A stretch of DNA of 64,000 nucleotides from Croceibacterium sp. TMG7-5b_MA50. GTDB taxonomy: Bacteria; Pseudomonadota; Alphaproteobacteria; Sphingomonadales; Sphingomonadaceae. Location: assembly GCF_039830145.1 (NCBI RefSeq), contig NZ_CP156082.1:2002001-2066000 (forward strand), given 5' to 3'. This document shows positions 1 through 64,000 of the stretch, in pieces (positions within the stretch are counted from its first letter, which is position 1; each line of letters opens with the position of its first letter). The notes beneath the pieces are model-generated. The model was given only the letters and a program-made list of their open reading frames with translations, searched no databases and was not told where the DNA came from. A program made the translations under genes and the position numbers.

Positions 1-602
<602 letters not shown>

Positions 603-1019
603 TCAGTACTGCCCCTTGATCGAACGCTGCCCATGCGGGGAGCGGCCGCCGCCCACCATCATCTGGAAATATTCCTCCTTGGTCATGCCCGTCATGGTGC
701 TGACCGCATCCTGGAAGCTCAGCCGGTCGGTCGAGAACAGCTTGGCCAGGAAGTAGATGTTGCCGCCAAGGTCCAGCAGGCGGTTGTAGTCGCGGTCGAT
801 CACCGCCTGCTTGATCTCGTCCGAGAGCTGCCATTCGTCGAGATAGGCGCGCTGGTCGGCCAGGAAGCGGGTGCGGTTGTCCTCCTTCATCAGGCTCATG
901 GCGAACTGGTTCAGGTGGTATCCCTGCCGCGCGCGGCGGGCGGTGTAGACGCGGGTGCCGGGAATGTCGTCGAATTCGGCGAGGTAGGCCGCCACGTCGC
1001 GCGGCATGGTCTGTGTCAC
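603..1019 (-). CDS. ligA: Protocatechuate 4,5-dioxygenase alpha subunit
   Basis: Small subunit of LigAB, which caps the active site of LigB. It has 138 residues (SYK-6 LigA is about 139) and is all-alpha, with the typical DDIPGTRVYT, GYHLNQFAMSLM and GNIYFLAKLF segments. The GTG at 1019 overlaps the stop of the upstream DUF2218 gene in a GTGA junction, which suggests translational coupling; an in-frame ATG at 1007 is the alternative start. It is followed after 3 bases by ligB. Confidence 0.96.
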   Translation of the reverse strand: MTQTMPRDVAAYLAEFDDIPGTRVYTARRARQGYHLNQFAMSLMKEDNRTRFLADQRAYLDEWQLSDEIKQAVIDRDYNRLLDLGGNIYFLAKLFSTDRLSFQDAVSTMTGMTKEEYFQMMVGGGRSPHGQRSIKGQY

Positions 1020-1321
1020 GGCTTGCTCTCCCAGGTGTACTGAAGCGGCGCCTCGCGGAAAGCGAAGCGGTCCAGGTGCCGCTCGATCACGCCGCGCAAT
1101 TGTTCGTTGCGGTCGGCATCGCCCGTCACCAGCGTGATGGCGATGCCGTCACTCTGTGCGGTCATCACCGCATTGTCGTGCTCGGCGAAGGGGAAGGCGG
1201 CGACCTGCCCCTCCCCATCCCAGCTGGCGGCCATCTTGTGACCCCAATGCTTCACCAATTGCTGCAGGTAGCGCGCCGGTTGCGTGCACGGGGCGAAGCC
1301 GGTGGCGACAAACCCCGTCAC
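1016..1321 (-). CDS. DUF2218 family protein inside the lig operon
   Basis: Small cytoplasmic protein of 101 residues with no signal peptide or membrane segment. The pattern of an N-terminal ARYLQQLVKHWGHK stretch and a C-terminal HLDRFAFREAPLQYTW stretch is that of DUF2218, a family of unknown function sometimes found near or fused to siderophore-interacting proteins. It is joined to both neighbours by 4-base overlaps (GTGA with the ligJ stop, GTGA with the ligA start), so it is made together with the ring-cleavage enzymes. A role in supplying or protecting the Fe(II) of LigAB would fit but is only inference. Confidence 0.8.
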   Translation of the reverse strand: MTGFVATGFAPCTQPARYLQQLVKHWGHKMAASWDGEGQVAAFPFAEHDNAVMTAQSDGIAITLVTGDADRNEQLRGVIERHLDRFAFREAPLQYTWESKP

Positions 1322-2343
1322 AGCCCGCGCGCCGTCAGCAGCGCGTCCAGCCGAGGGTAGACCCGGCGGACATTCGCTTCAAAAATGGCGTGCTTGTCCG
1401 CCGCCGGGATGTCGAGCGCGTCGACGTAGCGCTTCGTGTCGTCGAAATACTGGCCGGTCTCGGGGTCGATGCCGCGCACCGCGCCGACCATCTCGCTGCC
1501 GAACAGGATGTTCTTGGTCGCGATCACCTTGGCCAGCAGGTCGATGCCCGGCTGGTGGTAGACGCAGGTGTCGAAGAACACGTTGTTCATCAGGTGATCG
1601 GCCAGCGGCGGCTGCTTCAGCATGTCGGCCAGGCCGCGATATCGGCCCCAGTGATACGGCACCGCGCCGCCGCCGTGGGGAATGATGAAGCGCAAGGTCG
1701 GGAAGCGGCTGAAGAGGTCGCCCTGCAGCAATTGCATGAAGGCGACGGTGTCCGCCGCCAGGTAATAGCCGCCGGTCGCGTGCATCGCCGGGTTGCAGCT
1801 GCCCGAGACGTGGATCATCGCCGGCACGTCCAGCTCCACCATCGCCTCGTAGATCGGGAACCAATACGGATCGGTCAGCGGCGGATGGTCGAAGTAGCCG
1901 CCGCCAGGATCGGGATTGAGGTTGCACACGACGAAGCCCAGTTCCGTCACGCAGCGGCACAGTTCGGTGACGCTTTCGGACAGGTCGGCACCCGGGCTCT
2001 GCGGCAGCATGCAGCCGCCGACGAAAGTGTCGGGGAACAGCTGCGTCACGCGCCAGATCAGGTCGTTGCAGCGCCGCGCCCATTCGGCGGCCACGGCCTG
2101 GTCGCCGACATGCGGTTCCATCGCGCTGGCGCGGGGGGAGAAGATGGTGAGGTCGGCGCCGCGTTCGCGGATCAGGCGGAGCTGGTTGTCCTCGATCGTC
2201 CGGCGGATCTCGTCATCGGTGATCTCGGGATAAGGCGGCGGCGCCTCGCCCGCCTTGAACGCGGCCTTCTGCGCCACGCGCCATTCGTCATGCGCCTTGG
2301 GCAGGACGGTGTAGTGGCCGTGGCAGTCGATGATCAGCGTCAT
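1318..2343 (-). CDS. ligJ: 4-oxalomesaconate hydratase
   Basis: Amidohydrolase-superfamily enzyme (COG2159 type) that hydrates 4-oxalomesaconate to 4-carboxy-4-hydroxy-2-oxoadipate, the substrate of LigK. It has 341 residues from the ATG at 2343, the same length as SYK-6 LigJ. The N-terminal strand IIDCHGHYT carries the HxH-type metal ligands, FIIPHGGGAVPYHWGR supplies a further His, and NILFGSEMVGAVRG lies near the C-terminus. The ATG overlaps the stop of the upstream oxidoreductase (ATGA), and its own stop overlaps the DUF2218 start. An upstream extension of the frame exists but is antisense-quality sequence, so the ATG at 2343 is preferred. Confidence 0.95.
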   Translation of the reverse strand: MTLIIDCHGHYTVLPKAHDEWRVAQKAAFKAGEAPPPYPEITDDEIRRTIEDNQLRLIRERGADLTIFSPRASAMEPHVGDQAVAAEWARRCNDLIWRVTQLFPDTFVGGCMLPQSPGADLSESVTELCRCVTELGFVVCNLNPDPGGGYFDHPPLTDPYWFPIYEAMVELDVPAMIHVSGSCNPAMHATGGYYLAADTVAFMQLLQGDLFSRFPTLRFIIPHGGGAVPYHWGRYRGLADMLKQPPLADHLMNNVFFDTCVYHQPGIDLLAKVIATKNILFGSEMVGAVRGIDPETGQYFDDTKRYVDALDIPAADKHAIFEANVRRVYPRLDALLTARGL

Positions 2344-3128
2344 GCGGGTTGCGATCCCTTGCTCGCGCCGGCGCGCCGCTGCAGCCGGACGGTGCCGCCG
2401 GTCATCACCGGCTCCACGCCCAGGTCCGCCAGTGTGCGCGCGGCCTCCTCCATCTCCGCCGCGCGGCGCAGGCCGTGCGTCGCCATCCGCTCCCGGTTGT
2501 AGGCGATCCGCTCCGCCCAGGGCAGCGGCTTCTCCGATGCGTCGAGCGAGGTCATCACCTCCTCGAACACGCCGGCCGCGTCGGCGGCGGCAGCGCATTC
2601 GTGGCTAAGTGCCTCGAGCCCCTTCACCATGACGGAACGGATCATCTTGATCGCGGAGGCACGGCCGACCGCGTCGCCCACGATCCGCCGGCGGGTGAAG
2701 CCGAGCCGCGCCAGCAGTGCATCGGCCCGGCCTGCTGCGGGCCCGGCCAGCAGCAGCGGCACGGCCAGGTCATGCCCCACGGGCGCCATGACCGAGACAT
2801 CGACATAGGCCCCGCCCGCCGCCTCTACCGCGGCGGCGGCCGCCTGCTTGGTCGCGGGCGCGACGGAGTTCATGTCGCACCACAGCGCGCCCGCCGGCAA
2901 CAGGGCGGCGTAATCGCGCGCCGCGTCCAGCGCGCCGTCCGCGGTCACCAGCGACAGCACGATCTCCGCCCCGGACAGCGCCTCACCCGGATCGTCGGCC
3001 GGCGCCATGCCGAGCGACGGCATCAGCGCGCGCCGCGCGGGCAGCAGGTCCCAGCCCCGCGCCTGCCCCGCCCAGCCGCCGACGCGGGCAAAGCGGGAAC
3101 CGGCCTCGCCGAAGCCGATCAGCGTCAC
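2340..3128 (-). CDS. NAD(P)-dependent oxidoreductase, 6PGDH-like with DUF1932
   Basis: First gene of the ligJ-ligAB operon. The N-terminal Rossmann motif VTLIGFGEAGSRFA (GxGxxG type) and the beta-hydroxyacid dehydrogenase layout (SLVTADGALDAA, YVDVSVMAPVG, SAIKMIRSVMVKGLEAL with the catalytic-type Lys) place it in the 3-hydroxyisobutyrate/6-phosphogluconate dehydrogenase superfamily with a DUF1932 C-terminus. It is not LigC, which is a Gfo/Idh-type enzyme of about 315 residues. The substrate is unknown; a keto or hydroxy acid of the pathway is inferred from position. The start is uncertain: GTG 3128 opens exactly at the Rossmann strand; CTG 3155 sits 8 bases behind a good GAGAGAGG; TTG 3191 has no visible ribosome site. 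Confidence 0.82.
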   Translation of the reverse strand: MTLIGFGEAGSRFARVGGWAGQARGWDLLPARRALMPSLGMAPADDPGEALSGAEIVLSLVTADGALDAARDYAALLPAGALWCDMNSVAPATKQAAAAAVEAAGGAYVDVSVMAPVGHDLAVPLLLAGPAAGRADALLARLGFTRRRIVGDAVGRASAIKMIRSVMVKGLEALSHECAAAADAAGVFEEVMTSLDASEKPLPWAERIAYNRERMATHGLRRAAEMEEAARTLADLGVEPVMTGGTVRLQRRAGASKGSQPA

Positions 3129-3213
3129 GCGCGGATAGGGTGATGGGGATGCCAGACTCGTTATCCTCTCTCTTTGCGCCACTCTACTCAAAGCCGAAGC
3201 GGCTTACAAGATA

Positions 3214-3284
3214 TTGCATTAGCGTATAGCAAAACCGGCTTGACGTGAGACCCCGGGCGGGTCCACCCCGCATTGCATAAGCAA
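3214..3284. promoter_or_regulatory. Divergent lig control region with two TTGC/GCAA dyads
   Basis: Between the divergent lig operons lie two dyads with the same arms: TTGC-N11-GCAA at 3214-3232 and TTGC-N4-GCAA at 3273-3284. The first has the T-N11-A layout of LysR-type operators. The second ends just before the ligK ribosome site (AGGAGA, 3291-3296). In SYK-6 the corresponding operons are controlled by the LysR-type activator LigR, so these are candidate sites for such a regulator. No regulator gene is seen next to the cluster in this window. Confidence 0.5.
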
Positions 3285-3303
3285 CAAGGCAGGAGAGTCG
3301 CCG

Positions 3304-3978
3304 GTGGCAGGTGTCGTTGTCCAGAACATCGAACGCGCGGACGCCGGGATCGTCGCCGCGCTGGGCGCATGCGGCGTCGCCACCGTACACGAGGCGCAGG
3401 GGCGGATCGGTCTGCTCGCCAGCTATATGCGGCCGATCTATGCCGGTGCGCGGATCGGCGCGTCGGCCGTCACCATCTCCGTCCCGCCGGGCGACAATTA
3501 CATGGTCCATGCCGCGATCGAGCAATGCCGGGAAGGCGACGTGCTGGTGATCGCGCCGACCTCTCCGTGCGAGGACGGCTATTTCGGGGACCTGCTGGCG
3601 ACCAGCGCGCAGGCGCGCGGGGTGCGCGGCCTGATCATCGATGCGGGCATCCGCGATGTGCGTGACCTGACCGAGATGGGCTTCCCCGTCTGGGCCAAGC
3701 GGGTCTTCGCGCAAGGCACGATCAAGGCCAGCCTCGGCAGCGTCAATGTGGACGTGGTGTGCGCGGGCGCGTTCATCCGGCCCGGCGACGTGATCGTGGC
3801 CGACGACGACGGCGTATGCGTGGTGCGGCGGGAGGATGCCGCCGACGTGCTGGCCAAGGCACAGGCGCGCGAGGCAAACGAGGAAGCCAAGCGCCAGCGG
3901 CTGGCCAGCGGCGAGCTGGGCCTGGACATGTACGGCTTCCGCCAGAAGCTCACCGACATGGGGCTGAAGTGGGTCTGA
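3304..3978 (+). CDS. ligK: 4-carboxy-4-hydroxy-2-oxoadipate aldolase
   Basis: Last step of the 4,5-cleavage pathway: splits 4-carboxy-4-hydroxy-2-oxoadipate into pyruvate and oxaloacetate with a divalent metal. It has 224 residues and the RraA-like fold of class II HMG/CHA aldolases. The signature [17 protein letters not shown] carries the Arg-Asp pair (about R117, D118) that binds pyruvate and metal, and [15 protein letters not shown] precedes it. The start is GTG with AGGAGA 7 bases upstream. First gene of the ligK-ligU-ligI operon; ligU follows after 2 bases. Confidence 0.95.
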
Positions 3979-3980
3979 CG

Positions 3981-5904
<1,924 letters not shown>

Positions 5905-5995
5905 CGCCGCCGGAACCAGCACGCCCCGCAACAATTATTATAATTGAACCATCTGGGCGGCAATTTCCGACCCACCCAGCCGGTCAGGTGGTCTT

Positions 5996-6027
5996 GCGGG
6001 GCGGGCCTTGTCCAGGCGCCGCCCCGC
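5996..6027. terminator. Strong hairpin between convergent ligI and the MetE-like gene
   Basis: GCGGGGCGG (5996-6004) pairs with CCGCCCCGC (6019-6027), extended inward by GCC/GGC around a short loop with one bulged base. It sits at the convergence point of two genes, where a shared terminator is expected, but no T-tract follows on either strand, so Rho-independent function is uncertain. Confidence 0.45.
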
Positions 6028-6034
6028 TCCCCGT

Positions 6035-7144
6035 TCAGCGGCCCCACACCTCCGCCGCGACGTCCACCACCAGGCGGATCTTGGCGGCCTGCTGTTCCAC
6101 GCTGATGTCGTTGCCATGCACCGTGGAGGCGAAGCCGCATTGCGGGCTGAGCGCCAGATTGTCGATATCGGTGAACTTGGCGGCCTCCTCGATCCGGCGC
6201 AGCACGTCGTCCCGGTTCTCCAGCTCGCCCAGCTTCGTGGTGACGAGGCCCAGCACCACCGTCTTGCCCTTGGGCAGGAAGCGCAGTGGTGCGAAGTCGC
6301 CGGAACGCGGATCGTCATATTCCAGGAAGAAGGCGTCGATCGCCAGCTCGTTGAACATGATCTCCGCCACTGGTTCGTACCCGCCCTCCGCGGCCCAGCT
6401 GCTGCGGAAATTGCCGCGGCACAGGTGGACGGCGCGGATCATGTCGGCCGGCGCGGAGGCGAAGCTGTCATTGATGAGCTGGGCGTAGCGGCGGGGCGTC
6501 GCGTCCGGGTCGATCCCGCGCGCGCGCGCATCCGCCCGCTGGCTGTCGTCGCACAGATAGGCGAGGTTGGTGTCGTCCATCTGGATGTAGCGGCAACCCG
6601 CCGCCGCCAGACTGTCCACCTCCGCCCGGTAGGCGGCGGCGACGTCGGCGTAGAAGTCCTCCATATCCGGGTACACATCGGCCGGGATGCCGTCCCGCCC
6701 GGCGCGGAAATGCAGCATGGTGGGGCTGGGGATCGTCACCTTAGGCGTGCGCGTGGTCTGCCCGGCCAGATAGGTGAAGTCGGCCAGCTGGATCGGTGCG
6801 CGGTGCGCGACCTTGCCGGTGACGACCATCTTGGGCGGGGCGAAGTGGACGTCCTTGCCCGCGTCGTTCTTGAACGCCTTGGCCATGCCGCCCTGTTCCT
6901 CGACCCCGTCCAGTTGCAGCAGGAAGTCGGTGTGGAAGAAGTAGCGGCGGTATTCCCCGTCGGTGATCGCCTGCAGGCCAAGCCCTTCCTGCCAGCGCAC
7001 CAGGTCGGCGATGGCGGCATCCTCCACCTCCCGCAGGGCGGCGGCATCGGTCGTTCCCGCGGCGCGGCCATCGCGCGCCTCGATCACGGAACGCGGACGC
7101 AGGAAGGAGCCGACGTGGTCGGCACGGGAAGGCAGCTTGGTCAT
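6035..7144 (-). CDS. Core MetE-like zinc methyltransferase (C-terminal domain only)
   Basis: 369 residues matching only the catalytic (C-terminal) barrel of cobalamin-independent methionine synthase; full MetE is about 750 residues with an N-terminal folate domain. The zinc ligands appear in order: His and Cys in AVHLCRGNFR, Glu in AFFLEYDDPRSG, and Cys in LALSPQCGFAS near the end, so it should be active. The substrate is unclear: homologues of the YxjG/YxjH type are annotated as methyltetrahydropteroyltriglutamate-homocysteine methyltransferases without proof of the donor. It lies convergent to the lig operon, which raises a link to methoxyl-derived C1 units. Start at ATG 7144; GTG 7153 is possible. 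Confidence 0.85.
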   Translation of the reverse strand: MTKLPSRADHVGSFLRPRSVIEARDGRAAGTTDAAALREVEDAAIADLVRWQEGLGLQAITDGEYRRYFFHTDFLLQLDGVEEQGGMAKAFKNDAGKDVHFAPPKMVVTGKVAHRAPIQLADFTYLAGQTTRTPKVTIPSPTMLHFRAGRDGIPADVYPDMEDFYADVAAAYRAEVDSLAAAGCRYIQMDDTNLAYLCDDSQRADARARGIDPDATPRRYAQLINDSFASAPADMIRAVHLCRGNFRSSWAAEGGYEPVAEIMFNELAIDAFFLEYDDPRSGDFAPLRFLPKGKTVVLGLVTTKLGELENRDDVLRRIEEAAKFTDIDNLALSPQCGFASTVHGNDISVEQQAAKIRLVVDVAAEVWGR

Positions 7145-7229
7145 GATGGGCACCCGGTTGACGTGAAGCGCGCGCCATAAGCAGGCGACCGCGCCCCGTG
7201 CAACCGGGATGGCCGGTCAGGCCGGGGGA

Positions 7230-7775
7230 TCAGAACGGGATGTCGTCGTCCAGATCGTCATAGCCGCCGCTGCTGCCGCCCCCACTGCCGGAGGTCTGGC
7301 CCCATTCGCCGCCCTGGCTGCCGCCGCGACCGGACGATCCGCCGCCCCCGCCCCCGCCGCGGCCGTAATCGCCGCCGCCGGAACGCTGGCCACCACCGCC
7401 GCCGCCGCTACCGCCCTGGCCGCCGCCCGGCCCGTCCAGCATGGTCAGCGTGCCATTGAAGCCGCGCAGCACGATCTCCGTCGAGTAGCGATCATTGCCC
7501 GACTGGTCCTGCCACTTGCGGGTCTGCAACTGCCCTTCGACGAATACCTTGCTGCCCTTGCGCAGGAAGCGTTCGGCGACGCTGACCAGCCCTTCGGAGA
7601 AGATCGCCACGGTGTGCCATTCGGTGCGTTCCTGCCGCTGGCCCGACTGGTCCTTCCAGTTTTCGGTGGTGGCGATGCGCAGGTTGCACACCTTGCCGCC
7701 GTTCTGGAAGCTGCGCACTTCCGGGTCCTGCCCCAGATTGCCGATCAGCATGACCTTGTTGAGGCTGCCCGCCAT
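7230..7775 (-). CDS. ssb: Single-stranded DNA-binding protein
   Basis: 181 residues. The N-terminal OB fold (about 1-112) begins [21 protein letters not shown] and contains [23 protein letters not shown] long Gly/Ser-rich linker (about 115-170) follows, and the acidic tip ends in DDDIPF, the conserved peptide that docks partners in replication and repair. The DNA of the linker (about 7260-7430) is a low-complexity GCC/CCG-rich run. No operon partner is evident; feoB follows downstream on the same strand after 15 bases. Confidence 0.98.
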
Positions 7776-7790
7776 TGTTCTTCCCTTGGA

Positions 7791-9638
7791 TCAGAGGCCG
7801 GCAGCGACCGCCAGCCAGTAAGTGACGCCGGCCGCCATGTAGGCGAGCACGAACAGGTAGATTAGCATCACCAGCGGCCACTTCCACCCGTTGGTCTCCC
7901 GCCGGGCGACCGCGATTGTGGACAAGCATTGCGGCGCGAACACGAACCACGCCAGGAAGGCCAGCGCCATCGGCAGGGTCCAGCGTGCCGCCAGTTGCCC
8001 TTCAAGCGCGATCGCCGCCGCATCCTCGTCCTCCGCCGCGACGGCGTAGGTGGTGGCGAGGGAGGAGACCGCCACTTCGCGCGCGGCCATCGCGGGGATC
8101 AGCGCCAGTGCCATGTCGCGGTTGAAGCCGATCGGTTCCACCACCACGGCAAGGCCGTTGGCGATGTGCCCGGCGATGCTGGCGTCCACCTGATCCTCCC
8201 CCGGCGCGGCCTGGGGGAAGCTCAGCAGCAGCCACAGCGCGACCGTGACGGTGAAGATGATCGTGCCTGCCCGCCGCAGGAAGATCCACGCGCGCTGCCA
8301 CAGGCCGATGGTGATGTCGCGCAGCGATGGCCACTGGTATCGCGGCAGTTCCATGATGAAGCCGCTGGCGCCACCCTTCGCCACGCTGCGGCGCATGACC
8401 CACGCCACCAGCAGCGCGCCGACGATGCCGGCCACATACAGCGCGAACAGCACCAGGCCCTGAAGCCCGATGCCCGGCCCTACGCTGCGCGCCGGGATGA
8501 ACGCGGCGATGATGACGGCATAGACCGGCAGGCGCGCCGAACAGGTCATCAGCGGGGCAATCATGATGGTGGTCAGTCGGTCCTTGGGATCGGCGATCGC
8601 CCGCGTCGCCATGATGCCGGGGATGGCGCAGGCGAAGGATGACAGCAGCGGAATGAAGCTGCGGCCCGACAGGCCCACGCCCGCCATCAGCCGGTCCATG
8701 ATGAAGGCGGCCCGCGCCATGTAGCCGGACTGTTCCATCAGCAGGATGAAGGCGAACAGGATCACGATCTGCGGTAGGAACACGACCACCGATCCCACGC
8801 CCGCCAGCACCCCTTGCGTCAGCAGGTCGCGCGGCAGGCCGGCCGGCAACACCGCCTCAGCCTGCGTGGAAAGCCAGCCGACCGCCCCCTCCAGCCCGTC
8901 GGCGAAGGGCGTCGCCCAGGCGAACACCGCCTGGAACATCACGAACAGCAGGGCGAACAGGATGGCCGGCCCGGCCCAGGGATTCAGCAGCAGCCGGTCC
9001 AGCCGGGTATGCAGGCGGTGCGCCCCGCTTTCCGCCAGCACCGCACGGCCCGCCATCATCCGCGCGGCGAGGCGCCGCTCCGTCGCGCCAAGCTCCCGCA
9101 CGTCGGCGCGCGGTTCGGCCGGGCGGCTGCGCGCCACGTCGAGCGCGGCGACCAGTTCCTCCAGCCCGCGGCGGCGCACGGCGACGGTCGGCACGACCGG
9201 CACGCCCAATGCCGTGGCGAGGGCGGCAGGGTCCAGCACCAGCCCGTCGCGTTCCGCCATGTCGATCATGTTCAGCGCCACGACGGTCGGGCGGCCAAGG
9301 GCGATCACCTCCTGCGCGAAGACCAGGTGCTGTTCCAGATTGGCGGCGTCCAGCACGATCACCAGCACCTGCGGCTGCGCCTGCCCCGGCTGTTCGCCCA
9401 GCACGACGCGGCGGGTCACCTCCTCGTCCGGGCTGGCGGCATCGAGCGCGTAGCTGCCGGGCAGGTCGAGCAGTTCGGCAGGTTCGCCGCTGGGCAGCAC
9501 CAGCCGACCCGCCTTGCGCTCCACGGTGACGCCCGGATAGTTCGCGATCTTCTGGCGCGCGCCGGTCAGGGCGTTGAACAGCGCGCTCTTGCCCGCATTG
9601 GGATTGCCGACCAGCGCGATGGTGAGCGGCACGCTCAT
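7791..9638 (-). CDS. feoB: Ferrous iron transporter B
   Basis: Inner-membrane Fe(II) transporter of 615 residues. The N-terminal G domain has G1 GNPNAGKS (11-18), the NYPGVTVE switch, G3 DLPGSYAL and G4 NMID. A helical spacer and the membrane core follow, with two Gate-like blocks including PLMTCSARLPVY and the Cys-containing FACAIPG. It is short compared with E. coli FeoB (773) but usual for alphaproteobacteria. The ATG overlaps the feoA stop by 4 bases (ATGA). No feoC is seen. A longer frame upstream of 9638 would run into feoA. Confidence 0.97.
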   Translation of the reverse strand: MSVPLTIALVGNPNAGKSALFNALTGARQKIANYPGVTVERKAGRLVLPSGEPAELLDLPGSYALDAASPDEEVTRRVVLGEQPGQAQPQVLVIVLDAANLEQHLVFAQEVIALGRPTVVALNMIDMAERDGLVLDPAALATALGVPVVPTVAVRRRGLEELVAALDVARSRPAEPRADVRELGATERRLAARMMAGRAVLAESGAHRLHTRLDRLLLNPWAGPAILFALLFVMFQAVFAWATPFADGLEGAVGWLSTQAEAVLPAGLPRDLLTQGVLAGVGSVVVFLPQIVILFAFILLMEQSGYMARAAFIMDRLMAGVGLSGRSFIPLLSSFACAIPGIMATRAIADPKDRLTTIMIAPLMTCSARLPVYAVIIAAFIPARSVGPGIGLQGLVLFALYVAGIVGALLVAWVMRRSVAKGGASGFIMELPRYQWPSLRDITIGLWQRAWIFLRRAGTIIFTVTVALWLLLSFPQAAPGEDQVDASIAGHIANGLAVVVEPIGFNRDMALALIPAMAAREVAVSSLATTYAVAAEDEDAAAIALEGQLAARWTLPMALAFLAWFVFAPQCLSTIAVARRETNGWKWPLVMLIYLFVLAYMAAGVTYWLAVAAGL

Positions 9639-9922
9639 GCCCCCGCCCCGTCGCGCGACACGGTGATCGCGCAAGCATGTGCGCGGCGCAGCGCCACCAC
9701 CATGCGCCCAATTCGCAGGGCCAGCGGATCAGCCCCGGCGAAGATGCCGCGATGCGCCACGCTGATCGTGGCGCCCGGCTCCACCCCCAACGCGCGGAGG
9801 CGCTTCGCCTCCTCCGGCACGAACGCAGCCCAATCGACCGCGGTGATGCGCGCGGGCTGTTCACGCGGCAGCAGGTCGAGCGTCAGGGAGTCACGAGCGA
9901 TGGGGGGCGCAGAACTGTCCAT
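9635..9922 (-). CDS. feoA: FeoA family SH3-like iron transport protein
   Basis: 95 residues from ATG 9922. The SH3-like core is recognisable from EEAKRLRALGVEPGATISVAHRGIFAGADPLALRIG and the final RRAHACAITV strand (quoted in parts of the usual FeoA pattern, L-G-x-x-P-G then a hydrophobic C-terminal strand). FeoA is cytoplasmic and assists FeoB. It is the first gene of feoAB and is coupled to feoB by an ATGA overlap. The divergent gap to 10081 holds two dyads that may be its operators. Confidence 0.9.
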   Translation of the reverse strand: MDSSAPPIARDSLTLDLLPREQPARITAVDWAAFVPEEAKRLRALGVEPGATISVAHRGIFAGADPLALRIGRMVVALRRAHACAITVSRDGAGA

Positions 9923-9996
9923 GTGCCGGTGGCGCGTGGCACAGGCGGTCGCTTCCTGCAACCGGCTCGCAGCAAACGCCTATCGTCAGAAATTTT

Positions 9997-10045
9997 GTTG
10001 CGCCATCTTGTGCAACCAAATGGTTAATCTAACGTTTAGGTTAGA
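9997..10045. promoter_or_regulatory. Two dyads in the feoAB upstream gap
   Basis: GTTGC-N10-GCAAC (9997-10016) and TCTAAC-N6-GTTAGA (10028-10045) are both perfect in their arms and stand in the AT-richer gap between feoA and the divergent small gene. Iron-responsive control is expected for feoAB, but neither dyad resembles the classical Fur box or the rhizobial iron control element, so the binding factor is unknown. Confidence 0.4.
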
Positions 10046-10080
10046 GAAGGATGCTTGTTAGCAAAGGTTTAGAGAACGCC

Positions 10081-10245
10081 ATGAGCGCGCCCCGTACCGT
10101 CACTGCCACCCGTTATGATCCCAAGCCTGATCTGATCGGTGCGATGCATGGCAAACCCGGGCAATGGTCGGGCCTGACCCGACTCGGCGTGATCGCCGGC
10201 CTGTGTGTGCTTGGCTGGTCGGCGATCCTGATCCCGATCCTGTAA
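10081..10245 (+). CDS. Small single-pass membrane protein, unknown
   Basis: 54 residues. A hydrophilic N-terminus (YDPKPDLIGAMHGKPGQWSG) is followed by one hydrophobic helix (about residues 33-53) that ends the protein. An in-frame ATG at 10051 would add ten residues, but the purine stretch AGAAGG abuts it directly and is better placed for nothing upstream. It is transcribed divergently from feoAB, so it could be co-regulated with iron uptake. I do not recognise a family. Confidence 0.55.
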   Translation: MSAPRTVTATRYDPKPDLIGAMHGKPGQWSGLTRLGVIAGLCVLGWSAILIPIL

Positions 10246-10263
10246 GGGCGATCGTCGACGCCC

Positions 10264-10953
10264 CTATCGCGCAGGATACCGCAACCGCCCTAGAAAACGC
10301 ACCGGATCGAAACGCTCGCGCGGGCGCAGCAGTTGCGCCTTGATCTTCTCGAACCGCATCACCCCGTCCAGCCGCCGATCCAGGAACGCGCGCGTTTCCG
10401 CCTGTTCATCGCTGTCGTCGTTCACGAACACGGCCAGCGTGCTGCCATAGACGGCCAGCAGCGTCGTCCGCTTCGTATAGTAGTTATAGTCCGTGGCGGT
10501 GTCGCCCGCCATGCGCCACATCAGGTCCGCGCTGTTCCAGCCGGCTTTCAGCGAGCGCGCGGCATTCTGCGGCAGGGCCTGGACGGCGATCGCCCGACGC
10601 AGCGCCTCCCGCTGGTGGCCGGCCGCCTGCAGCCGGAACAGCACCAGGGCGCGGATTCGCTCGCGCACCTTCATTGCCGCCAGGGTCTCCGCCGGGAAGG
10701 CAGCCTGCATCGCCACGTCGATGGAGGCGATCCAGCCGCCGATCATGTCGATCGCCCCACCGGGGTAGGCGAGCCGCGCCACCGCCAGATCGACACCGGC
10801 CATCTCCGCCGCCGACACCAGCGCCACGTCGCTCCATCCGTCGAACGCGGCCATGTCGGCGATCAGCGGGGCGAGCGCCACGGCAAGCTCGTCCAGCGTC
10901 ATCTCCGCCATGGAAGTGGTGTCGATCACCGTCATCGCCCCGGCACCGTCCAT
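10264..10953 (-). CDS. COQ9 family protein
   Basis: 229 residues with the COQ9 pattern: a TetR-like helical start (LAPLIADMAAFDGWSDVALVSAAEMAG) and a C-terminal region with WNSADLMWRMAGDTATDYNYYTKRTTL. In eukaryotes COQ9 binds lipid and assists ubiquinone synthesis with COQ7; a like role in alphaproteobacteria is inferred. The start is ATG 10953, overlapping the stop of the upstream ankyrin gene by one base, so the two are likely co-transcribed. Confidence 0.88.
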   Translation of the reverse strand: MDGAGAMTVIDTTSMAEMTLDELAVALAPLIADMAAFDGWSDVALVSAAEMAGVDLAVARLAYPGGAIDMIGGWIASIDVAMQAAFPAETLAAMKVRERIRALVLFRLQAAGHQREALRRAIAVQALPQNAARSLKAGWNSADLMWRMAGDTATDYNYYTKRTTLLAVYGSTLAVFVNDDSDEQAETRAFLDRRLDGVMRFEKIKAQLLRPRERFDPVRFLGRLRYPAR

Positions 10954-11603
10954 CAGAAGCTCGGCCCGTAGGATGCGCGGGCGCCCTCCCGCTCCTCCGG
11001 CGGCTTCGCGCTGCGCTCGATCTCCGCCAGCGTGACGCTGTTGTTGCCGTCAAGCTCCGCGTAATCGCGGGCGGAGCGGCCGGAATTGTCCACCCGGTCT
11101 GGGTCGGCGCCCGCCTGCAGCAGGGTGCGCATCAGCCCGGTGTCGCGTTGGTGGACCGCGGACATCAGCGGGGTTTCCCCAGCCGTATTCTGCTCATCGA
11201 CGCGCGCGCCCGCGCGCACCAGCGCCGCGACGCCTTCGTCGAAGCCGATCTGCACGGCGCGCAACAGCGGCGTCACCCCGCGATTGTTCGCCATGTTGGC
11301 ATTGGCGCCCCGCGCCGTCAGGAAGTTGATCCAAGTCACGTCCCGCCGGTCCACCGCGATGTGCAACGCATTGTGCCCGTCCGTGATGTCCCGCGAATTG
11401 ATGATGGTCGACCCGCCCGGGCCAGCCAGCATCTCGATCACCTTGGTGCCGTCCTTCTTCTTGACGGCTTCCAGGAACTGGTAGCCCGGGGAATAATTTT
11501 GCGCCGCGGCCGGCAGGCTGGTCAGCGCCACGCCGCCGGGCACCAGCAGCGCCGTCGCCAGCACGCCCCGTGTCACCATCGCCACCCTGTTCACCGCGCG
11601 CAT
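10953..11603 (-). CDS. Exported ankyrin-repeat protein
   Basis: 216 residues. An N-terminal signal peptide ends near SLPAAAQN, then four or so ankyrin repeats follow, with phrases such as GHNALHIAVDRRDVTWINFLTARGA, RGVTPLLRAVQIG and GETPLMSAVHQRDTGLMRTL (each a standard TPLH-type repeat). It presumably works in the periplasm as a protein-binding scaffold. The start at ATG 11603 has GGAGA about 8 bases upstream; GTG 11606 is adjacent. Upstream of COQ9 in the same direction. Confidence 0.88.
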   Translation of the reverse strand: MRAVNRVAMVTRGVLATALLVPGGVALTSLPAAAQNYSPGYQFLEAVKKKDGTKVIEMLAGPGGSTIINSRDITDGHNALHIAVDRRDVTWINFLTARGANANMANNRGVTPLLRAVQIGFDEGVAALVRAGARVDEQNTAGETPLMSAVHQRDTGLMRTLLQAGADPDRVDNSGRSARDYAELDGNNSVTLAEIERSAKPPEEREGARASYGPSF

Positions 11604-11702
11604 CACACTCTATCTCCGTGTCCTCATGGCAGCACGAGATGGTCGCCCATCCGCTGCCCGCAACCCTTGATGTGTCCCTTGTTTGCCGGGTGTTAGCAGA
11701 GC

Positions 11703-12287
11703 ATGAACCGTACCGCCATGACCGCCCTGCTGCCTGCCGCGCTGCTGTTGTCAGCCTGTGGCGGGGGTGCCGAGGAACCGCCCCTGGCAGGTGCCATGAT
11801 CGGCGGCCCGTTCCAGTTGACGGGGGAGGATGGGCAGACCGTCCGGTGGGACGATTTCGCCGGCAAGTACCGCATTGTCTATTTCGGTTATGCCTATTGC
11901 CCCGATGTCTGCCCCAACGACGTCAGTTTCCTGATGAGGGGGTTCGGCGCTTTCACGGATCGGCACCCCGACCTCGCCGCCAGGGTGCAGCCGCTGTTCA
12001 TCACCATCGATCCCGCGCGCGATACACCTGCCGTGGTGGCCGAGTTCACCGATGCGTTCAGCCCCGACCTGCTGGGCCTGACCGGCACGCCGCAGCAGAT
12101 CGCCGACGTGGCGAAGGCCTTTGCCGTCTATTATCAGAAGGGGGATCAAAGCGCGGGCGGCGGCTACCTGATGGATCACAGCCGCGCGGCATACCTGTTC
12201 GGTCCTGACGGCAAGCCGATCGCGCTGCTGCCGGCCGAACGCAGCCCGGAAGCCGTGGCGGAGGAGCTGGACCGATGGGTGAGCTGA
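11703..12287 (+). CDS. SCO1/SenC copper chaperone lipoprotein
   Basis: 194 residues. The lipobox LLSAC (Cys19) marks a lipoprotein facing the periplasm. The thioredoxin-like Sco domain has the copper-binding CPDVCP (Cys66 and Cys70) and the distal His in LMDHSRAAYLFGPDG (about 159). Sco proteins deliver copper to the CuA site of cytochrome c oxidase or keep its cysteines reduced. No oxidase genes are nearby. The 3' end overlaps the next gene by 13 bases. Confidence 0.93.
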   Translation: MNRTAMTALLPAALLLSACGGGAEEPPLAGAMIGGPFQLTGEDGQTVRWDDFAGKYRIVYFGYAYCPDVCPNDVSFLMRGFGAFTDRHPDLAARVQPLFITIDPARDTPAVVAEFTDAFSPDLLGLTGTPQQIADVAKAFAVYYQKGDQSAGGGYLMDHSRAAYLFGPDGKPIALLPAERSPEAVAEELDRWVS

Positions 12288-12778
12288 GGCCGCGCTTCTG
12301 GGAGCTGCCGCTCACCAAGCTGACGCGCCCCGAGTGGGAGGCGCTGTGCGACGGGTGCGGCCGGTGCTGCCTGCACAAGCTGGAGGATGAGGATTCCGGC
12401 GCCGTCATCGAGACGAACGTCGCCTGTCGGCTGCTCGACACCGGTACCGGGCGCTGCCGCGACTATCGCAACCGCCGCGCCTTCGTGCCCGACTGCATCC
12501 GCCTCACCGCCGATCTGGTCGGCCGGCTCGCCTGGCTGCCGCCGACCTGCGCCTACCGCCTGCGCGCTGATGGTGACCCGCTGCCGGACTGGCACCCGTT
12601 GCTGACCGGCGGAGATGCCGCGATGCACGCCGCCGGCGCCAGCGTGGCCGGGCGCGTGATCGGGGAGGACGATGCCGGCCCGCTGGAACAGCACATCGTG
12701 GACTGGAACGGCGGCGAGGACGACGATGATTGGGAAGAGGACGAGGAGGACGGCACGCCCGTGTTCTTCGTTCGATGA
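12275..12778 (+). CDS. YcgN/UPF0260 cysteine-cluster protein
   Basis: 167 residues. An N-terminal FWELPLTKLTRPEWEALCDGCGRCC block with Cys25, 28, 31 and 32 (quoted parts), and later cysteines in VACRLLD, GRCRDY, PDCIRL and PTCAYRL, match UPF0260 (YcgN), a family of unknown function likely to bind metal. The C-terminus is a very acidic tail (GGEDDDDWEEDEED). It overlaps both neighbours: Sco by 13 bases upstream and the metallopeptidase by 4 (ATGA) downstream. Confidence 0.92.
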   Translation: MGELRPRFWELPLTKLTRPEWEALCDGCGRCCLHKLEDEDSGAVIETNVACRLLDTGTGRCRDYRNRRAFVPDCIRLTADLVGRLAWLPPTCAYRLRADGDPLPDWHPLLTGGDAAMHAAGASVAGRVIGEDDAGPLEQHIVDWNGGEDDDDWEEDEEDGTPVFFVR

Positions 12779-13494
12779 TCGACTGGCTGCGCCGCGCGCC
12801 GCCATCCACCATCACGCTGGGTGATCGGGAGCTGCCGCTGGTGGTCCGCCACCTGCAGCGAGCCACCCGCCTGACCATGCGCCTGGCGCCCGACGGGTCG
12901 GAGGTGCGCGTCACCGTGCCCCGCTGGGTTTCCGCCACAGATGCCGCCGCCTTTGCCCGCAGCCGGCAGGGCTGGCTGCAGCAGCAGCTCGCCCGCGTGC
13001 CGCGCCACGCCCCGCCGGTGCCGGGCGGTACGCTGCTGCTGCGTGGAGCGGCGCTGCCGATCGACTGGCACCCCGCCCATCCGCGCAGCGTGCGCCTGAC
13101 GGACGATGCCGTGCGTTGCGGCGGGCCGGCCGATACGCTTGCCCTGCGGCTGGCGCGCTGGCTGGGCGCGGAGGCGGAGCGGCTGCTGACGGCGGATCTG
13201 GCGCATTATTGCGCCCGCGCGGGCGTGCCGGTGCCCGCCCTGCGGCTGTCGCGCGCGCAGCGGCGGTGGGGCAGTTGTTCCACCGGCGGCACGGTCCGCA
13301 TCAACTGGCGGCTGGTGCAGGCGCCCGATCAGGTCCGCCGGTCCGTGGTCGCGCACGAGGTCGCGCATCTCTTGCACTTCGACCACTCGCCGGCATTCCA
13401 TGCGGCGCTGCATCGGCTGTATGACGGCGACCTTCCCGCCGCCGATGCCTGGCTGAAGGCGCATGGGCGCACGCTGTACGCAGCCTTCGGGTGA
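12775..13494 (+). CDS. YgjP-like M48/SprT-type metallopeptidase
   Basis: 239 residues from ATG 12775. C-terminal zinc motif VVAHEVAHLLHFDHSPAFH (His194, Glu195, His198) and the preceding RRWGSCST block (163-170) are the signature of the YgjP/DUF45 family, predicted cytoplasmic metal-dependent hydrolases. The N-terminal half carries the family's beta-rich region. The start is fixed by the ATGA overlap with the UPF0260 gene. Confidence 0.9.
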   Translation: MIDWLRRAPPSTITLGDRELPLVVRHLQRATRLTMRLAPDGSEVRVTVPRWVSATDAAAFARSRQGWLQQQLARVPRHAPPVPGGTLLLRGAALPIDWHPAHPRSVRLTDDAVRCGGPADTLALRLARWLGAEAERLLTADLAHYCARAGVPVPALRLSRAQRRWGSCSTGGTVRINWRLVQAPDQVRRSVVAHEVAHLLHFDHSPAFHAALHRLYDGDLPAADAWLKAHGRTLYAAFG

Positions 13495-13531
13495 CTGGCG
13501 CTTCGCCGCCGCAGCCCCTATCTGCCGACAT

Positions 13532-13963
13532 ATGAGCTTCTGGCGACGCATCTCGCCGCGCCGTGCGGTGGAAGATTTTGCACATGAATGGCGCCAACCC
13601 GCCCCGCACCGGTGGAAGGTGCTGGGCGTGTCGGTCGCCGCGACCTTCTTCATCGGCATGATGTTCGTGCCCAAGAGCCAGCGGATCGAACCGCGCCCGC
13701 CGGAGGTGACGTGGATCACCAGCTACGCCGCCGACCGCAGCGATGCGGAGATTGCGGCCAGCAACCTCGCCAACCAGCAGCGGCAGGACGAGATCGCCGC
13801 CCGGCTGGCGAAGCGGGAGGAGATCCGCAAGAACCTGTACCGCGAACTGGGCCGCGCGACCTTCCTCGACGTGGACGAGATGGAGCGCAAGATCGCCGCC
13901 GACGAAGCCGCCGCCGCGGCGCGGGCCAGCGAAGCCGCCACGGGCGCCGCCCCTGCCAACTGA
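13532..13963 (+). CDS. Single-pass membrane protein with coiled-coil tail, unknown
   Basis: 143 residues. After an N-terminal amphipathic stretch (MSFWRRISPRRAVEDFAHEW) comes one membrane helix (about 29-45, VLGVSVAATFFIGMMF), then a charged, helical C-terminal half rich in Ala, Glu and Arg, probably coiled coil, facing the periplasm. I recognise only a generic sphingomonad hypothetical protein. Its end overlaps the likely ribD start. Confidence 0.75.
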   Translation: MSFWRRISPRRAVEDFAHEWRQPAPHRWKVLGVSVAATFFIGMMFVPKSQRIEPRPPEVTWITSYAADRSDAEIAASNLANQQRQDEIAARLAKREEIRKNLYRELGRATFLDVDEMERKIAADEAAAAARASEAATGAAPAN

Positions 13964-14921
13964 CGACCAGCGCTGGCTCGCCGCCGCCGCCGCCCTGGCG
14001 GAGCGTGGCCGACCGCTGAGCCGGCCCAACCCGGCGGTCGGCGCGCTGCTGGTGGCTGATGAACGGGTCGTGGGCCGTGGCTGGACGCAGGCGGGCGGGC
14101 GCCCCCATGCTGAAGCGATGGCGCTGGCCGAGGCTGGCGCGCTGGCGAAGGGCGCGACCTGCTACGTCACGCTGGAGCCCTGTGCTCACGCCTCCGAACG
14201 CGGTCCCGCCTGTGCCGACCTGCTGGCGGCAGCCGGCGTCGCACGCGTGGTGGCGGGTGTCACCGATCCCGACACGCGCACCGCCGGACGGGGCAAGGCA
14301 CGGCTGCGCGCGGCCGGCATCACGGCGCAAAGCTGCGGCGACCCGGCAGCCGCGGCCAGCCTTTCCGGCTATCTGGCGCGCGCCGCGCTGGGTCGGCCGC
14401 ACGTGACGCTGAAGCTCGCCACCTCGCTCGACGGGTGTATCGCGCTGGCGGACGGCACCAGCCGGTGGATCACCGGGCCGGTCGCCCGCGCGCATGCCCA
14501 TCGGGAACGGGCACGCGCCGATGCCATCCTGGTCGGCGGCGGCACGCTGCGCGCCGATGCGCCGAAGCTGGACGTGCGCCTGCCGGGCCTTGAAGATCGC
14601 GCACCGCGACGGCTGGTGCTGACCCGGCAGGCTGTGCCGGACGGCTGGACCGCCCTGCCCGACCCGGCCGCGATCCACGATCTGCCGGACGTGCAATATC
14701 TGTTCGTGGAAGGCGGGGCGGAGGCTGCCGCCGCCTTCCTGCGCGCCGATCTGGTGGACCGGCTGCTGCTGTACCGCGCGCCGGTGCTGCTGGGCGGTGG
14801 GTTGCCGGCGCTGGCCGATCTGGGGCTTGCCGGGCTGTGGCAGGCGCACGACCGCTGGGCGCTGGCCGACCGGCGCCACTTCACGCCCGACACCCTCGAA
14901 ATCTATACCCGCACACGCTAA
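13953..14921 (+). CDS. ribD: Bifunctional riboflavin deaminase-reductase
   Basis: Deaminates and then reduces the GTP-derived pyrimidine in riboflavin synthesis. The N-terminal deaminase has HAEAMALAEAG and the zinc site PCAHASERGPAC; the reductase domain follows with VTLKLATSLDGCIALADGTSRWITG (part) and FVEGGAEAAAAFL. The domain begins at DDQRWLAAAAALAERG, yet no ATG, GTG or TTG lies in frame between 13743 and there. The nearest candidate is CTG 13953, inside the end of the preceding gene, giving 322 residues. ATG 13743 would give an implausible 70-residue overlap. The function is sure; the start is not. Confidence 0.88.
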   Translation: MPTDDQRWLAAAAALAERGRPLSRPNPAVGALLVADERVVGRGWTQAGGRPHAEAMALAEAGALAKGATCYVTLEPCAHASERGPACADLLAAAGVARVVAGVTDPDTRTAGRGKARLRAAGITAQSCGDPAAAASLSGYLARAALGRPHVTLKLATSLDGCIALADGTSRWITGPVARAHAHRERARADAILVGGGTLRADAPKLDVRLPGLEDRAPRRLVLTRQAVPDGWTALPDPAAIHDLPDVQYLFVEGGAEAAAAFLRADLVDRLLLYRAPVLLGGGLPALADLGLAGLWQAHDRWALADRRHFTPDTLEIYTRTR

Positions 14922-14932
14922 GGCCCCCGCCC

Positions 14933-15550
14933 ATGTTCACCGGCATCGTCACCGCCATCGGCACCATCGCCCAGGCAGAGCAGCAGGGCGACCTGCGCCT
15001 CGTCATCACCTGTCCGTGGGACCCCGCCGGCATCGCCATCGGCGCATCCATCGCCTGTGGGGGCGTGTGCCTGACGGTGGTGGACCGGGGCGGCGTGGCG
15101 GGCGACGCGTGGTTCGCGGTGGACCTGTCGGCGGAAACGGTCAGCCGCACCGCGCCCGGCATGTGGACGCAAGGCCGCCGGCTGAACCTGGAGCCGTCGC
15201 TGCGCGTGGGCGATGAACTGGGCGGTCACATCGTGTCCGGCCATGTCGATGCAACGGGCCAGGTGATCGCGGCGGAGCCGGTGGGCGGTTCCACCGTGCT
15301 GACGCTGCGCGCGCCTGCCGACCTCGCGCCGTTCATCGCGCCCAAGGGTTCGATCTGTGTCGATGGCGTATCGCTGACGGTGAATGCGGTGACGGACCTG
15401 CCGGACGGCGCGGCCGACTTCACGCTCAACATCATCCCGCATACCGGGGAGGTGACCACGCTGGGTCCGCTGGCGGCGGGCGACACCGTCAATCTGGAGA
15501 TCGACACCGTCGCCCGCTATCTGCGCCGGCTGGAACTGCTGCGGCGTTGA
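14933..15550 (+). CDS. ribE: Riboflavin synthase, alpha subunit
   Basis: Dismutates two 6,7-dimethyl-8-ribityllumazines to riboflavin. It has 205 residues with the two-repeat lumazine-binding layout: MFTGIVTAIGTI opens repeat 1 with ACGGVCLTVVD and ETVSRT; repeat 2 has GHIVSGHVDATGQV, SICVDGVSLTVNAV and IIPHT. It follows ribD after 11 bases in an operon. No FMN riboswitch is visible upstream. Confidence 0.97.
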   Translation: MFTGIVTAIGTIAQAEQQGDLRLVITCPWDPAGIAIGASIACGGVCLTVVDRGGVAGDAWFAVDLSAETVSRTAPGMWTQGRRLNLEPSLRVGDELGGHIVSGHVDATGQVIAAEPVGGSTVLTLRAPADLAPFIAPKGSICVDGVSLTVNAVTDLPDGAADFTLNIIPHTGEVTTLGPLAAGDTVNLEIDTVARYLRRLELLRR

Positions 15551-15557
15551 TCGCGCA

Positions 15558-15585
15558 TATCGTCCCGACCTGCGCCGGGACGATA
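15558..15585. terminator. Terminator-like hairpin between ribE and the aminotransferase
   Basis: A perfect 10-bp stem, TATCGTCCCG (15558-15567) against CGGGACGATA (15576-15585), with an 8-base loop, lies 8 bases after the ribE stop and 10 bases before the end of the convergent aminotransferase gene. Only a short CCTTT follows on the + strand. It probably stops transcription from both sides; a dispersed palindromic repeat is the alternative. Confidence 0.6.
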
Positions 15586-15595
15586 CCTTTCAGCC

Positions 15596-16780
15596 TTATG
15601 CGACCACCGTCTGCGTCACCGCCGCCAACGCGCCGGTGAACTTGTCGATGTTGCCCGGCGTCAGCCCGGCGATGTTGATCCGTCCACTGCCCGCCATGTA
15701 GATCGAGTGATCGGCCCGGAGCGCGGCGATCTCAGCCGGGGTCAGCGGCAGCATGGCAAACATGCCCTGCTGCCGGCCATAGGGGGTGAGGTCGAGCGAT
15801 CCGGCCGTGCCATGCGCGGCCAGCGCCTGCCGCACGCTGCGGATGCGATCGCGCATACCCTCCAGCTCCGCCAGCCAGTCGGCGGTCAGCGCCTCGTCCT
15901 CCAGCACCAGCCGCACGGCGGCGGCGCCGTGATCGGGCGGCATGGACCACGCGGCGCGCGCCAGGGCATAGCCGTTGCTGGTGGTGCGGGTGACGCTGTC
16001 CGCATCCTCCCCCTGCCAGTAGAGCGCGCCGACACGGTCGCGATAGAGGCCGAAATTCTTGTCGCAACTATAGGCGACCAGCGCCTCCGCCACGGCGGCG
16101 AGCACGGCGCGGGCGCCGTAGGCGTCCTCCTCCATGCCGGCGCCCAGCCCCTGATAGGCGAGGTCGACGATCGGCAGCACGGTGCCGGCGGCCAGCGCCG
16201 CGACGATCCGGTCCCATTCCGCGGGCGTGTAGTCCACACCGGTCGGGTTGTGGCAGCAGCCGTGCAGCAGCACCGCGGCGCCCTCTCCAGCATCGCCCAG
16301 CGCCGCCAGCAATGCGTCCACATCGGCGACGCCGTCGGGCGTGGCATGGTTGAAGGCGACCAGTTCCAGGCCGAGGTCGGCCACGATTTGCGCGTGGTTA
16401 GGCCAGGACGGCGTGCCCATCAGCACCCGCGTCACGCCGGCCCGCTTCGCCAGCGCCAGCGCCAGCCGCACAGCGCCGGTGCCGCCCGGCGTCTGCATGC
16501 CGCCCAGCAGCGGGCTGTCGTGCCGGTCGCCGAAGATATAGGGCATCAGCCGGTGGACGAAGCCCATGTCGCCTTCCGGGCCGAGATAGGACTTGCTGTC
16601 CTGCCGCTCCACCAGCAGGCGTTCCGCCGCCTTGATCGCGCCGAACACCGGCGTCGCGCCGCTTTCCGTGCGGAACACGCCCACGCCGAGGTCGATCTTG
16701 TCGGGCGCGGGATCGGCGTCGTACAGCTTGATCAGCGCCAGCAGCGCATCGGGCGGTTGTTGAGTCAGACGGTTCAGCAT
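15596..16780 (-). CDS. Aromatic amino acid/aspartate aminotransferase (class I, fold type I)
   Basis: 394 residues from ATG 16780. The sequence begins in the AspC/TyrB style (LNRLTQQPPDALLALIKLY) and has LDLGVG-type DLGVGVFRTESG, the HGCCHNPTGVD block, and SCDKNFGLYRDRVG with the PLP-binding Lys. This is the enteric AspC/TyrB type, which transaminates phenylalanine, tyrosine or aspartate with 2-oxoglutarate. ATG 16795 would add five residues. Convergent with ribE. Confidence 0.92.
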   Translation of the reverse strand: MLNRLTQQPPDALLALIKLYDADPAPDKIDLGVGVFRTESGATPVFGAIKAAERLLVERQDSKSYLGPEGDMGFVHRLMPYIFGDRHDSPLLGGMQTPGGTGAVRLALALAKRAGVTRVLMGTPSWPNHAQIVADLGLELVAFNHATPDGVADVDALLAALGDAGEGAAVLLHGCCHNPTGVDYTPAEWDRIVAALAAGTVLPIVDLAYQGLGAGMEEDAYGARAVLAAVAEALVAYSCDKNFGLYRDRVGALYWQGEDADSVTRTTSNGYALARAAWSMPPDHGAAAVRLVLEDEALTADWLAELEGMRDRIRSVRQALAAHGTAGSLDLTPYGRQQGMFAMLPLTPAEIAALRADHSIYMAGSGRINIAGLTPGNIDKFTGALAAVTQTVVA

Positions 16781-16853
16781 AGCGGGTGCGCCCATGCCCC
16801 CCGCAAACGTCGTGGGCAACCGCTTTATTGCGTGATGGCGCCGCCGCACGCCA

Positions 16854-17633
16854 TCAGAACGGCACCCAGGTCTGATCCTCGGTAAATTTCATGTAGCCGA
16901 CATTGACCCCGGCCCGCAGGCCCGCACCGACGCGGATCGGGATCAGCACCGTGTTCCCCTTGCGCAGGTAGGACGCGGTGAAGCCGCCCACGAAATAGGC
17001 CTGCCCCTCGCCCGCCGGGAAGCGACCATACAGTTCGTCCGTGTCGAACAGGTTGTAGACGAGCACGAAGGTATTGCCGGCATTCGCGCCCGCGTCGAAC
17101 CCGACGGACGGGCCGGTCCAGTATACGTCACGCTCCCCCTCCACCTTGTGGAACAGCTTGCCCGAGCCATAGCGCGCGCCGACGATGAAGGCGGCGCTTG
17201 CCTCCCGCCCGACGATGTAGGCGTTGGGCTGGCCCTGCTTCTTCAGGATGTCCTGCATCATCCGGGCGAGCCCTTCCGCACCCTGGCCGAACAGCCCTTC
17301 GGCCGCGCCGATCAGGTCGTCTTCCTGATAGGTGTCGGCCGGATCGGCGGCTGCCCGTGGCGCGGCAGCGGCAGGCGCGGCGTAGGGATCGACCGTGGTG
17401 GCCGGCGGCTGCTGCACCGGAGGCGTCGGCACCGTGCCGTCGGCCGGCGCCAGTTCCCCGCCATTGTAGGCGGGCGGCGGGGCCGCGTTGCCGTCCAGAT
17501 CGCCGTCGATCGCGGCATCGGGATCAATCGTGGTCACGCCTTGCGCCGCGGCGGGCAGTGGCGCGACCAGCAGGGCCGCCAGCGCCAGGACGGCGCCCCA
17601 TGGCCGCCCGCGAAGGATCGAATTTGCAAGCAT
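16854..17633 (-). CDS. DUF1134 (EipA-like) exported envelope protein
   Basis: 259 residues from ATG 17633, which gives a clean signal peptide (n-region LANSILRGRPW, core VLALAALLVAPLPAAAQG). A Pro/Ala-rich linker (about 35-110) leads to the DUF1134 domain with FIVGARYGSGKLFHK, YWTGPSVGFDAGANAGN, LVYNLFDTDELYGRFP and ending in TWVPF. Brucella EipA, of the same family, is a periplasmic protein needed for envelope integrity. ATG 17648 or 17675 are alternative starts without a better ribosome site. Confidence 0.88.
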   Translation of the reverse strand: MLANSILRGRPWGAVLALAALLVAPLPAAAQGVTTIDPDAAIDGDLDGNAAPPPAYNGGELAPADGTVPTPPVQQPPATTVDPYAAPAAAAPRAAADPADTYQEDDLIGAAEGLFGQGAEGLARMMQDILKKQGQPNAYIVGREASAAFIVGARYGSGKLFHKVEGERDVYWTGPSVGFDAGANAGNTFVLVYNLFDTDELYGRFPAGEGQAYFVGGFTASYLRKGNTVLIPIRVGAGLRAGVNVGYMKFTEDQTWVPF

Positions 17634-17724
17634 CGGACCTGTACCCATCCCGGTGATTTCATGAACCGGCAGCATCAAAGCCGCCCGGCCGTTAAGCCGC
17701 CCTGAACATTCTTGTCCGCGAAAG

Positions 17725-18636
17725 CTACCCCGCTGCGGCCAGCAGCGTCTCCGCACAGGCCTGCACATGTTCGGCGATCAGGCGAAACGCGCTGTCCATG
17801 CTGGATTGCCGCCGCCAGGCGAGCGCGAGCGAGCGGTGCCGCTGCCACCCGGTGACCTTCAGCACGGCCAGTCCCTCCCGCCCACCCGCCGGGGAGCGCA
17901 GGTACAGGCCGGGCAGGACCGTCAGGCCAAAGCCGCTGGCGACCATCTGGTGCAGGCTGTCGAGGCTGGTGCCGTAATAATCGGGCACGACCACCATGTC
18001 GTGGGCCGCGGCGATGTCGGTCACCTGCTGCGACAGGTGGTGTCGGGGGTCGAGCGTCAGCATGGCGGCGCCCGCCAGTGCCTCCGCCGGCAGTTCCGCG
18101 CCGCTCGCCAGTGGATGATCCGCCGCCGCGACCAGGTACAGCGGCTCGCGCACCAGCGGCTCCACCTCCAGCGCGTCGCCCGACATCGGCAGCGGCCCCA
18201 GCACGACGTCGATCGTGCCGCGCGGCAGGCCCAGCAGGTGGTCTTCCGGAATGCCTTCGCGCACATGCAGCCGCAGGCCGGGCGCGACGCGGTGCAGTTC
18301 CGCGATGATCGGCGACAGCAGGTAGGGCCCGATGGTGGAGGTGGTGCCCAGCCGCAGCGTGCCGGTCAGCGCGTCCTGCGCATCGTCCGCCAGCGCCCTG
18401 ATCTCCCGCGCGTCGCGCAGCATGCGGCGGGCAGTGATGACGATCGAACGGCCGATGGGGGTCAGCACCGCGCCCATCGGCCCGCGGTCCAGCAGCCGCA
18501 CCCCCAGCCGATCCTCCAGCGCGCGGACCTGCTGGCTCAGCGTGGGTTGCGACACCTGCGCCAGCCGCGCCGCCTCCACGAAGGATTGTGTGTCGGCCAG
18601 GGTGACGAGGTATTCCAGTTGCCGCAGAGTAGGCAT
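17725..18636 (-). CDS. LysR-type regulator, OxyR-like but without the redox cysteines
   Basis: 303 residues. The N-terminal winged helix-turn-helix is LRQLEYLVTLADTQSFVEAARLAQVSQPTLSQQVRALE (in the usual LysR arrangement) and the body reads like OxyR (IGPYLLSPIIAELHRVAPGL, GFGLTVLPGLYL). In OxyR two cysteines near residues 199 and 208 sense peroxide; the matching stretch here, LDPRHHLSQQVTDIAAAH, has none, and the only Cys of the protein is near its C-terminus. So it is an OxyR-family member that probably senses something else, or needs another mechanism. The target is not evident. Confidence 0.9.
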   Translation of the reverse strand: MPTLRQLEYLVTLADTQSFVEAARLAQVSQPTLSQQVRALEDRLGVRLLDRGPMGAVLTPIGRSIVITARRMLRDAREIRALADDAQDALTGTLRLGTTSTIGPYLLSPIIAELHRVAPGLRLHVREGIPEDHLLGLPRGTIDVVLGPLPMSGDALEVEPLVREPLYLVAAADHPLASGAELPAEALAGAAMLTLDPRHHLSQQVTDIAAAHDMVVVPDYYGTSLDSLHQMVASGFGLTVLPGLYLRSPAGGREGLAVLKVTGWQRHRSLALAWRRQSSMDSAFRLIAEHVQACAETLLAAAG

Positions 18637-18644
18637 CGTTCGCC

Positions 18645-18664
18645 TTTATAACCATATAGGATGA
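18645..18664 (-). promoter_or_regulatory. Probable -10 region of the LysR gene
   Basis: On the minus strand CTATAT (18654-18659) matches the alphaproteobacterial -10 and is followed by GGTTATAAAG, which also supplies the ribosome site; the ATG is at 18636, so the leader would be about ten bases. No good -35 is seen. The same 16-base block, with one change, forms the prfA promoter at 48826-48845. Confidence 0.45.
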
Positions 18665-18819
18665 CCGGCTGGCAACCACCCACAAGCGGTCAAGTTGCTC
18701 AACCGACGGGACAAATCGCCCGGTTGACGGCAGAGCGGGGTCGACGGCCATGGTTGCAGGGCCGATCGGGCGGCGCGAGGCGGTGACAGTGCCGCAGGCA
18801 GACGCTAAGGCTCCTGATC

Positions 18820-19728
18820 ATGGAAGCTGACACGGAACGGCAGAACCTCGCCAAGGCGGAAGTGCTGATCGAGGCGCTGCCTTACCTGCAACGCTATGCC
18901 GGGCGCAGCTTCGTGGTGAAGTATGGCGGGCATGCGATGGGCGATCCCGCCATGGCGCGCGCCTTCGCGCATGACATCGTGCTGCTGAAGACGGTCGGCA
19001 TCAACCCGGTGGTCGTGCATGGCGGCGGCCCGCAGATCGGCGCCATGCTGCAAAAGCTTGGTGTGGAGACGCGCTTCATCGACGGCCTGCGCGTGACCGA
19101 CCGCGCCACGGCGGAAGTGGCGGAGATGGTCCTGTCCGGCGCCATCAACAAGGAACTGGTCGGCTGGATCGCGCGCGCCGGGGGCAAGGCGCTGGGCTTG
19201 TCGGGCAAGGACGGCAACCTGGTGACTGCAGCCAAGCTGACGCGCACCTCCATCGATCCCGACAGCCTGATCGAACAGGCGATCGACCTCGGCTTCGTGG
19301 GGGAGCCGTGCGAGGTCGACACCACCATCCTGGAAACCGCCAGCCAAGCGGGCATGATCCCGATCGTCGCCCCGATCGGCGCGGGCGTGGACGGGGAGAC
19401 GTACAACATCAATGCCGACACCATGGCGGGCGCGCTGGCCGCGGCACTGGGTGCGGCGCGGTTGTTCCTGTTGACCGACGTGGCGGGCGTGCTGGACGCG
19501 AACAAGCAGCTGGTGACCGACCTGACGCCGGCGGACATCAGCCGCCTCACGGCGGAAGGGGCGATCAGCGGCGGCATGATCCCGAAGCTGGAAACCTGCG
19601 TCCACGCGGTGAGCGCCGGGTGCGAGGCGGCGGTGGTGCTGGACGGCCGCGTGCCCCATGCCATGCTGCTGGAATTCTTCACCAGCCGCGGCGCGGGCAC
19701 GCTGATCCGCGCCGCGCGGGAGGCATAA
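18820..19728 (+). CDS. argB: N-acetylglutamate kinase
   Basis: Second step of arginine synthesis: ATP-dependent phosphorylation of N-acetylglutamate. It has 302 residues of the amino acid kinase fold: [10 protein letters not shown] with the catalytic Lys, [32 protein letters not shown] for substrate and nucleotide binding, [11 protein letters not shown] and [13 protein letters not shown]. The long N-terminus (about 25 residues before FVVKYGG) is typical of the arginine-inhibitable hexameric form. It heads a rightward run of envelope genes. Confidence 0.97.
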
Positions 19729-19733
19729 GCGCC

Positions 19734-20261
19734 ATGAAGCACCTTGCCTTGGCCACCCTCCCGCTGCTGCTCGCCGCTTGTGGGGGTGAGGCGCCGGTGC
19801 CCGACGACAACCCGATGGAGGAAGCCGCCCATTCCGACCCGCTCGCCATTCCGGTTACGTTGCCGCCACAGGTAGCGGACTTCCCCGCGCTCTCCAGCCG
19901 TACCTGCATCGATGTTGTCCGCTTCTATGGCGAAGCGTTGGCCGCCGGGCAGTTCGCGGGCGCCGCCCTCGCCTGGGCCGATCCGGTGATCGATGGCGAG
20001 CGGCTGCGCAGCCTGCTGGCGGGGTACGAGCGGCCGAGCTTCACCTGGGGACAGCCGGGCGAGGAGGGAGCCGCCGGCTCGCTCTATTGCACCGTACCCG
20101 GCACGCTGACCGACGCCGCCGATGGCGCCAAACCGCCGGTCACGGGCGAGATCGTGCTGCGCCGGGTCAATGACGTGGACGGCGCGACGCCTGAACAATT
20201 GCGCTGGACGATCCGCTCCTCCACCTTCGTGGAGCCGCTGGAACGGTCCGCCCGCTCCTGA
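19734..20261 (+). CDS. Lipoprotein, unknown function
   Basis: 175 residues from ATG 19734. The signal ends in a lipobox, LLLAAC (Cys16), so it should be a periplasm-facing lipoprotein. The body has two cysteines (RTCIDVV and SLYCTVP) that could form a disulfide, and no domain I recognise. It starts 5 bases after argB, so it is probably in the same transcript. A longer frame upstream lies within argB and is not real. Confidence 0.75.
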   Translation: MKHLALATLPLLLAACGGEAPVPDDNPMEEAAHSDPLAIPVTLPPQVADFPALSSRTCIDVVRFYGEALAAGQFAGAALAWADPVIDGERLRSLLAGYERPSFTWGQPGEEGAAGSLYCTVPGTLTDAADGAKPPVTGEIVLRRVNDVDGATPEQLRWTIRSSTFVEPLERSARS

Positions 20262-20304
20262 CGCCAAGACCCTGGCGCCAGCCCTCTAACGAAAGTCCTG
20301 CCCC

Positions 20305-20604
20305 GTGTTCCTGCTCACCCTGTCGCAGATCATCGGCTACCTCATCTCCATCATCATCGTGCTGGTGATCGTGCAGTTCGTGCTGAGCCTGCTGCTGTCG
20401 TTCAACGTCATCTCCATGCGCAGCAACTGGGTCGCCGCCATCTGGCAGTCGGTGAACGCGCTGCTCGATCCGATCCTGTCGCCGATCCGCCGCATTCTGC
20501 CCAATACGGGCGCAATCGACTTCTCGCCGCTGGTGCTGATCGTGGTGCTGAACATCATCAACATCGTGCTGCGCAACCTCGCCTACAGCCAGATGGCCGG
20601 CTGA
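20305..20604 (+). CDS. YggT family membrane protein
   Basis: 99 residues, GTG start. Two membrane-embedded helical segments flank the conserved NALLDPILSPIRRILPNTGAIDFSPLVLIVVL stretch (read as P-I-R-R-x-L-P, D-x-S-P), which is the YggT signature. The family is linked to osmotic stress and membrane integrity without a proven mechanism. Its stop overlaps the start of the next lipoprotein gene. Confidence 0.93.
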   Translation: MFLLTLSQIIGYLISIIIVLVIVQFVLSLLLSFNVISMRSNWVAAIWQSVNALLDPILSPIRRILPNTGAIDFSPLVLIVVLNIINIVLRNLAYSQMAG

Positions 20605-21365
20605 TGCGCGGCCGGGCTGCGCTGCTGCTCGCCCTGGTGCCCATGCTGGCCGTCGCCGCGTGCAGCGGCGGGCCGGGTGGTGGCGGGGGGATGCGCGGCA
20701 ATCGGCGGCCGCCGCCGATGCGCCCCTATGCGCAGCCCACCAACGTGATCGCGGCGGAGATCGCGCTTGCCCGCGCCGCGCGGGAGAACGGGCAGTGGAC
20801 CGCATTGGCCGAACGCGCGCAGCCTGGTGCGCAGATCGCCTGGAACGGCCCGCCCGCGCCCGCCGCCGCCTGGCTGGCCGGCCGCACGGCACCCGCGACG
20901 CCGGACCGCTGGCAGGCGCGCGAGGCATGGACCAGCTGCGACGGATCGGCAGTGGTGATCGCCGGCGTCGGCCATGACGCCGCCGGTAACTGGAGCCGCT
21001 TCACCCGCGTTTGGGAGCGCGCCGGGCGCGAGTTCCGCTGGGCCGTGACCGTGTGGCAGCCCGACGCCGAACTCACCGCCATGCGCCGGGCGGAGGCAGC
21101 GCAGCGCAGCGCCGATGCGGAGGACGACGCCATCACCGTGGAGGCGCTGAACGCCATCCGCGCCCGCACCGCGCCCTGTCCGGCGGACCGCGCACCTGCC
21201 ACCCGGGATCGCGACGCCGGCAATCCGGTCACGCCCGGGCTGGCGCGCGACAACACGCTGCGCTGGACTGCCGACCTTGTCGATCCGGCCGCCTTCACCG
21301 CCTGGTGGCAGGCGGCGGACGGGTGGGAGCAGGTCCATGCACAACCCGTGACGGGGACCCGCTGA
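20604..21365 (+). CDS. Lipoprotein, DUF4440-like region possible
   Basis: 253 residues. Signal with lipobox AVAAC (Cys20), then a Gly/Arg/Pro-rich linker (SGGPGGGGGMRGNRRPPP) and an alpha-beta body with ARENGQWTALAERA and VWERAGREFRWAV, reminiscent of small NTF2-like domains, though I cannot assign it firmly. ATG 20604 overlaps the YggT stop, and its stop overlaps the marC start, so yggT, this gene and marC form a tight unit. Confidence 0.72.
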   Translation: MRGRAALLLALVPMLAVAACSGGPGGGGGMRGNRRPPPMRPYAQPTNVIAAEIALARAARENGQWTALAERAQPGAQIAWNGPPAPAAAWLAGRTAPATPDRWQAREAWTSCDGSAVVIAGVGHDAAGNWSRFTRVWERAGREFRWAVTVWQPDAELTAMRRAEAAQRSADAEDDAITVEALNAIRARTAPCPADRAPATRDRDAGNPVTPGLARDNTLRWTADLVDPAAFTAWWQAADGWEQVHAQPVTGTR

Positions 21366-21985
21366 TGCTGTTCGACCTGTTCCTGTCCGCCTTCGCCACG
21401 CTGTTCGTGGTCATCGACCCGCCCGGCTGCGCGCCGATCTATGCCGGGCTGACCGCAAGGTTCGACCGCGCGGCGCGTCGCACCATGGCGATCCGCGCCT
21501 GCGTGGTCGCAGGCGCGATCCTGGTGTTCTTCGCGCTGTTCGGGCAGCGCCTGCTGGGCGCCCTCCATATCGAGCTGAACGCCTTCCGCATCGCAGGCGG
21601 CATCATGCTGTTCCTGATCGCGCTCGACATGGTGTTCGAGAAGCGCACCCAGCGGCGCGAACAGCGGGCCGAACAGGTCATGGCCGACCCGGCGCAGGAT
21701 GACGTATCGATCTTCCCCATGGCCATGCCGATGCTGGCCGGTCCCGGCGCCATCGCCTCCGTCATGCTGCTGCAGAGCAATGCCGATGGCCTTTCCGGCA
21801 CGCTGGTGGTGCTGGGCGCGCTGACGCTGGTCATGGCGCTGACGCTGGCCGCCCTGCTCGCGGCCGGTCCGCTGATGAAGGCGGTGGGACCGAGGTTCGA
21901 GGCGGTGCTGACGCGGCTGCTAGGCGTGTTGCTGGCGGCACTGGCCGCGCAGTACGTGATCGACGGGCTGCGGGGGAGTTTTTAA
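21365..21985 (+). CDS. MarC family integral membrane protein
   Basis: 206 residues and about six membrane helices. LFVVIDPPGCAPIYAGL at the start, FRIAGGIMLFLIALDMVF and MPMLAGPGAIASVMLL are the MarC signatures. The function is unknown; the family was once thought to act in antibiotic resistance but that was withdrawn. The ATG overlaps the upstream stop by one base. Confidence 0.93.
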   Translation: MLFDLFLSAFATLFVVIDPPGCAPIYAGLTARFDRAARRTMAIRACVVAGAILVFFALFGQRLLGALHIELNAFRIAGGIMLFLIALDMVFEKRTQRREQRAEQVMADPAQDDVSIFPMAMPMLAGPGAIASVMLLQSNADGLSGTLVVLGALTLVMALTLAALLAAGPLMKAVGPRFEAVLTRLLGVLLAALAAQYVIDGLRGSF

Positions 21986-22006
21986 CGCCGGATCATCAGG
22001 AGGTGG

Positions 22007-22231
22007 TCAACCGCCCTCCGCGTGAACGCCCCACATGATCGATCGCCAGGAGCGGCGATTGACGAACCGCTGATACAACAGAACCCCTGCCAAGGTGACG
22101 AGCAGGGCAGCCATGACGATCGAGAAGTCGATCCAGATCGACGCCAAAGACGCCAGCGCCAGCAATGGAGTGAACAGCACCAGCCAGCGCAGCCATGCTC
22201 TCTGGATCAGCCTGCGTCCTTGTTCGTCCAC
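22007..22231 (-). CDS. Small two-helix membrane protein, unknown
   Basis: 74 residues, GTG start with GGAACGCAG just upstream. Two hydrophobic helices (about 14-32 and 36-54) are joined by IDFSIV, with a basic C-terminus FVNRRSWRSIMWG. Convergent with marC. No family recognised; such proteins are common hypotheticals in sphingomonads. Confidence 0.55.
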   Translation of the reverse strand: MDEQGRRLIQRAWLRWLVLFTPLLALASLASIWIDFSIVMAALLVTLAGVLLYQRFVNRRSWRSIMWGVHAEGG

Positions 22232-22296
22232 CTGCGTTCCCCGCGCTTTTCACAAGGCCGGCCTTCGCGTCACGCTAGGCCGGGCCTGGCCGGTTG

Positions 22297-22911
22297 TTAC
22301 TGCAACGTCACCCGATCCTCGTCCGGGTCGCTGCGGCCGAAGAATTGCATCAGCTGGATCAGCAGCTCGCACCGGGTGGACAGGTCGCCTGCCTCCAGCA
22401 GCGCCTGCTTGGCCGCCGAATCGAACGGGGCGATCTGGCTGACCCCGTTGATCAGGCTGGCATCGTCCAGCCGCTCGACCGAGTTCCAGTCGACCTGGTA
22501 GCCTTGCAAGTCGGCGAAGCGGTGGGCCTCCTGCTCGAACGCAGCGCGCTCGATACTGCTCAGCGCCTGATCCTCGCTGTCGGCGATCAGTTCCGCCTCC
22601 ACCTGGCGGAAGGCGGTGGTGACATCCAGCTCGCGCAGCAGGCGGAAGCGCCGCTCCCCTTCCAGCACGATGTTGTAGCGGCCGTCGGGCAGCGCCTCGA
22701 CATCCTCGATCCGGCCGACGCAGCCGATCTCGAACAACGGCGATCCTTCGGCCACCGCGCGCGGCTGGATCATGCCGATGCGCCGGTCCTTCGCCAGTTG
22801 CGTGCCGACGAGGTCGCGGTAGCGCGGCTCGAAGATGTGCAGCGGCAGTTGCAGGCCGGGAAACAGGATCGCGCCCGTCAGCGGGAAGATGGCGAGGCGG
22901 AGGGCGGCCAT
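22297..22911 (-). CDS. Lon N-terminal (substrate-binding) domain protein
   Basis: 204 residues from ATG 22911. It matches the N-terminal domain of Lon only: LAIFPLTGAILFPGLQLPLHIFEPRYRDLV, IGMIQPR, IGCVGRIEDVEALPDGRYNIVLEGERRFRLL (as separate blocks). There is no ATPase or protease part, as usual for this stand-alone family. It lies 11 bases after the thioredoxin-TPR gene; the pair is conserved in alphaproteobacteria and suggests a role in protein quality control. Confidence 0.92.
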   Translation of the reverse strand: MAALRLAIFPLTGAILFPGLQLPLHIFEPRYRDLVGTQLAKDRRIGMIQPRAVAEGSPLFEIGCVGRIEDVEALPDGRYNIVLEGERRFRLLRELDVTTAFRQVEAELIADSEDQALSSIERAAFEQEAHRFADLQGYQVDWNSVERLDDASLINGVSQIAPFDSAAKQALLEAGDLSTRCELLIQLMQFFGRSDPDEDRVTLQ

Positions 22912-22922
22912 CGGCGGATCGC

Positions 22923-23840
22923 TCAGCCGAACAGCAGCAGCGACAACCGCCGCCGCGTGGCGGACACCCACGGGTCCTCCATGCCGACAGCCTCGAAGAT
23001 CTGCAGCAGCTTGGCCTTGGCCGCGCCCTCGTTCCATTGCGGATCGGTCCGGATCATGCCGAGCAGCGTGTCGGCGGCATCATCGCGCAGGCCGGCGGCG
23101 AACGCCCCTTGCGCCCAGGCGAACTGCGCGTCCATGTCAGCCGGCCGCTCCGCCGCTGCGGCGCGCAGGGTCTGCAGCTCCGACTGGTCGACCCCGCTGC
23201 CGGCCAGGGCCAGTGCGGCGGCGGCCTGCGCCACCAGTGGGTCCTTCTGCAGGTCGGCGGGCAGCGCATCCAGCGCGGCCTGCGCCTCTTCCGCGTGGCC
23301 GGCGGCGGCCAACGCGCGAATCATACCGGACTGCACCGCCGCATCATCGGGCGCCATGTCGGCGATCTGCGCGAAGATACCGGCGGCCCGTTCCGCATCG
23401 CCATCCGCCAGCACCTGCTCGGCCATGGCGACCAGCGGCGCGATGTCGGGCGCAGCTTCCTCGCCCGCGGCGCCCGCCGTCACCGGCAGCTGCGCCAGCA
23501 GGGCGTCGAGCGCCTGCTTCAACTGGCTTTCGGTGCGCGCCGGCGTCAGGTCGGCGACGGGCTGACCCTGGAACATGGCATAGACCGTCGGGATCGACCG
23601 GACCTGGAACTGGCTGGCGATGAACTGTTCCTCGTCCACGTTCAGCTTGGCCAGGATCACGCCCTTGTCGGCATATTCGGCGGCGACCTTTTCCAGAACC
23701 GGGGTCAGCGCCTTGCAGGGCCCGCACCATTCGGCCCAGAAATCCAGGATCACCAGCTTGTCGCGCGATGGCTCGACCACGTCCTTGCGGAACCGGTCCA
23801 CCGCCTTCTGCTCGTCGATGCTGAGTCCCATGCTTGCCAA
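22923..23840 (-). CDS. Thioredoxin-TPR protein (CnoX/YbbN-like)
   Basis: 305 residues. The N-terminal thioredoxin domain has WAEWCGPC (Cys39, Cys42), kept as CGPC so it is redox-competent; the C-terminal two thirds are helical, TPR-like, as in CnoX (YbbN), a holdase that protects proteins from chlorine stress and hands them to chaperones. TTG 23840 has GGGAG about 8 bases upstream; ATG 23831 is the alternative. First of a two-gene unit with the Lon-N protein. Confidence 0.9.
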   Translation of the reverse strand: MASMGLSIDEQKAVDRFRKDVVEPSRDKLVILDFWAEWCGPCKALTPVLEKVAAEYADKGVILAKLNVDEEQFIASQFQVRSIPTVYAMFQGQPVADLTPARTESQLKQALDALLAQLPVTAGAAGEEAAPDIAPLVAMAEQVLADGDAERAAGIFAQIADMAPDDAAVQSGMIRALAAAGHAEEAQAALDALPADLQKDPLVAQAAAALALAGSGVDQSELQTLRAAAAERPADMDAQFAWAQGAFAAGLRDDAADTLLGMIRTDPQWNEGAAKAKLLQIFEAVGMEDPWVSATRRRLSLLLFG

Positions 23841-24000
23841 GTGTGCCGCTCCCTATCGCTGCGCGTACGTGTCCTATGTGGCCCGACGGGCGCGTTTGCC
23901 AAGGGTCGTGTTTTTGCGCTTGCAGGGTCGATGCCCCTTTGTTACTGGCGCGCCTCCCCACCGGGAGCGGCCCTTCGCAGCCACCCGGTGAAGCGCCAGA

Positions 24001-24075
24001 GCGGGCGTAGCTCAGGGGTAGAGCACAACCTTGCCAAGGTTGGGGTCGAGGGTTCGAATCCCTTCGCCCGCTCCA
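24001..24075 (+). tRNA. tRNA-Gly(GCC)
   Basis: Full cloverleaf: acceptor GCGGGCG (24001-24007) with CGCCCGC (24065-24071), D-arm GCTCAGGGGTAGAGC, anticodon loop TTGCCAA with GCC at 24033-24035, T-arm GGGTTCGAATCCC, discriminator T and an encoded CCA at 24073-24075. Confidence 0.98.
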
Positions 24076-24215
24076 GCGGTTCTCGCTGCACCGGTTTCGC
24101 CAGATCGGCGTCACAAACTTGCAGCCCTTCCCCGAACTGTAACCAAGCTGCCGCGCAAGCGTCATCTGCCCCTGCGATGACGGTTCCGTCACAAGACGGA
24201 AAAAAGCTTCTCGCC

Positions 24216-24875
24216 ATGGCATTGCAGATGAGCACCGCGGGTGTCGCCCGCGCCTATGATCGCTGGGCCCCGGTCTACGACCTGGTGTTCGGCCCGGTCT
24301 TCCGCCGCGGCCGCTCCGCCGCGATCGTCGCCGCCGAACGGGTCGGCGGCCGGATCATCGAGGTGGGCGTCGGCACCGGCATCTCGCTGCCCCAATATTC
24401 GCGCGATGTCAGAATCACCGGCATCGACCTGTCGCCCGCCATGCTGGACAAGGCCCGCGCGCGTGTCCGCGAACAGGCGCTGGGTCAGGTGGAAGAGCTG
24501 GCGGTCGGCGATGCCGAGGCGCTGCACTACCAGGACAACAGCTTCGACGCGGTGGTGGCGCAATACGTGGTCACCGCCTGCCCTCACCCGGAACGGGCGC
24601 TGAGCGAGTTTGCCCGAATCTGCCGGCCCGGTGGCGAGATCATCATCACCACCCGCGTCGGCGCGGGACAGGGCCTGCGCGGCGCGATCGAGCGGACGTT
24701 GATGCCACTGACCAGCCGGCTGGGCTTCCGCACCGAATTCCCATGGAGCCGGTACGAGAACTGGGCCGCCACCCGCAGTGACGTGCGCTTGGCCGAGAAC
24801 CGCCCGCTGCCGCCGCTCGGCCACTTTTCGCTGGTCCGTTACCAGAAGCTCGGCCCGCAGGAGCAGACCCGATGA
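24216..24875 (+). CDS. SAM-dependent methyltransferase, PmtA-like phospholipid N-methyltransferase
   Basis: 219 residues from ATG 24216. Motif I EVGVGTGISLP (49-59), the acidic IDLSPAMLDKAR strand and the VVAQYVVTACPHPERAL region resemble PmtA of the Rhodobacter/sphingomonad type, which methylates phosphatidylethanolamine to the choline lipid. The start AYDRWAPVYDLVFGPVFRRGR is typical of that group. ATG 24177 would add 13 residues. Its stop overlaps the next gene by 4 bases (ATGA). Confidence 0.85.
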   Translation: MALQMSTAGVARAYDRWAPVYDLVFGPVFRRGRSAAIVAAERVGGRIIEVGVGTGISLPQYSRDVRITGIDLSPAMLDKARARVREQALGQVEELAVGDAEALHYQDNSFDAVVAQYVVTACPHPERALSEFARICRPGGEIIITTRVGAGQGLRGAIERTLMPLTSRLGFRTEFPWSRYENWAATRSDVRLAENRPLPPLGHFSLVRYQKLGPQEQTR

Positions 24876-25477
24876 CCGGTTTCCGCGCGCAACTCGCCGA
24901 ACAAAGGTGGGATGACCACCGGTTCTATCACCACAGCCTGGTGAACCAGAGCCTGCACTTCGTCAGCGCCTGCACCTTCATAACGGCCTATCTGATCCTG
25001 TGGGTGGACCCGGCGGTCGCCAGCCTGCTGGCCTGGGGCGTCGCCATGACCAGCCGACAGGCGGGGCATTTCTTCTTCGAACCCAAGGGCTACGACCACG
25101 TCAACGACGCGACGCACGACCACAAGGAAGAGATCAAGATCGGCTACAACCTCCAGCGCAAATGGGTGCTGATGAGCCTGTGGCTGGCTGTTCCGGTCGT
25201 CCTGCTGCTGCAGCCGACGCTGTGGGGTACGCTGCTGCCGCCAGATGGCGCGGAGGGGTATCTGCGCCATGTCGGCATCGGCTGGCTGATCCTGGGCGTG
25301 GGCGCGATCGCCTTCCGCTCCATCCACCTGTTCTTCATCCGCGACGTGGAAACTGGGCTGGTCTGGGCGACCAAGATCGTGACCGATCCGTTTAGCGATT
25401 TTCGCCTGTACAAGGGCGCGCCCCGCCGGTTGCTGCGGGGTGAGCGGATGGATTATCCGGACGGTTCACCGGCGTAG
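24872..25477 (+). CDS. Mpo1/DUF962-like His-rich membrane protein
   Basis: 201 residues, four probable membrane helices. An N-terminal FYHHSLVNQSLHF, then SRQAGHFFFEPKGYDH and NDATHDHKEEIKIG put six or more histidines near helix ends, in the order seen in Mpo1/DUF962 proteins, which are Fe-dependent dioxygenases acting on 2-hydroxy fatty acids in yeast. The match is from motif order, not proven. Coupled to the PmtA-like gene; its end overlaps the convergent aminotransferase by 12 bases. Confidence 0.6.
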   Translation: MTGFRAQLAEQRWDDHRFYHHSLVNQSLHFVSACTFITAYLILWVDPAVASLLAWGVAMTSRQAGHFFFEPKGYDHVNDATHDHKEEIKIGYNLQRKWVLMSLWLAVPVVLLLQPTLWGTLLPPDGAEGYLRHVGIGWLILGVGAIAFRSIHLFFIRDVETGLVWATKIVTDPFSDFRLYKGAPRRLLRGERMDYPDGSPA

Positions 25478-27118
25478 CAGGCGAGCCGCCGCGGCGCGCG
25501 CCAGGACGCCGCGGCGCAGCGCCTTGTCCGTCAGGCCGGCGGGGGTGTCCCACCAACCATCCGCCGCCATCGCCTGCGCTGCGGCAACGAAGCGGCGGAC
25601 GATCTCGGCAAACAGGGCATCGTCGATATCCAGGCTGAAGATCAGCCGGCCCGTGCCAACCCAGCTCAGCGCCAGCCCTTCGGCGCGGAGGTAGTATTGC
25701 AGCATCCAGTTATACGCCGCAGCCTGCGTGTAGAGCACGGTCCACACCGTCTGCAGATGGGCCACCTGCACCGGCACGCCGGCGGCGGCCAGCGCCTGAT
25801 TCATGGCGGCGGCACGCGCATCCCAGCGGGCGTCGAGGCCGTCATAGAGCGACCGGACCTCCGCCGTGTCCAGCCGCTGCAGGAAGGCGTTCATCGCGCC
25901 CATGACGTAGGGATGCGCGTTGAAGGTGCCCCGGGCGAAGCAGATGTCCAGCGGGCGATCATCGCGCCAGCGCCGCATCAGCGCCGCGCGGCCTGCCAAC
26001 ACGCCCACCGGCAACCCACCGCCCAGCGTCTTGCCATAGGTGACGAGGTCCGGTCGCACGCCGAAATACTCGGCCGCGCCGCCGGGCGCCAGGCGGAAAC
26101 CCAGGAACACCTCGTCGAAAATCAGCACGATGCCGTTCGCCCGGCACACCTCTGCCAACCGGTGGAGCCACTTGCGGTAGGCGGGAAGGTCCGTACCCGC
26201 GCGCCGGCCGCTGTCGACCAGCTGGTTGTCCGACGGGGCGGACCCGTTGGGGTGCAGCGCCTGCAGCGGGTTCACCAGCACGCAGGCAATATCTCGCCGC
26301 GTGGCGAGGACGTGCAAGGTCTTGTCGGACAGGTCGGCCAGCGTCAGCGTGCGGTCGGCCGCAACCGGATTGCCGATGCCCGGCTGCACATCGCCCCACC
26401 AGCCGTGATAGGCGCCGGCGAAGCGCACGATCCGCTGGCGGCCCGTATGGTATTGCGCCAGCCGCACGGCCTGCATCACCGCCTCCGTCCCGCTCATGTG
26501 GAACGACACCTCGTCCATGCCGGACAATGCCAGCAGGCGATCGACGTTGTCGGCCAGCAGCGGGTGATACGCGCCCAGTACCGGGCCAAGATCGGCGACC
26601 GCCGCCGCCCCTTCGGCAATGGTCTGCTTGTAGAGGTCGTAGCCGAACAGGTTCACGCCGTAGCTGCCCGTCAGGTCGATCAGCCGGTTCCCGTCGAGGT
26701 CGGTCACCCATGGCCCGTCGCTTGCCTGCAGGAACGCGCCGGTGCCCAGCACTTCGCGCACGCGCCGGGCAAAGGGGAACGGCACGCGGTAGCTGCCGGT
26801 GAATTGCAGGTCGGACAGGCCGGGCCTGACCTCCCGCGTCAACGCCAGCGTCTCCCTGTACCGTTCGGCGAACAGCACGCCCAGGCGGTCGAAGCCAGCC
26901 TGCCGACAGCGGGCGATATCGTCGGCCGCACCATCGGCGGCGAAGAAGCTGTCGGCCGGCTGGTCGAACGCGCCGACCTGCCCTGCCACCCGCTTCGCCA
27001 TGCGCACATGGCCGCCCAGCGATTTATGCTTGGCGCGCGACAGGGCAAGCCGGCGGCGCCCCTTGGTGAAGGCGAGCAAGGCGGTCGAGCCCAGAAGGGC
27101 GGCAAGGATCGGAGCCAT
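25466..27118 (-). CDS. Membrane-anchored class III (GSA-type) aminotransferase
   Basis: 550 residues from ATG 27118. The N-terminal hydrophobic helix (about 2-18) anchors it, then basic residues and a helical segment (to about 100), then a glutamate-1-semialdehyde-type aminotransferase: SGTEAVMQA (209-217), AYHGWWGDV, IFDEVFLGFRLAPGG with the PLP Asp335, and YGKTLGGGLP with the Schiff-base Lys363. The best-known relatives are HemL-like enzymes, but the anchor and the extra 100 residues are unlike HemL (about 430). It faces a phosphatidylserine decarboxylase homologue 32 bases away. The substrate is unknown. Confidence 0.88.
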   Translation of the reverse strand: MAPILAALLGSTALLAFTKGRRRLALSRAKHKSLGGHVRMAKRVAGQVGAFDQPADSFFAADGAADDIARCRQAGFDRLGVLFAERYRETLALTREVRPGLSDLQFTGSYRVPFPFARRVREVLGTGAFLQASDGPWVTDLDGNRLIDLTGSYGVNLFGYDLYKQTIAEGAAAVADLGPVLGAYHPLLADNVDRLLALSGMDEVSFHMSGTEAVMQAVRLAQYHTGRQRIVRFAGAYHGWWGDVQPGIGNPVAADRTLTLADLSDKTLHVLATRRDIACVLVNPLQALHPNGSAPSDNQLVDSGRRAGTDLPAYRKWLHRLAEVCRANGIVLIFDEVFLGFRLAPGGAAEYFGVRPDLVTYGKTLGGGLPVGVLAGRAALMRRWRDDRPLDICFARGTFNAHPYVMGAMNAFLQRLDTAEVRSLYDGLDARWDARAAAMNQALAAAGVPVQVAHLQTVWTVLYTQAAAYNWMLQYYLRAEGLALSWVGTGRLIFSLDIDDALFAEIVRRFVAAAQAMAADGWWDTPAGLTDKALRRGVLARAAAARLLRR

Positions 27119-27150
27119 GCCGGCTTTCACCGCAACGGAGTGACACCGGC

Positions 27151-28017
27151 GTGACAGCCCCTGCCAGCCTGATGCGCCTGCTGCTGCAGGAAGATCTGAA
27201 TTTCCTGCTGACCAACCGCCTGCCGCGCCGCTGGGCGACGCGGATCGTCGGGCGGATCGCCCGCAGCGAACATCCGCTGATCGCGCGCCCAGCGCTGGCG
27301 CTGTGGCGCTTCTTCGCCGGGGTCGACTTATCCGACGCAGCGGCCACGAGCTTCCGGTCCCTGGGCGAAGGCTTCACCCGCCCGCTCAGGGCCGGTGCGC
27401 GGCCCTTCCCCACCGATCCGGGCGTGATCGCCAGCCCGTGCGACGCGATCGTCGGCGCGCATGGCCGCGTAGCGGATGGCACCGCCTGGCAGGTGAAGGG
27501 CTACCCCTATCGCCTGAACGAACTGCTGCCCGACCCGGCGCTGGCGGCCCGCTATGCTGATGGCTGGTTCGTCACCCTGCGCCTGACCGCGGGCATGTAC
27601 CACCGCTTCCACGCGCCCACCGACCTGACGATGGAGGGGGTGACATATCAGTCCGGCGATTGCTGGAACGTCAATCCGATCGCGCTGAAACGGGTCGAGC
27701 GGCTGTTCTGCCGTAACGAGCGTGCGGTGATCGAGGCACGGCTGGCGGACGGCACGCCGCTGCTGCTCGTGCCCGTTGCCGCAATCTTGGTGGCGAGCAT
27801 CCGGCTGACCTTCCTCGACACCCCGGCCCTGCTGCGCGACGGAGGCGCCGGGCGGCGAGCTGTGAACGCAAAGCTGCCGGCGGGGGCGGAGATGGGCTGG
27901 TTCGAGCATGGCTCCACCATCCTGGTGTTCCTGCCCGCCAACGCCCCGCTGCTGCACGACCTGACGGAAGGCCAGCCGATCCGCGCGGGCATGCCCCTGG
28001 CGCGGATCGGCGGGTAA
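27151..28017 (+). CDS. Phosphatidylserine decarboxylase-like pyruvoyl enzyme
   Basis: 288 residues, GTG start (ATG 27172 is possible). It aligns with E. coli Psd along its length: SPCDAIVG with the charge-relay Asp98, GMYHRFHAPTD with His151 and His154, FCRNERAVIEARL, and FEHGSTILVF, where Ser255 of the GST motif should self-cleave to the pyruvoyl cofactor. The usual Leu before GST is His here. It should decarboxylate a serine-type phospholipid or a related compound. The neighbouring PmtA-like gene would act on the ethanolamine product. Confidence 0.85.
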   Translation: MTAPASLMRLLLQEDLNFLLTNRLPRRWATRIVGRIARSEHPLIARPALALWRFFAGVDLSDAAATSFRSLGEGFTRPLRAGARPFPTDPGVIASPCDAIVGAHGRVADGTAWQVKGYPYRLNELLPDPALAARYADGWFVTLRLTAGMYHRFHAPTDLTMEGVTYQSGDCWNVNPIALKRVERLFCRNERAVIEARLADGTPLLLVPVAAILVASIRLTFLDTPALLRDGGAGRRAVNAKLPAGAEMGWFEHGSTILVFLPANAPLLHDLTEGQPIRAGMPLARIGG

Positions 28018-28026
28018 GGCCGTCCG

Positions 28027-29496
28027 TCAGCCCCCGTGCTGCTCCAGCTCGTCGCCCTTCAGGGTGACGACGTGGAGCAGGTTGGTCGCGCCGGCGACAC
28101 CGAAGGGCACGCCCGCCAGCACCACCAGCTTGCTGTCCTTGGTGGCCATGCCGTGGCGCAGCGCCATGCGCTTGGCCTTGCCGATCATCTCCTCGAAGCT
28201 GCCGATGTCCTTGGTCGCCACCGAATGCGCGCCCCATACCAACGCAACGCGGCGAGCGACGGCCACCGACGGGGTCAGCACCATGACGGGCACGCTCGGC
28301 CGTTCGCGCGACACGCGGCGGGCGGACACGCCCGTGCTGGTGAACACGGCGATGGCGCCGATGCTGACCGTGTCGGCGATTGTCATGCAGGCATGCGCCA
28401 GCGCATCCGCCGTGGTCGGATCGGGTGGGGTGGCCAGCATGCGGACGCGGCCCTGGTAGGCATCGTCGCGTTCCACCTGACGGGCGATGGCGTCCATCAT
28501 CAGCACCGCTTCCTCCGGCCACTGGCCGGCGGCCGTCTCCGCCGACAACATGACGCAATCGGCCCCGTCATAGACCGCGTTGGCGACGTCGGAGACCTCC
28601 GCACGGGTCGGCGCGGGGCTCTCGATCATGGACTCCAGCATCTGCGTCGCCACGATCACCGGCTTGCCCAGCAGGCGGGTGGCGTTGACGATCTTCTTCT
28701 GGAGGGGCGGAACCTCCTCCGGGTTCAGCTCCACGCCCAGATCGCCGCGGGCGACCATCACGCCGTCGGCCAGCTCGATGATCTCGGCCAGCCGCTTGAT
28801 CGCCTGCGGCTTCTCGATCTTGGCGCACAGTGCGCCGCGCCCGCCCATCAGCTTGCGCGCCTCCACCAGATCTTCCGGCCGCTGCACGAAGCTGAGGCCG
28901 ATCCAGTCGGCGTTCTGCTCCATGGCGAAGGCGAGGTCGCGGCGGTCCTTCTCCGTCAGCGCGGGGATCGGCACTTCCGCATCGGGCACGTTCACGCCCT
29001 TGCGGTCGGAGATGACGCCGCCGACCTCCGCCGTGCAGGTGATCGCGTCGGCACTCGCCTCCACCACGCGCAGGCGAATCTTGCCGTCATTGATAAGGAG
29101 GCGCTGCCCCTTGTCCATCAGGCCGAACAGTTCAGGGTGCGGCAGTTGCACGCGGGTGGCATCGCCGGGTGTCGGATCGCGGTCGAGCGTGAAGCGCGCC
29201 CCGTGCGGGATCAGTGCGCGCCCTTCGGCGAAGGCGCCGACGCGCAGCTTGGGTCCCTGCAAATCGCACAGGATGGCGAGCGGGCGGTGCAGTTCCTTTT
29301 CCAGCGCGCGGATCGCGGCGATGGAGCGGGCATGCGTCTCGTGCTCACCATGGCTGAGGTTCACGCGGAAGGCGTCGGCGCCGGCACGGACCAGCCGGCG
29401 CAGCATGTCCGGATCGGCGCTCGCGGGGCCGATCGTGGCGAGAATCTTGACCTTCCGGGCACGCGGCCCGAGCTTCCTGGGATCGATCGTCGTCAT
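28027..29496 (-). CDS. pyk: Pyruvate kinase
   Basis: 489 residues. The barrel carries KILATIGPASADPDML, the DLQGPKLRVG loop and the active-site MVARGDLGVELN and ATQMLESMI stretches; the C-terminal domain has VFTSTGVSARRVSRERPSVPVMVLTPS. It makes pyruvate and ATP from phosphoenolpyruvate. Convergent with the Psd-like gene, 9 bases apart, and divergent from the DUF1244 gene. Confidence 0.97.
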   Translation of the reverse strand: MTTIDPRKLGPRARKVKILATIGPASADPDMLRRLVRAGADAFRVNLSHGEHETHARSIAAIRALEKELHRPLAILCDLQGPKLRVGAFAEGRALIPHGARFTLDRDPTPGDATRVQLPHPELFGLMDKGQRLLINDGKIRLRVVEASADAITCTAEVGGVISDRKGVNVPDAEVPIPALTEKDRRDLAFAMEQNADWIGLSFVQRPEDLVEARKLMGGRGALCAKIEKPQAIKRLAEIIELADGVMVARGDLGVELNPEEVPPLQKKIVNATRLLGKPVIVATQMLESMIESPAPTRAEVSDVANAVYDGADCVMLSAETAAGQWPEEAVLMMDAIARQVERDDAYQGRVRMLATPPDPTTADALAHACMTIADTVSIGAIAVFTSTGVSARRVSRERPSVPVMVLTPSVAVARRVALVWGAHSVATKDIGSFEEMIGKAKRMALRHGMATKDSKLVVLAGVPFGVAGATNLLHVVTLKGDELEQHGG

Positions 29497-29546
29497 GGTT
29501 AACGGCTATGGCGATCAATCACGACAAGACAAGGACGAAGCACATC

Positions 29547-29867
29547 GTGGAAACTACGCACGGGATCGACCCGTTGGAAACCCTGCCCGATGCGGTCGCC
29601 GCTGCCGCCTTCCGCCGGTTGGTGCATCACCTGCAGCACCGGACGGATGCGCAGAACATCGACCTGATGGGGCTGGCCGGGTTCTGCCGCAATTGCCTGG
29701 CCGACTGGATCCGCGATGCCGGCTATCCCGGCGACAAGGAAGCCGCGCGCACGCTGATCCACGGCATGCCGTCCGCCGAGTGGAAGGCCCGCCACACCAC
29801 CCCCGCCACGCCGGAGCAGCTGGCACGGATGGATGCGAGCATGAAGCTGAACGCGCCTGACCATTAA
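29547..29867 (+). CDS. DUF1244 family protein
   Basis: 106 residues from GTG 29547. It matches DUF1244: AAAFRRLVHHLQHRTDAQNIDLMGLAGFCRNCLADW, with the conserved CRNC pair, then GMPSAEWKARH. The function is unknown. ATG 29508 also opens the frame but leaves only 11 bases to the divergent pyk start and has no ribosome site; AAGGA lies 11 bases before the GTG. Confidence 0.88.
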   Translation: METTHGIDPLETLPDAVAAAAFRRLVHHLQHRTDAQNIDLMGLAGFCRNCLADWIRDAGYPGDKEAARTLIHGMPSAEWKARHTTPATPEQLARMDASMKLNAPDH

Positions 29868-29945
29868 GCGTCCCGGGGACCTTCACGGGCGGGCGCTGGC
29901 TGGCTATCAGCCGCGCCTTCCCTGATTCTGTTGGAGCATCCCTTC

Positions 29946-30182
29946 ATGGCCGAAACCACCGACGACCGCCTGCGCCTGCTGATCGAGCGGGTGGAGCGCC
30001 TGGAGGAGGAAAAGAAGGGCATCAGCGACGACATCCGCGACGTCTATGCGGAGGCGAAGGCCGTCGGCTACGATGCCAAGATCATGCGGCAGATCGTACG
30101 CCTCAGGAAGATGAAGCCCGACGACCGCAAGGAAATGGAAATGGTGCTCGACACCTACAAGGCGGCGCTTGGCCTGGGCTAG
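29946..30182 (+). CDS. DUF2312 (GapR-family) nucleoid-associated protein
   Basis: 78 residues, nearly all helical: RLRLLIERVERLEEEKKGISDDIRDVYAEAKAVGYDAKIMRQIVRLRKM (in the GapR order). Caulobacter GapR, of the same family, binds overtwisted AT-rich DNA ahead of replication and transcription. The start has GGAG 8 bases upstream. It stands alone between DUF1244 and the SDR gene. Confidence 0.92.
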   Translation: MAETTDDRLRLLIERVERLEEEKKGISDDIRDVYAEAKAVGYDAKIMRQIVRLRKMKPDDRKEMEMVLDTYKAALGLG

Positions 30183-30269
30183 GGTACGCCTGGGATAGGT
30201 CAGGATCGGAACGGTTCGCGGCGGGCGGCGATTGAAGGGCAGATACCTTCGCACCAAGGATTGCCCGCC

Positions 30270-31151
30270 ATGAGCACGCCCCCGCCGCCCGCAACCGAAC
30301 AGGCCTTCATCGAGCCGATCCCCGAAGAGCCCGGCTTGCCCGGCCACGAAAGCACGCTCGACCCGCAGCCCGACTACATGCCCCGATATGCCGGAGCGAA
30401 CCGGTTGCGGGGCAAGGTGGCGATCGTCACCGGGGGTGATTCCGGGATCGGTCGGGCAGTCGCCATCCTGTTCGCCCGTGAAGGCGCAAACGTCGCCATC
30501 GCCTACCTGAACGAGCATGACGACGCCCACCAGACCGAAGCCCTGTGCAAGGCTGAAGGGGCGGAGGTCATGCTGTCCGCCGGCGATCTGGGCGATCCGC
30601 GCCATGCCCACGGCTTCGTGCGCGCGGTCATCGATCGCTGGGGCAAGCTGGACATCGTGGTGAACAATGCCGGGGAACAGCATCCGGACAAGGACATCAC
30701 CGAGATCACGCCGGAACAGCTGCAGCGCACGTTCCAGACCAACATCTTCTCCATGTTCTACCTGGTTCAGGCGGCGCGTCCGCATCTGCAGGAAGGCGCG
30801 GCCATCGTGAATTGCACCAGCGTGACCATGTACCAGGGCAGTGGCGAACTGCTGGACTATTCCAGCACCAAGGGGGCGATCACCGCCTTCACCCGGTCCC
30901 TGTCCGAAAACCTCATCAAGCATGGCATCCGCGTGAACGCGGTCGCGCCCGGCCCGATCTGGACCCCGCTGAACCCATCCGGCGGCGCCACGCCCGAAAA
31001 GCTGGCGACCTTCGGCGAAGGCACTCCGATCGGCCGCCCCGGCCAGCCCAACGAGGTCGCCCCGTCCTTCCTGTTCCTGGCATGCGAGGATTCGTCCTAC
31101 ATGTCGGGGCAGGTGCTACATCCGAACGGCGGGACCGTCGTCAATGGTTAG
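30270..31151 (+). CDS. Short-chain dehydrogenase/reductase, YghA type
   Basis: 293 residues from ATG 30270, with AAGGA 10 bases upstream. The long N-terminal arm (1-48) is typical of the YghA/general-stress SDR subgroup. NAD(P) motif TGGDSGIG (54-61), NNAGEQHP, catalytic YSSTKGA and [10 protein letters not shown]. Substrate unknown; the family reduces aldehydes or ketones under stress. Its stop overlaps the frame of the next gene only if that one starts early. Confidence 0.92.
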
Positions 31152-31212
31152 TCCCTGGGCCAGTGCCGGGCGCGGCGATGACGGCGACGATCATTACCGC
31201 GCCGCCACCGCC

Positions 31213-31530
31213 ATGATCGTCACCACCACGCCCACGATCGAAGGGCGGCCGGTGCGCGATTACCTGGGCGTGGTCACGGGGGAGGCGATCATCGGCGCGA
31301 ACATGTTCCGCGACCTGTTCGCCAGCATCCGTGACATCGTGGGCGGCCGTGCCGGATCGTACGAGCGGGTGCTGAAGGACGCGCGCGAACAGGCCATCGC
31401 CGAACTGCAGGCGGAAGCGGCAAGGCTGGGCGCCAATGCGGTGGTCGGCGTCGACCTCGATTACGAGGTGATCGGCGATACCGGTTCCATGCTGATGGTC
31501 AGTGCCAGCGGCACGGCGGTACGCGTCTGA
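31213..31530 (+). CDS. YbjQ/UPF0145 heavy-metal-binding-like protein
   Basis: 105 residues from ATG 31213. It has the UPF0145 pattern [32 protein letters not shown] (opening strands), then [26 protein letters not shown] and a final [10 protein letters not shown] strand. Members form pentamers and have unknown function. A frame extends to 31144 but lacks a recognisable ribosome site. Confidence 0.88.
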
Positions 31531-32018
31531 CTCCGCTGCTGCGACCGGCGCTCGCCAGCGACGCCGCCGCATGCCGCGCGCTCTACGCGCCGCATGTGAT
31601 GGACAGCTGGGTCAGTTTCGAACTGGAATTGCCCACCGTGACGGAGATGGCCCGCCGCATCGATGATTACGCCACCAGCCACGCTTGGCTGGTGGCGGAG
31701 GTGGATGGCGCGATCGCCGGCTACGCCTACGGCTCCCCCCATCGCACCCGCGCCGCCTATGCCACGTCCTGCGACGTCGCGATCTATGTCGGCGCGCGGT
31801 ATTCCCGGAACGGCATTGGCCGCACCCTGTACCAGGCACTGTTCCCATTGCTGGCGGCGCAGGGCTGCCACGCCGCCTTTGCCGGCATCGCCCTGCCCAA
31901 TCCCTCCAGCATCGCCCTGCACGAAGCGGTCGGCTTCACGCCCGTCGGCATATATCGGGAGGTCGGCTGGAAGCTGGGCGGCTGGCGCGATGTCGGCTGG
32001 TGGCAGCGGCTGTTGTAA
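31527..32018 (+). CDS. GNAT N-acetyltransferase (PAT type), no canonical start
   Basis: The protein resembles phosphinothricin acetyltransferases: [46 protein letters not shown] (acetyl-CoA loop), [18 protein letters not shown]. The conserved N-terminal strand lies upstream of the first GTG (31596) and ATG (31599), so those starts would cut off the fold. The only sensible start is CTG 31527, which overlaps the YbjQ stop as CTGA, mimicking a coupled ATGA junction. It gives 163 residues. The substrate is unknown. Confidence 0.72.
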
Positions 32019-32058
32019 CGCCGCCCACCGCCGCGCCCGCGGGCATCAGGCTACCCAG

Positions 32059-32928
32059 CTACAGCAATGTCCTGATATGCCGCACCTGCTCCCGGAACTC
32101 GTGAAACGGCTCGGTGTCGGCCATCTGCAGCGTCGCATACAGGGCAAAGCATCGATCGACATAGTCCCGCAAGGGGATCGACCGGTAGGTTCCGGCAGGG
32201 CGGAAGTCGCTTTGCCCATAGACCCCCAGCGTTTCGCCGATTTCCGGATAGACCGGGAAGATCGCGCTGTTGGCCAGATTGTCATGCGGCAGCAGGTCCG
32301 ACCGGCGAGGGACCATGCCAAGGTGTGCCAGCACCGCTGATGCCATGTCGTAAAGCGGGCGGATGCGCGGGTGGTTATACGAATACATGAACGCGGCGCG
32401 CCGCCCCCAATCGCGGAAGTAGGGCCGAATATCGAGCCCCTCCGCCGCGAATGCGCCAAGCAGGCGATCCCGCTCCGCGTCCCACAGGCCGAGGTAGCCG
32501 CAGCGTTCATAGAAGCCGCCGTTGAAATAACCGATCGCATCGGCCGCGCCGATCCCTTCCAGATAGCAAGCGAAGGCGATGGCCGAATGATAATGGCTGA
32601 TCGGCCCGCCGAGCGGCCGCCCCCGATGATGCAGGTAGATGAGATCGGGGTGGTAGGCGCGGAAGGTGATGATCGGCAGTCGGATGTGCGTCGCGATCCG
32701 GTCCATCCTCGCGCGGGGCATCTCGGCCTGAACGGGTGGGTAGATCAGCAGGCGATCGAAGCCCGCGATCTGCGCATTGGGTCGCCAGCGCCGTTTGTTG
32801 AACTTGCCGGGATCGAGCGGAACGACCGACACATCCGGCGCCTGCGCCTGGATGCAGTTCGCCACACCGACCGTCTGGCAGTTGGAGACGACCAGCCAGC
32901 GTTCCACCGCCTCAACCCCTCGCCGCAT
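32059..32928 (-). CDS. WcbI-like polysaccharide biosynthesis enzyme
   Basis: 289 residues from ATG 32928. WLVVSNCQTVGVANCIQAQAP near the N-terminus matches the NCQ signature of WcbI, a fold related to SGNH hydrolases found in capsule gene clusters and thought to act as an acetyltransferase. The rest (FNKRRWRPNAQIAGFD, LIYLHHRGRPLGGPISHYHS, GYFNGGFYERCG) fits loosely. It overlaps the upstream GSCFA gene by 17 bases; the pair is one operon. Confidence 0.7.
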   Translation of the reverse strand: MRRGVEAVERWLVVSNCQTVGVANCIQAQAPDVSVVPLDPGKFNKRRWRPNAQIAGFDRLLIYPPVQAEMPRARMDRIATHIRLPIITFRAYHPDLIYLHHRGRPLGGPISHYHSAIAFACYLEGIGAADAIGYFNGGFYERCGYLGLWDAERDRLLGAFAAEGLDIRPYFRDWGRRAAFMYSYNHPRIRPLYDMASAVLAHLGMVPRRSDLLPHDNLANSAIFPVYPEIGETLGVYGQSDFRPAGTYRSIPLRDYVDRCFALYATLQMADTEPFHEFREQVRHIRTLL

Positions 32929-33979
32929 CGAGCACGTCTTCGTCGCAAAGCACGTTTTGGCTTGCCTGATGATCGACGAAGAGGGCATCGTTCACCGGCA
33001 CGGTATCTTCGCCCCCGGCAATGTAGTGCCGCATGAAGCAGCGCATTGCATGAGCGACGCCGAGCGCATTCACCTCCCGGTGATCGGCCTCGTAATACAG
33101 CCCTCCTGCAAAACTGCCGGTGATGATCTCATAGGACGGAAAGTAGGCGACCCAATCGTGCTCCTCGACCGCCATCTCCGCAACGACCCGCAGCACGGAT
33201 TTGCTGTAGCTGTTCGCGACCAGGACGGATCTGTCGCTGAACGTGGCCATTAACGGCACCGGGGAGACCGTCAGCACCACCTTCACGGCAGGGTTAACCT
33301 CCCTGAGCTTCGCCAGAAACTCCCGCAACGCGGCGTAGCTTTCCTGAACCGAGAAGTTCACGAATTCGTGCTTCGCCGGGTCGAACGTTCCGGCGACTAC
33401 GCCGGGTGCCGCCGAGAAGACGGTGCCGTCGGTCCGTGATCGCCACGCTTCCGTCAGACCCAGGGTGAAGATGAACAGGTCGGCCTGCTCGAACATGCGG
33501 CGGACCTGCGGCAGGTGCCGGGCCCGATCCTGGGTAACACAGTCCGGCGTAGCGAAGCCGCGTGGTTCGACCTGCTGCCGCAGGGAATCGACATACCGCC
33601 CATCCGGGCGCTGCCATGCCTCCGATGGGGCATCGCGCTTGCCGAAGGCCTCGTCGAACAACTGGAGCAACTGCACGGTCGTGTAGATATTTCCGAACCG
33701 CGCCGGGAAAACGCCGTAGCCGCCGGCAGTCCGTTCCTCTGCCGGCAAATCGGCGCCGTCCTCCGTCACCAGGTAGCGGTACCCGCTTTGGCTGATCCTG
33801 CGGGAAATATGCTGGGCGAAGCAGCTGCCGGCCGTGGCGACACGCGCATCCCTGTCGATGGTGAAGCGAACATCAGTGACCGGGTCCACCCGGTGCGCCT
33901 CCACCGCGGCGATCGACCGCCGCCAGAACTTGTGTTCCGGCAGATCGCGATAGGGATGGGGCTGGCTTGAAGGCGGCAT
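32912..33979 (-). CDS. GSCFA-domain protein
   Basis: 355 residues. The diagnostic motif GSCFAQHISR is at 51-60, followed by GNIYTTVQLLQLFDEAF, FIFTLGLTEAW and VVLTVSPVPLMATFSD. GSCFA proteins belong to the SGNH hydrolase superfamily and are assumed to modify polysaccharides or lipids; no enzyme activity is established. It is first in the two-gene unit with WcbI. Confidence 0.9.
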   Translation of the reverse strand: MPPSSQPHPYRDLPEHKFWRRSIAAVEAHRVDPVTDVRFTIDRDARVATAGSCFAQHISRRISQSGYRYLVTEDGADLPAEERTAGGYGVFPARFGNIYTTVQLLQLFDEAFGKRDAPSEAWQRPDGRYVDSLRQQVEPRGFATPDCVTQDRARHLPQVRRMFEQADLFIFTLGLTEAWRSRTDGTVFSAAPGVVAGTFDPAKHEFVNFSVQESYAALREFLAKLREVNPAVKVVLTVSPVPLMATFSDRSVLVANSYSKSVLRVVAEMAVEEHDWVAYFPSYEIITGSFAGGLYYEADHREVNALGVAHAMRCFMRHYIAGGEDTVPVNDALFVDHQASQNVLCDEDVLDAARG

Positions 33980-34079
33980 GCTGGCTCCGGACTGGTCTTG
34001 CGCCCTCGGTGGACACCGGTGTCGCTAGCCCGGACCTGCCTGTCCCTTCAAGGCGTCGGGTCGTTCATGCCGGCGCTGT

Positions 34080-34967
34080 CTACCACAGCACACCGTCCGC
34101 ATCGGGCTGGATTGGCGGTGGCGCGTCCTCGCCAATTGCTTGCAGCAGGTCGATTTCGATCGTGCGGCACATCTGCGTCAGCGGCAGGTCGTGGACCTCC
34201 CCCGCGAACGGATCGACAAGCTGGTCGCCGATGATGAGCACCGCCAGAAACATGACGCCCGCCAAAGTGGAGCCGAGCGGCGTCGCATACTGGAGCGTCT
34301 CGACCAGGCCGATCGGCAGCAGTACGCAGAACAGGTGCGTGAACACGGTCGGTAACCAGCGATATTGATGCGGCAGCGGCGTGTTCTTCAGCCGCTCCAT
34401 CCCGCCCTGCGCATTGGCGATGTCGACCAGCACCGCCTCCATCTGGGCCTGCTGGATCGTGTCGAGCCAGCCTTTGTCCCGCGCCTCCGCAATCAGCCGG
34501 CCATTGCCGTCGAGCACGCCGTTGGCAACGTTGACGCGGGACAGCGCCTCGTCCGTCTCGCCCTGGCGGAGGTAGCGGTGGACCACCTCCTCCTGCGGCT
34601 GGCGGCGCAATTGGCAGCGCAGCGCGTTGACATAGGCGATCTGCCGGCGGACCAGCCGCTGCTTCAGCCCGACCGCCTCTGGATCGGGCAGGAAGTTTAC
34701 CGCCGCGCGTGCGATGTTGCGGCTGGCATTGATCATCAGACCCCAGAGCTGGCGCCCTTCCCACCAGCGGGCATAGGCCGAATTGCTGCGAAACCCCAGG
34801 AACAGCCCCAGCACGGTGCCGAACAGCGTCACCGGCAGGCCAGGCGCGGTGAACGGCAGCAGGTAATATGTGACGGTGACGATGACGTCCCACACAAACA
34901 GCAGCGCCAACGGGCGCCACACCCCGGCGATGATGTGCCCCAGCCGGGGTGCGGGCGTGACGATCAT
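34080..34967 (-). CDS. Bestrophin-family (YneE/UPF0187) ion channel
   Basis: 295 residues with four main membrane helices. FLGFRSNSAYARWWEGRQLWG and the late NTPLPHQYRWLPTVFTHLFCVLLPIGL are the YneE signatures; family members are pentameric, sodium- or chloride-type channels in bacteria. Its start overlaps the stop of the small membrane gene by 4 bases (ATGA), so the two are translated together. Confidence 0.92.
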   Translation of the reverse strand: MIVTPAPRLGHIIAGVWRPLALLFVWDVIVTVTYYLLPFTAPGLPVTLFGTVLGLFLGFRSNSAYARWWEGRQLWGLMINASRNIARAAVNFLPDPEAVGLKQRLVRRQIAYVNALRCQLRRQPQEEVVHRYLRQGETDEALSRVNVANGVLDGNGRLIAEARDKGWLDTIQQAQMEAVLVDIANAQGGMERLKNTPLPHQYRWLPTVFTHLFCVLLPIGLVETLQYATPLGSTLAGVMFLAVLIIGDQLVDPFAGEVHDLPLTQMCRTIEIDLLQAIGEDAPPPIQPDADGVLW

Positions 34968-35209
34968 CGGGCGCTGCGTTCCTGCAGCTTTCGGCCGAGC
35001 TTGTTATCGACCTTGCTGGCAACCTCCGTCAGCTCCGCGCGAGCATGGGCGGCGGTGAGCCACGGCACCCGGTCCTTAGCCACCAGGAAGCCCAGTACGC
35101 TGCAGCCGAACAGGAACAGCAGCACAGTGCCGAACCAGGCTTCGCGCCGCTGGGCGCGCATCGCGCTCTGCAATCCCATGTCTGCCAATCTCACATCATC
35201 TGCGACCAT
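34964..35209 (-). CDS. Small single-pass membrane protein coupled to bestrophin
   Basis: 81 residues from ATG 35209, or 71 from ATG 35179. One membrane helix (about 26-43, LLFLFGCSVLGFLVA) with a charged C-terminal tail rich in Ala, Glu, Lys and Arg. The gene is translationally coupled to the bestrophin-type channel (ATGA), so it may be a channel accessory subunit; that is inference. No family recognised. Confidence 0.6.
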   Translation of the reverse strand: MVADDVRLADMGLQSAMRAQRREAWFGTVLLFLFGCSVLGFLVAKDRVPWLTAAHARAELTEVASKVDNKLGRKLQERSAR

Positions 35210-35313
35210 TCATGCTGCTATATGCGCGATGTGTGTGAGATTTCCCGGACGCTAATGTAACTTATCTTTGCTGCACTGCACAAAACGTGCGCGCATTGCG
35301 GTAGAGCGTTGTT

Positions 35314-36297
35314 TCAGGCGCTCGGCATCTGCTGGCTGGCGCAGTGGAAACTGCCACCGCCGCCCAGGATGGCATCCGCCCACAGGCCGATCGCCTCTCG
35401 ATCGGGAAACATCGCGTTAATCGCCGCGACTGCCGAATCATCCAGCGGAGAGCCGTAGGTCGGCACCACGACCACGCGGTTGCAGATGACGAAGTTCATG
35501 TAACTTGCCGGTTCCGCCTGGTCGCCTTCCCCCATCCATCCGGGGGAGGGGACGGTCAGCACCTCCAGCCCCGCCGCTTCCGCTCGCCGCCGCGCATCGG
35601 CAAAGACATCGCGGTTCGGATCGTCGGGCGCGCTCGCCTGCGGCAGGGCCAACCGGCCCGGCGCGACGAAGCGGGCGAGGTTGTCGACATGCCCATCCGT
35701 ATGGTCGCCCAGCAGGCCGTCACCCAGCCACAGCACCCGGTCGAAGCCGAGATCGGCCGCCAGGCGGTTCTCGATCTCCTCGCGGGAGAGGTGCGGATTG
35801 CGATTGGGGTTCAGCAGGCACTGCTCGGTCGTCACGACCAGACCGGTGCCGTCGCCATCGACGGCACCCCCTTCCAGCACCCAGTCGGCGGTGCGCACCG
35901 GCAGGCCGGCATCACCCGCCAGCTCCGCGCCGATTGTCTCGTCACCAGCCATCAGGAACTTGCCGCCCCAGCCATTGAAGCCGAACCGCTGCCCCAGCCG
36001 CCTGCCGCCCCCATCGCGCAGCACCAGCGGTCCGGTGTCGCGCAGCCAGACATCGCCGAACTCGCGCCGTTCCAGCCGAACGGCACCATGGGTCAGCGCC
36101 CGCGCGCGCTGCTCGTTCGCGGCGTCGCGCACCAGCAGGCGCACCTCCTGCCCGCTTTCCGCCACCGCGCTGGCAAAAGCGGCGAGCTGCACCTGCGCGG
36201 CCGCCAAATCGGGCCATTCGGCCGGATCATGCGGGAAGCCGATCCACAGCCAGTCCTGCGGCGCCCATTCGGGCGGCATCTGCCATCGCGTCGTCAT
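35314..36297 (-). CDS. aguA: Agmatine deiminase
   Basis: Hydrolyses agmatine to N-carbamoylputrescine and ammonia. It has 327 residues from ATG 36297: EFGDVWLRDTGPL, FNGWGGKF, EGGAVDGDGTG, LGDHTDGHVDNLARF with the catalytic-type His and Asp residues, and the nucleophile Cys319 in SFHCASQQ. The usual partner, N-carbamoylputrescine amidohydrolase (aguB), is not in the window. The start lies 4 bases after the upstream M28 peptidase. Confidence 0.94.
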   Translation of the reverse strand: MTTRWQMPPEWAPQDWLWIGFPHDPAEWPDLAAAQVQLAAFASAVAESGQEVRLLVRDAANEQRARALTHGAVRLERREFGDVWLRDTGPLVLRDGGGRRLGQRFGFNGWGGKFLMAGDETIGAELAGDAGLPVRTADWVLEGGAVDGDGTGLVVTTEQCLLNPNRNPHLSREEIENRLAADLGFDRVLWLGDGLLGDHTDGHVDNLARFVAPGRLALPQASAPDDPNRDVFADARRRAEAAGLEVLTVPSPGWMGEGDQAEPASYMNFVICNRVVVVPTYGSPLDDSAVAAINAMFPDREAIGLWADAILGGGGSFHCASQQMPSA

Positions 36298-36301
36298 CCG
36301 C

Positions 36302-37957
<1,656 letters not shown>

Positions 37958-38053
37958 GACAGTCCCCTGAATATCTGCCGGCCGTACTGGCAGGCACGCC
38001 CCGGTGGTTCAAGGCCTTGCGCCCACCGCCACCGCCGCCATAGGCTTCGCCCG

Positions 38054-40693
38054 ATGGAGCATGCCTGGACCGACGCACTGGCGCGCGCCCGGCGCCACTC
38101 CCCCTTCCTCGCCCGCGCGCTGGAGCGGCAGCCGGCCCTCGCCGCGTTGCTGGCAGAGGGGCGGGGCACGGAAGCACTGGCGCAGGCCAAGACGATTGTC
38201 GCACCCGATCTGGCCACCGAATTGCGGCGGCAGCGGCTGGCGCTCGCCACCGTGCTGGCGGTGGGCGACCTCGCCGGCGCATTTCCGCTGGCGCAAGTCA
38301 TGGGCGAACTCAGCGCCTTTGCCGATCGCGCGCTGGACCGGGCAATCGCCCACGCCATCACCGCGCGCGTGCCGGACGCCGCGCCGGCGGGCTTCGTCGC
38401 GCTGGCGCTGGGCAAGCAGGGCGCGGGCGAGCTCAACTACTCGTCCGACATCGATCCCATCCTGCTGTACGATCCCGCCACCCTGCCCCGCCGTTCGCGG
38501 GACGAACCGGCGGAGGCGGCGCAGCGCTATGCCCGCGCCGTGACGGAGATGCTGGGGCGGCAGGATGCGGACGGCTACGTCTTTCGCGTCGACCTCCGCC
38601 TGCGGCCCGCCAGCGAGGTGAGCCCGCCCGCCATCTCCTTCGATGCGGCGCTGAGCCACTACGAAAGCAGCGCGGTGGCTTGGGAACGGGCCGCTTTCAT
38701 CCGCGCGCGCGCGGCGGGCGGCGACATCCTGGCGGGGCAGCGTTTCCTGCAGGCGATCACCCCGTTCGTCTGGCGACGCAGCCTGGATTTCACCGCGGTC
38801 GAGGACATCCGCCGCCTGACCCGCCGCATCCGGGAGGCCTATGATGGCCCGCGGCAGCCTGGCCCCGGCTTCGACCTGAAGCGTGGGCGCGGCGGTATCC
38901 GGGAGATCGAGTTCTTCGCCCAGACGCATCAGCTGGTCCACGGGGGGCGGCGCCCGGCATTGCGCCTGCGCGGCACCCGCGCTGCGCTGGATGCGCTGGC
39001 GACGGAGGGGCTGATCGCCGCCGACACGGCGGACGCGCTCGGCACCGCTTATGACCGGCTGCGCACGGTCGAGCACCGGCTGCAGATGGTGGACGACCGG
39101 CAGACGCATAGCCTGCCGGGCACGGTGCCAGCGCTGGACAATGTGGCGCAACTGGACGGCCTGCCCGACGGAGCGGCGCTGGTGTCGGAGCTTGCGGAAC
39201 TGACCCGGATTGTTGCCGGCCATTACGACTCCCTGTTGGGGGAGGATCGCGCCGCGCCGTCCGTGCCAGCGTTGGCACAGCACCACGCGGACCGGGTCGC
39301 AGGCTGGCGCGCCACCCTGCGCGCCTTGCGCGGGGTGGAAGCGCGCGCGGCGTTCGATGCGGTGCTGCCCTGGTTGCTGGACGCATTCGACAAGGCGCCC
39401 GATCCGCCGCAGGCGATGGCCCGGTGGGAACGGCTGCTGACGCGTCTCCCCTCCGCCGTGAACCTGTTCCGCCTGTTCGAGCAGCGCCCCGGCCTGCTGG
39501 ACGAGGTGCTGCGCCTGTTGACGCTGTCGCGCCCGCTGGGCGATGCGTTGGCGTCGCGGCCGGCGCTGCTCGACCGGCTGATCGATCCATCCGCGCGCGA
39601 CCTGCCCCCGTCCGTGCCGGCGCTGGCACAGCAAATGCGGCCCGCCGACACTGCCAGTGATCTGGAGGCGCGGCTTGACCGTATCCGGCAGGTAGTGGGG
39701 GAGGAACGCTTCGCCCTGGGCGCGCAGCTCGTCGCTGCGCGGCACGATGCGGTCGCCATCGCCGAAGGGCTGGGCCGCGTGGCGGAGGCGGCGCTGGGCT
39801 GCGCAGGCGAGGCAGCGATCGCCGCTTTCGAAGCGGCGCATGGCCGTGTGCCGGGCGGCAGGCTGGTGATCCTGGGATTGGGCCGGCTGGGCGGTGGGGC
39901 GCCGACACATGCCAGCGACCTCGACCTCGTCTACCTGTTCACCGGCGGCATCGGCGTGGAATCGGATGGGCTGCGCCCGCTCACCGCCTCGCTCTACTTC
40001 AACCGGCTGGCGCAGCGGGTTACTGCGGCGGTGAGCGTGCCGACCGCCGAAGGCGCGCTGTACGAGGTCGATACCCGCCTGCGGCCGCAGGGCGCGCAAG
40101 GACCGCTGGCGGTGAGCATGGACAGCTTCGCCCGCTACCAGCGGGAGGAGGCGTGGACGTGGGAGCACATGGCGCTGACCCGCGCCCGCGCGCTGTTCGG
40201 CACGGCGCAGGACCGGGCCGATGTTACCGCGCTGCTGGGCGAGGTCCTGCGCATGCCGCGCGACGCGGCCGACCTGCGGGCGCAGGTGCTGGCCATGCGG
40301 GCGGAGATGGCCGCGCACAAGCCGGCGACCGGGCCGCTGGATGTGAAGTTGCTGCGCGGTGGCCTCGTCGATCTGGAATTCGTCATCCACTTCCTGCAAT
40401 TGCGCGGCGGCGTCGCGCTGCACCCGCAACTGGGCCTGGCGCTCGCGGACCTGATTGCACTGGGCCTGCTGCCAGCCGCACTTGCCGACCACCATGCCGT
40501 GCTGGCCCGGGTGCTGGTGGCGCAACGGCTGTTCGCGCCGGATGGCGGGGAACCGGCAGAGGTTGCCCGCCCTGCCCTCGCCGCCGCATGCGGCCTTGCC
40601 GATTACCCTGCCCTGCTGCAGGCGAGCGCACAGGCACGCGCAGCCGTGGCGCAGGCCTGGCACGATGTGCTGCAAGTGGATCTGGAGGTTTGA
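38054..40693 (+). CDS. glnE: Bifunctional glutamine synthetase adenylyltransferase/deadenylylase
   Basis: 879 residues (E. coli GlnE is 946). It has two nucleotidyltransferase domains: the N-terminal one with LGKQGAGELNYSSDIDPILLYD and the C-terminal one with LGLGRLGGGAPTHASDLDLVYLF (the G-G/S-x-D-x-D pairs), the first removing and the second adding AMP on glutamine synthetase under PII control. A frame of over 1000 codons on the opposite strand is a composition artefact. Bcp follows with no gap. Confidence 0.96.
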   Translation: MEHAWTDALARARRHSPFLARALERQPALAALLAEGRGTEALAQAKTIVAPDLATELRRQRLALATVLAVGDLAGAFPLAQVMGELSAFADRALDRAIAHAITARVPDAAPAGFVALALGKQGAGELNYSSDIDPILLYDPATLPRRSRDEPAEAAQRYARAVTEMLGRQDADGYVFRVDLRLRPASEVSPPAISFDAALSHYESSAVAWERAAFIRARAAGGDILAGQRFLQAITPFVWRRSLDFTAVEDIRRLTRRIREAYDGPRQPGPGFDLKRGRGGIREIEFFAQTHQLVHGGRRPALRLRGTRAALDALATEGLIAADTADALGTAYDRLRTVEHRLQMVDDRQTHSLPGTVPALDNVAQLDGLPDGAALVSELAELTRIVAGHYDSLLGEDRAAPSVPALAQHHADRVAGWRATLRALRGVEARAAFDAVLPWLLDAFDKAPDPPQAMARWERLLTRLPSAVNLFRLFEQRPGLLDEVLRLLTLSRPLGDALASRPALLDRLIDPSARDLPPSVPALAQQMRPADTASDLEARLDRIRQVVGEERFALGAQLVAARHDAVAIAEGLGRVAEAALGCAGEAAIAAFEAAHGRVPGGRLVILGLGRLGGGAPTHASDLDLVYLFTGGIGVESDGLRPLTASLYFNRLAQRVTAAVSVPTAEGALYEVDTRLRPQGAQGPLAVSMDSFARYQREEAWTWEHMALTRARALFGTAQDRADVTALLGEVLRMPRDAADLRAQVLAMRAEMAAHKPATGPLDVKLLRGGLVDLEFVIHFLQLRGGVALHPQLGLALADLIALGLLPAALADHHAVLARVLVAQRLFAPDGGEPAEVARPALAAACGLADYPALLQASAQARAAVAQAWHDVLQVDLEV

Positions 40694-41158
40694 ATGGCCG
40701 ACATTGGTGACGCGATGCCCGACGTGGCACTGACCGGTGTAGACGGCGCCACGGTGCGCCCCGCCGATTTCGCCGGGCGCAAGGCGGTGCTGTTCTTCTA
40801 TCCCAAGGATGACACGCCAGGCTGCACAACGGAAAGCCTCGACTTCTCCGCCCTGCTGCCGGACTTCGCCGCAGCGGGGATCGCGGTGCTGGGGATCAGC
40901 AAGGACCCGCCGGCGAAACATGCCAAGTTCACCGCCAAGCATGGCCTCACCGTCCCGCTCGCCTCCGACGCGGCGGAGAACGGCCTCAGCGATGCGATGG
41001 GCATCTGGGGAGAGAAGAGCATGTATGGCCGCACCTATATGGGTATGGAGCGGGCCACCTATCTGCTGGACGCCGACGGCCGCATCGCGCGAATCTGGCG
41101 CAAGGTGAAGGTGAAAGGCCACGCGGCGGAGGTGCTGGCGGCGGCACAGGCCCTATGA
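40694..41158 (+). CDS. bcp: Peroxiredoxin Q/Bcp with a single cysteine
   Basis: 154 residues, thiol peroxidase. The peroxidatic Cys44 sits in DDTPGCTTES. In two-Cys members such as E. coli Bcp the resolving Cys is five residues on; here it is Leu49, and no other Cys exists, so this is a one-Cys type that needs an external thiol for recycling. It starts on the base after the glnE stop. Confidence 0.95.
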   Translation: MADIGDAMPDVALTGVDGATVRPADFAGRKAVLFFYPKDDTPGCTTESLDFSALLPDFAAAGIAVLGISKDPPAKHAKFTAKHGLTVPLASDAAENGLSDAMGIWGEKSMYGRTYMGMERATYLLDADGRIARIWRKVKVKGHAAEVLAAAQAL

Positions 41159-41171
41159 GCTTCCCGGCAGC

Positions 41172-41960
41172 ATGACCTCCATTTCCGCCGGGATCGCCAG
41201 CGCCCTCACCAATGGAGAGCCGCGCGTCAAGGCGATGGAGGTTCGCGCACTGGTACGGGCGTGGCGCAAGGGTGCGCTGGATTGGACGTGGGAGACGCCG
41301 ATGCCCGATCGGCCGGCGGTGCCTGCCGGCCTGCGCCTGCTGCCGCCTGCACAGATGCCGCCCCGCCGCAAAGCCGGGTCCGCCGCGACGCGCATCGCCC
41401 TGTGGCACTCGGTTGCGCATATCGAATACGTTGCCATCGACCTGGCGCTGGATGCCGCCGGCCGTTTCGGCGAAGCGCAGGGGCCCGAGTTTGTCGGCGA
41501 CTTCCTGGCCGTCGCCACGGACGAGGCGATGCACTGGGCGCTGATCGCCCGCAAGCTCCACACCCTTGGCAGCCATTACGGCGCGCTGTCGGCGCATGAC
41601 GGCCTGTGGCAAGCGGCGGAGGACACGAATGGCGACGTCGCCGCGCGGCTGGCTGTCGTACCGATGGTGCTGGAAGCGCGCGGGCTGGACGTGACGCCGG
41701 CCATGCGTGACCGAGTGCGGGCGAGCGGTGACGAAGGCGGCGCGCGCATCCTGCAGCGAATCCTTGACGATGAAGTCGGCCACGTCGCCGCCGGTGCCAA
41801 GCACCTCGATTCTGTCGCCCGGGCTCGCGGACAGACTTATGAAAACTACTGGAAAACCCTTGTTCAGCGGTACTTTCGCGGAAGGTTAAAGCCACCGTTC
41901 AACGACTCAGCGCGGCAAGCTGCCGGTCTGCCGCGCAGCATCTATCACGCCCTTGCGTGA
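41172..41960 (+). CDS. DUF455 ferritin-like protein
   Basis: 262 residues. A long helical core holds candidate iron ligands in AHIEYVAIDLALD, DEAMHWALIARKL and LDDEVGHVAAGAKH (Glu and His pairs), the pattern of DUF455, a ferritin-like family related to MiaE-type diiron proteins. The function is not established. It follows bcp after 13 bases in the same direction. Confidence 0.9.
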   Translation: MTSISAGIASALTNGEPRVKAMEVRALVRAWRKGALDWTWETPMPDRPAVPAGLRLLPPAQMPPRRKAGSAATRIALWHSVAHIEYVAIDLALDAAGRFGEAQGPEFVGDFLAVATDEAMHWALIARKLHTLGSHYGALSAHDGLWQAAEDTNGDVAARLAVVPMVLEARGLDVTPAMRDRVRASGDEGGARILQRILDDEVGHVAAGAKHLDSVARARGQTYENYWKTLVQRYFRGRLKPPFNDSARQAAGLPRSIYHALA

Positions 41961-42042
41961 CGCGAGTTCCCCCGGTTACCCATCAAGCATCGAGACGGCG
42001 GGGGGTTCCGACCTTCTCTAAAACCAGAACAAGCCCGTAGCT

Positions 42043-42061
42043 GGCGCAATGTTGTTGCGCC
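42043..42061 (+). promoter_or_regulatory. Hairpin ahead of the M23 peptidase gene
   Basis: GGCGCAA (42043-42049) pairs with TTGCGCC (42055-42061) around a 5-base loop, 56 bases before the ATG at 42117. It could be the end of the upstream transcript, a leader structure, or an operator. No T-tract follows, so I do not call it a terminator. Confidence 0.35.
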
Positions 42062-42116
42062 GTAACGCAGCTCTTCCGTCCAGCGTGGCGGAGCAGAAGG
42101 ACGGATCGCAAGACCC

Positions 42117-42800
42117 ATGTTCAGCAAGCTCGCCATTGCCGCCGCCGGGATCGCCGCCATCCTGGCGTCGCCCACCATGGCCCAGGAAAGCACCGCCGCC
42201 GCCACCCAGCTGACCAGCGCGCAGATCACCGGCGTGATCGAGGCGCCGGCCGCCACCGGCACCGGCGATGCGGAGTTCAGCGAGCTGTTCGCCAGCTGGC
42301 AGCAATCGGGCGCCGTGCAAACCGCGGCCGCCAGTGGCCTCGCCATCGCGCCGACGCAGCGCGTATCTGTCCCGTCCCGCATGCCGCTGGATGCGATGCG
42401 GCTGAGCAGCAATTACGGCATGCGTTCCCACCCCGTGATCGGTGGCCGCCGGCAGCACAATGGCGTGGACCTTGCCGCGCCGACGGGCACCCCGGTCTAT
42501 GCCCCGGCCGACGGGCTGGTCAGCCGCGCGGATGCATGGGGCTCCTACGGCAATTACATCGCGCTGGAACATGGCGGCGACCTGCAGACGCGCTTTGGCC
42601 ATCTGTCCGGGTTCGCCGTGACCGCTGGGGAGCGGGTGACCAAGGGGCAGCTGATCGGCTATGTCGGCAGCACCGGCCGCTCCACCGGCCCGCACCTGCA
42701 TTATGAAGTGCGTGTTGCGGGCGAGCCGGTCGATCCTCGACCCTACATGCTGGACAATGGTGCTGCGCACGAAAGCCCAACCGGTCGCATCGCTCTGTAA
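42117..42800 (+). CDS. Exported M23 family peptidoglycan endopeptidase
   Basis: 227 residues. A signal peptide ends at TMAQ, then a low-complexity linker leads to a LytM-type M23 domain: SNYGMRSHPVIGG, QHNGVDLAAP (His114, Asp118) and GPHLHYEV (His193, His195), all zinc ligands and the catalytic His present. It likely cuts peptide cross-links or is an EnvC-like activator; the intact site favours activity. Confidence 0.93.
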   Translation: MFSKLAIAAAGIAAILASPTMAQESTAAATQLTSAQITGVIEAPAATGTGDAEFSELFASWQQSGAVQTAAASGLAIAPTQRVSVPSRMPLDAMRLSSNYGMRSHPVIGGRRQHNGVDLAAPTGTPVYAPADGLVSRADAWGSYGNYIALEHGGDLQTRFGHLSGFAVTAGERVTKGQLIGYVGSTGRSTGPHLHYEVRVAGEPVDPRPYMLDNGAAHESPTGRIAL

Positions 42801-42836
42801 GCGACCTGCCACCAAATTTCCTGACCTGAAAGCAAG

Positions 42837-42860
42837 AAGGGCGCCCACGGGGCGCCCTTT
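42837..42860 (+). terminator. Rho-independent terminator after the M23 gene
   Basis: A 10-bp perfect stem, AAGGGCGCCC (42837-42846) and GGGCGCCCTT (42850-42859), with a 3-base loop, followed by TTTCTCG. It lies 37 bases after the M23 stop and is the clearest intrinsic terminator in the window. Confidence 0.85.
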
Positions 42861-42888
42861 CTCGTTCCGGAACAGGGTCCACGCTGCC

Positions 42889-42919
42889 CGTCATTGCGGG
42901 CGTTACACCCGCAATGACG
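42889..42919. repeat. REP-like 12-bp palindrome
   Basis: CGTCATTGCGGG (42889-42900) and CCCGCAATGACG (42908-42919) form a perfect 12-bp stem with a 7-base loop, just before the convergent metK end. The CGTCATTGCG core is that of a dispersed palindromic element known from many alphaproteobacterial genomes. A second bidirectional terminator is possible. Confidence 0.55.
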
Positions 42920-42931
42920 AGGTGGTCGTGG

Positions 42932-44149
42932 TCAGCGCCCCAGTGCCGCCTTCAGCTCGTCCGCCAGGTCGGTCCGCTCCCACGGGAAGGCGTCACCTTC
43001 AGGCGTCCGGCCAAAATGGCCATAGGCTGCGGTCTGGCGATAGATCGGCTTGTTGAGCTGCAGCTTGGTGCGGATCGCGCGCGGGGTCAGGCCGCCCAGC
43101 GAACCAAGCGACTGGATCGCCTGTTCCAGCCCGGCATCGGTTACGCCGTCGGCGCAGGTGCCATGCGTATCGACATACAGCGACAGCGGCTGCGACACGC
43201 CGATCGCGTAGGCGATCTGGATCGTGCAACGCGTCGCCAGGCCCGCGGCAACCACGTTCTTTGCAAGATAGCGGGTGATGTAAGCGGCGGAGCGATCGAC
43301 CTTGGTCGGGTCCTTGCCGCTGAACGCGCCACCGCCGTGGGGCGCGGCACCGCCATAGGTGTCGACGATGATCTTGCGCCCGGTCAGCCCGGCATCGCCG
43401 TCAGGTCCGCCGATCTCGAACGCGCCGGTTGGATTTATGTGGTATTGCGTGCTGTCCGACAGCAGCCCGGCAGGCAGGATGTCGGCGACGACACCCTTCA
43501 CATAGGCCTTGAGCTCGGCCTCCTCGGCCCCGGTGTGGTACCCGCGGGCATGCTGGGTGGACACGACAATCGCCGGGCAGGCCACCGGCACGCCGTTCTC
43601 GAACCGCAGCGTCACCTGGCTCTTGGCGTCCGGTTCCAGGAACGGGGCGGCGCCGTTCTTGCGGTCGGCGGCCATGCGCTGCAGGATTTTGTGGCTGTAA
43701 TCCAGCGTCGCGGGCATCAGGTCCGGCGTCTCGCTGCAGGCGTAGCCGAACATGATGCCCTGGTCGCCCGCGCCTTCATCCTTGTTGCCGCTGGCATCGA
43801 CGCCCTGCGCGATTTCAGCCGACTGCCCATGCAGCCGGTTCTGGAAGGTGAACTTCTCCCAATGGAAACCGTCCTGCTCGTACCCGATGTCGCGCACGGT
43901 CTCGCGCACGGTACGCTCGATCTCTTCCAGCGCGCCCGGCGCCCATTCGCCGTTCTCGTACACGCCCTTGCAGCGGATTTCGCCCGCCAGTCCGACGAAC
44001 TGTGTCGTGGTCATCGTCTCGCAGGCGATCCGCGCCTCCGGATCCTTGGACAGAAACAGGTCGACAATGGCATCTGAAATCTGGTCCGCGACCTTGTCCG
44101 GATGACCTTCGGACACGCTTTCGGACGTGAACAGGTAGTTCTGACGCAT
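42932..44149 (-). CDS. metK: S-adenosylmethionine synthetase
   Basis: 405 residues. [21 protein letters not shown] opens the protein (read in parts), with [13 protein letters not shown] for ATP and [23 protein letters not shown] for phosphate binding. It makes SAM from methionine and ATP. The gap to lnt is only 36 bases and shows no SAM riboswitch; metK is probably transcribed with lnt. Confidence 0.97.
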
Positions 44150-44185
44150 GATTGACTTTCGTTCACTCGCAACAAGGGCGTCGGT

Positions 44186-45754
44186 CTAGGGGCGGCTCCG
44201 ACGCATGGCAACCAGCGAGCCCCCAAGAAAAAGCACGGCCCACGCAAAGCCGATCATGTTGCCGAGCCGGCCGAACAATGTCGCCGGCAGAGCGGCGGGA
44301 ATGGCGGTGTCGATGCGGCCCGCGACGCCGGTGGCGAGGTGCTCGCGCACGATGCCCCGCGCGTCGATCACGGCACTGATGCCGGTGGTGGTGGCGCGCA
44401 GAACCGGCAGCCCTTCCTCGATCGCCCGCATGCGTGCCTGTGCCAAGTGTTGCGGCGGACCGAAGGCGCCGAACCAGCCATCGTTTGACGGGTTGAAGAT
44501 GAAGTCGGGTCGGTCACGCCGATCGGCGACCTCGCCCGAGAACACGATCTCGTAACAGATCTGTATTCCGGCGCGGCCATGCTGTCCCAGCGCCAGGGTG
44601 CGCGGGCCGGGGCCGGGCAGGAAGTCGATCGCGCCCGGCACCAGGCGGCTCAGGCCGATCGGCTCCAGGACCTCGCGCATGGGCAGGTACTCGCCGTAAG
44701 GCACCAGATGCGCCTTGGCATACCCGCCCCGGATCGTGCCGCCGGCATCGAGTGCGGTGACCGAGTTGTAAGCGCCGACGGCGCGGCCCCGCGCGATCTC
44801 CAGGTCGACCGCGCCGGTCAGCAGGAGGGAGCCGGGCCCGATCAGCCGGCCGATGCGGCGACGCGCAAAATCCGGACTGCCGAGTGCCGTGGTCGCGTTG
44901 TAGAACCGCTGCGGATAGCCGGGGCGCAGGTAATCGGCGAGGCCGCTTTCGGGCCACAGTACCAGCCGCGTCGAACCGGGCCGCGACGGGCGCGAGAGGC
45001 TGGCGAGCTGGAGGTAGTTTGCTTCAAAGAACTGCGGTTCGGCCAACCGCTCCTGCGGCAGGTTGGGCTGCACCAGCGTGACCGGCACCGTGCCGTCAGG
45101 ACCCGTTCTGCCCGGCGCCAGCATGGCCGCGATCACGCCAGCCGCCAGCGCACATGCCGGCAACCAGCGTCGCCGCAGTGCCAAGCCGGTGGTCAGCGCC
45201 GCCAGCAGCACGGCCAGCCCGCTCAGCGCATAGGTGCCCATCCACGGCGAAAACACGGCGAGGCCCGGCCGGTCCCATCCACCCAGCACTGCCATGGCGA
45301 ACGGGTTCCAGGCATAGCCGGTGAACACGCTGGCGCGCAGCAGCTCCGCCACGGTCCAGCAGCCGGCGAACGCCAGCGCGAAGGCGAAGGGGCGGCCGCG
45401 CCCGACCAGCGCGCGTGCGCCCAGCGTGGCGATGGCAGGATAGACGGCCAGATAGATGGCCAGCAGCGGCACCGCCGCCCAGCCCAGAACCGCAGGCATC
45501 TCCGCCTGATGGGTGAAGGCGGTGGCGATCCAGTTGTTGCTGAAGGTGAAATGCGCCCAGCCGAATAGCCAGCCAAGCCACGCCGCCCGGCCCACGGTTT
45601 CGCTGCGCGCGGCAAGAGCGGCGAACAGGCCCATCGCGACCAGCGCGATGGGCCAGTAATGCAAGGGTTCGAACCCGATGGCCGCGCCGACGCCCAGCGC
45701 CAGCGCGGCAAAACTACCGGCCCGGCCGGTGAAGCGGTCGGTCGCGTTACGCAC
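44186..45754 (-). CDS. lnt: Apolipoprotein N-acyltransferase
   Basis: Adds the third acyl chain to lipoproteins at the periplasmic face of the inner membrane. It has 522 residues, GTG start, with about six N-terminal membrane helices and a C-terminal nitrilase domain. The catalytic Glu is in VLWPESGLADYL, the Lys in YAKAHLVPYGEYLP, and the Cys in IQICYEIVF. The many predicted lipoproteins in this window would be its clients. metK follows. Confidence 0.95.
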   Translation of the reverse strand: MRNATDRFTGRAGSFAALALGVGAAIGFEPLHYWPIALVAMGLFAALAARSETVGRAAWLGWLFGWAHFTFSNNWIATAFTHQAEMPAVLGWAAVPLLAIYLAVYPAIATLGARALVGRGRPFAFALAFAGCWTVAELLRASVFTGYAWNPFAMAVLGGWDRPGLAVFSPWMGTYALSGLAVLLAALTTGLALRRRWLPACALAAGVIAAMLAPGRTGPDGTVPVTLVQPNLPQERLAEPQFFEANYLQLASLSRPSRPGSTRLVLWPESGLADYLRPGYPQRFYNATTALGSPDFARRRIGRLIGPGSLLLTGAVDLEIARGRAVGAYNSVTALDAGGTIRGGYAKAHLVPYGEYLPMREVLEPIGLSRLVPGAIDFLPGPGPRTLALGQHGRAGIQICYEIVFSGEVADRRDRPDFIFNPSNDGWFGAFGPPQHLAQARMRAIEEGLPVLRATTTGISAVIDARGIVREHLATGVAGRIDTAIPAALPATLFGRLGNMIGFAWAVLFLGGSLVAMRRSRP

Positions 45755-45784
45755 GGGCTGTCAGGTCCGCCTTGGGAGTCAGCC

Positions 45785-46621
45785 TCAGCCGACGGCTTCG
45801 AGCGGCTCGCCAGTGCCGTCCTCACCGCCATTGCCTTCGGTAGCGGCAGCGCGGCGGCGCGGACGAGCCGGCGCCTTGCGCGCGCGGGGTGCGGGGGCCG
45901 GGTCGACCTCGCCCTCGGCACCGTCCGCATCGGCATCGGTGCGCGGGATGGACGGCGGCAGGATCATGGCGTTGAGGCCAGTTTCCGCTTCGGGCTCCGC
46001 CGGCTGAGCGGCGGCGCGTGGCGGACGACCGCGACCACGGCCGCGCCCTTCCGCGGCAGGCGCCTCTCCAGCCTCGGCCGTGCGGCTACGGCGACCGCGA
46101 CGGCCTGCGTCGCGGGTGAAGGGGTTCTCGTCGGCGGCGACGTCGATCTCGTCACCTTCCACGCCGCGCTGTTCCATGATGGTGGCGGCAGGCGCCTCGA
46201 CCTCGGCCGGCTCGGCCTCGCGCCGGGAGCGATCCTGCCCATTGTCACGCGGCTGATCGCGGTTCTGGTCGCGCCCGCGGGTCTGGTAGCGGGGGGCGGC
46301 GTCGAACTCGTCCTCCTCTTCCTCGTACTCGTCGAAGGACTGGCCTCGGTCGCTCTGCTGGCGGCCGCGCACCTCGTCCTTCTGCTGGCGAGAATCGGCC
46401 AGAACGCGGAAATAATGATCGGCGAACTGCAGGTAATATTCGGTCTGCACCCGGTCATCGTTCAGCGAGGCGTCGTGCGCCAGCTTGCGATACTTCTCCA
46501 GCAGCTGCGGCGCATTGCCGCGCGCCCGGCTGTCGATCCGGTTGCCGCCGCCATTGCCCCCGTTCGGCCCACGATTGTTGTTGCGGCCGCGACGGCGATT
46601 GTTGTTGCGATTGGTGTTCAA
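45785..46621 (-). CDS. DUF4167 protein with disordered acidic-basic tail
   Basis: 278 residues from TTG 46621, with GAGGAAG about 9 bases upstream. After an Asn/Arg-rich arm (NTNRNNNRRRGRNNNRG) comes the conserved core GNAPQLLEKYRKLAHDA, VQTEYYLQFADHYFRVL of DUF4167, an alphaproteobacterial family. The last two thirds are low-complexity, alternating acidic and basic, probably disordered, and rich in RGR-type repeats. RNA or nucleic acid binding is suspected from composition only. Confidence 0.85.
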   Translation of the reverse strand: MNTNRNNNRRRGRNNNRGPNGGNGGGNRIDSRARGNAPQLLEKYRKLAHDASLNDDRVQTEYYLQFADHYFRVLADSRQQKDEVRGRQQSDRGQSFDEYEEEEDEFDAAPRYQTRGRDQNRDQPRDNGQDRSRREAEPAEVEAPAATIMEQRGVEGDEIDVAADENPFTRDAGRRGRRSRTAEAGEAPAAEGRGRGRGRPPRAAAQPAEPEAETGLNAMILPPSIPRTDADADGAEGEVDPAPAPRARKAPARPRRRAAATEGNGGEDGTGEPLEAVG

Positions 46622-46856
46622 GGGAATTCGCTTCCTCACTGGGGACCGGTCGCGCCGGTCGCATCGCCCCCGTTCACGCCGGAGCCCCGCCATGCGGGCG
46701 CCTACCGGCGCGATCCGCACTTGCAACCTTCGCCCGGCGAACGCCGCCGGACCTTCATGGCAAATGCTGGATGTGGTGCCTGTGTGCCGGAAACCGTTTC
46801 CGCACCCCAAGGCCTACATTCATTCAGGTAATTACTCGTCACCCCTTTGCCAAGCG

Positions 46857-47687
46857 TTAATTGCGCCGCAGCACCAGAGCGCGGGGGCGGCCGGCAAGGT
46901 CGCGGTGGAGCGTGGTGGCCATGCCCGCCCTCGCCGCCAGCGCAGTGACGGCGGCGGCTTGCGTCCAGCCGATCTCCAGTACCGCGACACCGCCCGCCGT
47001 GAGCAGGCCCGGCAATTGCGGCACGATCACGCGGTAATCGTCCAACCCGTCATCGCCCGCGAACAGCGCCCCGGCAGGTTCCCACAGGCGCACGTCCGGC
47101 GACAGGTCGGCCGCAGCCTCCACGTATGGGGGATTGGCGAGAACGAGGTCGAACCGGCCCAGCGTGTCAGCCCAGCCGAACCGGTGCCAGTCACCGCCGA
47201 TAATCCGCGCCTTCGGGGCGATGGCGGCGGCGTTGGCGGCGGCGATCGCCCGCGCCTCTGCCGAACGCTCCAGCCCGACACCCTCCGCTGCCCCGCTCTC
47301 TGCCAGTACCGTCAACAGCAGCGCGCCTGATCCGGTGCCGAGATCCAGCACCCGTTGTGGCGTCGGGCAGGCGGCAAGCGCGGCCTCCACGATGGTCTCG
47401 CTGTCGGGGCGGGGGATCAGGACGCCGGGACCGACGCGGAAGGGACGGCCGTAGAAGTCCTGCACGCCGGTGATGTAGGCGACCGGCTCATGCCCCGCCC
47501 GGCGCCGCACCAGCGCGGCGAAGGCAGACGGCGACGGGTCGGCCATGTGCCGCAGCAACACGGCGGAGCGCGTGGTGCCGAGCGCGTGGGCCATCAGCAG
47601 TTCCGCATCCAGCCGCGCGGTGTCGCTGGTGGCGGCGAGGTTTGCGGCGGCGTCGCGGATCGCGGCGGCCACCGTCACCTCAGCCAT
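46857..47687 (-). CDS. prmC: Peptide release factor N5-glutamine methyltransferase
   Basis: Methylates the Gln of the GGQ motif in release factors. It has 276 residues, with SAM motif [13 protein letters not shown] and the catalytic NPPY at 185-188. It overlaps the prfA end by 8 bases, which is the standard prfA-prmC pairing of enzyme and substrate. The gap upstream of it (46622-46856) holds no gene that I can see. Confidence 0.95.
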
Positions 47688-48747
47688 CCAGCGCGGCCAG
47701 CCGCTTCGCCTGGTCCTCCGCCGTCAGAGCATCGACCAGTTCACGCAGGCCCGGCCCTTCCAGCACCTCCGCCAGCTTGTGCAGGGTCAGGCCGATGCGA
47801 TGATCGGTGACGCGGCCTTGCGGGAAATTGTAGGTGCGGATCCGTTCGGAGCGGTCGCCGCTGCCGACCATCGCCCGCCGCGCCTCCGCCTCCTGCCCTT
47901 GCGCCTCGTCGCGGGTCTTCTCGTACAGGCGGGCGCGCAGCACCTGCATCGCCTTGGCCCGGTTCTTGTGCTGGCTACGTTCGTCCTGCTGCGTCACCAC
48001 GATGCCGCTGGGCAGGTGGGTGATGCGGACCGCCGAATCGGTGGTGTTGACGTGCTGCCCCCCTGCGCCGCTGGCGCGGTAGATGTCGATCTTGAGATCC
48101 TTGTCCTCGATCTGCACGTCCACCTCGGTCGGTTCGGGCAGAACGGCGACGGTGGCGGCGCTGGTGTGGATGCGGCCGCCGCTTTCCGTCACGGGCACGC
48201 GCTGCACGCGGTGGACGCCGCTTTCGTACTTGAGCCGGGCGAAGACGCCGGTGCCGGTGACGTTGGCGACGATCTCCTTGAAGCCGCCCACTTCGGCGGC
48301 GTTCATGCTGACCGGTTCCACCCGCCAGCCCTGTTCGGCGGCGAAGCGTTCGTACATGCGGTAGAGGTCGCCGGCGAACAGGGCCGCCTCGTCCCCGCCC
48401 GTGCCGGCGCGGATCTCGAGCATGGCGGGCCGCTCGTCGGCGCTGTCACGGGGCAGCAGGGCGATGGCGAGGCGATGCTCCGCCTCCGGCAGGCGCTGGC
48501 GCAGTTCGCCCAGCTCCTCCCCGGCGAGCGCGGCCATTTCGGGGTCCTGCGTCAGCGCGGCGAGTTCGGCGATCTCCGCCCGCATCGCCCGCACTTCGGT
48601 CACGGTGCGGGCGACCGGTTCCAGCTCCGCATAGTCGCGGCTGGCGGCGACGAACGCCTCCCCCTCCAGCTGGCCGGAGGCGAGGCGCGCCTCCAGCTCC
48701 GCGAAGCGGTTGGCGATCTGGGCCAGGCGGTCCTCTGGAATGGTCAT
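47680..48747 (-). CDS. prfA: Peptide chain release factor 1
   Basis: 355 residues. Stop-codon-reading PVT at 185-187 (the PxT class that reads UAG and UAA), GGQ at 229-231 within SGAGGQHVN, and [16 protein letters not shown] at the end. It is followed by prmC, which methylates that Gln. A good sigma-70 promoter lies just upstream (see next feature). Confidence 0.97.
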
Positions 48748-48834
48748 GCCGGCTGGAAGTTTACACTAAGTTGACACCTGAACACGGTGCCTGCCGGGTC
48801 TACCTTGCGGCTAAACTTGCGCGACTTTACAACC

Positions 48835-48862
48835 ATATAGGTTAGTTCCAGACGCCTGTCAA
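48835..48862 (-). promoter_or_regulatory. Sigma-70 promoter of prfA-prmC
   Basis: On the minus strand TTGACA (48857-48862) and CTATAT (48835-48840) are 16 bases apart, close to the ideal. It lies in the gap between the hisS stop (48869) and prfA, about 80 bases before the prfA ATG, so prfA-prmC can be transcribed apart from hisS. Confidence 0.75.
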
Positions 48863-48868
48863 TTGCGG

Positions 48869-50086
48869 TCACGCTGTACCCCCGATCGCCTGCCCGACCT
48901 GGGCCAGCAGGTCGGCATCGCCCTTCGTCCGCACGCCTTCGCCGGACAGGGCGAACAGGGTCAGCGCGCCGCCCTTCACCGCCTTGTCGAACCGCTTGCG
49001 GGGGGAGCCGCTGGCGACGAGTTCGGCGGAGAAGCCGGCGCGGCGGATGGCTGCAACCATTGCGGTGCCCTGCGCCAGCAGTGCGTCATCCTCGACCACG
49101 ACGGCGGCCTGCGCGGGTGCTTCGGCCGGCGTGCCGACCAGCATCGCCAGCCGCTCGATCCCGGCGGCCCAGCCCACGGCCGGCGTCTGCGGCCCGCCCA
49201 AGCTTTCCATCAGCCCGTCATAGCGGCCACCGCCCAGCACGGTGCCCTGAGCGCCGAGCCGGTCGGTCACGAATTCGAACGCGGTGTGGCGGTAATAGTC
49301 GAGGCCGCGCACCAGCGCCGCATTGCGCGTCCACGCCACGCCCGCCGCGTCCAGCCCGCCGGTAACGGCGGCGAAGAAGTCCTGCGCCTCCGCGGAGAGG
49401 AACTGGTCGATCTGGGGCGCGTCGGCCACGAAACGGCGGTCGCGTTCGTCCTTGCTGTCGAGGATGCGCAGCGGGTTCTTCTCCAGCCGCTCCTGCGAAT
49501 CCTCGCTGAGGTCGGCCCGCACACCCCGGAAGTGCTCCACCAGCGCGGCGCGCCAGGCATCGCGGCTGGCGCCGTCGCCCAGCGTATTGAGGTTGAGCGT
49601 CACGCCGCCCGCGATGCCCAGTTCCTTCAGCAACTGATCCGCCATGGCGAGCAGTTCCACGTCCGCCTGGGGCTCGGCCGCGCCGATCACCTCGGCATCG
49701 ATCTGGTGGAACTGGCGATAGCGGCCCTTCTGCGGGCGTTCGTAACGGAACAGTGGGCCGTGGGTGGCGACCTTCAGCGGGACGTACTGCTTCCACCCGT
49801 CGGTGAGATAGGCGCGGCCGATGCCGGCGGTGAATTCCGGCCGCAGGGTCAGCGATTCGTCGCCGCGGTCGTTGAAGGAATACATCTCCTTCGAAACGAC
49901 ATCGGTGGTTTCGCCCAGCGAGCGGCTGAACACCTCCGTCCGTTCGAACACCGGCATCTCGATCCGGCGGAAGCGGTACAGGCGGCGCACCCGTTCGAAC
50001 GTCCCGACCACATGGGCGAAGGCTTCCGCCTCGGCGCCGAAGATGTCCTGCGTGCCGCGCACGGCCTGGGGTGTCTTGATGCTCAT
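48869..50086 (-). CDS. hisS: Histidyl-tRNA synthetase
   Basis: 405 residues, class II synthetase. VRGTQDIFG near the N-terminus, [25 protein letters not shown] for motif 2-type contacts, the histidine-specific [16 protein letters not shown] and the AAGIERL motif 3. The C-terminal anticodon-binding domain is present. Divergent from the efflux operon. Confidence 0.97.
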
Positions 50087-50189
50087 GATGGGCGCGCGCT
50101 TAGACGGTCACAGCTGTTGCGAAAAGAGCGGCATTGGCGTGGCCGCAAGGGACTGGCGCCGCCGGGCCGATCGGGATTACAGCCTGTCC

Positions 50190-51848
50190 ATGAACGCCCT
50201 GTCTCGCCTGCGCGAATTCCTCGCCGAGGAGCGGTGGGAGTTCGCCCCGCACGAGCGGCCGATGATGCCCGGATCGCCCGGGTCACCCGATCACCCCAAC
50301 CGGCGCCGGGTGTTGTACGGGCTGGTGGCGGTGCTGGTGGGGCTGACGGGGGGCCTGGGCAACGGGCTGATAAGCGCGAACACGACCATCCTGGGCGGGG
50401 CATTGGGCTTGGACCCGGTGGAAGTCGCCTGGCTGCCGACGATCTACGTGGCGACCAATGTTTCCATCAACCTGCTGCTGATCAAGTTCCGCCAGCAATT
50501 CGGCCTGCGCCCGTTCGCCGTGGTGTTCCTGGCGCTGTACCTGCTGCTGACCGTCGCCCACCTGTTCGTGCAGGATTTCGCCAGCGCGCTGCTGGTGCGC
50601 GCGGCGAGCGGCATGGCGGCGGCGCCGCTGACCACCTTCGCCCTGTACTACATGATGCAGGCGTTCCCTGCCAAATGGCGGCTGCGGGCCGTGGTGCTGG
50701 GCATCGGCCTGCCGCAATGCGCGACGCCGCTAGCGCGGCTGTTCTCCCCCGAACTGCTCGCCATGGACCAGTGGCGCGCGCTGTACCTGTTCGAATGCGG
50801 GCTCGCCGCACTCAGCCTGGCGGCGGTGCTGCTGGTGCGGCTGCCGCCGACGGAGCGGATCAAGGCGTTCGAGCCGCTGGACTTCGTCACCTTCGTGCTG
50901 TTCGGCAGCGCGGCGGCGCTTACCGCCTCCGTGCTGGGGCTCGGCCGGATCGTATGGTGGACCAACGCGCCATGGATCGCCTGGGCGCTGATCGGCGCCA
51001 TTGTGCTGTTCGCCGCGGCCGTCCTGATCGAGCATCATCGAACCAACCCGCTGCTCAACACCCGCTGGCTGGCGAGCGCCGACATCATGCGTTTCGCCAT
51101 CGTGACCATGATGGCGCGCATCGTGCTGTCGGAACAGAACGTCGGCGTGGTCGGCCTGCTAAACACGCTGGGCCTCAACAATGACGAGCTGGGACCGTTC
51201 TTCCTGGTGCTCCTCCTCGCCAGCGTCGCCGGCGTGGTGCTGAGCGCGGCGACGCTGGACCTTGCCCGCCTCAGCCACCCGGTGGTGCTGGCGATCGGGC
51301 TGGTGGCGGTGGCTGCCTTCATCGATTCGCATTCGACTAGCCAGACCCGCCCGCAACAGCTGTACCTGACGCAGGCGACCATCGCCTTCGCCGGCACCTT
51401 CTTCCTGGGCCCGGCGCTGATCTTCGGCATGTTCCGCGCGCTGAAGGAAGGGACCGGACACATCATCAGCTTCATCGCGCTGTTCGGCATCGTCAATTCG
51501 CTGGGCGGGCTTGCCGGGTCGGCGCTGCTGGGCACGTATCAGGTCGCGCGCGAGCAGGAGAACAGCGCCGCTCTGGTGGAGACGGTCGTGCCGAGCGATC
51601 CGCTGGTGCAGCAGCGCCTGCGCGCCGGGGCGGCGGGACTGGCGCCGGTGATCGGCGACCCCACATTGCGCGGTGCGGCCAGCGGGGCGCAGCTGAGCGG
51701 GGCCGTGCGGCGGGAAGCCAACGTATTGGCCTATAATGACGTGTTCCGGCTGATCTCCGTCCTGGCTGGCCTCACATTCTTCTACATGCTGTTCCTGCTG
51801 CTGCGGCGGCACTGGCGTGAACGGCGCGACAAGGCGGCTGCCCTATGA
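50190..51848 (+). CDS. DHA2-type MFS efflux transporter
   Basis: 552 residues and about fourteen membrane helices, as in the DHA2 (EmrB-type) group. Motif A-like and C-like stretches are weak, but LGGALGLDPVEVAWLPTIYVATNVSINLLL (in parts) is the conserved motif around helix 2 of this group. It is the inner-membrane part of a tripartite efflux system; its stop overlaps the adaptor start (ATGA). The N-terminus has a long cytoplasmic lead. The substrate is unknown. Confidence 0.93.
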   Translation: MNALSRLREFLAEERWEFAPHERPMMPGSPGSPDHPNRRRVLYGLVAVLVGLTGGLGNGLISANTTILGGALGLDPVEVAWLPTIYVATNVSINLLLIKFRQQFGLRPFAVVFLALYLLLTVAHLFVQDFASALLVRAASGMAAAPLTTFALYYMMQAFPAKWRLRAVVLGIGLPQCATPLARLFSPELLAMDQWRALYLFECGLAALSLAAVLLVRLPPTERIKAFEPLDFVTFVLFGSAAALTASVLGLGRIVWWTNAPWIAWALIGAIVLFAAAVLIEHHRTNPLLNTRWLASADIMRFAIVTMMARIVLSEQNVGVVGLLNTLGLNNDELGPFFLVLLLASVAGVVLSAATLDLARLSHPVVLAIGLVAVAAFIDSHSTSQTRPQQLYLTQATIAFAGTFFLGPALIFGMFRALKEGTGHIISFIALFGIVNSLGGLAGSALLGTYQVAREQENSAALVETVVPSDPLVQQRLRAGAAGLAPVIGDPTLRGAASGAQLSGAVRREANVLAYNDVFRLISVLAGLTFFYMLFLLLRRHWRERRDKAAAL

Positions 51849-53005
51849 GCTCCACCCCCGTATCCCCGACCCCAATGACAGAGGCAAAGGCCGCAGCCAC
51901 CGATGGCCCGGTCACGGCCGCGGCCACGGAGCCAGCCACGCCGCCGGCCGGTTCGGGCTGGCGCCCGCCGCGCCTGCAATGGCGCACCGTCGCCGTGATC
52001 GCGGCGCTGGCCCTGCTCGGCATCTGCCTGGTGCTGGCCGCCTGGCGCATCTGGCCGTTCGCCAGCGCGGCGGAGCAGACCGACAACGCCTATGTCCGGG
52101 GCCGGGTGACAGTGATTGCGCCGCAGGTGCCCGGCTATGTCACCAAGGTGCTGGTGCGCGATTTCCAGGACGTGACCGCCGGGCAGTTGCTGGCGGTAAT
52201 CGATCAGCGGATCTACCGGCAGCGGGTGGAGCAGGCGCAGGCGAACCTGGATGCGGCGGAGGCGGAGCTGGCGAACAATCGTCAGTCGCTGGCCGGGCGT
52301 ACCGCAGGGCTCGCCAGCCAGGACGCGGCGCTCGCCAATGCCCGCGCGCAATTGCAGCGCGCGCAGGCGGACATGGCACGGGTCAACGACCTCGTCACCG
52401 ATGGCTCCGTCTCCCTGCGCGAACGGGACCAGACGCTGGCCGCGCTGCGCCAAGCGGAGGCGGCGGTGCGGGCGGCACAGGCGCAGCGTGAGATCGCCCG
52501 GCAGGAGATCAGGGCGGTGGAGGTCGGCCGCGGCGGGCAGGCGGCGAGTGTGGCCGGGGCGGAGGCGGCGCTGAACCTGGCGCGCATCGACCTCGCCAAT
52601 ACGGAGATCCGCGCGGCGGAGAATGGCCGCCTGTCGGAAGTGGACGTGCGGGTCGGGCAATATGTCACCGCCGGCAGCCAGCTGATGTTCCTGGTGCCGC
52701 CCGAGGTCTGGGTGATCGCCAATTACAAGGAAGGGCAGACCGCCCGCATCGCGGTGGGCCAGCGCGCCAGCTTCACGGTGGACGGCCTCGCCAATGCCCG
52801 CTTCACCGGGCGGGTGGAGCGGATCAGCCCCGCCGCGGGCAGCGAGTTCGCGGTGCTGGCGGCGGACAATGCCACCGGCAACTTCACCAAGGTGCCGCAG
52901 CGTATCCCCATCCGCATCCGCATCGATCCTGGCCAGCGTGGCGCCGACCGCCTGCGGCCGGGCATGTCGGTGGAGGCGCGGATCGATACGGCGGGCGCGC
53001 CATGA
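51845..53005 (+). CDS. HlyD/EmrA-type membrane fusion protein
   Basis: 386 residues. A membrane helix at about 50-70, then the lipoyl-barrel half DNAYVRGRVTVIAPQVPGYVTKVLV, a long coiled coil (about 118-230), the second half-barrel and RPGMSVEARIDT at the end. It bridges the DHA2 pump and the outer-membrane channel. Both junctions are 4-base overlaps. Confidence 0.95.
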   Translation: MSSTPVSPTPMTEAKAAATDGPVTAAATEPATPPAGSGWRPPRLQWRTVAVIAALALLGICLVLAAWRIWPFASAAEQTDNAYVRGRVTVIAPQVPGYVTKVLVRDFQDVTAGQLLAVIDQRIYRQRVEQAQANLDAAEAELANNRQSLAGRTAGLASQDAALANARAQLQRAQADMARVNDLVTDGSVSLRERDQTLAALRQAEAAVRAAQAQREIARQEIRAVEVGRGGQAASVAGAEAALNLARIDLANTEIRAAENGRLSEVDVRVGQYVTAGSQLMFLVPPEVWVIANYKEGQTARIAVGQRASFTVDGLANARFTGRVERISPAAGSEFAVLAADNATGNFTKVPQRIPIRIRIDPGQRGADRLRPGMSVEARIDTAGAP

Positions 53006-54408
53006 TCCGCCCCGCCCCCCTGCTGGCTGCGCTTCTGCTGGCGGGCTGCACCCTGCCCGGCCCGCGCGCGGCGCTGCCGCCGCAAGCCGCCTTCGTGCCG
53101 CCGCCCGGCTGGCGCGCGGCGATCGGCCCCGATGCGGGCGGCGCTCGCCCGATCGAGGCGCAATGGTGGCGCGCCTTCGGCGATGCCGAGCTCGATGCGC
53201 TGGTGGCGCGGGCGCTGGCCAACAACACCGACATCGCCTTGGCGGCGGAGCGGGTGGAGGAAGCGCGCGCGGCAGAGGCGCTCGGCCGCGCGCAATCGCT
53301 GCCGCAGGTGAACGGGCAGGTCGCGGGCACCGGCGGGCAGACGCTGGGCCCGCTTGGCAGCCCGAGCGATGCGGTATCGGCGCAACCAGCCCTCGTGGCC
53401 AGCTTCGATACCGACCTGTTCGGGCGCCTGCGGCTCGCCTCCCGCGCCGCGCGCGCGCAATTGCTGGCGAGCGAGGCCGCCGCCGATACGGTGCGGCTGG
53501 CGGTCGCGGCGCAGACCGCCAGCGGTTACATCACCCTGCGCGCGCTGGACCAGCGGCTCGCCATTGCCCGCGACACGCTGGCCGCGCGGGCGGAGGCGCT
53601 AAGGATCGCGCGCCGCCGGTACGAGACCGGCTATTCCGCGCGGCTGGAGCTGCGCCAGGCGGAGGCGGAATACGCCGCCACGCAGCAGCTGGTCCCGGCG
53701 GCGGAGCTGGCGATCACCCGGCAGGAGAATGCGCTGGCGCGCCTCACCGGCGATGCACCGCGCGCGATCGGGCGCGGGCAGGCGATCGACAGGCTGGCGG
53801 AGCCGGCGATCCCCGACGGGCTGCCGGCTGACCTGCTGCGCCGCCGCCCGGACCTGTTCCAGGCAGAACAGGCGCTGGTTGCGGCGGACCTGACGCTGGA
53901 CAGCCAGCGCGCGGCCATGCTGCCCAACCTGACGCTGACCGGCACCGCGGGCGTGGCGCTGTCCACCGCGCTGGCCGATCCGGTCGGCCTGCTGAATGCC
54001 GGCGGCAGCATCCTGGCCCCGCTGTTCGACGGTGGCCGGCTGCGCGCGCAGGAACAGGTGGCGACCGCACGGCGAGACCAGGCGGCGATCGCCTATCGCG
54101 GGGTCGCGCTGACGGCCTTCCGCGAGGTGGAGGATGCGCTGGCGGGGGTCGCCCGATCGCAGGAGCAGGCCCGCGACTTCGCCGCGCAGGCGGAGGCGGC
54201 ATCGGGGGCGCTGGAGAATGCCTCCGCCCGGTACCGCGCCGGCTATTCCGCCTATATCGAGCAGCTGGACGCGCAGCGAAACCTGCTGACGGCGCAATTG
54301 TCACTGGTGCAGGCCTTCGCGGACGAGCTGACCAGCTATGTCGCGCTGTATCAGGCGATGGGCGGCGGCTGGTCGGCGGCAGAGATCGAGGCGGTGAACC
54401 GCCCCTGA
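53002..54408 (+). CDS. NodT/TolC-family outer-membrane efflux lipoprotein
   Basis: 468 residues. The lipobox LLAGC (Cys15) and the two repeats of the OEP family (LDALVARALANNTDIALAAERVEEAR; LEDALAGVARSQEQA region, with ARYRAGYSAYIEQLDAQRNLL) mark a NodT-type channel. With the two genes before it this completes an EmrAB-TolC-like pump. No regulator gene is next to it. Confidence 0.95.
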   Translation: MIRPAPLLAALLLAGCTLPGPRAALPPQAAFVPPPGWRAAIGPDAGGARPIEAQWWRAFGDAELDALVARALANNTDIALAAERVEEARAAEALGRAQSLPQVNGQVAGTGGQTLGPLGSPSDAVSAQPALVASFDTDLFGRLRLASRAARAQLLASEAAADTVRLAVAAQTASGYITLRALDQRLAIARDTLAARAEALRIARRRYETGYSARLELRQAEAEYAATQQLVPAAELAITRQENALARLTGDAPRAIGRGQAIDRLAEPAIPDGLPADLLRRRPDLFQAEQALVAADLTLDSQRAAMLPNLTLTGTAGVALSTALADPVGLLNAGGSILAPLFDGGRLRAQEQVATARRDQAAIAYRGVALTAFREVEDALAGVARSQEQARDFAAQAEAASGALENASARYRAGYSAYIEQLDAQRNLLTAQLSLVQAFADELTSYVALYQAMGGGWSAAEIEAVNRP

Positions 54409-54456
54409 GCGGCGGCGAACCTTGTACGCGGCGAAACATCGTTGCATGACAAGGTC

Positions 54457-56424
54457 ATGATCCACAAGCTCCCGCGCACGTCGCTCATCGCCGCCCTGCT
54501 CCTCGCCACCATCAGCCAGCCGGCCCTTGCGCAAGGGGTCGCCCGGTCCGCCCCCGTGGCCGCGCCGCTGCCTGCTCCGGTGCCCGATGCGCAGGATGTC
54601 GCCTATCCCGGCACGATCACGCTGGACATCGATGCGAGCGATATCGTGCGCAACCTGTACCGGGTGACGCAGACCTTCCCGGTGCAGCGCGGCACGCAGG
54701 AGTTGATCCTGCAGCTGCCCGAATGGCTGCCCGGCAATCATGGCCCCAAGGGGCCGCTGAACCAGATCGCGCAGATCAGCTTCACCGTCGATGGCCAGCC
54801 GGTCAACTGGGCACGCGATCCGGTGGAGGTCTACGCCTTCCGCATCCCGCTGCCCGCCAATGCGCGGGAGGTGACAGCCCGCTTCATCCATACCAGCCCG
54901 ATCGACGGGCAGGGCCGCATCAGCATGACGCCGGAAATGCTGAACCTGCAGTGGGAGAAGATGAGCCTGTATCCCGCCGGCCACTACGTGCGCCAGATCA
55001 CCATGAAGCCGACCGTGACCTTCCCCGAAGGCTGGACGGTCTACACCGCGCTGGACGGCCAGTCCGCCGCGGGCGGGCGCGGCAACCGGGTGACCTGGTC
55101 GCCGACCGATTACGAGGTGCTGGTGGATTCGCCGGTGTTCGCCGGCAAGCATGCCGAAAGCTGGCAGATCGGCCGCGCCATGGAGATGAACGTGATCGCG
55201 GACGAGGCGCGGCTGCTGGCGATCAAGCCCGAGAACATGCAGACCTACAACCGCCTGATGGACGAGGCCGTCACCCTGTTCGGGTCGCGCCCGTTCGACC
55301 ATTACGAGTTCCTGCTGGGCCTGACGGACCGGCTGGGCGGCATCGGGCTGGAACACCACCGGTCGAGCGAGAACACCTACGAGCCGACGACTTTCATCGA
55401 CTGGGACACGATGGGGTGGGACCGCAACGTGATCGCGCACGAGCTGGTGCATAGCTGGAACGGCAAGTACCGCCGTCCCGCCGGCCTGTGGACGCCCGAT
55501 TACCGGGAACCGATGCGCGACAACCTGCTGTGGATGTATGAAGGGCAGACGCAGTTCTGGGGCCTGGTGCTGGCCGCGCGTTCGGGCATCCAGCCCAAGG
55601 ACGTCGTGCTGGGCGCGATGGCGACCAGCGCCGGCTATTACGCCCGCCAGCCGGGCCGGGCCTGGCGGTCGGTGGAGGACACCACCTTCGACCCCATCAT
55701 CAACAGCCGCCGCGCACGCCCCTTCACCTCGATTCACCGGGACGAGGATTACTACAACGAAGGGGCGCTGATGTGGCTGGAGGCGGATCAGATCATCCGC
55801 AACGGTACGAACGGCGCCAAGGGCCTTGATGATTTCGCCAAGATCTTCTTCGCCGCCACCGAAGGCGATTATGGCCAGCGGACCTACGATTTCGACGAGA
55901 TCGCCGACACGCTGAACCAGGTCTACCCGCATGACTGGCGCACCTTCCTGACGCTGAACATGCGCACCGCCGGCCTGCCCGCTCCCGTGGAAGGGATCGA
56001 GGCCGCCGGTTACCGGCTGGTGTGGAAGGAGGAGCCGAACCCCGCGCGCGCCGGGCAGATGGCTTCCACCGGCTTCCTCGACCTCATGTATTCGCTGGGC
56101 GTGAACCTCTCCTCCTCCGGCCAGGTCACCGCGACCTTGTGGGACGGGCCGGCCTTCAAGGCGGGGCTGGTCGACGGCATGACGATCGTGTCCGCGGACG
56201 GGCAGGAATATAGCGGCGACGCCATCAAGGCGGCGATCACCAATGCGAAGACGTCCGACCAGCCGATCCGCCTGATCGTGAAGCGTGGGGAAGCGATCAC
56301 CCCGCTGGAGATCGCCTATGACGGCGGGCTGCAATATCCCTGGCTGGAGCCAGCGGGCGAAGGCGAGCAGCCGTTGGACCGCCTGCTAACCGCCCGCGCG
56401 ACGGAAGGTGCCGCCACCCGGTAG
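54457..56424 (+). CDS. M61 family metallopeptidase with PDZ domain
   Basis: 655 residues from ATG 54457 (TTG 54442 is possible). A signal peptide ends near ALAQG; the M61 N-terminal beta domain is followed by the zinc site IAHELVHSWNGKYRR with a downstream Glu in YEGQTQFWG, and a C-terminal PDZ domain at about 540-630 (GLVDGMTIVSADGQ). Glycyl aminopeptidase is the founding activity; the periplasmic substrate here is unknown. Confidence 0.92.
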   Translation: MIHKLPRTSLIAALLLATISQPALAQGVARSAPVAAPLPAPVPDAQDVAYPGTITLDIDASDIVRNLYRVTQTFPVQRGTQELILQLPEWLPGNHGPKGPLNQIAQISFTVDGQPVNWARDPVEVYAFRIPLPANAREVTARFIHTSPIDGQGRISMTPEMLNLQWEKMSLYPAGHYVRQITMKPTVTFPEGWTVYTALDGQSAAGGRGNRVTWSPTDYEVLVDSPVFAGKHAESWQIGRAMEMNVIADEARLLAIKPENMQTYNRLMDEAVTLFGSRPFDHYEFLLGLTDRLGGIGLEHHRSSENTYEPTTFIDWDTMGWDRNVIAHELVHSWNGKYRRPAGLWTPDYREPMRDNLLWMYEGQTQFWGLVLAARSGIQPKDVVLGAMATSAGYYARQPGRAWRSVEDTTFDPIINSRRARPFTSIHRDEDYYNEGALMWLEADQIIRNGTNGAKGLDDFAKIFFAATEGDYGQRTYDFDEIADTLNQVYPHDWRTFLTLNMRTAGLPAPVEGIEAAGYRLVWKEEPNPARAGQMASTGFLDLMYSLGVNLSSSGQVTATLWDGPAFKAGLVDGMTIVSADGQEYSGDAIKAAITNAKTSDQPIRLIVKRGEAITPLEIAYDGGLQYPWLEPAGEGEQPLDRLLTARATEGAATR

Positions 56425-56437
56425 GAAGCATTTTAAT

Positions 56438-56476
56438 GGGGGCGTCGCACTTTGATGCAGTGCAGCAGATGCCCCC
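56438..56476 (+). terminator. Two-tier hairpin after the M61 gene
   Basis: GGGGGC (56438-56443) pairs with GCCCCC (56471-56476), and within it GCACT (56447-56451) pairs with AGTGC (56459-56463), separated by an internal loop. It starts 14 bases after the M61 stop and 80 bases before ppa. Without a T-tract it may stop transcription only weakly or may be a leader structure of ppa. Confidence 0.4.
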
Positions 56477-56555
56477 TCGTCAAGCGATACCGCCCGCGTT
56501 AATTGAAGATCAACTGAGGCAATGACGCAGCCGACCGGCTGGTCAGGGAGATACT

Positions 56556-57131
56556 ATGCGCATCGAACATATTCCCACCGGGGACAATCCGCCCGAGAAC
56601 CTGAACGTCGTCATCGAAGTGCCCGTCGGCGGGGAGCCGGTTAAGTACGAGTTCGACAAGAAGTCCGGTGCGCTGTTCGTGGACCGCATCCTGCACACGC
56701 CGATGCGCTACCCCACCAATTACGGCTTCGTGCCCCACACGCTGTCGCCCGATGGCGATCCGCTCGACGCGCTGGTCGTCGCCCGGTCGCCCTTCGTGCC
56801 CGGCTGCGTCGTGCGCGCCCGGCCGATCGCGGTGCTGAACCTGGAAGACGAGCACGGCGGCGACGAGAAGCTGGTCTGCGTGCCGATCGATTCGACCTTC
56901 CCCTATTACAGCGACGTGCACGAGAAGGACGACCTGCCGGAGATCCTGTTCGCGCAGATCGAGCACTTCTTCACCCACTACAAGGACCTTGAGAAGGAGA
57001 AGTGGGTGCGCGTCGGCACCTGGGGTACCGCCGCCGAGGCGCGCCAGATCGTGCTGGAGGCGATCGAGCGGGCCGCCGAAGCGGGCAAGGACGCGCCTGC
57101 CGGTGACGGCACGACCACGCCCAGCGCCTGA
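56556..57131 (+). CDS. ppa: Inorganic pyrophosphatase (family I)
   Basis: 191 residues. The metal-binding DGDPLDALV signature (Asp66, Asp68, Asp71) and the usual ILHTPMRYPTNYGFVPHT and FAQIEHFFTHYKDLE stretches are complete. The C-terminal tail after about 175 is Ala/Gly/Thr-rich and disordered. It hydrolyses pyrophosphate in the cytoplasm. Stands alone with its own terminator. Confidence 0.98.
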   Translation: MRIEHIPTGDNPPENLNVVIEVPVGGEPVKYEFDKKSGALFVDRILHTPMRYPTNYGFVPHTLSPDGDPLDALVVARSPFVPGCVVRARPIAVLNLEDEHGGDEKLVCVPIDSTFPYYSDVHEKDDLPEILFAQIEHFFTHYKDLEKEKWVRVGTWGTAAEARQIVLEAIERAAEAGKDAPAGDGTTTPSA

Positions 57132-57138
57132 CCTGAGA

Positions 57139-57169
57139 GGGGGCGGCGCGGCCTGGCCCGGCCGCCCCC
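57139..57169 (+). terminator. GC-rich terminator hairpin after ppa
   Basis: GGGGGCGGC (57139-57147) pairs with GCCGCCCCC (57161-57169), starting 8 bases after the ppa stop. No T-tract is seen, which is common in GC-rich alphaproteobacteria. Confidence 0.6.
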
Positions 57170-57244
57170 ATCGGATACGACCATGCACGTATCCTGCCAG
57201 CCGGGTCTTCACTCGGACCGCGGCCATGCTAGATAGGCGCGGCG

Positions 57245-58048
57245 ATGGCTGACCAATTGATCGATACGGACGCGCTGGCCCACAGCATGGCGGAAGCACC
57301 CGCCAATGCCGCGCCGCCCATTCCGCAGGGCGGGCTGGAGGTGATCTCCATCGCCAAGAGCTACGACAAGCGGCCGGTCCTGACCGACATTTCCCTGTCC
57401 GTCGGCAAGGGGGAGGTGCTGGGCCTGCTCGGCCCCAATGGCGCCGGCAAGACCACCTGCTTCTATTCCATCATGGGCCTGGTACGGCCGGATTCGGGCC
57501 GTATCCTGATGGACGGCGTCGATGTGACGCGCCTGCCGATGTACCGCCGCGCGATCCTGGGCCTGGGTTATCTGCCGCAGGAGACCAGCATCTTCCGCGG
57601 CATGACGGTGGAACAGAACATCGCGGCCGTGCTGGAACTGGTGGAGCCGAACAAGGCGACCCGCTTGTCTGAGCTGGAGCGGCTGCTGGACGAGTTCGGC
57701 CTCACGCGCCTCCGCTCCAGTCCCGCTATGGCGCTGTCGGGCGGCGAGCGGCGCCGGTGCGAGATCGCCCGCGCGCTGGCCGCCAAGCCTTCCATCATGC
57801 TGCTGGACGAACCGTTTGCCGGCATTGATCCGCTGTCGATCAGCGATATCCGCATGCTGGTGAAGGACCTGGCGCAGCGCGGCATCGGCGTGCTGATCAC
57901 CGACCACAATGTACGCGAGACGCTCGACATCGTGGATCGCGCCTGCATCATCTATGGCGGGCAGGTGCTGTTCGCCGGTTCTCCCGAAGCGCTGGTGGCG
58001 GACGAGAATGTCCGCCGGCTGTACCTGGGCGAGGACTTCACGCTGTGA
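57245..58048 (+). CDS. lptB: LPS export ABC transporter ATP-binding protein
   Basis: 267 residues. Walker A GPNGAGKT (63-70), Q-loop LPQETSIF, signature ALSGGERRR, Walker B MLLDEPFAG and the switch TDHNVRE. The close match to LptB, including ETSIFRGMTVEQNI and the final VRRLYLGEDF, identifies it. A 30-residue N-terminal extension is usual for sphingomonads. rpoN follows, as in many alphaproteobacteria; lptA and lptC are not upstream here. Confidence 0.96.
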   Translation: MADQLIDTDALAHSMAEAPANAAPPIPQGGLEVISIAKSYDKRPVLTDISLSVGKGEVLGLLGPNGAGKTTCFYSIMGLVRPDSGRILMDGVDVTRLPMYRRAILGLGYLPQETSIFRGMTVEQNIAAVLELVEPNKATRLSELERLLDEFGLTRLRSSPAMALSGGERRRCEIARALAAKPSIMLLDEPFAGIDPLSISDIRMLVKDLAQRGIGVLITDHNVRETLDIVDRACIIYGGQVLFAGSPEALVADENVRRLYLGEDFTL

Positions 58049-58072
58049 CCCGCTTCCGCAGGTAGCTTGGCG

Positions 58073-59551
58073 ATGGCGCTCTCCCCGCGGCTCGACCTGC
58101 GGCAGTCGCAATCGCTGGTAATGACGCCGCAGCTGCAGCAGGCGATCAAGCTGCTGGCGCTGTCCAACCTGGAGATCGAGACCTTCGTCGCCGACGCGCT
58201 GGACAGCAACCCGCTGCTGGAAGCGGGCGAGCTGCGGATGAAGGAAGCCACGCCTGCGCCGGCCGGCCCCGAACCCGATGGCCCGCCCGATCCGCCCACC
58301 GCGGACGAGCTGATCGGGCGCGGCGCGGGGGAGGCGGACGCGCCGCTCGACATCGACCCGACGGCGCTGGACCGTGACCGCGACACCGGCGACTGGGCGG
58401 CGGGCGGCGGCAGCGGCCCGCTGGGCGACGAGCTGCCCGCCGATTTTGGCGAGCGCGATGCCGGTGCGCCGACCCTGGTACAGCATCTGGAAGAGCAGAT
58501 CGGCGCGGCGGCTGGCGATCCGCAGACGCTGTTCGTCGCGCGCCACATCATCGGCCTGCTGGATGATGCGGGCTACCTCGGCACCCCGCTGGAGGAGATC
58601 GCCGGCGACCTCGGCATCGATCGCCGGTGTGCGGAGCGGGCGCTGGCGGCGGTGCAGTCGCTCGACCCCACAGGCGTCGGCGCGCGCAGCCTGGCCGAAT
58701 GCCTGGCGCTGCAGGCGAAGGAGGCGGACCGCCATGATCCGTGCATGGCGGCATTGCTTAACAATCTCGACCTCGTCGCGCGCGGCGCTTTCCCGCAATT
58801 GATGCGGTTGTGCCGGGTGGACGAGGAGGATTTCGCCGACATGCTGCGCGAACTGCGCCGGTACGACCCCAAGCCCGGCCTGCGTTTCGCCGGCGCGGAG
58901 CCGGTGGCGGTGGTGCCCGACATCCTGATCGCGCCGCTGCCACCCGGTTGGGACATCCGCCTCAATCCCGCCAGCCTGCCCCGGCTGGTGGTCAACCGTC
59001 CCTATGCATTGCAGCTGAAATCCTGCGCCGATGCCAAGGTGCGCGCCTGGCTGGGGGAGAAGCTGGCCGACGCCAACTGGCTGATCAAGGCGCTGGACCA
59101 GCGGCAGAAGACTATCCTGAAGGTCGTGGCGGAGATCGTGACCCAGCAGGAAGGCTTCTTCCGCCATGGCGTGTCGCAGCTGCGCCCGCTGACGCTGCGC
59201 CAGGTGGCCGATGCAATCGGGATGCATGAATCGACCGTGAGCCGCGTCACCAGCGCCAAGTACCTGCAGTGCCATCGCGGCCTGTTCGAACTGAAGTACT
59301 TCTTCACCAGCGGCGTCGCCACCGCCGATGGCGAGGGCGCCGCCAGCGCGGCGGCGGTGAAGGCCGCGATCCGCGCGCTGTGCGATGCCGAAGCGCCCGA
59401 TGCGATCCTGTCCGACGACACGCTGGTCGACCTGCTGAAGGCCAAGGGCTTCGACCTCGCCCGCCGGACCGTCGCCAAGTACCGGGAGGCGATCGGCATC
59501 GGCTCCTCCGTCCAGCGGCGGCGGCAGAAGAAGATCGCCCGCGTGGCGTGA
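58073..59551 (+). CDS. rpoN: RNA polymerase sigma-54 factor
   Basis: 492 residues from ATG 58073. Region I begins LDLRQSQSLVMTPQLQQAIKLLAL, the acidic Pro-rich region II (about 60-130) follows, and region III has the helix-turn-helix RQVADAIGMHESTVSRV and the RpoN box ARRTVAKYRE. A TTG at 58067 is possible. Directly after lptB, 24 bases. Confidence 0.97.
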   Translation: MALSPRLDLRQSQSLVMTPQLQQAIKLLALSNLEIETFVADALDSNPLLEAGELRMKEATPAPAGPEPDGPPDPPTADELIGRGAGEADAPLDIDPTALDRDRDTGDWAAGGGSGPLGDELPADFGERDAGAPTLVQHLEEQIGAAAGDPQTLFVARHIIGLLDDAGYLGTPLEEIAGDLGIDRRCAERALAAVQSLDPTGVGARSLAECLALQAKEADRHDPCMAALLNNLDLVARGAFPQLMRLCRVDEEDFADMLRELRRYDPKPGLRFAGAEPVAVVPDILIAPLPPGWDIRLNPASLPRLVVNRPYALQLKSCADAKVRAWLGEKLADANWLIKALDQRQKTILKVVAEIVTQQEGFFRHGVSQLRPLTLRQVADAIGMHESTVSRVTSAKYLQCHRGLFELKYFFTSGVATADGEGAASAAAVKAAIRALCDAEAPDAILSDDTLVDLLKAKGFDLARRTVAKYREAIGIGSSVQRRRQKKIARVA

Positions 59552-59610
59552 CCGTATTGTGCCCGCCTGAACGCTACGCACGATTACGGATGATTTACCT
59601 TTTTCATTGA

Positions 59611-59615
59611 GAATC
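59611..59615. promoter_or_regulatory. CcrM methylation site in the ctrA upstream region
   Basis: A single GAATC (GANTC) lies 69 bases before the ctrA ATG, in the 132-base gap after rpoN. In Caulobacter a GANTC site in the ctrA P1 promoter ties its transcription to chromosome replication through CcrM methylation. A GTTAAC follows at 59632-59637. Whether either works here is not shown. Confidence 0.4.
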
Positions 59616-59683
59616 GGGTTGGTTAACGCGCAACTGGCCGTGCACCACAGATACCACAGGGGTATGCAAAGGGGGGCTGTTCA

Positions 59684-60379
59684 ATGCGCGTGCTGCTGAT
59701 CGAGGACGAGCCGACGACCGCCAAGGCGATCGAGCTGATGCTGACCACCGAAAGCTTCAACGTCTATGCCACGGACCTGGGCGAGGAAGGCCTCGATCTG
59801 GGCAAGCTGTATGATTACGACATCATCCTGCTGGACCTGAACCTGCCCGACATGCACGGATACGACGTGCTGAAGAAGCTACGCGTCGCCAAGGTGCAGA
59901 CCCCCGTGCTGATCCTGTCGGGCATCGCGGAACTGGACAGCAAGGTCCGCTCGTTCGGCTTCGGCGCGGACGATTACGTGACCAAGCCGTTCCACCGGGA
60001 CGAGCTGATCGCTCGCATCCACGCGGTCGTGCGCCGGTCCAAGGGGCACAGCCAGTCGATCATCCGCACCGGCAAACTGGCGGTGAACCTCGATGCCAAG
60101 ACCGTGGAGGTCGATGGCGCCCGCGTCCACCTGACGGGCAAGGAATACGCGATGCTGGAGCTGCTGTCCCTGCGCAAGGGGACGACGCTGACCAAGGAGA
60201 TGTTCCTGAACCACCTGTATGGCGGCATCGACGAGCCGGAGCTGAAGATCATCGACGTGTTCATCTGCAAGCTGCGCAAGAAGCTGTCCGCCGCCTGCGC
60301 GGGCGAGAACTACATCGAGACCGTATGGGGCCGCGGCTACGTGCTGCGCGACCTGCAGGACAGCGCGCTAGCCGCGTAG
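59684..60379 (+). CDS. ctrA: Cell cycle response regulator CtrA
   Basis: 231 residues, OmpR-type. The receiver begins [20 protein letters not shown] and has phospho-acceptor Asp51 in ILLDLNLPD, Lys in DDYVTKPFH; the DNA-binding domain (about 125-225) has [31 protein letters not shown] and [12 protein letters not shown]. It ends in LQDSALAA; hydrophobic Ala-Ala ends serve as ClpXP signals in Caulobacter CtrA. Master regulator of cell cycle, motility and division in the order. Confidence 0.97.
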
Positions 60380-60385
60380 GGTGTG

Positions 60386-60766
60386 CTATTTGATCCCGGC
60401 CACTTGCAGGCAGGCCGGCATCATGCGCACCAGCTGACCTTCTGCCGCCAGTTCCTGCCCGGCATTCATCACCAGCGCGGCGATCTGTTCGCGCGAGAGC
60501 CCCGCCTCCGCCATCAGCCGGGCGGAGGATTGGACAAAGAATTCCCGCCCCTGCACCGCCAGGGGTGGCCAGGCGGCAGCCTCCGGATCGTTCGTCCGCT
60601 GCATATGCTCGCCCAAGGCGAAAGCGGTGGCGCAGCGCAACACCGTGGTCTGTTCCAGTGTCAGTGCCGGCAAGTCGGCCGGTGCAGCCGGCGGGGCCTG
60701 ATCCTGCGCGTGGGCCGGCAGGACCAGCAGGGTGGCGGCGAGCAGGGCGAGAGGGCGACGGATCAT
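60386..60766 (-). CDS. Small exported protein, unknown
   Basis: 126 residues from ATG 60766. A signal peptide (RRPLALLAATLLVLPAHAQ) precedes a helical mature part with LTLEQTTVLRCATAFALGEHMQ and a C-terminal MMPACLQ; two cysteines may form a disulfide. Convergent with ctrA, 6 bases apart. I recognise it only as a sphingomonad hypothetical. The frame extends further upstream but without a signal. Confidence 0.7.
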   Translation of the reverse strand: MIRRPLALLAATLLVLPAHAQDQAPPAAPADLPALTLEQTTVLRCATAFALGEHMQRTNDPEAAAWPPLAVQGREFFVQSSARLMAEAGLSREQIAALVMNAGQELAAEGQLVRMMPACLQVAGIK

Positions 60767-60880
60767 GCCGCCAGCCCTACCCCGCTGAATCTGAACCGCA
60801 AGCATCCGCTGGCAAGGCGCCGGTCGCTGGCGTAACCGCGGCCACGTCCTGTCAGGAGATGCGCCATCACCAGCCAGCCC

Positions 60881-62437
60881 TTGCCACCCGGTACACAGAC
60901 GACTGTACGCGAGGCCGCCTTTGCCGTGTTTGCGCATTGGGGCGTGGACCGGCTGTTCGGCAATCCCGGCAGCACGGAACTGCCGCTGCTGCGCGGCCTG
61001 CCTTTCCCCTACGTGCAGGGCCTGAACGAGGCGGTCGTGCTGGGGATGGCGGATGGTTATGCCCGCGCCAGCGGGCGGGCGGCGCTGGTCAATCTGCACA
61101 GCGCGGCGGGCACGGGTCATGCCATGGGCAACCTGTTCACCGCGTGGAAGAACAATGCGCCGGTGGTGGTCACCGCCGGGCAGCAGGCGCGACCGATCCT
61201 GCCCTTTGATCCCTTCCTGTTCGCCGAGCGCGCGACCGAGTTCCCGCGCCCTTACGTCAAGTGGTCGGCGGAGCCGGCGCGGGCGGAGGATGTGCCGCTC
61301 GCCCTGGCTCGCGCCTTCGCCGTGGCGTTGACGCCGCCGATGGGACCTGTCTTCGTCTCGATCCCGGTGGACGATTGGGACCGGTCATGCACGATGCCGG
61401 CGCTCCCATCGCTGGTCACCCGCACCGCCGCCGATCCGGCCGCTTTGGCGCCGCTGGCGACGATGCTGGCAGAGGCGCGCAACCCGGCGCTGGTGCTCGG
61501 CACCGGGATCGCCAATGCCGGGGGGTGGGATGCGGCGATCGCCCTGGCGGAGGCGAGCGGCGCCGCCGCGTGGGTCGCGCCCTATGCCGCGCGGGAGGTG
61601 TTCCCGGAGGATCACCTGAACTTCGCCGGCTTCCTACCCGCCTGGCGGGACCGGTTATCCGCCCTGTTGCAGCCACATGATGCGATCCTGGTCGTGGGTG
61701 CGCCGGTGTTCACCTGGCATGTCGAGGGCAGCGGACCATTCTGGCCGCCCGCCGCCACGCTGGCCCTGCTGAGCGACGATCCGCAGCACCTCGCCGCCCT
61801 ACCCGGCGGCCAAGGCGTGCTGGGGGACCCGGCGCTGGGCCTGTCGGCATTGGCGAACCTGCTGCAGCCGCAGCGCCGGCACCTGCGCGCCGCCCGGCGT
61901 GTCGACCCGCCCGCTCCCGCGATGGCACCCGACCACGTCATGTCGCGCATCGCCGCCTTGCGGCCAGCGGACGCCATGATCGTGGAGGAGGCGCCCACGG
62001 CACGCGGCGCGATGCACGATCACCTGCCAATCACCCGCAGCAGCGGCTTCTACACCTGCGCCAGCGGCGGGCTGGGCCACGGGCTACCCGCCGCGATCGG
62101 TGTCGCGCTGGCGCAGTCCGCCCGCGTGATAGCATTGCTGGGCGACGGGTCCGCCATGTACGCCATCCAAGGCCTCTATGCCGCGCGTAACGAGCGCGCT
62201 GCCGTATCCTTCGTCATCCTCAACAATGGCGGATACGCCGCGCTGACCGGCTTCGCCGGGGAATTCGGCCTTAACCACGTGCCAGGCTGCGACCTCAGCG
62301 GCATCGACTTCGTGCAACTGGCGCAGGCGCAAGGTGTGCCCGGACGCCGGGTGGAGCGGGTGGACCAGCTCGACGAAGCGCTCGACTGGAGCTTCGCCGA
62401 GACCGGGCCGACCCTGCTCGACCTCAGACTGGCCTAG
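60881..62437 (+). CDS. Benzoylformate decarboxylase-like ThDP enzyme
   Basis: 518 residues from TTG 60881. The active-site residues of Pseudomonas benzoylformate decarboxylase are all present: Ser31 in GNPGSTELP, Glu50 in LNEAVVLGMADGYA, His73 in NLHSAAGTGHAMG and a His in VFTWHVEGSGPF. The ThDP motif GDGS...NN is complete. It should decarboxylate phenylglyoxylate-type 2-oxo acids to aldehydes. The start is odd: AGGAG at 60854 stands 7 bases before an in-frame ATC (60866), not before the TTG. Confidence 0.9.
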   Translation: MPPGTQTTVREAAFAVFAHWGVDRLFGNPGSTELPLLRGLPFPYVQGLNEAVVLGMADGYARASGRAALVNLHSAAGTGHAMGNLFTAWKNNAPVVVTAGQQARPILPFDPFLFAERATEFPRPYVKWSAEPARAEDVPLALARAFAVALTPPMGPVFVSIPVDDWDRSCTMPALPSLVTRTAADPAALAPLATMLAEARNPALVLGTGIANAGGWDAAIALAEASGAAAWVAPYAAREVFPEDHLNFAGFLPAWRDRLSALLQPHDAILVVGAPVFTWHVEGSGPFWPPAATLALLSDDPQHLAALPGGQGVLGDPALGLSALANLLQPQRRHLRAARRVDPPAPAMAPDHVMSRIAALRPADAMIVEEAPTARGAMHDHLPITRSSGFYTCASGGLGHGLPAAIGVALAQSARVIALLGDGSAMYAIQGLYAARNERAAVSFVILNNGGYAALTGFAGEFGLNHVPGCDLSGIDFVQLAQAQGVPGRRVERVDQLDEALDWSFAETGPTLLDLRLA

Positions 62438-62985
62438 CCGGCGGTAAACACGCCGCAGGCGATCCGCCCGCCGCTTTCGCCCGACGGGTCGGTCTGCTGG
62501 TCGTCGGCATCGGCATGCACCACGAAGGCCGATCCGTCGGCATCCATCAGCCCGGCAAAGGTGGCGCCGCCTTCCAGCGTGTATTCTAGCGTGCCGGTGC
62601 CCTGCGGCGTGACCGTCAGGTTCGGCATGTCGCCTGCGTGCTGGCCGGCCGCCCCTTCCAGCCCGTGCGTCTGGCTGGTCGGGTTCCAGTGCGCGCCGGC
62701 GGTGGTGAAGTCGGGCGCGTCGCAGCGGCCGACCATGTGGACGTGCACACCATGTTCGCCCGCGGGCATGTTCTGCACCGCGACCACCAGCATCAGCGCA
62801 TCACCGGACACGGTGGCGGTGGCTGTACCGGCAGGCTGCCCGTCGGACGTTTCCAGCGCGGCGACGGCCTGTTCGCCGGCAACACCGGTCTCGGTCTCCT
62901 CCGGCGCGGCGGGCTGTTCGGGCGATTCGCTGCATGCGGCAAGCATCAGCGGGGCGGCGACGATGGCGGGAAGGAGGCGGAGCAT
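62434..62985 (-). CDS. sodC: Cu,Zn superoxide dismutase lipoprotein
   Basis: 183 residues. The lipobox LMLAAC (Cys18) anchors it to a membrane, and an acidic Pro/Glu-rich spacer follows. Metal ligands are in GVHVHMVGRCD, GAHWNPTSQTHGL, GQHAGDM and FVVHADADD; the disulfide cysteines are GRCD and IACG. It removes periplasmic superoxide. It converges on the decarboxylase with a 4-base overlap. Confidence 0.95.
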   Translation of the reverse strand: MLRLLPAIVAAPLMLAACSESPEQPAAPEETETGVAGEQAVAALETSDGQPAGTATATVSGDALMLVVAVQNMPAGEHGVHVHMVGRCDAPDFTTAGAHWNPTSQTHGLEGAAGQHAGDMPNLTVTPQGTGTLEYTLEGGATFAGLMDADGSAFVVHADADDQQTDPSGESGGRIACGVFTAG

Positions 62986-63119
62986 GTGATCGGTTCCTCT
63001 GCTGCTTTACCTGCAACAGGCACGGACGCAGCATTCGGTTCCGCGCCGCCTCCTCCCCAACCGTGCGGTTGCGACCTTCACCAGCCGCCCCACATGGCAC
63101 CGCAAAGGAGAGCTTCGGC

Positions 63120-64000
63120 ATGCAGGACAGACTGACGGATCGCGGATTGTGGCGGACCCGCGCGCTGGTGGGCGGCGAATGGATTGGCGCGGATGGCGGC
63201 ACCACGATCGCGGTGGAGGACCCGGCCACCGGCGACACGATCGGGGAAGTGCCCGATTGCGGCGCGGCGGAGACGGAGCGGGCCATCGCCGCGGCGGAGC
63301 AGGCGCTGCCCGCCTGGCGCGCCCGCCCGGCGCCCGAACGTTGCGCCATCCTGCGGCGCTGGAACGACCTGATCCTGGCCGCGACCGAGGACCTCGCCCG
63401 CATCCTGACCGCGGAACAGGGCAAGCCGCTGGCGGAGGCGCAGGCGGAAATCGAATATGCCGCCAGCTTCGTTGCCTGGTTCGCCGACGAAGGACAGCGC
63501 AGCCACGGGCAGGAGGTACCCGCACCCACCGCCGACCGGCGCATCATGGTCCGCAAGGAGCCGGTCGGCGTATGCGCCGCGATCACGCCGTGGAACTTCC
63601 CAGCGGCCATGATCACGCGCAAGCTGGCCCCGGCGCTGGCGGCAGGTTGCACCATCGTGCTGAAGCCCGCGCAACAGACGCCGTTCACCGCGCTGGCCCT
63701 GGGCGAGCTGGCGATCCGCGCGGGGGTGCCCGCAGGCGTGCTGGGCATCGTCACCGGCGATGCGGCGGCGGTCGGCGGTGCGATGACGGCGAGCCCGGTG
63801 GTGCGGCTGCTGTCGTTCACCGGATCCACCGGGGTGGGCGCGAAGCTGATGGAACAATCCGCGCCCACCATCAAGAAGCTGGCCCTGGAACTGGGCGGCA
63901 ATGCGCCGCTGCTGGTGTTCGACGATGCCGACCTCGACAATGCGGTGGAGGCGGCGGTGGCGGCCAAGTTCCGCAATGCCGGGCAGAGCTGCGTCGCGGT
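63120..64000 (+). CDS. Succinate-semialdehyde dehydrogenase-like aldehyde dehydrogenase, 3' end missing
   Basis: 293 residues are visible from ATG 63120 (AAGGAG 9 bases upstream); about 190 more are expected. NAD(P)-binding ITPWNFPAAMITRKLAPALAAGC and FTGSTGVG, catalytic Glu in LALELGGNAP and the catalytic Cys291 in GQSC at the very edge. It resembles GabD/SSADH. Next to a benzoylformate decarboxylase homologue it could instead oxidise an aromatic aldehyde. Confidence 0.93.
   Translation, partial: MQDRLTDRGLWRTRALVGGEWIGADGGTTIAVEDPATGDTIGEVPDCGAAETERAIAAAEQALPAWRARPAPERCAILRRWNDLILAATEDLARILTAEQGKPLAEAQAEIEYAASFVAWFADEGQRSHGQEVPAPTADRRIMVRKEPVGVCAAITPWNFPAAMITRKLAPALAAGCTIVLKPAQQTPFTALALGELAIRAGVPAGVLGIVTGDAAAVGGAMTASPVVRLLSFTGSTGVGAKLMEQSAPTIKKLALELGGNAPLLVFDDADLDNAVEAAVAAKFRNAGQSCVA

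Follow-up and report, generated by a model that had tools for sequence, protein, structure and literature searches.

A conserved gene trio beside a PmtA-like methyltransferase in Croceibacterium: a probable membrane-lipid module

Four adjacent genes of Croceibacterium sp. TMG7-5b_MA50 look like lipid genes, and the question is whether they form a true unit and what such a unit would make. Coordinates below refer to the window, i.e., the whole stretch of 64,000 nucleotides that was analysed. The initial annotation of the locus, made from the sequence, considered the four genes as one set that makes or remodels an amino lipid, with a hint at the sphingolipids of sphingomonads. The features are as follows.

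24216..24875, + strand: PmtA-like SAM methyltransferase (Methyltransf_11), 219 aa; lineage-specific accessory gene
24872..25477, + strand: Mpo1-like His-rich membrane protein, 201 aa, weak match to PF06127; core gene
25466..27130, - strand: class III PLP aminotransferase (Aminotran_3) with a predicted membrane anchor, 554 aa, GTG start; core gene
27151..28017, + strand: PSD-like pyruvoyl decarboxylase (PF02666), 288 aa, GTG start, motif WFEHGST; core gene

The locus and its constant core

All four frames are open in the window. The stop codon of the methyltransferase gene is overlapped by the ATG of the Mpo1-like gene (ATGA); the aminotransferase gene is convergent with the latter, overlapping its end by 12 bases, and divergent from the PSD gene, their starts being separated by 20 bases. 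The GC content is 0.688 for the module and 0.688 for the window; composition is therefore uninformative on horizontal transfer. The count of promoters and terminators at the module was not above that in shuffled sequences. A defence role was rejected; PADLOC gave a single match, to mad2 (46.5 bits), and it covers the methyltransferase domain.

Co-occurrence was considered in 398 evenly drawn Pseudomonadota genomes. The Mpo1-like protein is present in 25 of them (about 6%), the PSD subclass in exactly the same genomes, and the aminotransferase also in 25, of which 24 are common to the carriers of the other two; the exceptions are one genome without an aminotransferase match (G355) and one with the aminotransferase only (G223). 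For the Mpo1-like protein and the aminotransferase the hypergeometric P is 3e-36, which is overstated because the genomes were treated as independent.

Linkage was counted at the best 80 of at least 552 confirmed places (from at least 593 listed), and this set therefore leans to close relatives. Among these best 80, the aminotransferase gene is convergent to the Mpo1-like gene in 69 of the 71 loci with enough sequence, the PSD gene then follows in 60 of the 60 longer loci, and the aminotransferase is absent nearby at two (L058 and L101). Four distant loci retain the adjacency in another gene order, with all genes on one strand. Relatives of the module span Alpha- and Betaproteobacteria and some gammas; Sphingomonas, Bradyrhizobium, Variovorax, Hydrogenophaga, Rubrivivax and others are among the matches listed. 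The four genes have correlated pairwise distances (Spearman 0.52-0.72, as high in none of 500 permutations), host kinship being included in this correlation.

The arrangement is not due to chance. Open frames, co-occurrence and adjacency agree with the initial annotation that the four genes are a true unit, and the expectation that they stay together in relatives was borne out. The claim of a four-gene set stands for the aminotransferase, PSD and Mpo1-like genes, which are the constant core, and fails for the methyltransferase: it immediately precedes the Mpo1-like gene in 63 loci of the best 80 of at least 552, and at the other 17 the core gene occurs without it. The methyltransferase is thus a lineage-specific add-on.

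The suggested link to lipids gains from the neighbours at other loci, some of which are lipid genes. LplT is found beside a glycosyltransferase at both loci tested (L071 and L177), above the cut-off in each; the ornithine-lipid synthase OlsF, also above its cut-off, lies near the module at L180; and GT4 glycosyltransferases neighbour the module at some loci. The glycosyltransferase was rejected as a core member because it is unspecific: 71 of the 99 family genomes have a close relative (E up to 1e-60), among them all 14 module carriers, and in the host genome the glycosyltransferase lies with an LpxH-like neighbour about 670 kb away. For the N-terminal half of the fused glycosyltransferase no Pfam match was found (L180, L181), and the best PDB match has an E of 0.29 (L180). 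A PHP domain, whose motifs are visible by eye in this half, was rejected.

The three core proteins

The PSD-like protein of the window matches PS_Dcarbxylase (PF02666) at 170.9 bits with a cut-off of 22, and TIGR00163 at 146.8 bits with a cut-off of 111.75. All 53 module PSDs keep D98, H151, H154 and S255, i.e., Asp90, His144, His147 and Ser254 of E. coli. The window protein is 25-35% identical to 28 other PSDs; these are the highest-scoring loci rather than a random draw (of the 30 available, L237 and L238 were left out as module members), 12 of them belong to one similar FGGST-type group, in which the alignment is not clean around GST and at the position of Asp98. HGST in place of LGST, to which attention had been drawn initially, is indeed present in the window protein, and the residue before GST (L252 in E. 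coli) is His in 51 module PSDs and Gln in two; taken alone, however, this change carries little weight. More telling are M149, N173 and A210, found in 53 of 53 module PSDs where the comparison set has D, S and G in 28 of 28 (E. coli D142, S166 and G202). Since residues constant in the comparison set are replaced, the module PSD is, judged by its sequence, a member of the PSD superfamily in a separate subclass and should not be filed as an ordinary PS decarboxylase.

PMC7952604 states for the E. coli enzyme that the contacts to the lipid phosphate come from Tyr137 and Ser166, that D142 is the backup of D90 in self-cleavage and that S166A alone causes little change; it also gives Arg at position 137 in 15% of PSDs. 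In view of the last two points, plain PS may still be a substrate of the module PSD. The proposed search for standard psd and pssA genes found a canonical psd-pssA pair elsewhere in the host genome, together with another E. coli-type Psd, which rules out the module PSD as the only psd of the genome.

The aminotransferase matches Aminotran_3 at 120.2 bits (cut-off 30.5) and stays below the cut-offs of the NCBIfam HemL-type models (188.2 vs 398 and 177.9 vs 527.3). In the profile ranking the AMT domain of mycosubtilin synthase reaches 219.5 bits and the best GSA aminomutase 157.2; in the fold ranking the same domain has a Z of 32.6, and the next different protein 29.8. HemL (glutamate-1-semialdehyde aminomutase) as the identity of the enzyme is ruled out by the cut-offs and by both ranks, and the closest solved relative, as far as profiles and a predicted model can tell, is the mycosubtilin AMT domain. 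The view that the enzyme is unlike HemL was thus correct, as was its length, given as 120 residues beyond HemL (554 aa against a 429-position model). No HemL above the cut-off was found in the host genome.

In a tree with 31 of the 53 module enzymes, the module aminotransferases group with PKS/NRPS-linked enzymes (support 93/80); the stem to the module clade measures 2.24 changes per site and the tree carries long-branch warnings, so the substrate may have changed. The module enzyme is a stand-alone protein rather than a PKS/NRPS domain; among the five PKS/NRPS-linked relatives, the one at L218 likewise stands alone. In the model of the window enzyme, residues 8-33 are predicted to form a helix, which would fit the membrane anchor proposed initially; the confidence over the first 20 residues is low to middling.

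The Mpo1-like protein of the window matches PF06127 with an E of 0.002 and 18.7 bits, below the cut-off of 24, and the copy at L184 reaches 23.3 bits against the same cut-off. With E up to 10 allowed, all 50 members considered have a match to PF06127 (best E 2e-05), and none of eight shuffled controls scanned, of ten made, has one. The PF06127 model has 95 positions, of which about 60 are matched by the window protein of about 200 aa. By eye, H20/H21, H29, H66 and E70 align with the motif of bacterial PF06127 members (H...H...GHxxxE); automatic profile comparison failed. An HMM from 11 such members (of 12 loci, L206 being left out) gave no separation of real from shuffled sequences, its best match being a shuffle, and hhalign gave a probability of 6.8. 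The structure model is mostly helical (pLDDT 90.1), and its fold has no match in PDB at E up to 0.001 and none among viral models. The Mpo1 assignment of this core protein is weak.

A possible pathway and its alternatives

We believe that the module probably serves a dedicated membrane-lipid pathway. That the core trio acts as a single pathway and adds an amine to a membrane lipid is a narrower claim, which we hold at slightly under an even chance; for it we infer a lipid amine as the product and one substrate shared by the enzymes. In its favour are the co-occurrence and adjacency of the genes, the nearness of the aminotransferase to an enzyme domain acting on an acyl chain, the residues kept and replaced in the PSD, the separate psd-pssA pair and Psd of the host genome, and the lipid genes at other loci. 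In the order of steps that we propose, the Mpo1-like protein would be an iron-type oxygenase that acts on a hydroxylated carbon beside a lipid carboxylate or carbonyl, the aminotransferase would aminate the carbonyl so formed, and the PSD-like enzyme would remove the adjacent carboxylate to give the amine. N-methylation of this amine by the PmtA-like enzyme would follow in many alphaproteobacteria, and a GT4 glycosyltransferase may decorate either the lipid or a precursor. The order of the steps and the oxygenase role are guesses, and this order is unlikely to be correct. The beta-keto substrate of the mycosubtilin domain would not match the alpha-carbon chemistry required before decarboxylation, which counts against the proposal, as do the weak Mpo1 assignment, the possible activity on plain PS, the inconstant glycosyltransferase and methyltransferase, and the exceptions to the unit.

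A more specific form of the proposal is clearly unlikely: the trio would convert the hydroxy- or keto-acid of an existing lipid in place, by oxidation, transamination and decarboxylation, to an ethanolamine-like or other aminolipid, which is then methylated in many alphaproteobacteria. A glycerate-type head group derived from phosphatidylglycerol is an example of such a substrate, and neither CDP-diacylglycerol nor serine would be needed. A sphingolipid-specific role looks unlikely. The hint at it loses weight through carriers such as Bradyrhizobium, Variovorax, Hydrogenophaga and Rubrivivax, which are not known to have sphingolipids.

The AMT domain of mycosubtilin synthase aminates an acyl chain, its substrate being a beta-keto acyl thioester. 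It is tempting to assign the same chemistry to the module, with a beta-amino or long-chain amino product and with the PSD separately giving that lipid a PE-type head group. Both rankings and the grouping in the tree point in this direction, while the long stem and the warnings on the tree allow for a changed substrate, and we consider this reading unlikely, if not strongly so. The direction could also be the reverse. Terminal amines are common substrates of class III enzymes, a class that includes ethanolamine-phosphate phospho-lyase; an aminotransferase of the omega-aminotransferase or phospho-lyase kind might strip the terminal amine from PE made locally by the PSD. The lipid aldehyde or phosphatidic acid so formed could be oxidised, glycosylated or re-acylated. 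The LplT genes beside the glycosyltransferase suit such a consumption of PE; the nearest relatives of the aminotransferase by profile, fold and tree are, however, of the AMT type, the PSD pocket is altered, and a methyltransferase with a possible use for the amine lies directly upstream in 63 of the best 80 of at least 552 loci. We regard it as unlikely.

Another alternative would be an ordinary operon for PE and PC supply, with a redundant PSD and a PmtA that yield methylated PE, in which the aminotransferase and the Mpo1-like protein are passengers. The PSD passes TIGR00163 and the methyltransferase resembles PmtA; moreover, PMC8590670 describes several Pmts in Bradyrhizobium diazoefficiens, three of which, PmtA, PmtX3 and PmtX4, methylate PE in E. 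coli. This reading is nevertheless very unlikely: the supposed passengers are as constant as the PSD, the methyltransferase is the member missing at 17 of the best 80 of at least 552 loci, and psd-pssA is already present in the genome.

Relation to known systems

No description of the module was found in the titles and abstract openings of the open literature searched, subscription journals being mostly outside this scope. In one annotated public record its members are named archaetidylserine decarboxylase, class III aminotransferase and hypothetical protein. About 6% of evenly drawn Pseudomonadota genomes (25 of 398) carry the trio, whose lipid-type enzymes nearly always occur together and have no assigned product; the module may lead to a membrane lipid, or a route to one, that current maps lack, and in that case the PSD subclass might need re-annotation. 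Conversion of a lipid in place, if true, would be a second way to zwitterionic lipids or aminolipids, hidden behind "archaetidylserine decarboxylase" and "hypothetical protein".

Among known systems, gpgSDF for glucosaminyl-PG (PMC12713373) is similar in that a GT4 enzyme adjoins membrane-lipid genes, but the module instead carries the aminotransferase, PSD and Mpo1-like genes. A gpgSDF-type system was rejected since the glycosyltransferases fall far below the cut-off of 480 for NF053787 (GpgS-type): 54.0 bits at L066, 76.2 for that of the host genome and 138.9 at L074, for which this model, GlcNAc-PG synthase, is the best NCBIfam match. The methyltransferase (82.4 bits with Methyltransf_11) has bacterial PmtA as its best NCBIfam match (NF045882), with 129.8 bits below a cut-off of 390, and is missing at 17 of the best 80 of at least 552 loci. 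The short name of this model ends in Leg, and it may cover one lineage only.

Yeast Mpo1 and PF06127 resemble the core protein by the weak match of all 50 members and by a histidine motif that can be aligned by eye, and differ in that the window copy is below the curated cut-off and about twice the length of the model. With the AMT domain of mycosubtilin synthase subunit A (6kfm, 6kfr, 6kfu) the aminotransferase shares the class III PLP fold, as its best profile and fold neighbour; that domain sits inside a PKS/NRPS, whereas the module enzyme stands alone with a predicted anchor, a longer N-terminal part and 26-28% identity. The E. coli-type Psd (7cnw, 6l06) has the same fold family, GST cleavage site and catalytic Asp, two His and Ser as the module PSD, which departs from it by D142 to M, S166 to N and G202 to A in every member and by L252 to H in nearly all.

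Conservation of the four genes as a unit

The four-gene set forms a unit. In the window, the module has four open genes and follows a tRNA gene:
24001-24075 (+), tRNA-Gly (gcc), about 140 bases before the module
24216-28017, the four-gene module

A PmtA-like methyltransferase gene and the gene of an Mpo1-like membrane protein are co-directional and coupled by an ATGA overlap. The gene of a class III aminotransferase (554 residues) is convergent with this pair and shares 12 bases with the end of the Mpo1-like gene; the gene of a phosphatidylserine decarboxylase (PSD) homologue is divergent from it across a gap of 20 bases. The methyltransferase fold, Aminotran_3 and PS_Dcarbxylase score above cut-off in Pfam/NCBIfam.

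The initial annotation named separation of these genes in relatives as grounds for its refutation; the genes were found to stay together. Among 99 same-family genomes (counting that of the window), a full-length aminotransferase is present in 14 at 61-100% identity; at the next match, identity drops to 34%. All four genes occur in the same layout in 13 of these 14 carriers; the remaining locus, L007, is broken off at a contig end. Among the same-family loci compared, the flanking pyruvate kinase is restricted to the window's genome and its congener.

A scan of named genomes with an alignment of Mpo1-like proteins gave at least 593 matched stretches, 552 of them confirmed among the matches listed. 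The best 80 of the 552 loci come from Sphingomonas, Novosphingobium, Erythrobacter and relatives, Bradyrhizobium, Variovorax, Hydrogenophaga, Rubrivivax and others. Within these 80, the convergent aminotransferase is found in 69 of 71 loci with at least 2 kb downstream (the exceptions being L058 and L101), the PSD in all 60 with at least 5 kb downstream, and the methyltransferase directly upstream of the Mpo1-like gene in 63; going by record titles, none of the 17 loci without it there is from a named alphaproteobacterium.

The best 80 loci are biased to close relatives; therefore, an even draw of 398 Pseudomonadota genomes was also searched (E up to 1e-80 for the aminotransferase and 1e-60 for the PSD subclass). 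The Mpo1-like protein is present in 25 genomes and the aminotransferase in 25, with 24 in common; the PSD subclass is found in the same 25 genomes as the Mpo1-like protein and in no others. The odd genomes are G355 (78% complete), which lacks the aminotransferase, and G223, which lacks both the Mpo1-like protein and a PSD of the module subclass. The hypergeometric P for co-occurrence of the Mpo1-like protein and the aminotransferase is 3e-36, which is too small because the genomes are not independent.

Two loci are recorded separately:
L213:9054-13146, four-gene module close to lptF and lptG on a 385-kb plasmid (NZ_CP155753.1) of Sphingomonas parapaucimobilis
L186:9274-9854 (-), Mpo1-like gene in two overlapping frames, possibly a frameshift or sequencing error

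The three core proteins

In a profile search of solved structures, the aminotransferase is closest to the amine-transfer domain (AMT) of mycosubtilin synthase (219.5 bits, against 157.2 for the best glutamate-1-semialdehyde aminomutase). Its AlphaFold2 model (pLDDT 87.2) also matches AMT best, with Z 32.6 over 421 residues and 29.8 for the next different protein. A tree was built of 31 module enzymes, five PKS/NRPS-linked ones (one stand-alone, four domains) and 16 further members of class III. All the module enzymes fall into a single group (100/100) with a long stem, and this group joins the PKS/NRPS-linked enzymes at support 93/80, in a tree with a long-branch warning from the tool and a midpoint root only. 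HemL was considered as an identity and rejected, its cut-offs not being reached. In the model, helix 8-33 followed by basic residues suggests a membrane anchor, which would place the enzyme, as we infer, on the cytoplasmic side.

All 53 module PSDs compared retain Asp98, His151, His154 and Ser255. At three positions that are Asp, Ser and Gly in 28 of 28 other PSDs, they have Met149, Asn173 and Ala210; the aligned E. coli residues are D142, S166 and G202. For the E. coli enzyme, PMC7952604 describes D142 as a back-up for D90 in self-cleavage, Ser166 and Tyr137 as contacting the lipid phosphate, and Leu252 as lining an acyl-chain surface; at the last position, 51 of 53 module PSDs have His instead. 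The same paper reports little change from S166A alone and Arg in place of Tyr137 in 15% of PSDs, so Arg144 of the module PSD is not distinctive. From these residues, we take the module PSD to be a probably active decarboxylase whose pocket has changed, which is no proof of a new substrate.

The window's Mpo1-like protein matches PF06127 at 18.7 bits, below the cut-off of 24. With an E limit of 10, all 50 members match (best E 2e-05); none of eight shuffled copies does. An HMM from 11 bacterial PF06127 members did not separate the protein from shuffled sequences, hhalign aligned the GHxxxE stretch only, and no solved fold matching its model was found. A distant kinship to PF06127 is plausible; membership of the family, and with it dioxygenase activity, is putative. 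One further copy was noted:
L184:9524-11629 (+), second Mpo1-like copy, of more distant kinship, immediately upstream of an acetylornithine transaminase (also class III)

Rearranged loci and lipid-gene neighbours

The gene order of the module varies, and its content is kept. In four distant genomes (L178-L181), one strand carries, in this order, the aminotransferase, a fused protein about 900 residues long, the PSD and the Mpo1-like protein, with no methyltransferase match. The C-terminal half of the fused protein is a GT4 glycosyltransferase. Its N-terminal half has no Pfam match in L180 and L181; by eye, it has PHP-like motifs (DLHCHD in several of the four, GSDDH in L180).

Lipid genes repeatedly adjoining the core trio are the main contextual clue to function. 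Within the best 80 of 552 loci, 9 of the 13 from betaproteobacteria have a GT4 gene as the immediate divergent neighbour of the Mpo1-like gene, and most of those from Bradyrhizobium have one upstream of the methyltransferase. An LplT gene scores above cut-off beside the glycosyltransferase in both loci tested (L071, L177). A close glycosyltransferase is common in the window's family even without the module. Directly 3' of the Mpo1-like gene in one of the one-strand loci is
L180:8101-9858 (+), OlsF ornithine-lipid synthase (816 bits, cut-off 620)

Some Sphingomonas loci have a gene pair for an LpxH-like phosphatase and a GT4 enzyme next to the module; in the window's genome, the pair lies about 670 kb away:
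L191:6657-8489, LpxH-like phosphatase and GT4 pair

Possible function and relation to known systems

The safest statement, which we consider probable, is that the module is a dedicated membrane-lipid pathway. Our best reading, put forward tentatively at somewhat under even chances, is that it yields an amine-bearing lipid, because it joins a PLP enzyme with amine-adding kin to a pyruvoyl decarboxylase needing an amino acid group, and many lineages add a candidate N-methyltransferase. We propose, with low confidence, that the steps run from oxygenation through transamination and decarboxylation to methylation.

Amination of an acyl chain by the aminotransferase, with its AMT-like fold, is an equally doubtful alternative, and deamination of PE by the module is slightly more so. 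The module might otherwise serve plain PE/PC supply. The initial annotation raised the matter of standard genes elsewhere in the genome, and a canonical psd (325.6 bits to NF003679, against a cut-off of 252) was indeed found adjoining pssA (TIGR00473, 102.4 bits, just under the cut-off of 107). A second Psd is of the E. coli type (TIGR00163, 244 bits); with the module PSD, the host genome therefore has three PSD homologues. Plain PE/PC supply appears to us the least probable of these alternatives. The second Psd of the host genome lies at
L190:7428-8318 (+), E. coli-type Psd (LGST) behind a gene whose product, read by eye, looks like a sugar-phosphate transferase

Going by titles and abstracts, we found no description of the module in the literature searched. 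As far as we have searched, the near-obligate combination of the trio and the PSD subclass are undescribed; the families of its enzymes are known.
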